Origin: a virus
Reading direction: 5' to 3' (one strand)
Virus record (IMG/VR): IMGVR_UViG_3300034198_025411
Location: 1-23,132 of that record
DNA: 23,132 nucleotides
Part shown: in pieces, positions 1 to 23,132 of the stretch
Numbering within the stretch: the first letter of the stretch is position 1
Layout: each line of letters begins with the position of its first letter
Notes under the pieces: generated by a model
Database searches by the model: none
Seen by the model: the letters and a program-made list of their open reading frames with translations, nothing else
Told to the model about the DNA's origin: nothing
Translations under genes and position numbers: made by a program

Positions 1-2796
<2,796 letters not shown>

Positions 2797-2805
2797 CTAG
2801 CCGGA

Positions 2806-3153
2806 CTACGAGAGGACGGAGCCGAAGAGGTTGAAGGCGAGCTTGTTGCTGGCGGTAGCTGTCGTGCTAGAGACGTAGACGTAGTCGTTCTGGCCCAGGG
2901 TCATGCCCAGGGTCATGCTCAGCGTGCTCTTGGCGTAGACGGTGTTGTCGTAGAACAGCCACTGCTTGTCCGCCGAGGCGGCGTTGCCGACCGCGACGCG
3001 CACGCGAAAGGTCAGATCGACTGTGCTGAGGTTGGCCACGGTCAGCGAGGAGGCCACGGCTGCGGCCCCAGAGGTGTTCGAGACGTTGTAGAGGGAGGCC
3101 TCCGTCGTCGAGGCCAGAGATACCTGGCCGAGAACCTGATAGGTAGTTGCCAT
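2806..3153 (-). CDS. Small fibre-associated structural protein, 115 aa
   Basis: The 115-residue protein starts with MATTYQVLGQ and is rich in Ser, Thr, Val and Ala, with alternating hydrophobic residues that suggest an all-beta fold. Proteins of this length and start (M-x-x-T-Y-x-V-L-G-Q followed by a sandwich-like pattern) are common next to fibre genes in phages, but I know no assigned function. A TLGMTLG duplication sits near residues 80-90. The start is supported by AGGAG 5 nt upstream, which overlaps the TAG stop of the upstream fibre gene. It lies between two fibre genes, so a role as a fibre tip, adaptor or decoration is likely but inferred. Confidence 0.75.
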   Translation of the reverse strand: MATTYQVLGQVSLASTTEASLYNVSNTSGAAAVASSLTVANLSTVDLTFRVRVAVGNAASADKQWLFYDNTVYAKSTLSMTLGMTLGQNDYVYVSSTTATASNKLAFNLFGSVLS

Positions 3154-3160
3154 GTCGCTC

Positions 3161-5155
3161 CTATGCCCCCATCATCATGAAGGCCTGCGTGTACTGAGGT
3201 TGGGTGCCTACCCAGGCGCCGTTGGCCCGCAGGTAGAGCTGAGAGTTGTTTGTGTCGACCACCAGGGTACCATCCACGGGAGTCGTGGCAAAGTCACCGT
3301 CTACCGGCGCTCCGGCCTTGGTCTTGGTGCTCAAGCCCTGGGAGGTGGCGCGCACGTAGCCAGACAGGGTCGTGTCGCCGCTAACGCTCAGCGCGCCTCC
3401 CAGCGTGGTCGCGCCCGTACCGACCGTCAGCGTCCTGGTGCCGCTAATGCTCACGTTGCCGTTGAAGGAACTCGTACCGGTAACCGTCAGCGTGCCGCCC
3501 ACCGAGGCGTTGCTGGAGCCCGTGATGGTCGTGGCGCTCAGGGAGGCCAGCGTGCTGGAGTTGGTGACGGTCAGGCTGTCGAGCGTCGTAGCCTGAGCGC
3601 TAACGACCCCCATGGTGCTGGTGCCAGTGACGCTCAGGGTACCCGAGAAGGTGCCGTTAGTGGCTCCGACGGCCGCCAGGGTAGAGGTGCCTGTGACGCC
3701 CAGCGTAGTGCCTACGCTAATCGCTCCCGTCGTGGTTACGGAAGCGGCTGCGACGCCCGCGAGGGTGCTGGTACCCGACGCGCTTAGGGTAGTGACTGAG
3801 GTAGCTCCGGCGCTAACCACGCCGAGCGTAGAGGTTCCCGTAACGCCGAGCGCTCCGCCCAGCGTCGTAGCTCCGGTGCCTACCGTCAGCGTCTTGTTGC
3901 TACCTACGGTGACGTCACCGTTGAGAGCAGATGCTCCCGTCACGGTGAGCGCTCCACCGAGGCTGGTTGCGCCGGTGCCGACGGTCAGCGTCTTGGTGCC
4001 GGAGACCGAGACGTTACCGTTGTGAGTAGTGACACCAGCGACGGTCAGGGTGCCGCCTAACGCGGTGGCGCCCGTACCTACGGTAAGGGTCTTGGACGCG
4101 TCAAAGGAAACGTTGTCCTTGAACTGCGTAGTTCCATTAACCGTCAAAGACGCGAGCGTTGCCGCCGCGCTGGTAGAAAGCGTAGTGGTCGAGACGCCCT
4201 GGGAGGAAGTTGCTCCCGATACGGTCAGGCTGCTGAGCGTCGTTGCTCCGGCCCCCAGCGCGCCCAGCGTGCTGGTGCCGGTTACGCCTAGCGTGCCGCT
4301 GAGGGTAGCGCTACCTCCCGTGAGCGTCGTCGACGTGATAGATGGCAGCGTCGAGGTTCCCGTGACGTCGAGCGTACCGCCTACGGAGGCGTTGCCCGAC
4401 GTAGACAGCGAGGAGGCGCTGACGCTCGCCAGCGTAGAGGTGCCGCTGACGCTGAGCGAGGTGGCCGAGGAGGATCCTGCCTCGAGCGAGTTGAGCGTAG
4501 CCTTGCCGCCGGTGGAAAGCGTCGACGACAACGCCATCGTCGTGCCAGTAAAGGCGGCGCCCGCGGTCGTACCAGAGATGGTCAGAGAGCCGTTGGCGAC
4601 GACGTTACCGGTCAGCGTCGAGGTTCCCGAAACGCTCAGCGACGAGACGCTAGCGGCGCCGGCGCTCAGCGCTCCGCTGGCGCTTAGCGCTGACGCGCTG
4701 ATGGCGCCAGAGGCGGAGACCGACGCCAGCGTGGTGCTAGACGAGTCCGTCCATCGAATGAGATCGGCGCTCTGCGAGGTGGCGCCCTGCACCACCACCG
4801 GAACCTCGTTGGCCTGAGCGTTGGCGACGATAGCGCGACCCGTGAGGGTCAGCGTGCGAGCTGCGCTGCGAGCCAGCGAGACGTCGGCTGCGGCTGCGCC
4901 GGTGCCCCAGGAGTGAGCGCCGGCGGCCGTCACGGCCATGCGCGGATAGGTGTCCCCTACCACCTTCGAGGTGACCGCGTTGTCGGCAGACGCCGCCTGC
5001 TTCAGGGACAGCGTAAATCCGCTTCCGGTACCCAGCAGCTCGTGCTCTACCGAGACGACCTCTTTCCACAGCAGATCGACGTGACTGGCCAGAATCGTCA
5101 GGCCATCCGCGATGGTAGTGGGTTCGTCAGTTACGCTGCTGGGAAAGTCAGCCAC
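3161..5155 (-). CDS. Repetitive phage fibre protein, 664 aa
   Basis: The start is a GTG with a good AGGAGG 7 nt upstream. The N-terminus (about 1-55) has the T.ADG.TI...HV..L..E...E..L pattern often seen at the anchor end of phage fibres. Residues about 95-600 are a long array of loosely repeated units of 20-25 residues built on variants of TLSVSGTSTL and KTLTVGTGATTLGGAL, almost without charged residues, as expected for a trimeric beta-helical shaft. The last 65 residues leave the repeat and contain GTLVVDTNNSQLYLRANGAW, a motif typical of C-terminal fibre regions. It lies between the endolysin and two further fibre-type genes. Function as receptor-binding or adsorption fibre is inferred from family pattern and position. 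Confidence 0.85.
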   Translation of the reverse strand: MADFPSSVTDEPTTIADGLTILASHVDLLWKEVVSVEHELLGTGSGFTLSLKQAASADNAVTSKVVGDTYPRMAVTAAGAHSWGTGAAAADVSLARSAARTLTLTGRAIVANAQANEVPVVVQGATSQSADLIRWTDSSSTTLASVSASGAISASALSASGALSAGAASVSSLSVSGTSTLTGNVVANGSLTISGTTAGAAFTGTTMALSSTLSTGGKATLNSLEAGSSSATSLSVSGTSTLASVSASSLSTSGNASVGGTLDVTGTSTLPSITSTTLTGGSATLSGTLGVTGTSTLGALGAGATTLSSLTVSGATSSQGVSTTTLSTSAAATLASLTVNGTTQFKDNVSFDASKTLTVGTGATALGGTLTVAGVTTHNGNVSVSGTKTLTVGTGATSLGGALTVTGASALNGDVTVGSNKTLTVGTGATTLGGALGVTGTSTLGVVSAGATSVTTLSASGTSTLAGVAAASVTTTGAISVGTTLGVTGTSTLAAVGATNGTFSGTLSVTGTSTMGVVSAQATTLDSLTVTNSSTLASLSATTITGSSNASVGGTLTVTGTSSFNGNVSISGTRTLTVGTGATTLGGALSVSGDTTLSGYVRATSQGLSTKTKAGAPVDGDFATTPVDGTLVVDTNNSQLYLRANGAWVGTQPQYTQAFMMMGA

Positions 5156-5205
5156 GCAGAGGCCTCCTGGTGGGGTGTCTCCCCATTCTAGCGCGCCTTA
5201 GGTGA

Positions 5206-6063
5206 TCAGGCGATCTCGATGGCGACGCGAATGACCGACAGAGGGCGAATCTTGACCGCCACGCAGCCACCGTTCGACTGCGAGCCGGCGTCGTCGTACG
5301 AGGTATTGCCCTCGACCGTCACGACCTCGCTCTTCTTGGGCTTGAGCATCTTTCCGTCGACCTCAACCGCCTCGCCCGGGGCACCGAGCGCGTAGCCGAC
5401 GTGATCGACCTCGGTACCGTTCGAGCCACCGAAGTCGAACTCCAGCATCGTGCCGTGCTGGATCTGGCGCAGGCTGACCTGCTTGAGCCAGAAACGGCAG
5501 GCCGCGGCCGTCGTGCGGATCTCGGGCGTATACAGAGCGTTGAACTTGCCCTCGAGCAGACCAGCCTTGGCGGCCTTGGAGCCCTCTGCGAGCGCGCTCG
5601 TGAACACCGAGAAGCCACACCAGGCGAAGCCCATGTCGACGTAGTAGCTGGCAAGTCCGAGGCGCTTGGCGAAGGCCTGCAGCTGCGGCACGACGTTGGA
5701 GCCAGCGGGCTGCTCGCGCCAACCCAACTTGTACCAGCCGACCATGCGCTCGGCGGCGCGGCTGCCGACCCCCGCGCTGGCCGCGATCTGCTTGGAGCGC
5801 TGCTTAGCGCGCTGCCCCATCAGAACGGTGGGCTTGCGTGCGCCGCTAAGAAAGTCGTCCAGTCCCTGGTCGTAGCGGCGACTGACGTTCTTGTCGGCGT
5901 AGCCGAGCGCCCACCGAGCGTGCTTGGCGGCGGCCCCGGTCACCGGACCGTAGATGCCGTCTACCTTGCCGCCGTAGTAGCCGGCGTCGGTGAGACGCCG
6001 CTGCGCCTGCTTGACGCCCGTGCCGCTCATCGCCGGCGAGCTGAGATGAAGAGTCTTGATCAC
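5206..6063 (-). CDS. Endolysin: peptidoglycan-binding domain plus CHAP-like hydrolase
   Basis: The 285-residue protein would cut host peptidoglycan at the end of infection. Residues about 8-56 (GTGVKQAQRRLTDAGYY...DGIYGPVT) are a classic PG_binding_1 domain. Residues about 105-275 look like a CHAP amidase/endopeptidase: catalytic Cys149 in AWCG, His221 in VDHVGY and an acidic or amide partner in VEGNTS (251-253). No signal peptide or membrane segment is visible, so release would depend on the holin encoded immediately upstream. The start is GTG at 6061-6063, whose last two bases overlap the holin stop (GTGA), so the two are translationally coupled. A binding domain at the N-terminus and catalysis at the C-terminus is the less common order but is known. 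Confidence 0.9.
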   Translation of the reverse strand: MIKTLHLSSPAMSGTGVKQAQRRLTDAGYYGGKVDGIYGPVTGAAAKHARWALGYADKNVSRRYDQGLDDFLSGARKPTVLMGQRAKQRSKQIAASAGVGSRAAERMVGWYKLGWREQPAGSNVVPQLQAFAKRLGLASYYVDMGFAWCGFSVFTSALAEGSKAAKAGLLEGKFNALYTPEIRTTAAACRFWLKQVSLRQIQHGTMLEFDFGGSNGTEVDHVGYALGAPGEAVEVDGKMLKPKKSEVVTVEGNTSYDDAGSQSNGGCVAVKIRPLSVIRVAIEIA

Positions 6064-6236
6064 GAGCGCTTCGGATCCATCTTGAGGTAACCGGCCGCGA
6101 AGACCACGATGACCATGAGCGCGCCCTGCACGGCTACGGGAAGATCAACGCCGGCGGTGGACGCAATCCACACGAGAATCGAAACGACGGCCGCTGCCAG
6201 AGCGCTGGCGGTGACCTTGGGGCTGATGGTGCTCAT
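6060..6236 (-). CDS. Holin, two transmembrane segments, 58 aa
   Basis: This short gene encodes a 58-residue protein with two hydrophobic stretches (about 9-27 and 33-51), a short turn containing Asp31 and Pro33, and a basic C-terminus (K52, K56, R57). That is the shape of a small class II-type holin, which forms membrane lesions to trigger lysis. GGAGG lies 7 nt before the ATG, an excellent ribosome site. The TGA stop overlaps the GTG of the endolysin, which is strong evidence for function by context. Confidence 0.85.
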   Translation of the reverse strand: MSTISPKVTASALAAAVVSILVWIASTAGVDLPVAVQGALMVIVVFAAGYLKMDPKRS

Positions 6237-6267
6237 CTACTTACCTCCGAGAGAGTTGCCAAGGGAG

Positions 6268-6298
6268 TGTATCAGGGGCGCGAGCGGAAATGTGCCAA
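6268..6298 (-). promoter_or_regulatory. Possible promoter for the lysis genes
   Basis: On the minus strand TTGGCA (6293-6298) is followed after 19 bp by GATACA (6268-6273), about 30 nt before the holin ATG. The -35 matches the consensus at 5 of 6 positions, but the -10 match is only 3 of 6 and the spacing is long. It lies just downstream of the hairpin ending the capsid transcript, where a lysis promoter would make sense. Weak call. Confidence 0.25.
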
Positions 6299-6331
6299 GC
6301 TGGCGCCTTTCACGCAACTCCTTACAAAGCA

Positions 6332-6361
6332 CAACGGGGCGGTCCGAAGACCGCCCCGTTG
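6332..6361 (-). terminator. Hairpin terminator after the major capsid gene
   Basis: A perfect 13-bp inverted repeat (6332-6344 with 6349-6361) encloses a 4-base loop that reads TTCG on the minus-strand transcript, one of the most stable RNA tetraloops. It starts 21 nt after the capsid stop codon. The run after it (GTGCTTTGT) is only mildly U-rich, so it may also act as an mRNA-stabilising or processing hairpin. It is nearly the same design as the hairpin at 16259-16288. Confidence 0.8.
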
Positions 6362-6382
6362 CCGAACAGGTGAGGGAGTGGA

Positions 6383-7387
6383 CTACGCGCCCGCGCCCTT
6401 GAAGGCACCCTGGAAGAGGCCGACGGAGATACCGTAGTCGAAGCGGACCGCGTAGCGCATCTCGTCGAACTCGCCGTGGAGGAAGTCGTCCTCGCCGCCG
6501 CCCGTGACCATGCGGTACTCGGGGCGCTGGACGAGGAGGTCCGGCGTGTCCTTGCCGTTGAGGAAGGCCACGTCGATGACCGGGACATCCGCCGGGTCAG
6601 CGAACACGTACCAGCTCGTCGAGGACGTGAGGTACGGGTCGACGACCAGCTCGAGCGAGCCCATCATCGGGTTCATGTTGCCGACGCGGTTGCCCGGGGC
6701 CGGGATCCAGTCGGAGTTGAGGATGACGCGAGCGGTCGCCTCGAGCTCCGGCGGAACGACCAGGTACTTGGCCTGGAGGCCCATCAGGACGCCCTCGAAG
6801 CGGGCGCGGTTGATGGTGACCTTCGCCTGGTTGAGGTTGTCGATCGTCAGCGTCGAACTGCCGCCCGTGAGCAGGTTGGAGTGGTCCGAGTGGAACAGCG
6901 ACGTGCCGTCGTAGGCCGGGAGGTTGGCCTCGATGGTGTTGACGGCGATGTCCGTGGCCAGCGTGCGGGCCGCGGCGCGGCCGAAGCGGGCCGGCTGCTG
7001 CGTCAGGAAGTTCAGGTCGTCGTTGACGATCGCCTGGCGGGTGACCGAGAACGAGCGGCCCTTCGTGGCGGCGCGGATGCTGTACTTCTGCTCCGTCAGC
7101 TTCGAGTCGACGTACACGCCCGAGCCACCGGGGCCGAGGTCGAGCAGACCCTCAGCGTCCGAACCGGCGATGCGATCGTTGGTGCGGAAGTCCGAGACCG
7201 TCGAGACGCGCGAGTACGAGCGCCAGGGGTTAGGGACCTCGCCGTACACCGAGATCAGCGTGCGGTACATGTTCGAGCCGAGGATGTTCGCGAAGTCCGA
7301 GACTCCCGCCGACTCGGCGAGGAACGGATCGTCATGGATGGCCCGCTTGGCCTCCACGATCTCGCGCAGGTTGTCCATGAGACGCAT
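6383..7387 (-). CDS. Major capsid protein, HK97-fold, Mu gpT-like
   Basis: This 334-residue protein should form the head shell. The pattern LREIVEAKRA at the start, a central RATKGRSFSVTRQAIVNDDLNFL followed by aromatic and hydrophobic alternation, LVVPPELEATARVIL and LELVVDPYLTS...WYVFADP near residues 200-270, and a C-terminal SVGLFQGA are typical of Mu-like gpT major head proteins. Position downstream of a protease/scaffold gene and two decoration genes fits. AAGGAG lies 10 nt before the chosen ATG; an in-frame ATG three codons later is an alternative start. A strong hairpin follows the stop. The N-terminus has no long scaffold domain, consistent with scaffold being encoded in the 865-residue polyprotein upstream. 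Confidence 0.9.
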   Translation of the reverse strand: MRLMDNLREIVEAKRAIHDDPFLAESAGVSDFANILGSNMYRTLISVYGEVPNPWRSYSRVSTVSDFRTNDRIAGSDAEGLLDLGPGGSGVYVDSKLTEQKYSIRAATKGRSFSVTRQAIVNDDLNFLTQQPARFGRAAARTLATDIAVNTIEANLPAYDGTSLFHSDHSNLLTGGSSTLTIDNLNQAKVTINRARFEGVLMGLQAKYLVVPPELEATARVILNSDWIPAPGNRVGNMNPMMGSLELVVDPYLTSSTSWYVFADPADVPVIDVAFLNGKDTPDLLVQRPEYRMVTGGGEDDFLHGEFDEMRYAVRFDYGISVGLFQGAFKGAGA

Positions 7388-7424
7388 GGGTGTGTTACTC
7401 CTTCTCGCCTAGTGCGGGAAAGTG

Positions 7425-7443
7425 GGTGGAAGCTGCTTCCACC
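7425..7443. other. Inverted repeat upstream of the capsid gene
   Basis: GGTGGAAGC and GCTTCCACC are separated by one base, so as RNA it would form a stem of about 7 bp. It sits in the 109-nt gap between a decoration gene and the capsid gene. On the minus strand it is followed by TTTCCC, too weak for a confident terminator. It could be a partial attenuator or a processing site that sets capsid mRNA level. No promoter is obvious in this gap. Confidence 0.4.
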
Positions 7444-7496
7444 ACGATGGTCAGAGGGTGCCCGAGGTGGGCGGGATGAGCGTTGAGCGCTGCCAC

Positions 7497-7934
7497 TTAG
7501 GCCGCGTCGCCGCCAGTCATGTCGTCGCCGATCGCATCGCTATACGGGTAGATCGGCGGGTAGAGCAGCACGTCGGCGTAGTAGCGATCGGTGATCTCGT
7601 CGTAGATCGGGTCCGACAGCGTCTTGCCGAAGGGGATGTGGTCCTGGTGGTCGGTCGTGAGGTCGACGTCGTTGCTGGCGTACGGGCCGTGCCAGCCGTT
7701 GTCCTCGTAGAAGAGCTCGCGACCGGCCTCGACGTCGCCCGGCAGGGCGATGTTGTAGACCCCAGAGATGGCGACCCAGTAGTAGTCGCCCTCCTTGGCG
7801 TTCGCCAGGGCGATGCCCGCCATTCGGCGAGAGGTGTTCTCGGTCACGCAGTCGGCGACCAGGTGACCTGCGGTGCGATCGTCAGCTGCGTACAGCTTGA
7901 TCCGATCGCCGTGGTTCTTGAAGTTCTTGGCCAT
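7497..7934 (-). CDS. DUF2190-like head decoration protein, 145 aa
   Basis: The protein opens with MAKNFKNHGDRIKLYAADDRTAGHLVAD and contains MAGIALANAKEGDYYWVAISGVYNIALP, the typical layout of DUF2190 capsid-associated proteins, in which a small beta domain covers the head surface. It is a diverged paralogue of the next gene upstream (shared start, G-RIK, AG-AL, GVYN-P and FGKTL). Compared with the paralogue it has an acidic, Tyr-rich C-terminal extension (about 95-145: YEDNGWHGPYASNDVDLTT and YPPIYPYSDAIGDD), which might carry a separate binding role. The start at 7932-7934 is preferred over a longer frame because AGGAG lies 6 nt upstream, overlapping the stop of the paralogue. Confidence 0.8.
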   Translation of the reverse strand: MAKNFKNHGDRIKLYAADDRTAGHLVADCVTENTSRRMAGIALANAKEGDYYWVAISGVYNIALPGDVEAGRELFYEDNGWHGPYASNDVDLTTDHQDHIPFGKTLSDPIYDEITDRYYADVLLYPPIYPYSDAIGDDMTGGDAA

Positions 7935-7942
7935 TCGTGCTC

Positions 7943-8311
7943 CTAGTACCGCGGCTCGAGGATGAGAACGTCGGCCTTGTTGGAGGAGTCCGCGCTCGTG
8001 AGGGTCTTGCCGAACAGCGTGTTGCTGGTGGCCGTAGCCGTGAGAACCACGTTGCCGGCCGTCGGGCCGCCGGTGTTGCCCGGCGCGTAGAGCAGGGTGC
8101 CCGCGGCGCACGATGCCGGCACCGTGACGTTGTACACGCCGCCCACGGCGATCGTGTAGGTGTCGCCGGTCGAGCAGGTGGACAGAGCCACCCCCGCGAC
8201 CTGCTTGCTGCCACCAGCGGCGAGAACGTCCGCGACAACCGATCCCGAGGTGCGGGCGGCGGCGGCAACGACCTTGATGCGCTTGCCGGTGTACTTGTAG
8301 TTTGCTGCCAT
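7943..8311 (-). CDS. DUF2190-like head decoration protein, 122 aa
   Basis: MAANYKYTGKRIKVVAAAARTSG, then VAGVALSTCSTGDTYTIAVGGVYNVTVP and a C-terminal FGKTLTSADSSNKADVLI, follow the standard DUF2190 pattern of roughly 110-120 residues. The family decorates capsids of many siphophage-like particles and lies next to the major capsid gene, as here. AAGGAG lies 11 nt before the ATG. Together with the following gene it forms a tandem duplication in which this copy keeps the family's usual length. Confidence 0.8.
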   Translation of the reverse strand: MAANYKYTGKRIKVVAAAARTSGSVVADVLAAGGSKQVAGVALSTCSTGDTYTIAVGGVYNVTVPASCAAGTLLYAPGNTGGPTAGNVVLTATATSNTLFGKTLTSADSSNKADVLILEPRY

Positions 8312-8339
8312 GTTGGCGGGGTCTCCTTGGAGTAGCCGG

Positions 8340-8651
8340 TTAGACCGGCTGGATGACGTAGAGGGGGGACTCGAGCGCCACCAGGGCGGCCGCCACGTCA
8401 GCGGCGACCTCCTTGGGAACGTCGAGCTCGAGCGTGACCGTCTGGTCTTCCATGACGATCACCGTGAGAAACTGACCGACGCTAGCTCGGCCTTCGATCT
8501 GCTTGTAGACGACGCGCTGAACGCTCGTCCGCTGGGGCGCCTGAGCCGGAGCCGCGACGGGCTCGGTCGGCTCCGCTGCAACGGGCTCGACGACGGGCTC
8601 GGTGGCCTCGACGACGGGCTCCGTCTTCGCGTTCTTGGGCTGACGCGACAT
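8340..8651 (-). CDS. Small protein of the head module, function unknown, 103 aa
   Basis: The first 45 residues are low-complexity and rich in Glu, Pro, Val and Ala (repeats of EPVVE, EPVA), probably disordered. The rest (about 46-103) is more ordered, with VQRVVYKQIEGRASVGQFLTVIVMEDQTVTLELDVP followed by an Ala-rich helix. I do not recognise a family. The ATG lies 2 nt after the stop of the large polyprotein gene, with no strong ribosome site, so translation is probably coupled. Position between scaffold/protease and decoration genes suggests a virion or assembly role. Confidence 0.7.
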   Translation of the reverse strand: MSRQPKNAKTEPVVEATEPVVEPVAAEPTEPVAAPAQAPQRTSVQRVVYKQIEGRASVGQFLTVIVMEDQTVTLELDVPKEVAADVAAALVALESPLYVIQPV

Positions 8652-8653
8652 GC

Positions 8654-11251
8654 TTACTCGGCGCCCTTGATGCCCATGCGGCGGGCGATGTCGCTCTCGA
8701 CCTTGTCGATGGTCGTCGTCGGAGCGACCTCGTGGCGGTCACCGAGACCCGAGATGCCTCGGCCGGCGGAAGCCGGACGAGCCTCGCTCAGGATCTGCTC
8801 GGCGTATGCCTTCTCGGCCTCGATCAGCTCGTTGACCTTGGCCTCAGCGGCCTCGCGGTCGAGCGTGTGATCCTCGGCGAGGATGGGCTCGACGATGCTC
8901 GCGCGAACGCGGTCAGCGGCGGCGGTCGGCAGCTCGGCGGCCGTGAGGGCCTCGGTCACCAGCACGTCCTGCTCGGCCTTGGCGGCCTGCTCGGCGGCCT
9001 CGACCAGCTTGGCGTCGCGCTCGGCGATCTCGGCCTCCAGCTCGGCGACGCGAGTGGCGAGCTCCTCGACGCGACCGTTGTCGGCCTCGAGAACCTCGAT
9101 GATGTCAGGGCGCTGCTCGCGCAGCGTGGTGACCGCGTCGGTCACCGTCATGGTGTTGAGCACGTTGATCTCCAGCTCCTTGGCTCGTGCGGGTTGATAG
9201 GACTCCCAGATGGCATCGACGCGGCCACCGGCACCAGGCTCGGTGACCCAGTCGACGCTGAGAGCTCGGGTGAAGCGCTCGACCACGTCGGTCAAGCGAC
9301 CGTCGACCTTCTTGCGCTGGACCTGGCCCTGCGCGAAGATCGAAAGGCCGACGTCAGGCAGGGCATCGTTCTCCTGCAACTGCTTCAGAAAGTCTCCGAA
9401 CCAGTTCTGCACGATCTTGATGCGCGCCTGCGCGGCGCCGGTCTGAGGGTCGATCCAGGTCTCCTTGATGGTGGAGACCCAGTCCGTCAGGCTGCGCTCG
9501 GGCCGATCTCGCATCTCGCTGGCCGAAGCGTGGTTGACGAACATCTTGCGCCCGTCGAACATGCCGTTGTTGATCGCCTCGGCGATGGCATCGGACGGGT
9601 AGTAGCGCGAACCCGAGCGGTTGAGCCCAGGAGTGATGATCGTGACGACCATCTCGTTCTTGTTGAGCACGGAGTCCGAGGACGGGTTGATCGCCTCGGC
9701 GAAGTCCTGCTCGTTGGAAGTGATCTCGTTTGGCACATCGGAAAGTGTACCAACAGATTCGCTCATCTTGCTAGCTCCAGTGCCGATGGGGGTGCCGAGC
9801 ACCTTGTGAGCCTTGCGGATCACCTTGGCTCGCTCCGCGGCGGTCAGGTCAGAACGGTGGACGTACGACAGGGCGGCACGAGCGTGGGCCTTGTCGGGAA
9901 TGGGGAACTTGTACTCCTTCGCGCCGCTAGGCAGCGTGCGAACGACGGTGGCGTGACGCTTGCGCATCGAGGCGGAGAGGCCCTCCGCCAGCGCGAGCTC
10001 GAGATCGCTGCCCTCCGCGAGGTGCGCGGGCATCTTCTCGCCGCTGGTGTGCACCGACTTCCAGGCGGCGGCGACCTTGCTGCGCACAGCCGCGACCTCA
10101 CCCTTGGGCAGCTGCACCTGGTTGCCGCGGAACCCGCTGGGGCTCAGCGCCATGGCGGCGCGAGCGATCGAGGCGCGCGTGACCTTCTTGGAGGGGTCCT
10201 CCCAGAGGCGCATCTTCCAGGTCGAGGGCTTCTGTGGGTCAGGAACGTAGGCGTAGGCGGACGCGGGGAACCTCATTCCCATGTCGGTCTTGTATACGCC
10301 GTCGGCCTCCGCGACGTCCTCGCTCTGGATGCCCAGCGACGCGCGTAGCTGCCAGGCCCACTTCTGGTGCATGTCGATGCGCTCGGCGAGGAAGTTGGCG
10401 ATGCCCTGCTGATTCTCAGCCGTAGCCTGATCGAAGATGGCCATCAGCTGCACCAGCACGAAGTCGTTGATGCTGAGCACCATCTGAGCCAGCGACGACT
10501 CGCCGTCGGCGGGGTCAGCGGGGTCCTGCAGCGTGCGGATCGCCACGAGGTCTGTCATCGAGTACGGCGTGTCGTAGCCCAGCTTGAGCATGAACTCGGC
10601 GATCGTGTCGATGGAGTCGAAGACGTCCTCGTAGATCTCGCCAAATAGCTCGTGGTACTGCGCGAAGTCCTGTCCCTTGACCGTCCAGTGCGCGCCGTGC
10701 GTCAGGTGGTACATGGTCACCACGTTGGCCAACAGCTCGGGGAGCTGCTGAATCAGAGGTCGGCCGTCGGTGGCCTCAGAGATGTCCATGGAGTCCTCGA
10801 TGTGAAAGATAGTAGCGTGTGTGCCATCGTCTACCTCAGCCGTCGGGCGCTCGGAGCTAGCGCGAGGATGGTTGAGCGGCAGAAGATCGTTGTCGGTGAC
10901 GTACTTAGTGTTTTCGGGCGAGCCGTGGTTCAGTAGATACAGGAAGGCGTTGACGCGTCCCATCGCCCACTGGTTGCGAGTCATGCCGGGCCGATGGCTG
11001 GTGGAGAAGGCGCCGGCGCCGCGTCGGTACACCGCCTTGAGAGCGGCGAGGGTCGTGCGGTACTTGCCGCCGGAGTTGTGCTCGGCCACCTTGGCCCGCA
11101 GCGCCTTGGTGACCTCTGGCGTGAAGGTAACGGCTTGTCCGTTTGACGCAGAACCTCGGGGGTTGCGCTTGGAACCATGGACTCGCTCGCTGGGCTTTGC
11201 AGGAGTAGACTTTCGCTCGCCCTTCGCCTCGATGTAGATCTCGTCGGTCAC
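8654..11251 (-). CDS. Capsid assembly polyprotein: Dps-like domain, prohead protease-like domain and scaffold
   Basis: This 865-residue protein joins several parts. Residues about 40-125 are a helical region of a type found in phage head polyproteins (KYRTTLAALKAVYRRGAGAF...MGRVNAFLYLL). Residues about 166-308 resemble a Dps/ferritin-like four-helix domain: THGAHWTVKGQDFAQYHELF, then EDVFDSIDTIAEFML (His188, His200, Asp215 and Glu219 match the usual ferroxidase pattern), and a closing helix FLAERIDMHQKWAWQLRASL. Residues about 370-490 hold two short helical motifs seen in phage capsid proteins. Residues about 530-690 look like a maturation protease, with candidate His574 (VNHAS) and Ser637 (VGLSI). 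Residues 705-825 are a charged coiled coil, as in scaffolds. The start is a GTG at 11249-11251 that overlaps the upstream stop as GTGA. The catalytic residues are by-eye assignments. Confidence 0.8.
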   Translation of the reverse strand: MTDEIYIEAKGERKSTPAKPSERVHGSKRNPRGSASNGQAVTFTPEVTKALRAKVAEHNSGGKYRTTLAALKAVYRRGAGAFSTSHRPGMTRNQWAMGRVNAFLYLLNHGSPENTKYVTDNDLLPLNHPRASSERPTAEVDDGTHATIFHIEDSMDISEATDGRPLIQQLPELLANVVTMYHLTHGAHWTVKGQDFAQYHELFGEIYEDVFDSIDTIAEFMLKLGYDTPYSMTDLVAIRTLQDPADPADGESSLAQMVLSINDFVLVQLMAIFDQATAENQQGIANFLAERIDMHQKWAWQLRASLGIQSEDVAEADGVYKTDMGMRFPASAYAYVPDPQKPSTWKMRLWEDPSKKVTRASIARAAMALSPSGFRGNQVQLPKGEVAAVRSKVAAAWKSVHTSGEKMPAHLAEGSDLELALAEGLSASMRKRHATVVRTLPSGAKEYKFPIPDKAHARAALSYVHRSDLTAAERAKVIRKAHKVLGTPIGTGASKMSESVGTLSDVPNEITSNEQDFAEAINPSSDSVLNKNEMVVTIITPGLNRSGSRYYPSDAIAEAINNGMFDGRKMFVNHASASEMRDRPERSLTDWVSTIKETWIDPQTGAAQARIKIVQNWFGDFLKQLQENDALPDVGLSIFAQGQVQRKKVDGRLTDVVERFTRALSVDWVTEPGAGGRVDAIWESYQPARAKELEINVLNTMTVTDAVTTLREQRPDIIEVLEADNGRVEELATRVAELEAEIAERDAKLVEAAEQAAKAEQDVLVTEALTAAELPTAAADRVRASIVEPILAEDHTLDREAAEAKVNELIEAEKAYAEQILSEARPASAGRGISGLGDRHEVAPTTTIDKVESDIARRMGIKGAE

Positions 11252-12255
11252 TGTGCGAGCTGATCTTCGGGAATCACCCACAACTTGCAGATGCCCTCGG
11301 GGTCGATCTGTCCGGCGACGACCTCGCACGCTCCGGCCTCGAAGAACTCGCAGTGCTGGCACACGAGTCCCTCCGCCTTGAAGGGATTTTTGTCACCCGG
11401 CGCGTAGTGAGCTCCGTCGGCACTCGTGCCCTGATCGTACTGCCCAAACTCCTCGACGACGTCCTCGGTGCTGTGGATCTGAGCGATCTGGCGATCGTTG
11501 TAGCGCGAGTAGTCCTCGCCGTCCTCCTGCGGACCGTCGTTCATCATCAACTCGAGCGGGTCGATGCCGGCGTCCTCGGAGACGGCCCCGTGCCCGTCCT
11601 CGTACGTGGACGCGGCGGCCTGCTCAGCCTGGTCTTCCGCGGCGTCGATCTGCATCACGCGGCGCAGCATGTCCGTGAGCTGCTGGGCCATGGCGTCGAA
11701 CTGCGCTGCGTTCTCGGCATCTCCGTTGGCGGTTGCCTCGTCTGCCATCGACTGCGCTACGGAGCGGGCCGCGGTGGCGATCATCTGAAACTCATCGCTG
11801 CCGTCGGCGTGGTCCTCGGTCAACGTGGTGTAGGGAGCCAGATCGCTGAGGATCACCTCGAGCATCTGAGCCTCGGTCTCGTCGAGCAGCAGGTCGTAGT
11901 CCGTCTGCTCGATCGTCATGGTGTGCTGCTCGCGCATGGGGTTGTCCTTGAGTTGTCGGGCTACCTTGGCCGACCAGGAGGCGCCGGGATCTCCGCCCCA
12001 TGCCATCCAGGCGACGTAGCCAGGTGTTTCGCTACCCGCCTTGCCCCAGTCGGGCTTGCGGTCAACTGCGTGTCGAGAAAAGAAGGAGTGCATGCGCTTG
12101 ACGTGCGCGGGCGTGAGGCGCTCGCCGTTGGCGATCTTGTGCGCTCGCTCGAGCGTCGCTGGCATAAAGCCGTCGCCGGCCTTGCCAGCCTGCACGAGCG
12201 CGATGCCACGCTTGGCAGCAGCGCGTACGCCAGCTGGGGGAACTAGATCTGCCAT
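11248..12255 (-). CDS. Head-module protein with C-terminal four-cysteine motif, 335 aa
   Basis: Residues 1-103 (VPPAGVRAAAKRGIALVQAG..., then RLTPAHVKRMHSFFSRHAVDR..., WMAWGGDPGASW) form a helical domain that recurs in phage capsid-protease polyproteins. The middle (about 110-285) is acidic and helical (EDQAEQAAASTYEDGHG), probably flexible. The last 40 residues contain Cys299, Cys302, Cys310 and Cys323 in a C-x2-C...C...C arrangement followed by LW, a pattern like small high-potential iron-sulfur or zinc modules found in some phage head proteins. Its ATG overlaps the upstream TGA (TGATG) and its stop overlaps the next start (GTGA). It was possibly once part of the downstream polyprotein. Exact role unknown. 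Confidence 0.75.
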   Translation of the reverse strand: MADLVPPAGVRAAAKRGIALVQAGKAGDGFMPATLERAHKIANGERLTPAHVKRMHSFFSRHAVDRKPDWGKAGSETPGYVAWMAWGGDPGASWSAKVARQLKDNPMREQHTMTIEQTDYDLLLDETEAQMLEVILSDLAPYTTLTEDHADGSDEFQMIATAARSVAQSMADEATANGDAENAAQFDAMAQQLTDMLRRVMQIDAAEDQAEQAAASTYEDGHGAVSEDAGIDPLELMMNDGPQEDGEDYSRYNDRQIAQIHSTEDVVEEFGQYDQGTSADGAHYAPGDKNPFKAEGLVCQHCEFFEAGACEVVAGQIDPEGICKLWVIPEDQLAQ

Positions 12256-12539
12256 CAGTTTACCGAGTGCCCAACAAACCAGACCATGAGCGCCAGAAGA
12301 CCTCCCGCGATCACGGTGCCAATCATCTGTACGATCTGCTGCCTAGTCATGCGCCCTCTACGATTCATCTCCATCATCAGCTCGTCTGTGGCCTGCTCGG
12401 CAGCCTCCTGCTTTGCCACGTTGGTCTCGAGCTTGGTCACGCGCCCGTTAGTGCGCTTTACCTCGGTGTGGATCTCCTTGAGGGTTGCCTCTAGCTGATC
12501 GAGACGGTGCAGGATGATCTGGATGTCGGCCGGACTCAC
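12255..12539 (-). CDS. XhlA-like coiled-coil protein with C-terminal membrane anchor, 94 aa
   Basis: Residues about 8-55 form an amphipathic heptad pattern (IILHRLDQLEATLKEIHTEV...), followed by a basic patch (RRGRMTR) and a single membrane segment at about 70-90. This is the outline of XhlA-type proteins that accompany holins, but it is also shared by other phage membrane anchors, and here it lies between portal and head-assembly genes rather than in the lysis cassette. The start is GTG with AGGAG 6 nt upstream, overlapping the portal stop. A second lysis factor or a spanin-like regulator are possible; unproven. Confidence 0.6.
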   Translation of the reverse strand: MSPADIQIILHRLDQLEATLKEIHTEVKRTNGRVTKLETNVAKQEAAEQATDELMMEMNRRGRMTRQQIVQMIGTVIAGGLLALMVWFVGHSVN

Positions 12540-12548
12540 GGGCTACTC

Positions 12549-14273
12549 CTAGTAGGACGCGGAGGGGGTAGAGGCAGCAGATGTGCCGGGAGGGGTGGGC
12601 GTTCCGGGAGTGACTACGGCCGGCTTGTCCTCGGGAAGCGAACCGCTACCCTCGCCCGGCTGGGCGGCGGCGGCGGCGGCTTGAGGCTGGCCGTTGAGAG
12701 ATACTGGCGGCAGGTGAACTGCCGTGATCTGGTCTGCTCCCTCGTGATCGAGCTGCGACAAGATGGCCTCGGTGTTGGGAAGATCCATCGCGTTCATGGC
12801 GTAACGTGCCGCTTCGCGTACTGGAACCAGGCCTGCCTTGGTCAGCGTGTCCATGGCGTCCGACACCTGCTTGAGGTCAGCGCGCAGGATCGGCGGAGCC
12901 TTGACGGTAACGATCTGCTGGTTGTTCTCTGAGATCAGTCGACGGCTTACGATGCGATCGTTATCATCGGTATGTTCGCTGAGCTCTACTGAGTCGATGC
13001 GACCGGCCTCGATGCCCTTGGCGACAACGTAAGACAGGATGTTGGAGTAGACGCTCTCCCAGAGCCGCTGGCGCGCCGCGAACTTCTTGAGCATCGGAAG
13101 CTCCATGGCGGTGGCGGTCGCGAGGTTAGCGTTGCCGGCATCGCCGAAGTAGTGCTCCATGATGCCCATGCCGGCTCCCGCCATGAGGCGAATCTCGCGG
13201 GCATCGCTGGGGCTGGTAGCCATGCCAGAGGTCTTGATGGGACTCAGCGTGACGTCGTCGTTCTCTACCTGCACGCCACCCGTCCCAGAAGGCGCCCAGG
13301 GTACGTCCTCCTGCGTGTTGAACGACGGCATCATGGCCTTGAGGCGCTGACGCACGCGCTCGAAGTCGCGTGGATCGTCGCCCTTGATCTTGGCCTTCCA
13401 CGCGAGCGTCGAGTAAGCCTTGACGATCGTCACCCAGTCCTGCAGCAGCTGGCGATGCGCCTTGGCCCAGTCGAGCGCCGGGTACATCTCGGTGTAGCCG
13501 CGCTTCTGCCACGAGATCCGGTTGAGGGCCACGTGGTAGATCAAGCCCTCTTGCAGCTTGACGCCGCGATCAAACTCACCCCACTTGCCCGGCGCGTAGT
13601 TGCGCCAGTCGGCGTAGTACCTGGTTTGCGTCGTTCCGGTCTTCCAGCTCTGACGACTCATGTCAAAGGTAACGGGTGCGTACTTTCGCTGGTAGTAGAG
13701 CGGACGTCGGTGATCATCTGGGGAACAGATGATCTCCGTGATCTCCTCGGGCGGTAGCGTTCGGACCTTGACGCGGTAGTCCTCGTCGACGAACAGCACG
13801 AAGAAGATCTCGCCGTCTACCTGCAGCTCGTTGGACTTCTGCTCCTGCGCCTGGAAGGCCGTGAGCTCAAGCTGGTTGTCCTCGTCCGTCCAGAAGCTCT
13901 CGATCTCAACCGCCACGTCCTCGATGTTAGATGCGTAGCGCAGTCCCTCGCCGAACGTGTAGTTTGTGGTCAGCGAGACCGCCTGGTGCATCAGCGGATC
14001 CTTGACCCAGAACTGACGCGCGATGCGGATCAGCTTGCGTCGCTCCTCCATCGGCAGCTCCGCAAGATCCGAGCGGTTCTCGACGATCGGCTGCCAGGTC
14101 AGGTAGTCGAGGCGCTGATTGATTTGATCAAGCGCGCTCTCGACGAGCATCGAGAACTCTTCTGGCGTAGATGCTTTGACTACAGCGTGGTCTACCTCGT
14201 CGAGCATCTCATCCAGTGCGCTGGCGACTTCTTGCTTGGAGTCATGCAGCTGCTTAGCAGAGCGCTTTGGCAT
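12549..14273 (-). CDS. Portal protein
   Basis: This 574-residue protein forms the dodecameric ring through which DNA enters the head. Supporting features are its place directly after the terminase, its length, and segments typical of SPP1/Mu-type portals: RIARQFWVKDPLMHQAVSLTTNYTFGEGL near residues 80-110, a wing with LNRISWQKRGYTEMYPALDWAKAH, the stem helices around TIVKAYSTLAWKAKIKG, and GMGIMEHYFGDAGNANLATATAMELPMLKKFAARQ, which matches the usual crown-proximal pattern. The last 60 residues are Ala, Pro and Ser rich and probably disordered. A weak AGGA precedes the ATG by 7 nt, and the gap from terL is 17 nt. Confidence 0.9.
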   Translation of the reverse strand: MPKRSAKQLHDSKQEVASALDEMLDEVDHAVVKASTPEEFSMLVESALDQINQRLDYLTWQPIVENRSDLAELPMEERRKLIRIARQFWVKDPLMHQAVSLTTNYTFGEGLRYASNIEDVAVEIESFWTDEDNQLELTAFQAQEQKSNELQVDGEIFFVLFVDEDYRVKVRTLPPEEITEIICSPDDHRRPLYYQRKYAPVTFDMSRQSWKTGTTQTRYYADWRNYAPGKWGEFDRGVKLQEGLIYHVALNRISWQKRGYTEMYPALDWAKAHRQLLQDWVTIVKAYSTLAWKAKIKGDDPRDFERVRQRLKAMMPSFNTQEDVPWAPSGTGGVQVENDDVTLSPIKTSGMATSPSDAREIRLMAGAGMGIMEHYFGDAGNANLATATAMELPMLKKFAARQRLWESVYSNILSYVVAKGIEAGRIDSVELSEHTDDNDRIVSRRLISENNQQIVTVKAPPILRADLKQVSDAMDTLTKAGLVPVREAARYAMNAMDLPNTEAILSQLDHEGADQITAVHLPPVSLNGQPQAAAAAAQPGEGSGSLPEDKPAVVTPGTPTPPGTSAASTPSASY

Positions 14274-14291
14274 GTGCGTATCCTATCAGGG

Positions 14292-15833
14292 TTACAGATC
14301 GCCGAGACCGGGAATCTGGATGTCTAGGTCCGGGGAGATGGGAGTCTGAGGTGGTTCCCACTTGAGAGTCGAGCTGATAACCTCGGGTCGCGGCACGAAC
14401 GTGCCCTGGATTGCGTAGCGTAGGGCATCTGGACCATGGTTGTCCTCGTCGGCCGGTTTGTCCGTGTTCTCCTTGATGTGATACCGATTGAGCTCGCCGC
14501 GAAGCTGCACGCATCGCTCGTGCACAAACAGCTTTGGGGCATCCTGACCAGGAGGCTTGAGGAAACGCCGAATCAGCGAGACGCCCTCCTGAATCTGGTA
14601 GGCGCGCGCCATCGTGACCAGATTGGACATCTGAAACTCGCGCACCGCAGCAGGGTCAGACGGATCACAAAATACGGGGGCGATCTCGTGCTCGCTATAC
14701 GTCTCGTCGTTGAGTCGAACCACCAGCATCGGAAAGCGATCAACCACCCTCCTGGCGGCCTCGCTCGGCGCCTGATGCCGAATGTACATCTCGTCGATAA
14801 CGTAGATGTCGTCGTTGGGCGTGCGAGCCATTAGCAGTACGACCAGCGGATCCTCATATCCCCAGTCGACCCCCGCAAACCACTCGAATCGCTGGTTCCA
14901 CGCCGGCCTGATGCGAGGGTCCAACACCGTCTGGTCCTTATGGCGAAACTCCTCGATGCGCAGGTAGGGAGGCAGATCCTCCTCCTTGACCACGTGGTGT
15001 GGGCCAAAGGTGTCGTAGACGAGGCCCTGACGAGACGGCTTCTCGACGAGCCACTGCGTCTCCCAGGTCTCCTGGTCCATCGTCAGGTACTTGGCGTAGA
15101 CGTCGTCGATCTCGTAGAAGCCCGTGGCCTTCTTGCACCACTTGCCATCGCAGAACCCCTCGCACGCCTTCATCGGGCACTGGTCGTAGCGATACGGGCA
15201 TCGCTTGACCACCTCGCGCACACACCACTGGCGCACGATCACGTTGTCCTTGCCCTGGGACTCCTCTACGACGTGGTACATCATGCCGTAGGCCTTGAAG
15301 CGCGTGGACGTCATCACGATGCCTGAGCGCACCATGCCGGTCGTAATCGGGATGGACAGGGCACCCTGGTAGATCTCGGGGGCCACCAGGTCGACCTCGT
15401 CGATGCGCAGCTTGGGAACGTGTGGAGAGTGCACCGACCGCTCCGAGGCCGGGAGAATCTCCAGCGAAGAGCCGTTGACGAACTCCGTCTTGGTGGACAG
15501 CGGGTTGCCGGCCAGCTTTGAGCTGAGCCCAGGGTCTCGCCTCAGCATGTTCTTAACGTGATCGTGACCACGCTTGGCCTGGGCGAGGTTGCCGGCGAGG
15601 CTGACGATGCCGCAGTTGGGCTTGAGGCTCATCTCGGCGAGGTTGAGTCCAGCGACGCCGATCGACTTTCCGCCATTACGACAGGCCAGTCCGATGATCT
15701 GGGGAGCTCGCTCGAAGAACGCATCGGCGAACATCTGAAACGGGGGATCGTGGTGCTCGCAGACGGCCAGGTTCGGCACGCGCATCTTGAGGCGCTTGCG
15801 GAACCAGTCGTCGAGCGTCTCGTCCTGGGTCAC
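14292..15833 (-). CDS. terL: Terminase large subunit (DNA-packaging ATPase and nuclease)
   Basis: The 513-residue protein has the ATPase and RNase H-like nuclease halves expected of TerL. Walker A is LACRNGGKS (49-57), a variant with CRNGG; Walker B is RIDEVD (143-148) and the coupling motif is TST (175-177). Nuclease acidic residues are seen at Asp323 in GVDWG, Asp390 in FCDPSDP and Asp469 in HGPDALRY. Between the two halves a cysteine cluster (Cys212, 219, 224, 228, 233) could bind zinc. The start is GTG, overlapping the TerS stop as GTGA. The packaging type (cos or pac) cannot be judged from this sequence. Confidence 0.93.
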   Translation of the reverse strand: MTQDETLDDWFRKRLKMRVPNLAVCEHHDPPFQMFADAFFERAPQIIGLACRNGGKSIGVAGLNLAEMSLKPNCGIVSLAGNLAQAKRGHDHVKNMLRRDPGLSSKLAGNPLSTKTEFVNGSSLEILPASERSVHSPHVPKLRIDEVDLVAPEIYQGALSIPITTGMVRSGIVMTSTRFKAYGMMYHVVEESQGKDNVIVRQWCVREVVKRCPYRYDQCPMKACEGFCDGKWCKKATGFYEIDDVYAKYLTMDQETWETQWLVEKPSRQGLVYDTFGPHHVVKEEDLPPYLRIEEFRHKDQTVLDPRIRPAWNQRFEWFAGVDWGYEDPLVVLLMARTPNDDIYVIDEMYIRHQAPSEAARRVVDRFPMLVVRLNDETYSEHEIAPVFCDPSDPAAVREFQMSNLVTMARAYQIQEGVSLIRRFLKPPGQDAPKLFVHERCVQLRGELNRYHIKENTDKPADEDNHGPDALRYAIQGTFVPRPEVISSTLKWEPPQTPISPDLDIQIPGLGDL

Positions 15834-16243
15834 TTTGCCTCGTCCGGCTCAGAAGCGTTCTGCTTCTGCAGCAGCCGGGCAGCGGCCTCCTCGTTGAGCA
15901 TCTCGCTCAAGGCGGTGTCGAGGTGATCTTCCAGCACGACGCGCTGAGCCTGCGGGCGCATGCGCTCGATGAGCTTGATCAGCTTCTCGATGTACTGGGG
16001 CATGACCTGGAGCGGCACGCGCCACTCGCTACCGGTCATCACGGCGGCCGCGCATCTCTCGATGGTGAGCCGCACGAGGGCGATCTCTCGACGGAGGTCG
16101 TCGAAGTCCGGGTCGGTGACGAGATGGTCGAACAGCGCCTTCTCGTCCTCGGTAAGGTTCTTGCGATAGAGGCCGTGCTTCTCGCGCTTGCCGCCTCCCA
16201 GAGGCGGCTCGCCTCCCAGCTTCTGTTCGTCGTCGTTGCTCAT
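15830..16243 (-). CDS. Probable terminase small subunit, 137 aa
   Basis: The call rests mainly on position: the gene directly precedes and overlaps terL and is of suitable length. The N-terminus is Gly and Lys rich (GGGKREKHGLYRKNLTEDEKALFD), a phrase common in small terminase-like phage proteins, and the body is helical (about 45-125) with a charged C-terminus. No classic helix-turn-helix is visible. AGGAG lies just upstream of the ATG, and a strong hairpin ends only 15 nt before the start codon. Confidence 0.7.
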   Translation of the reverse strand: MSNDDEQKLGGEPPLGGGKREKHGLYRKNLTEDEKALFDHLVTDPDFDDLRREIALVRLTIERCAAAVMTGSEWRVPLQVMPQYIEKLIKLIERMRPQAQRVVLEDHLDTALSEMLNEEAAARLLQKQNASEPDEAK

Positions 16244-16258
16244 GGTGCTCCTAAAACA

Positions 16259-16288
16259 GTAACGGCGGGTCCGAAGACCCGCCGTTAC
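16259..16288 (-). terminator. Hairpin terminator or processing site just before the packaging genes
   Basis: A perfect 13-bp inverted repeat (16259-16271 with 16276-16288) with a TTCG loop on the minus-strand transcript is followed by TGTTTTAGGAGC. The T-run makes it terminator-like, yet the same bases run into the ribosome site of the small terminase gene, and no convincing promoter lies between. It may therefore be an attenuator, antitermination point or RNA-processing hairpin. Confidence 0.75.
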
Positions 16289-16373
16289 CAGCCACCCGGA
16301 GAGATGACGCCCAAGCGCAGTATCCCAGGGTGACCGTGACGGTCGGGTTCAGTTGATGCTTCAACCTATCAAG

Positions 16374-16550
16374 TCAGATCTTGACCTCGGTGAAGCCGTC
16401 TCGCACCTGCTGGTCGATGTCTCGCAGAGCCTTGGCCAGCAGTCGAGCGGTCGTGAAGCTCTTGGACCAACCGCGCTCGGCGGCGATGCGCTCTACCTCT
16501 GCCTTGATCTCTGGCGCTACGCAGCAGGAAAGGATGGGAGATTCAGCCAT
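16374..16550 (-). CDS. Small ribbon-helix-helix-like protein, 58 aa
   Basis: Translated by eye from ATG at 16548-16550 to TGA at 16374-16376. The segment PEIKAEVERIAAERGWSKSF followed by an Ala and Leu rich helix resembles the Arc/MetJ ribbon-helix-helix fold of small DNA-binding proteins, with LSCCVAPEI as the candidate beta strand. If so it could be a phage regulator, dimeric and DNA-binding. There is no ribosome site, and the start lies 2 nt after the upstream stop, so translation is probably coupled. Confidence 0.55.
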   Translation of the reverse strand: MAESPILSCCVAPEIKAEVERIAAERGWSKSFTTARLLAKALRDIDQQVRDGFTEVKI

Positions 16551-16552
16551 GG

Positions 16553-16759
16553 CTATAGGCTAGCATGGGGTTTTGGTAGCCAGGCGGTAACGACGAAGGC
16601 GATCGACCCGTTGGCCGTCACAGAGCGCCTAGGAGCTCCTACTCGAGGGTACCTAGAGCGCAGATCATCCTGCGCTATGCCAAAAGAGGCATAGGTCTTG
16701 CCCTCCATCGCCCACGCCCCTCCGTGGTATTCGATCACCACGTCGACGCTAGAGGTCAC
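16553..16759 (-). CDS. Small protein of unknown function, 68 aa
   Basis: The GTG start has GGAGGGAG about 8 nt upstream and overlaps the end of the ParB-like paralogue by 11 nt, supporting a coupled gene. The protein is compact, with VDVVIEYHGGAWAMEGKTYASF and an FVVTAWLP strand, suggesting a small alpha/beta or beta fold. I recognise no family. It belongs to the same transcript as its neighbours. Confidence 0.6.
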   Translation of the reverse strand: MTSSVDVVIEYHGGAWAMEGKTYASFGIAQDDLRSRYPRVGAPRRSVTANGSIAFVVTAWLPKPHASL

Positions 16760-17303
16760 GCTTGCTCTCCCTCCACTCGTGAGCCAGAGACGAGAGCCAG
16801 TCCGGGTTAGCCTTCTCCTGTAGTAGGGCCTGATGAGCCCAGGAAGCGCCGGCGTAGAACCCCCTGAGCAGAGCCTGCTCCTCGCTCGTCATCTTGCTGC
16901 GCTGCTTCATCGATCTAATGACGGGCAGGCTGCTGATCGGAGCAGGATGGCCCTTCTTCCGCATCTCTACGATCTCCAGAGCAGCCGCAGCCCTGAGTCT
17001 TCCGGCCGATACCTCGTTGCGTAGATCCTCCATCTCAGGTGGCGCGAGTTCGCGCGCTACCTGCACCCGACGATAGAAGGTCCTGCGGGCCTGGTTGGTT
17101 GACTTAGCCAGGGCGTTCATCGAGATGTTGCCACCTCTTCCGGCTTGCAGTAGCGCGATCAGGCGGGCGTTGAGAACGCCCGCCGAGTAGTCATCCAGCT
17201 TTCTGGTTCGCAGAGCCAGCAAGATCGTCTCTAACTCTTGCCTGCGCTCTTCGTCACCCAACTGTTCCAGTAGATGCTGGTCGCCTGGTTCTTTATCTTT
17301 CAT
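16749..17303 (-). CDS. Truncated ParB-like DNA-binding protein lacking the N-terminal ParB domain
   Basis: The protein (184 residues from the ATG at 17301-17303) shares with the full ParB-like protein at 21082-21861 the linker R-x-LDDYSAG-x-x-N and a helix-turn-helix region ending TF-x-RRV-x-x-A-x-LA, then R-x-x-x-x-x-G (residues about 34-112). The N-terminal nuclease/CTPase-like domain is absent and replaced by about 30 charged residues. The C-terminal third (113-184) is unique. A longer start at a TTG (17331-17333) is possible, but the ATG is preferred. It may bind the same DNA sites as its paralogue and modulate it; this is inference from shared sequence and from the shared upstream site at 17523-17554. 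Confidence 0.75.
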   Translation of the reverse strand: MKDKEPGDQHLLEQLGDEERRQELETILLALRTRKLDDYSAGVLNARLIALLQAGRGGNISMNALAKSTNQARRTFYRRVQVARELAPPEMEDLRNEVSAGRLRAAAALEIVEMRKKGHPAPISSLPVIRSMKQRSKMTSEEQALLRGFYAGASWAHQALLQEKANPDWLSSLAHEWRESKRDL

Positions 17304-17433
17304 AAAAGTATGGTATCCCTCTCTATTTTTCAATATCTCAAAAAAACTACGACTACTTAGAACTTCTCATCTCTCTATAGGGGTAACGCGCGCGCGATAA
17401 CAGAACTACACTAGGTTGTCCACGGCTTTTGAC

Positions 17434-17455
17434 ATGTACGATTGTTGTCGTACAT
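17434..17455. promoter_or_regulatory. Inverted repeat, probable operator
   Basis: ATGTACGA and TCGTACAT are separated by 6 bp (TTGTTG), a perfect 8-bp dyad with a spacing typical of dimeric repressor sites. It lies in the gene-free stretch 17304-17544, upstream of the ParB-like paralogue. The plus strand also reads TTGACA at its left edge (17430-17435), but no good -10 follows and no plus-strand gene lies downstream, so a promoter is not claimed. Confidence 0.5.
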
Positions 17456-17480
17456 TTTGCAACTTTTTGGCTTAGATACT

Positions 17481-17510
17481 GGATAATCGCGCCTAAGGGC
17501 GCGATTATCC
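17481..17510 (-). terminator. Hairpin after the modification operon
   Basis: A perfect 13-bp inverted repeat, GGATAATCGCGCC with GGCGCGATTATCC, encloses a 4-base loop. It lies 35 nt after the stop of the CmoA-like gene and is the natural end of that operon. No T-run follows on either strand, so termination may be inefficient, or the site may have another role. Confidence 0.55.
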
Positions 17511-17522
17511 GCAGCATCTTGG

Positions 17523-17554
17523 TGCCAGCGTGGCACAAGTGCCATCATGGCACA
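17523..17554. promoter_or_regulatory. Tandem TGCCA-N3-TGGCA site, copy 1
   Basis: Two palindromes TGCCA-N3-TGGCA (17523-17535 and 17540-17552) are spaced 17 bp centre to centre, each followed by CA. The 32-bp block matches the one at 21932-21963 at 29 positions. It overlaps the stop codon of the CmoA-like gene and lies upstream of the truncated ParB-like gene. Because each ParB-like gene has such a block upstream, it is a candidate binding site for these proteins. Confidence 0.65.
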
Positions 17555-18282
17555 AGGTCGTTTCTCACAACCCAAACTCCCCAGTTGTACCAGCGGTAAG
17601 CCTCGAGGGGCGTACCCCATCCAGCGATCTCAAGCTGGCGCTTGAGATCGCCCGCTGTTCCGGGTCGCAGCACTCCTCTCAGGGCCCTAGCCTTGAGGCG
17701 GATGTCCTCTGCGTCTACGCCGTGCTGGGCCTTGTGGTCCCAGGTAGCCTCGTTCGCAATCTCCTGCCAGATGCCGGTGTCCAGTTCGATCTTCTCGGCT
17801 ACGATCAGCACTCCGGTCTCCGGCCTGCTTGCTTCGCGCATGGCGCGAAGCAAGCGCACCCGCTGGTGGGTAGGAACGAACTGCAGCGTAAACAGACACA
17901 GCGTGAGGTCCGCGGACGAGTGCTCTGCGTTCTCGAACACCAGATCGTTGGTGGATCCGTAGAAGGAGTGCGTGGTCTCCATGCCCTGAAACTTGAGCTG
18001 CGCGGCGTCAAGCATCGGCTGCTCTACGTCGTAGAGAAAGAAGTCCAGATGACGCTGGGGATGTCGATCAGCGATCATCTTCACCGTGGTTCCGGTAGCC
18101 GCCCCTACGTCGGCCACGATGCCGTGAGCCGGAGCGAACCAGTCGCTGAGGTGCACCACGAGCTCCTGAATCAACTGGTAGTTCGGGACGTGCACGCTGA
18201 CGTGCCCGTCGAAGGCCTCGACCACCTCGGGCGTAAAGGCCCACGCGCCGGAGTCGAAGTTCTTACTTACGTCGTCGCTCAT
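17545..18282 (-). CDS. CmoA-like SAM-dependent enzyme (candidate carboxy-SAM synthase)
   Basis: The 245-residue class I methyltransferase-fold protein aligns by eye along its whole length with E. coli CmoA (247 residues), which converts SAM and prephenate to carboxy-SAM. Shared points: W-x-F...V...F at 14-24, VP-x-Y (32-35), motif I DVGAATG (58-64), an acidic residue at 85 (LYD), FTLQF (131-135), EK (163-164), K184...G188, I194-x-x-K197 and L-x-x-AG (217-221). CmoA's Arg199, reported to hold the carboxylate of carboxy-SAM, appears to be Ala in my alignment, but the next residue is Arg (KAR at 197-199), so the exact register matters. A plain methyltransferase is the alternative. AAGGAGGT precedes the ATG. 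The gene directly follows the DNA cytosine methyltransferase. Confidence 0.8.
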   Translation of the reverse strand: MSDDVSKNFDSGAWAFTPEVVEAFDGHVSVHVPNYQLIQELVVHLSDWFAPAHGIVADVGAATGTTVKMIADRHPQRHLDFFLYDVEQPMLDAAQLKFQGMETTHSFYGSTNDLVFENAEHSSADLTLCLFTLQFVPTHQRVRLLRAMREASRPETGVLIVAEKIELDTGIWQEIANEATWDHKAQHGVDAEDIRLKARALRGVLRPGTAGDLKRQLEIAGWGTPLEAYRWYNWGVWVVRNDLVP

Positions 18283-18300
18283 CCTTACCTCCTTACTTCC

Positions 18301-19365
18301 TTACCTGCACTTGTCGAGCACTTCGGCCCGAAGGGTGTCCGCTACGGCCTTCATCATCAGCGGCGGCACCGATCGTCCCAGCCGCTCGCACCGCTGAGCG
18401 AAGGTACCGGTCAGCTCGAAGTCCTCGGGGAACGACGAGAGCAGCCGCAGTTCCCTGAGGTTGAACTTGCGCTTCTGCGACGGATGGCACACCGACGCCA
18501 TGCCCGTGTTGCCGATCATGGCCGTGATGGTGCCGACCGGGCGATCGACGTCGGGTCGGCACAGCTGAAAGTACTTATCGGACTTGCCGCCCATGGGCGT
18601 TCTCTCCCACTCGCGAGAGACCGCTCGACCGAGGGCCGTGCTCTCGCCCGTCTCGGCGTCCACGTACTCCTCCCGCTCCAGCACGTCGGGCAGAGCGTCC
18701 AGGAGCGTGAGCTGGGTGGAGAAGGGCTGCGGGTGCACCGGGGAGACGCCGTAGCGTTCGACGAGGTCGTTGCGTACTCCCACGAAGATGAGGCGGTTGC
18801 GCGCCTGCGGCACTCCGAGCCAGGATGCGTCCAGCATCCTGGCGCTCACCGCGTAGCCGCACCCCTTGAGCTCGGCCAGGATCTCCTTGAAGTATCCCTT
18901 CGCCTTGCCGGTGACGAGGCCGCTGACGTTCTCGGCCACGAAGGTCTTGGGCTGGAGGTCGCGGAGGATGCGCGAGTACTCGAAGAACAGATCGTCGGTT
19001 CGCTGCTTGGTATCGGAGTAGTCCTTCACCTTGCCCCAGCCCTCGGAGCGCTTTCCCGCGGTAGAGAAGGAGGCGCAGGGAGGAGAGCCCTCGAAGACGT
19101 CGACCTCGCGATGACCCACCACGCGCTGGATGTCGCTCGCCTGTACCTCGCGCACGTCACGATCGTCGAGGTAGACCCCGTCGTGGTTGAGGGCGTAGGT
19201 CGCTCGCGCCTCGGGCACGAACTCGAGCGCGTATCGCACGTCGTAGCCCGCCATCTCGAAGCCGAGGCACGACCCGCCGCACCCCGAGAAGGTAGAGACG
19301 ACCGTGTAGCCGTTGCTACCACGGATCGCTCGCACGTCGCCCATGCTCGGCAGGGAGTAGGTCAC
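18301..19365 (-). CDS. DNA cytosine-C5 methyltransferase with Arg in motif X
   Basis: The 354-residue protein has the C5 motifs in order: I, STFSGCGG (24-31); IV, GSPPCASFS with catalytic Cys97; VI, AENV (144-147); VIII, QARNRLIF (187-194); a target-recognition region at about 205-295; IX, LRELRLLSSFP (303-313); and X, LGRSVPP (329-335). In motif X the family normally has GNSV or GNAV; here Asn is Arg331 (codon 18373-18375). The GTG start at 19363-19365 overlaps the upstream stop as GTGA; a GTG six codons further upstream is possible. Normal activity would be cytosine methylation of phage DNA. With a CmoA-like neighbour and the Arg change, carboxymethyl transfer from carboxy-SAM is a real alternative. 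Confidence 0.93.
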   Translation of the reverse strand: MTYSLPSMGDVRAIRGSNGYTVVSTFSGCGGSCLGFEMAGYDVRYALEFVPEARATYALNHDGVYLDDRDVREVQASDIQRVVGHREVDVFEGSPPCASFSTAGKRSEGWGKVKDYSDTKQRTDDLFFEYSRILRDLQPKTFVAENVSGLVTGKAKGYFKEILAELKGCGYAVSARMLDASWLGVPQARNRLIFVGVRNDLVERYGVSPVHPQPFSTQLTLLDALPDVLEREEYVDAETGESTALGRAVSREWERTPMGGKSDKYFQLCRPDVDRPVGTITAMIGNTGMASVCHPSQKRKFNLRELRLLSSFPEDFELTGTFAQRCERLGRSVPPLMMKAVADTLRAEVLDKCR

Positions 19366-19478
19366 GGCTTCTTGCCCTTCCACCAGCTGATGAATGCCTC
19401 GATGGCGGCGGCTCCGATGCCGATCACCAGCACCACCTCCAGAAAGAACGCGGCCGCTCGGGCCCTCTCGTTGTTCAC
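19362..19478 (-). CDS. 38-residue membrane peptide in the modification operon
   Basis: A GTG start with AAGGAG 6 nt upstream leads a 38-codon frame encoding one hydrophobic segment (about 10-32) flanked by NNERAR and WWKGKK, which predicts a single-pass membrane peptide with a basic C-terminus. It is tightly packed: 3 nt after the amidotransferase stop and overlapping the methyltransferase start by GTGA. The function is unknown; it may serve mainly to couple translation, or have a separate membrane role. Confidence 0.6.
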   Translation of the reverse strand: MNNERARAAAFFLEVVLVIGIGAAAIEAFISWWKGKKP

Positions 19479-19481
19479 CTC

Positions 19482-20864
19482 TTACTCCTTTGGCAGAAAG
19501 CCGAAGAGCTCGCGAGCCTCGGCGTTGTAGTGCTTGGTGGGGGAGTTGATGAAGTCTCCCACGGCGGCGGCGATGCCCGTGCCGCCCTGAAAGGTGTCCT
19601 TCTTGCGGCGAATCACGTAGGCCGGCAACCCACGCCGGTACGCGGCTGCCTTGAGCACCTTCTTGCCGGGCGGGTTGCTCGCCTTCGTCGAGGCCAGCGC
19701 CGCGGCCACGAGTCCCTCCTCCATAAAGGGCAAGCGCCCCTCCACTCCGGCGGCCATCATCACCTTGTTCACGCGCACGAAGTTGCCGCGCGACATCTTG
19801 TCGACGGCCCGTCGGATGACCTCCTGGTACTCGACATCACTCTGCGCTCGCCCCGCCGCCATCATCATGTTGCCGTAGCCGCAGAACAGCTCGTCGGCCG
19901 CCTCGCCCGACAGGGCCACGCGGTAACCGTCGGAGGCGACGGCACGCATCAGAGGCAGGTGCGCCATGGCGATCTCCACCTGGGCCTTCATGGGCACCTC
20001 TACGGCGGCCACCGCGTCGGCGATCAACCGCGGGGTGGGCCGCGGGACCTGCACCTCCACCAGGGGGACGTCGAGCTCCAGCGCGACGCGCCTCGCCATG
20101 GCTAGGTCGTCTGACTGGGTGTCGTACACGGCCGTGTAGGCCACGGGCTCGGGGTGCAGCTCCTTGGCCAGGGATAGGACGAGCGAGGAGTCGAGGCCCC
20201 CCGAGAGCAGAAAGCAGACGGGGCGGTCGGAGATCAGCCGCTTACGCACGCCCTCGCGTAGCATGGCTAGGACGCCCTCTGGCTCGCACGGTGGTGCCAC
20301 GACGCCCGCGTCCCATCGCACGACCTCGCCCGTGGCGAGCCGCACGGCGCAGCCAGGCGGCACGGCCTTCGGCCGCACTCCCCACGAGAGGTCGAACGCC
20401 TTGAGCTCGGACGCGAAGACGTAGCCCCCGTCGTGCTCGGCGTAGTAGAGGGGGATCTTCCCGTACCGGTCACGGGCGAGCCACGCTCCGTCGCGTCCCT
20501 GCCACGCCATCGCGAACATGCCGTCAATCAGCCGAAGGCACGCTATTCCGACCTGGTCCAATAACCTAGCGATCGGCTCCGTATCCGAGGAACTCGTCCA
20601 GGGGAGGGAGTTTTGGTCGGGGGTAGCCTCCCGACGGAGCTCCTCCGGGTTCCACGCCTCTCCGTTGTACGCCAGGGTGACGTCCCCGTACCGGAAGGGC
20701 TGGGAGGCTGACCCCGAGGTATCCTGGATGGCTAGCCGGACGTGCCCCAGGAGAAGATCACTGGAGCGGCATGTGCCGCGCCCATCTGGTCCCCTGTGGG
20801 AGATTCGATCGAGCATGGCATCTACGTCTATCTCACAACGAAAGCTACCGGCGATACCGCACAT
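19482..20864 (-). CDS. AsnB-type glutamine-dependent amidotransferase
   Basis: The mature-type start MCGIAG exposes Cys2, the nucleophile of class II glutaminases. Other glutaminase residues are visible: Arg43 (HVRLAI), YNGE (66-69) and SSDTE (92-96). The synthetase half has the PP-loop SGGLDSS (221-227), LSGEAADELFCGY (318-330) and RRKKDTFQGGTG (419-430). Members ligate ammonia to an AMP-activated carboxylate, usually aspartate. At 460 residues it is shorter than E. coli AsnB (554). It overlaps the upstream zinc-ribbon gene as TGATG, so an N-terminal extension is not expected. Location among DNA-modification genes suggests that its substrate might be a carboxylated nucleobase, but asparagine synthesis or another ligase role cannot be excluded. 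Confidence 0.9.
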   Translation of the reverse strand: MCGIAGSFRCEIDVDAMLDRISHRGPDGRGTCRSSDLLLGHVRLAIQDTSGSASQPFRYGDVTLAYNGEAWNPEELRREATPDQNSLPWTSSSDTEPIARLLDQVGIACLRLIDGMFAMAWQGRDGAWLARDRYGKIPLYYAEHDGGYVFASELKAFDLSWGVRPKAVPPGCAVRLATGEVVRWDAGVVAPPCEPEGVLAMLREGVRKRLISDRPVCFLLSGGLDSSLVLSLAKELHPEPVAYTAVYDTQSDDLAMARRVALELDVPLVEVQVPRPTPRLIADAVAAVEVPMKAQVEIAMAHLPLMRAVASDGYRVALSGEAADELFCGYGNMMMAAGRAQSDVEYQEVIRRAVDKMSRGNFVRVNKVMMAAGVEGRLPFMEEGLVAAALASTKASNPPGKKVLKAAAYRRGLPAYVIRRKKDTFQGGTGIAAAVGDFINSPTKHYNAEARELFGFLPKE

Positions 20865-21085
20865 CAGCGCTTCCACTCGTGCTGGCAATCGGGGCAACGC
20901 CAAGCGACGGTGCGATCGAGGTGCCAGTCGTAGATCGCCTGCACTCGACTGAAGTGGTTGGGCTTCTTGCAGTCGCGGCAGGTCTTGGGATACCATCCCA
21001 TCTGAACGGAGAGCTGTGGGATGTCCCGTCCCACGAAGCTAGCGCTGCAGCTAGGGCAGGAGTGGGGGAGGATCTCGTGGTTCAC
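20864..21085 (-). CDS. Small zinc-ribbon protein, 73 aa
   Basis: Three C-x2-C pairs (Cys10/13, Cys36/39, Cys64/67) suggest one or more zinc knuckles. The last pair, WRCPDCQHEW, closely resembles YRCPKCQYEW at the C-terminus of the ParB-like protein encoded just upstream. The GTG start at 21083-21085 overlaps the upstream stop as GTGA; longer GTG starts exist but lack this coupling. A DNA-binding or scaffold role for the modification genes is plausible; no known family is certain. Confidence 0.7.
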   Translation of the reverse strand: MNHEILPHSCPSCSASFVGRDIPQLSVQMGWYPKTCRDCKKPNHFSRVQAIYDWHLDRTVAWRCPDCQHEWKR

Positions 21086-21861
21086 CGCGGAGTGCCGCTC
21101 CACTCGTACTGGCACTTGGGGCAGCGGTACTCGGTCTTGATGTCCTCGTCGAACTCCTTGAAAACCGGCGGCTTTGCAGGCTCGGCGGAGGGGGCGGTGT
21201 CCTCGCCCTCGAGGCCCACGTCCTGCCCGTCGGTCTCGGGACCGCCCTGCCAGCCGACCTTGAGCTCGCGCGGCTCGAGCACGGCTGCCTCGGGAAGGGT
21301 TTCGATGCTCTCGTCGTCCTCGGGGCCAGCGACCTGGTGCAGGGCCTCCCGCGTGGAGATCTGCCCGGCGACGAGCTGCTCGCGCACCTCGGTGTGCTCC
21401 TCCTCGGCGAGGAGCTTGGCGAGGGCCACGCGACGCTGGAACGTGCGGAGGGACTGGCCCGCGAGCGCGGCGATCTCCGACGTGGTCTTCTGACCCACCG
21501 GTCGGCGACCCGGGCGCGACTCGATGCCGTAGAGCTCGAGGAGCTTGAGGTTCATCTGACCGGCCGAGTAGTCATCGAGCTGACGGCGCTGGGCGTTGAG
21601 CCCGATGGCGTCGATCATCTCCTCGTCGGTGAGCTCCTGCCCGACCCCCGACGCGTCGTCGTAGTACTTGGTGGTGGTCGGCATGTCGAGGCCGAGCTCG
21701 GCGGCGATGGTCGACCGGTAGTGGCCGTCGATGACGCGGCCGTGCTGGTTGAGCAGCACCGGCACCATGACGCCGTGTTCCCGGATCGATTCTCGCAGCG
21801 CTACGAGCTGCTCAGCGCTGAGCGGCGCCATGGGGTTGGGTCCGAGGGTGGTGGGCTCCAC
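21082..21861 (-). CDS. ParB-like nuclease/DNA-binding protein
   Basis: Residues about 14-90 have the ParB/Srx fold signature (PLSAEQLVALRESIREHG, PVLL, VIDGHYRSTIAAELGL). Residues about 93-177 hold the linker and helix-turn-helix (QLDDYSAG, AALAGQSLRTFQRRVALAKLL). The C-terminus is acidic and Pro-rich and ends with a half zinc ribbon (Cys247, Cys250). The GTG start at 21859-21861 is chosen because the promoter -10 lies at 21889-21894, so the longer ATG at 21895-21897 would be upstream of the transcript; AAGGAG lies 8 nt before the GTG. A hairpin (21864-21869 with 21881-21886) overlaps this ribosome site. Phage ParB-like proteins often accompany DNA methyltransferases. It probably binds the nearby tandem palindromes; inference. 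Confidence 0.85.
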   Translation of the reverse strand: MEPTTLGPNPMAPLSAEQLVALRESIREHGVMVPVLLNQHGRVIDGHYRSTIAAELGLDMPTTTKYYDDASGVGQELTDEEMIDAIGLNAQRRQLDDYSAGQMNLKLLELYGIESRPGRRPVGQKTTSEIAALAGQSLRTFQRRVALAKLLAEEEHTEVREQLVAGQISTREALHQVAGPEDDESIETLPEAAVLEPRELKVGWQGGPETDGQDVGLEGEDTAPSAEPAKPPVFKEFDEDIKTEYRCPKCQYEWSGTPR

Positions 21862-21888
21862 GTGGTCTCTCCTTCTTCGGGAGACCGC

Positions 21889-21917
21889 AGCATACATGCC
21901 CTACAGGGGCGTGTCAA
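21889..21917 (-). promoter_or_regulatory. Sigma70-type promoter of the modification operon
   Basis: On the minus strand, TTGACA (21912-21917, perfect -35) is followed after exactly 17 bp by TATGCT (21889-21894). The start of transcription would be near 21882, leaving a leader of about 20 nt with the AAGGAG of the ParB-like gene. The tandem palindrome block lies 14 bp upstream of the -35. Confidence 0.8.
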
Positions 21918-21931
21918 GGGGCAATCGTGCG

Positions 21932-21963
21932 TGCCACCGTGGCACACGTGCCATCCTGGCACA
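21932..21963. promoter_or_regulatory. Tandem TGCCA-N3-TGGCA site, copy 2
   Basis: Two palindromes (21932-21944 and 21949-21961), 17 bp apart centre to centre, lie just upstream of the ParB-operon promoter. This places them at about -50 to -80, where an activator or a spreading repressor could act. The block matches that at 17523-17554 at 29 of 32 positions; the differences fall at two spacer bases and one linker base. Confidence 0.7.
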
Positions 21964-22083
21964 CGAAACGCGTCAGATAGGCGCCTTTCGCCCGTTGTCT
22001 CACAGACCAAAAGTCTGGAACATCGGCGTAAGCCGGCTGCACTTCCTATAGGATACGGCCGCGCACGTCGCGCACCGAGCATG

Positions 22084-22119
22084 GCCCCGGGGAGTGCGTC
22101 CGCCGTATAACCCCGGGGC
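22084..22119. promoter_or_regulatory. Paired CCCCGGGG palindromes
   Basis: GCCCCGGGG (22084-22092) and CCCCGGGGC (22111-22119) form a 9-bp inverted repeat with an 18-base loop, and each contains the 8-bp palindrome CCCCGGGG. They sit just before the plus-strand start signal, so an operator is possible. CCCCGGGG also occurs by chance inside genes at 2133 and 22441, which weakens the case. Confidence 0.4.
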
Positions 22120-22127
22120 GCCCATGC

Positions 22128-22133
22128 TATAGA
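22128..22133 (+). promoter_or_regulatory. Possible -10 element for a leaderless plus-strand transcript
   Basis: TATAGA ends 8 nt before the ATG at 22142, and there is no ribosome site between, so transcription would begin at or next to the start codon. There is no recognisable -35 at 16-18 bp. Leaderless mRNAs are common in actinobacteria, but this is a weak call. Confidence 0.35.
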
Positions 22134-22141
22134 CTTCAGAC

Positions 22142-22459
22142 ATGCGAAGCATGGAGAGAGACATCATCGCCCTGGGAGCTCAGCTAGACGACGACCAGTT
22201 TGCCAACGAGCTGTACTGCGCCTGCTGCAACGTCATCTGGGTCCACGAGGACAACTCCACGTGGACCTGCAGCTGGCGCTATGCCGGCGGCATGGTCGCG
22301 GACCTGCGCAACGAGCGCAAGGGGCCGATCTCCACGCAGTCGTACGAGGACTACCTGGACTACTACTGCATGGGTAAGGAGGGCGTGGTCAGCGACCGCG
22401 TCCTCGAGGCGCTGGCCACCCTCGGCTGGCGCCCGGAGCGCCCCGGGGAGGCGGCATGA
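22142..22459 (+). CDS. Small protein of unknown function, plus strand, 105 aa
   Basis: The protein has a cysteine-rich start (YCACCNVIW at about 25-33), an aspartate and tyrosine rich middle (SYEDYLDYYCMGKEG) and a helical end (VSDRVLEALATLGW). I recognise no family. Its end overlaps the next gene by ATGA, and it is the first gene transcribed away from the modification operon. ATG at 22151 is an alternative start; neither has a ribosome site. Confidence 0.65.
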   Translation: MRSMERDIIALGAQLDDDQFANELYCACCNVIWVHEDNSTWTCSWRYAGGMVADLRNERKGPISTQSYEDYLDYYCMGKEGVVSDRVLEALATLGWRPERPGEAA

Positions 22460-22779
22460 TCGACTGGTACTCCTGGCAGACCCGCCTGAGCGGCCGGACC
22501 ATCGAGATGGACCTGGACGAGCAGCTGATAACCGATCTATGTGGCCTGGGGCTCGCTAAGCGGCGGCTAGGACGCCTCTGCCTGACTCGCGCTGGAAGCG
22601 ACGTGCTTCGCCACGTGTACGATGGTCACGTCAACAAGGCCTTTCACGAGCGGGACCGCTACCGTGTTGCCCTGCAGCGCATCGCTGACTGCTATCCCGG
22701 CGAGCGCGACTACCCCGGCGAGCTAGCGCGCAAGGCGCTCGATCCCGTGCAGCGCCTGCGCAACGACGGCCTCATCTAA
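22456..22779 (+). CDS. Small protein of unknown function, plus strand, 107 aa
   Basis: Start and upstream stop overlap as ATGA, so the pair is translationally coupled. The sequence is charged and mostly helical, with LGRLCLTRAGSDVLRHVYDGHVNKAFHERDRYRVALQRIAD, resembling the C-terminal half of a small winged-helix protein but without a convincing match. It may be a regulator or an early phage protein. Unrecognised. Confidence 0.65.
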   Translation: MIDWYSWQTRLSGRTIEMDLDEQLITDLCGLGLAKRRLGRLCLTRAGSDVLRHVYDGHVNKAFHERDRYRVALQRIADCYPGERDYPGELARKALDPVQRLRNDGLI

Positions 22780-22781
22780 TC

Positions 22782-22795
22782 TCCGCCTGAGCGGA
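22782..22795 (+). terminator. Weak hairpin after the plus-strand genes
   Basis: TCCGC-CTGA-GCGGA follows the TAA by 2 nt; an alternative pairing uses TCCGCC with GGCGGA at 22801-22806. There is no U-run, so only a weak or alternative terminator is suggested. Confidence 0.35.
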
Positions 22796-22940
22796 AATAA
22801 GGCGGAAGTTAGCCCTACTACTATAGGTCCTATAACTCTCTACGGGGTTTCGTTTATTGCGTTTACGAAGGATCTGCTGAAGGATCGTTCGAGTGCCATG
22901 TCGCGGTTCCGTACGCGTTCGGGGTGCCATGTCGCACGGC

Positions 22941-22986
22941 GATTTGTTCAGCTCGGAGCCGGCGATTTGTTCAGTTCGGAGCCGGC
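22941..22986. repeat. 23-bp tandem repeat, two copies
   Basis: Units at 22941-22963 and 22964-22986 differ at one base (GCTCGG versus GTTCGG) and start with GATTTGTTCAG. The first unit is preceded by CGGC, matching the end of each unit. Tandem units of this size are typical of iterons or protein-binding arrays; two copies alone do not prove it. Confidence 0.75.
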
Positions 22987-23016
22987 TATCCGTATAGCGC
23001 CAAAAGCCCCTGAGCG

Positions 23017-23029
23017 TGCCACCGTGGCG
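23017..23029. promoter_or_regulatory. Single TGCCA-N3-TGGC site
   Basis: TGCCACCGTGGCG matches the palindrome unit of the tandem sites at 17523 and 21932 in all but the last base, with the same CCG spacer as the first unit at 21932. It is a single unit and might be a weak site for the same protein. Confidence 0.45.
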
Positions 23030-23132
23030 CAAACCCCCGTTCTATAGGGATTCGGCGCGCTGAATCCCAGTACCTGAGCGATTGCCTACCTGGTCTAGTT
23101 GTTGGGAACCTCTCGGCGCTCTCCAACGCTGC

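Follow-up and report, generated by a model that had tools for sequence, protein, structure and literature searches.

Which modified base would a phage make when it encodes a CmoA-like protein, a cytosine C5 DNA enzyme and an AsnB-type amidotransferase side by side? The question was raised by an uncultured high-GC phage, IMG/VR record IMGVR_UViG_3300034198_025411, of which the whole stretch of 23,132 nucleotides was analysed (the window). The first-pass annotation had read these genes as one route, in which the CmoA-like protein makes carboxy-SAM (Cx-SAM), the C5 enzyme uses it to make 5-carboxymethylcytosine (5cxmC) and the AsnB-like enzyme amidates this base. We consider it very likely that the operon is a phage DNA-hypermodification system of the CmoA-CmoX-CmoY kind, which would form 5cxmC and then an ammonia-derived amide against restriction. 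The core of this route is already known, as CmoA and CmoX of phage S-B43 make 5cxmC according to biochemical, structural and virion DNA evidence (Yang et al., Nat Commun 2025, PMC12783734), and the novelty implied for the joint pathway was therefore lost. What the present analysis adds, at the level of sequence, is the contrast of KAQ[VI]E with TT[IV]RA in the ligases and an Arg/Asn switch in CmoX that tracks CmoA.

The genes for the CmoA-like protein, the C5 enzyme, the small peptide and the AsnB-like enzyme were all located as annotated (Table 1). The cassette at 17545-20864 on the minus strand is a tightly coupled operon headed by ParB-like and zinc-ribbon genes; the extent given for the operon was right for the four genes but overlooked these two upstream ones. 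The coupled starts that had been claimed are visible as a TGATG overlap of the zinc-ribbon gene with the ligase start and as GTGA overlaps at the ParB/zinc ribbon and peptide/C5 enzyme junctions, and a strong Shine-Dalgarno sequence (aaggaggtaagg) lies ahead of cmoA. The peptide frame sits between the ligase gene and cmoX, and its stop overlaps the cmoX start, for which GTG 19365 is more likely than 19383; no conserved cassette gene of that kind was found. The frame of the small zinc-ribbon protein could begin at 21115. As had been stated, the genes of this 23-kb record, itself only a fragment, showed no CmoB partner. Nucleotide comparison of 12-23 kb of the window with known phages gave no match. 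As a sign of restriction-site avoidance the GC dinucleotide was uninformative, since it was not depleted in the window (obs/exp 1.03).

Table 1. Genes of the minus-strand cassette and the genes heading it, with positions in the window.
Feature	Position	Strand	Basis
cmoA-like carboxy-SAM synthase, 245 aa	17545..18282	-	TIGR00740, phrog_4752
cmoX, predicted cytosine C5-carboxymethyltransferase	18301..19383	-	PF00145, nearest structure 8YF3
38-aa peptide, single hydrophobic stretch, VNNERARAAAFFLEVVLVIGIGAAAIEAFISWWKGKKP	19362..19478	-	open frame, AGGAG upstream
predicted glutaminase-type amide ligase (AsnB-type CmoY), 460 aa	19482..20864	-	PF13522 + PF00733
small double zinc-ribbon protein	about 20864..21085	-	CPSC...CRDC...CPDC in translation
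ParB-like protein, C-terminal zinc ribbon (EFDEDIKTEYRCPKCQYEWSG)	21082..21897	-	phrog_4715

The cmoA-like gene stands directly after cmoX. Its product matched TIGR00740 CmoA with E=3.7e-22 and 79 bits, below the curated cut-off of 193 bits, and phrog_4752 with E=7.5e-46, and it was 48% identical to gp125 of Streptomyces phage TurkishDelight. Arg199 of E. coli CmoA grips the carboxylate of Cx-SAM (PMC4482062); this column holds Ala198 in the window protein and Glu in the proven S-B43 CmoA, and both phage proteins have an Arg (Arg202 in the window) one helical turn beyond it. Arg199 was dropped as a mark of membership because the proven S-B43 enzyme does not have it either, and it is uninformative here. 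With neither the score nor the Arg199 of the bacterial equivalog, the window protein is classed from its sequence as a phage-type CmoA. A scan of viral contigs with a single CmoA protein gave nothing confirmable, and profile searches did succeed.

The C5 enzyme matched PF00145 with E=1.2e-54 and contains the nucleophile motif GSPPC with C103. The unusual Arg reported for its motif X is indeed present, as Arg337 replaces Asn in ERLGRSVPP. The structure of S-B43 CmoX (SpCmoX) with Cx-SAM has been solved (8YF3), with Arg350 as a key residue (PMC12783734), and 8YF3 was both the best PDB match of window CmoX by phmmer (E=4.2e-65) and rank 1 by Foldseek (E=2.2e-30). Window F32, E54, F55, D76, S100-P-P-C103 and R337 correspond to SpCmoX F25, E47, F48, D69, SPPC98 and R350, so that every cofactor-contact residue named for SpCmoX is kept, and S100-P-P-C103 and R337 were invariant across an alignment of 14 members. 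The motif X Arg was found in 160/160 CmoX having CmoA. Five CmoX relatives on three separate branches have reverted to Asn, and CmoA was absent in all five, although their records are fragments and CmoA could thus lie past their ends.

The ligase comprises a glutaminase domain (PF13522, E=1e-28) and an Asn_synthase domain (PF00733, E=2.2e-43). Its AlphaFold model (pLDDT 93.7) had E. coli AsnB 1CT9 as top fold match (TM 0.87), and the beta-lactam synthetase fold also matched. Glutaminase residues C2, R43, N67 and D94 correspond to C1, R49, N74 and D98 of E. coli AsnB, and SGGLDS, E321, D324 and K422 of the synthetase domain to SGGLDS, E348, D351 and K449. The N-terminal Cys nucleophile and the glutamine-binding residues place it among the class II (Ntn) glutamine amidotransferases, and C2, R43 and D94 were invariant among 39-40 diverse members. 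It falls outside asparagine synthetase B (TIGR01536), with 250.2 bits against a cut-off of 267.1 and with K293-AQV-E297 replacing TT[IV]RA. KAQ[VI]E occupied this position in 80/80 sampled viral ligases, a count inflated by a sample gathered partly with the pattern KAQ[VI]EI, vs 0/85 cellular AsnB, and the viral enzymes retained the glutaminase and adenylation residues despite it. KxxxEC stands at the equivalent place in 20 of 26 glycine-type CmoYs, which suggests that the TTIR swap goes with the common 5cxmC substrate. The glycine-type enzymes have no glutaminase domain and no equivalents of K422 and E321. An apparent CmoX-ligase fusion of 861 aa in locus L017 was due to a frameshift (error or real), since the other frame encodes a normal CmoX end (PPLMMCHLASAIRDQVL...stop), and it was discarded as direct evidence for ligase activity on the base made by CmoX.

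A search for co-occurrence of CmoA-like, C5 and AsnB-like genes, as the first-pass annotation had suggested, found CmoX and CmoA together at 75/80 sampled viral loci with a glutaminase-type ligase, the remaining five being incomplete or ended by a contig edge, and either gene at 0/80 cellular AsnB loci. The grouping is therefore not chance. The ParB-like gene is part of the usual gene set in such loci. The window protein matched phrog_4715 (E=9.5e-11), and a zinc-ribbon tail was present in 128/146 loci where the ParB-like gene adjoins CmoX; the small zinc-ribbon protein gave weak DUF7838/DUF7479 matches below cut-off. A part for ParB/zinc ribbon in the carboxymethyl chemistry was rejected: it also adjoins Asn-type CmoX without CmoA, and is thus tied to the transferase family, not to Cx-SAM.

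From the gene content, order, coupling, motifs, folds and co-occurrence observed for the cassette, we have proposed a plausible pathway. CmoA would make Cx-SAM from SAM and prephenate. CmoX would flip cytosine out, Cys103 would attack C6 and the carboxymethyl group would be moved to C5, with Arg337 gripping the cofactor carboxylate. Cx-SAM synthesis and 5cxmC formation, the first steps of the earlier reading, have been proven for the S-B43 homologues, as have the Arg role and the formation of a glycine amide by a shorter ligase, CmoY (PMC12783734), and by analogy they probably apply to window CmoX with its cofactor contacts kept. The AsnB-type ligase may then adenylate the 5cxmC carboxylate with ATP, and ammonia freed from glutamine by the N-terminal glutaminase would attack the adenylate, giving 5-carbamoylmethylcytosine, a neutral primary amide. 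The ParB-like/zinc-ribbon protein probably assists the transferase on DNA, and the modified base, if present in the phage DNA, should block host restriction. 5-Carbamoylmethylcytosine is the most likely product, as the best reading of a glutaminase-bearing ligase and as the published prediction for this ligase cluster (PMC12783734); no report of it in any DNA was found in the literature. We also think it likely that the product arises by a glutamine-dependent DNA-base amidotransferase, in which the Arg to Glu swap of AsnB (R324 to E297, with K293) retargets the pocket from aspartate to 5cxmC, and that the CmoA-CmoX core takes ligases of different specificity interchangeably, like cartridges.

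It is unlikely that, with the core pathway unchanged, the ligase couples 5cxmC to an amino acid or another amine while the glutaminase is vestigial or a backup ammonia source. S-B43 CmoY does use glycine, ligase types have often been exchanged (37 label changes on the CmoX tree), and beta-lactam synthetase, also a fold match, has lost its glutaminase function. This reading is opposed by the invariance of C2, R43 and D94 and by K422 and E321 of ammonia-using AsnB, which are kept here and missing, with the whole domain, from glycine-type enzymes. We regard it as quite improbable that modification stops at 5cxmC and that the amidotransferase has a protein or metabolite as its substrate: the ligase lies inside the coupled operon, is a neighbour of CmoX at practically every viral locus sampled, and its asparagine synthetase motif is replaced by one common to the proven DNA ligase family. 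Still, no ligase was nearby in 49/74 other CmoX loci, also with CmoA, so 5cxmC may sometimes be the final product.

The chance that the C5 enzyme is an ordinary phage 5-methylcytosine methyltransferase beside unrelated metabolic genes, without any carboxymethylation, is very small. In its favour, the domains recognised by Pfam and NCBIfam are no more than generic ones for C5 methylases and methyltransferases, but the Arg is present in all CmoA-linked relatives and Asn in those without CmoA, the cassette genes co-occur strongly, and wild-type SpCmoX takes only Cx-SAM, its R350N variant being inactive (PMC12783734).

The window places an uncultured high-GC phage among the carriers of this recently described DNA modification and draws attention to the branch with glutaminase-type ligases, for which we prefer amidation of 5cxmC with ammonia as the predicted last step. 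The motif X Arg/Asn switch following CmoA could serve as a simple sequence rule for telling metagenomic carboxymethyl- from methyltransferases, and the ligases could be called in a similar way by KAQ[VI]E and KxxxEC. If true, an amide formed in DNA with the help of glutamine would represent a new base and would be of use for DNA labelling.

Among known systems, Achromobacter phage Motura also has a glutaminase/AsnB-type enzyme within a phage DNA-modification cluster, but that cluster belongs to 7-deazaguanine chemistry (DpdA/QueC/QueE) and the similarity to the window is weak, over 140 residues only. E. coli AsnB (1CT9) shares the two-domain fold and the glutaminase and adenylation residues, and differs in its TTIR, in identity (about 26%) and in the shorter C-terminus of the window enzyme (460 vs 554 aa). 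M.MpeI N374K, as cited in PMC12783734, is an engineered carboxymethyltransferase in which the corresponding motif X residue is likewise basic and permits a C5 methyltransferase to use Cx-SAM; according to that citation its Lys is engineered and its specificity CG, whereas the Arg of the window is natural and the specificity of SpCmoX is GC. S-B43 likewise has adjacent genes for CmoA, a motif X Arg CmoX and an AMP-forming amide ligase, with all cofactor contacts kept and the same core pathway proposed. Identity is about 38% for CmoX and about 27% for CmoA, the gene order is different, with a ParB-like/zinc-ribbon gene heading the window operon, and the S-B43 ligase (271 aa, without glutaminase) adds glycine, whereas the two-domain window ligase (460 aa) is predicted to use ammonia from glutamine. 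The second largest ligase cluster (A0A7T0Q3R0), which bears a glutaminase, was predicted to use ammonia, and the expressed protein was insoluble (PMC12783734); like the window it has a glutaminase-type ligase with CmoX and CmoA behind ParB-like genes, and differs only in sequence and gene order. The same holds for genes 121-125 of TurkishDelight, a matching set of glutaminase-type ligase (38% identity to the window), CmoX (50%) and CmoA (48%) behind ParB-like genes, set apart only by sequence divergence and gene order.

The carboxymethylcytosine pathway that the first-pass annotation had proposed for this operon is already published, and its carboxymethyl steps, from CmoA through carboxy-SAM (Cx-SAM) to 5-carboxymethylcytosine (5cxmC), are supported by work on homologues (Yang et al., Nat Commun, December 2025; PMC12783734). 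In the system of Synechococcus phage S-B43 described there, the phage CmoA produces Cx-SAM, CmoX accepts only Cx-SAM and generates 5cxmC at GC, and the AsnB-related CmoY joins glycine to 5cxmC; Arg350 of CmoX, equivalent to Asn304 in M.HhaI, grips the carboxylate in crystal 8YF3, the virion DNA contains the glycine amide, and 5cxmC blocks HhaI (PMC12783734). The authors' phage survey counted 5,615 CmoX, 4,257 CmoA, 2,251 ligase and 1,660 ParBc genes, and they predicted that the members of a second ligase cluster, which bear a glutaminase domain and were not obtained soluble, use ammonia (PMC12783734). In the literature beyond this paper, we found no other account of the CmoA-CmoX-CmoY system or of the amide base.

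The AsnB-type amidotransferase, small membrane peptide, C5 DNA methyltransferase carrying a motif X Arg, and CmoA-like protein annotated at 17545-20864 (minus strand), on which the first-pass proposal of 5-carboxymethylcytosine and then 5-carbamoylmethylcytosine was built, were confirmed, all with open frames, but the operon reaches further than claimed, with two more genes upstream of the ligase. Starts and stops overlap at ParB/zinc ribbon (GTGA), zinc ribbon/ligase (TGATG) and peptide/CmoX (GTGA), and a strong ribosome-binding site precedes cmoA. The window, a virus record of 23,132 bases, holds tailed-phage portal, terminase and capsid genes, and its 12-23 kb part had no nucleotide match among known phages. 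Downstream of the operon, a 194-aa protein shares an LDDYSAG...N..L..L segment and the following region with the ParB-like protein, and has the appearance of a paralogue derived from ParB but lacking its N-terminal domain. In a single 902-aa frame, a head maturation protease shares the chain with an unknown domain and with a region (residues 199-343) that matches a PHROG DNA-binding protein, an unusual mix for the capsid-protease position.

Features of the window discussed in the text
Feature	Position	Strand	Remark
ParB-like gene, zinc-ribbon tail	21082-21897	-	leads operon
Small zinc-ribbon gene	between ParB-like gene and ligase	-	part of operon
Ligase	19482-20864	-	AsnB-type
38-aa peptide	19362-19478	-	one hydrophobic stretch
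cmoX	18301-19383	-	Arg in motif X
cmoA-like	17545-18282	-	
194-aa protein	16749-17333		downstream of operon
902-aa frame	8654-11362		

For the window CmoX, 8YF3 came first among PDB entries both in the sequence search (E=4.2e-65) and in a fold search with a confident model (pLDDT 90.1; E=2.2e-30), and F32, E54, F55, D76, SPPC to C103 and R337 align with all residues named by Yang et al. (PMC12783734). The window CmoA matched TIGR00740 at E=3.7e-22, under the equivalog cut-off. Arg199 of E. coli CmoA is the sole residue contacting the Cx-SAM carboxylate (PMC4482062), and Ala198 occupies its column in the aligned window CmoA; the proven S-B43 enzyme likewise lacks this Arg and, as in the window, carries an Arg four residues further on. 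Gordonia phage Evaa (OP434461, 702-3952) encodes a clear homologue of CmoA (43% identity with the window protein) close to ParB-like genes, among them one for a 511-aa ParB-N 'methyltransferase', and the whole phage gave no CmoX match; Cx-SAM may serve a different modification there.

The ligase model (pLDDT 93.7) was nearest to E. coli AsnB (TM 0.87), with the glutaminase residues C2, R43, N67 and D94 (AsnB C1, R49, N74, D98) and the synthetase residues S221-S226, E321, D324 and K422 (SGGLDS, E348, D351, K449) kept. KAQVE replaces the TT[IV]RA motif of AsnB, part of the aspartate site. KAQ[VI]E was present in 80/80 viral and 0/85 cellular sequences, the viral sample having been fetched partly by the same motif. 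Since 20 of 26 glycine-type CmoYs carry KxxxEC at the corresponding position, this Lys-Glu pair tracks the 5cxmC substrate rather than the amine, and we infer that the amino group of cytosine is recognised by the Glu. What sets this ligase type apart from the glycine type is its glutaminase and ammonia-use residues, which favours ammonia as the amine and hence 5-carbamoylmethylcytosine, the best current reading of the amide step, as the probable product. An apparent CmoX-ligase fusion in one comparison locus (L017, 6819-9404) was rejected, as it reflects a frameshift near the CmoX end, whether sequencing error or real.

The expected co-occurrence of the three genes was borne out: among 80 viral loci with glutaminase-type ligases, CmoX was present in 78, CmoA in 77 and both in 75, the other five being cut by contig ends or incomplete, whereas neither was found in 80 cellular AsnB loci. 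Independent CmoX loci (n=74) carried CmoA in 65, a ParB-like gene in 65 and a recognised ligase in 25. In the 49 loci (within L104-L177) where no recognised amide ligase lies nearby, 5cxmC is either left as the final base or processed further by unknown ligases or other enzymes. Ligase labels changed 37 times on the CmoX tree, a count partly inflated by truncated contigs, which suggests frequent ligase exchange.

Every CmoX-like gene from viral contigs with CmoA in the fetched locus had Arg in motif X (156 by pattern, L090, L102 and L120 from printed tails, and L017; near-duplicates included). Seven Arg-type loci were fetched without CmoA; the records of L150, L042 and L101 hold CmoA or a piece of it at the end, leaving L085, L146, L167 and L172. 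Five sequences (L152, L153, L165, L169, L170) were Asn-type, with no CmoA in their whole records, a suggestive absence but not proof because each record is a short fragment of 4.0-16.9 kb. In a 91-sequence tree, Asn arises on three separate branches inside the Arg type, in keeping with a switch back from carboxymethyl transfer to simple methylation once the Cx-SAM supply was lost, and the five are candidate reversions. Of 146 loci with a ParB-like gene beside CmoX, 128 encode a ParB-like protein ending in a zinc ribbon (E.DEDI.TE..CP.C.YEWSG), as in the window; the pairing also holds with Asn-type CmoX, and therefore this partner follows the transferase, not the carboxymethyl chemistry.

Achromobacter phage Motura (7950-9230) has an AsnB-like glutaminase gene adjoining a transglycosylase in a 7-deazaguanine DNA-modification cluster, another amidotransferase in phage DNA modification, as in the window operon. 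Among isolated phages, the closest gene set is that of Streptomyces phage TurkishDelight, whose genes 121-125 encode two ParB-like proteins, CmoX, the ligase and CmoA.

Follow-up and report, generated by a model that had tools for sequence, protein, structure and literature searches.

A natural motif X arginine in a predicted phage cytosine carboxymethyltransferase encoded with a CmoA homologue and a glutaminase-type ligase

The stretch of DNA analysed here, subsequently designated the window, is a virus record of 23,132 bases that contains phage terminase, portal, capsid and endolysin genes. It is part of a tailed-phage genome carrying a probable DNA hypermodification cassette on the minus strand. 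A near search of the phage collection with the window itself gave no match. From position 21897 down to 17545 the cassette encodes, in this order, a ParB-like protein, a zinc-ribbon-like protein, an asparagine-synthetase-like ligase, a 38-aa ORF, a homologue of C5 methyltransferases (MTases) and a CmoA homologue (Table 1). The starts and stops of these genes overlap or nearly touch one another: GTGA overlaps are found between the ParB-like and zinc-ribbon-like genes and between the 38-aa ORF and the MTase gene, TGATG joins the zinc-ribbon-like gene to that of the ligase, and the CmoA gene follows 18 nt downstream of the MTase gene. The AsnB-like, glutamine-dependent ligase is accordingly encoded upstream of the MTase homologue, and the 38-aa ORF in between is presumably a gene, as judged by position and overlap alone. 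Outside the cassette, positions 1-2790 of the minus strand encode a long collagen-like protein with Gly-x-Thr repeats, which is open at the window edge.

Table 1. Positions of the cassette genes and associated features in the window
Feature	Position	Strand	Remarks
Second, shorter protein	16749..17333	-	matches part of the ParB-like protein with 36% identity over 106 aa
CmoA-family carboxy-SAM synthase homologue	17545..18282	-	PDB 1im8/4gek; TIGR00740; TurkishDelight gp125
CmoX-like DNA cytosine C5-carboxymethyltransferase	18301..19383	-	best match 8YF3 by sequence and fold; PF00145
Motif X Arg codon (CGA)	18373..18375	-	equivalent to M.HhaI Asn304 and CmoX (S-B43) Arg350
SPPC codons with catalytic Cys (HhaI Cys81)	19075..19086	-	motif and HhaI alignment
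Small hydrophobic ORF of 38 aa, located between the ligase and CmoX genes	19362..19478	-	stop overlaps CmoX start (GTGA)
Glutamine-dependent amide ligase, asparagine-synthetase-B-like (CmoY, glutaminase type)	19482..20864	-	N-terminal Cys2 glutaminase and SGGLDSS synthetase domain
Zinc-ribbon-like protein	20864..21115	-	stop overlaps ligase start (TGATG); C-terminal end AWRCPDCQHEWKR
ParB-like protein, C-terminal CPKCQYEWSG tail	21082..21897	-	same tail in ParB-like proteins encoded next to CmoX by other phages

A sequence-only reading of the window had drawn attention to a CGA codon that gives GRSVPP in motif X of the MTase homologue. Indeed, the minus strand reads CTG GGA CGA TCG GTG CCG CCG (L-G-R-S-V-P-P), with CGA at 18375-18373. 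The residue number 331 given for this Arg is right if translation starts at the GTG at 19365, which forms the GTGA overlap with the stop codon of the small ORF ahead of it; counted from the GTG at 19383, the same Arg is residue 337. We consider 19365 the more likely start. The other catalytic motifs (FSGCGG, SPPC, ENV, QARNR) are all present, as had been stated, and with ORF and motifs intact a decayed gene is ruled out. A chance substitution or a sequencing error is likewise ruled out, because the change from Asn (AAC/AAT) to CGA requires several base changes and because Arg is common to 137 of the 204 distinct relatives among the matches listed (see below). Alignment with M.HhaI places Asn304 of the latter on the window Arg, which bears out the column that had been proposed, and C81, E119 and R165 of M.HhaI fall on the C, E and R of the window enzyme.

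The best sequence match in the PDB was 8YF3, the structure of CmoX from Synechococcus phage S-B43 with carboxy-SAM (Cx-SAM; E 4.2e-65, runner-up 2.3e-20). The window enzyme was modelled with AlphaFold2 (29 alignment rows, pLDDT 89.5), and in the fold search 8YF3 again ranked first (Z 38.9, rmsd 2.4 over 318 residues), followed by HaeIII (Z 32.0); M.MpeI (4DKJ) aligned to most of the model with Z 27.2. The window segment ERLGRSVPPLMMKAVA aligns without gaps to ERVGRMVPPLMMKAIA of 8YF3, in which the Arg is residue 350. The window enzyme has in common with S-B43 CmoX (SpCmoX) the C5-MTase fold, intact catalytic motifs including SPPC, the Arg in the column of HhaI Asn304 and SpCmoX Arg350, and the adjacent genes for CmoA, encoded in the same phage, and for an AsnB-like ligase. 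However, the two enzymes are only 36% identical by structure alignment, and the partner ligase of the window enzyme possesses a glutaminase domain. Their target-recognition regions have diverged and align poorly, and therefore the GC target of the S-B43 enzyme is not transferable to the window enzyme.

CmoX of S-B43 was described as a cytosine-C5-carboxymethyltransferase in Nat Commun in December 2025, together with structure 8YF3 (PMC12783734). It makes 5-carboxymethylcytosine from Cx-SAM supplied by a phage CmoA; Arg350 stands where HhaI has Asn304 and, in the structure, touches the carboxymethyl group of Cx-SAM, and while the wild-type enzyme accepts Cx-SAM only, the R350N variant accepts neither SAM nor Cx-SAM (PMC12783734). 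The authors listed 5,615 candidates with SPPC and Arg, and Arg350 mirrors the N374K substitution in M.MpeI, in which a basic residue in place of the motif X Asn likewise admits Cx-SAM (PMC12783734). The M.MpeI variant is engineered and has a CpG target, whereas the window enzyme is natural and carries Arg. The sequence-only reading had regarded a natural Arg beside a CmoA-like gene as nature's version of the M.MpeI change. As an interpretation this is supported by the match to 8YF3, the Arg column and the co-occurrence with CmoA; its novelty did not hold, and the window is not a first discovery, since the CmoX class was published with structure and biochemistry in late 2025 (PMC12783734). Besides this publication, our literature search listed none that deals with phage CmoA carboxymethyltransferases. 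The sequence-only reading had linked MTase and CmoA correctly but left the AsnB-like ligase out of account.

The neighbouring protein had been called CmoA-like, and it belongs to the CmoA family by PDB match, profile and phage relatives. Its best PDB matches are 1im8 (YecO) and 4gek, and a profile of phage CmoAs scored 187 bits against 4gek, compared to 85 for the next family. TIGR00740 is the best family for the window protein with 79 bits, which is below the cut-off of 193, as is the score of the active S-B43 CmoA (115.6 bits). The window protein is 48% identical to gp125 of phage TurkishDelight. The position of the active-site Arg of E. coli CmoA, which we take to be Arg199, is not Arg in the window protein; it does not discriminate, because the active S-B43 CmoA also lacks Arg there. 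By analogy, the window CmoA is predicted to synthesize Cx-SAM from SAM and prephenate, and window enzyme and CmoA very likely constitute a natural CmoX system, in which Cx-SAM would be used to produce 5-carboxymethylcytosine. Direct support comes from sequence and fold, the column of the residue, the operon and the co-occurrence, and the chemistry and the structure placing Arg on the carboxylate are those of the homologue (PMC12783734).

The link between Arg and CmoA was surveyed in viral contig scans, a genome contig scan and records from the phage collection. Three of these scans each kept only the best 80 loci, which biases the collected enzymes towards near relatives. A scan of the viral contigs with a single CmoA protein found nothing, and the aligned CmoAs were too varied to serve as a query; partners of CmoA were therefore gathered from the phage collection and the CmoX loci. 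The 230 MTase matches comprised 204 distinct enzymes by their last 200 residues. Among these matches listed, the motif X residue was Arg (137 enzymes), Asn (52), Met (2) or Leu (1), and 12 were unreadable in this column; Lys did not occur there among the 204 relatives listed. In this survey, which the sequence-only reading had suggested, Arg tracks with CmoA: among the matches listed, CmoA was encoded in the same locus in 129/137 Arg cases and in 0/52 Asn cases, and in none of the three with Met or Leu. The matches listed include fairly close Asn-bearing relatives without CmoA, whose best segments show 44-46% identity to the window enzyme. The distance from CmoX to CmoA is no more than 2 kb in 126 of the 129 listed loci with Arg and CmoA, and the median gap is 0. 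The phage collection contained 817 records with a related MTase and 65 with a CmoA relative.

Arg was not frequent in enzymes lacking a CmoA neighbour. Only 8 of the 137 had no CmoA in the same locus; in two, CmoA is encoded elsewhere in the record (in the contig of L066, and ~17 kb away in the genome of L096), and six are fragments, of which two end at contig edges (L149, L171), two contain a ligase (L132, L158) and two are short contigs in which CmoA was not found (L062, L091). Two second MTases from the unread set (L022, L036) have Asn by eye, and their contigs also hold a CmoX-CmoA pair; this is not in conflict with the Arg-CmoA link. A C5 enzyme linked to CmoA does not always carry Arg, since two Staphylococcus phages (L102, 4998-6697; L103, 4998-7516) encode HhaI-like C5-MTases beside CmoA that carry VGG-VIN at motif X, i.e. 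neither Asn nor Arg. Both belong to the 12 unread enzymes and read Gly, and one is also accompanied by a short AsnB-like ligase. These enzymes possibly have another way of accepting Cx-SAM.

A Fisher value of 2e-38 reflects the raw counts and is not readable as a probability given the relatedness of the loci. A FastTree phylogeny was calculated for 175 enzymes after masking of the motif residue, leaving out short rows and scores below 200 bits. In scoring the presence of CmoA, seven edge loci were named for omission (L149, L171, L132, L158, L062, L091, L086) and L066 and L096 were set to present, such that 170/175 rows bear both traits. Arg/non-Arg changes six times on the tree, and so does the presence of CmoA. 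All pairs available for comparison showed CmoA either changing in the same direction as Arg or not differing. The sign test was not significant, because well-supported branches carry only two pairs, and independent evidence for the link is limited by the relatedness of the loci by descent.

These data bear on two alternatives. The window enzyme could be a conventional MTase that uses SAM to make 5-methylcytosine and tolerates the Arg, with CmoA as a passenger, and it indeed possesses all standard C5-MTase motifs and matches PF00145 and TIGR00675 well. However, its closest structure-bearing relative has the same Arg and refuses SAM (PMC12783734), and the distribution of CmoA over the listed Arg and Asn relatives speaks against a passenger, which makes this explanation very improbable. 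Even less credible is that CmoA and the ligase serve tRNA wobble modification with the DNA MTase as a chance neighbour. CmoA is known from cmo5U synthesis (PMC12783734) and phage annotations name it tRNA methyltransferase, but neither CmoB (PF08003) nor a tRNA gene is present in the window, which may be a fragment, and the proximity of CmoA to CmoX among the loci listed argues against chance.

The model of the third component, the ligase (pLDDT 91.6), has the two domains of an asparagine synthetase. Its best fold match is E. coli AsnB (1CT9, Z 43.5), with which the ligase shares the two-domain fold and the glutaminase and ATP sites. It has the N-terminal glutaminase domain with Cys2 and the conserved site of the CmoY glutaminase cluster. 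In all of 15 glutaminase-type ligases, C2, R43, N67, G68, E69 and D94 are invariant, as are the PP-loop (SGG.DS), E321, D324 and K422; the window ligase keeps the complete glutaminase site, the AsnB-like GExxDE and Lys422. The stretch DVTTIRAST of AsnB binds aspartate through Thr/Arg. In the window ligase it is replaced by MKAQVEIAM, of which K293, A294, Q295, E297 and I298 (K-A-Q-x-E-I) are invariant in 15/15 glutaminase-type ligases. The window ligase further differs from AsnB in missing the cut-off of the asparagine synthetase family TIGR01536 (250.2 vs 267.1 bits) and in that its gene adjoins CmoX.

What this ligase attaches can be judged from its relatives. SpCmoY, a shorter ligase without glutaminase domain, attaches glycine; for a second cluster with this domain, from which no soluble ligase was obtained, ammonia was predicted as substrate (PMC12783734). 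Position 331 is Lys/Arg in 23/23 short-type ligases, one of which is SpCmoY, and Gly in 14/15 of the glutaminase type including the window ligase. From the sequences, Lys/Arg at 331 is a candidate contact to the glycine carboxylate that would be lost in the glutaminase type, which fits ammonia. Alternatively, CmoX could be real and the pathway could stop at bare 5-carboxymethylcytosine, or the ligase could add an amine other than ammonia. The glycine attached by SpCmoY is in line with this, and so is the finding of no ligase in the available DNA of 85 of the 129 listed Arg loci with CmoA, many of which are fragments; the ligase was of the glutaminase type in 18 of the others and of the short type in 26. 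The complete glutaminase site, GExxDE and Lys422, together with Gly331 in place of the putative contact, argue against it, and we regard this alternative as rather unlikely. On balance, use of ammonia by the window ligase is the somewhat favored reading.

The pathway would then proceed as follows. CmoA would convert SAM and prephenate to Cx-SAM. CmoX would flip out the cytosine, the SPPC cysteine would attack C6 and the carboxymethyl group of Cx-SAM would be moved to C5, yielding 5-carboxymethylcytosine; pairing of the motif X Arg with the carboxylate would cause Cx-SAM to be taken instead of SAM. The AsnB-like ligase probably adenylates the carboxylate of 5-carboxymethylcytosine with ATP and probably amidates it with glutamine-derived ammonia to give 5-carbamoylmethylcytosine. 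The tRNA wobble base ncm5U has the same side group. No paper naming the amide base was found among open-licence papers in PubMed Central. The modified DNA may be protected from host restriction.

The window ParB-like protein ends in DEDIKTEYRCPKCQYEWSGTPR. A same-strand ORF with such a CPxCxYEWSG tail lies within 5 kb of CmoX in 55/129 loci with Arg and CmoA, and within 5 kb in 3/8 other Arg loci and 6/55 non-Arg loci (matches listed); altogether the tail occurs in 67/15,715 near ORFs vs 0/10,420 ORFs further away. All these counts are descriptive, because the regular expression was built after the tail had been seen. Tail-bearing ParB-like proteins beside CmoX occur in the window (21082-21897), in L009, L029, L031, L058, L164, L166 and others. 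ParB-domain neighbours of CmoX without known function were noted in PMC12783734, the examined portion of which makes no mention of the tail. We tentatively propose, at slightly less than even chances for the combined statement, that the end product of the cassette is 5-carbamoylmethylcytosine formed by glutamine-dependent amidation and that the ParB-like protein with the CPxCxYEWSG tail is a dedicated partner bringing CmoX or the ligase to DNA.

The closest isolated relative in the phage collection is Streptomyces phage TurkishDelight (NC_073473). Its gp123-gp125 are likewise three adjacent genes for CmoX, a glutaminase-type ligase and CmoA, preceded by ParB-like genes, but the ligase gene follows that of CmoX, and identities are 50, 38 and 48% (CmoX, ligase, CmoA). 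The three are annotated only as methyltransferases and amidotransferase.

The survey also returned other CmoA-bearing loci. Gordonia phage Evaa (L013, 702-3952) encodes a CmoA homologue, 43% identical to that of the window, with a ParB-plus-methyltransferase-like protein (phrog_5475), and a PF00145 search of the whole record found no C5-MTase. A second case, also with CmoA, is L145 (5335-8148), whose protein is 69% identical to that of Evaa; further relatives occur in Pseudomonas and Aeromonas phages. This protein is a candidate for a different Cx-SAM-using partner. Alcaligenes phage Afa-NA1 (L104) has CmoA and D12-type adenine methylases and no PF00145 enzyme in its record; the closest relatives of the queried D12-type methylase sit in CmoA-bearing Erwinia and Dickeya phages. 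This enzyme could be an N6-adenine carboxymethyltransferase, or the association a coincidence. In Erwinia phage Alexandra (L096, 2986-5115), an intein-like insert (weak matches to PF14890 and PF13403) splits the CmoX-like gene directly ahead of the catalytic Cys, and many Erwinia and Dickeya jumbo phages give the same two-piece CmoX match. CmoX-CmoA pairs were also present in bacterial assemblies of Streptomyces, Nonomuraea and Bacteroidota (among L146-L188; L205, L220, L222), with several copies per bin in Verrucomicrobia. The two that were checked, L173 and L154, look like prophages, because both have portal genes nearby, joined in L173 by a terminase gene.

Taken together, the survey provides independent comparative support for the switch from Asn to Arg as a marker of DNA carboxymethyltransferases, for which the fairly close Asn relatives without CmoA serve as natural controls. 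The glutaminase-type ligases point to an uncharacterised end product, and with TurkishDelight an isolated phage carrying them is at hand.
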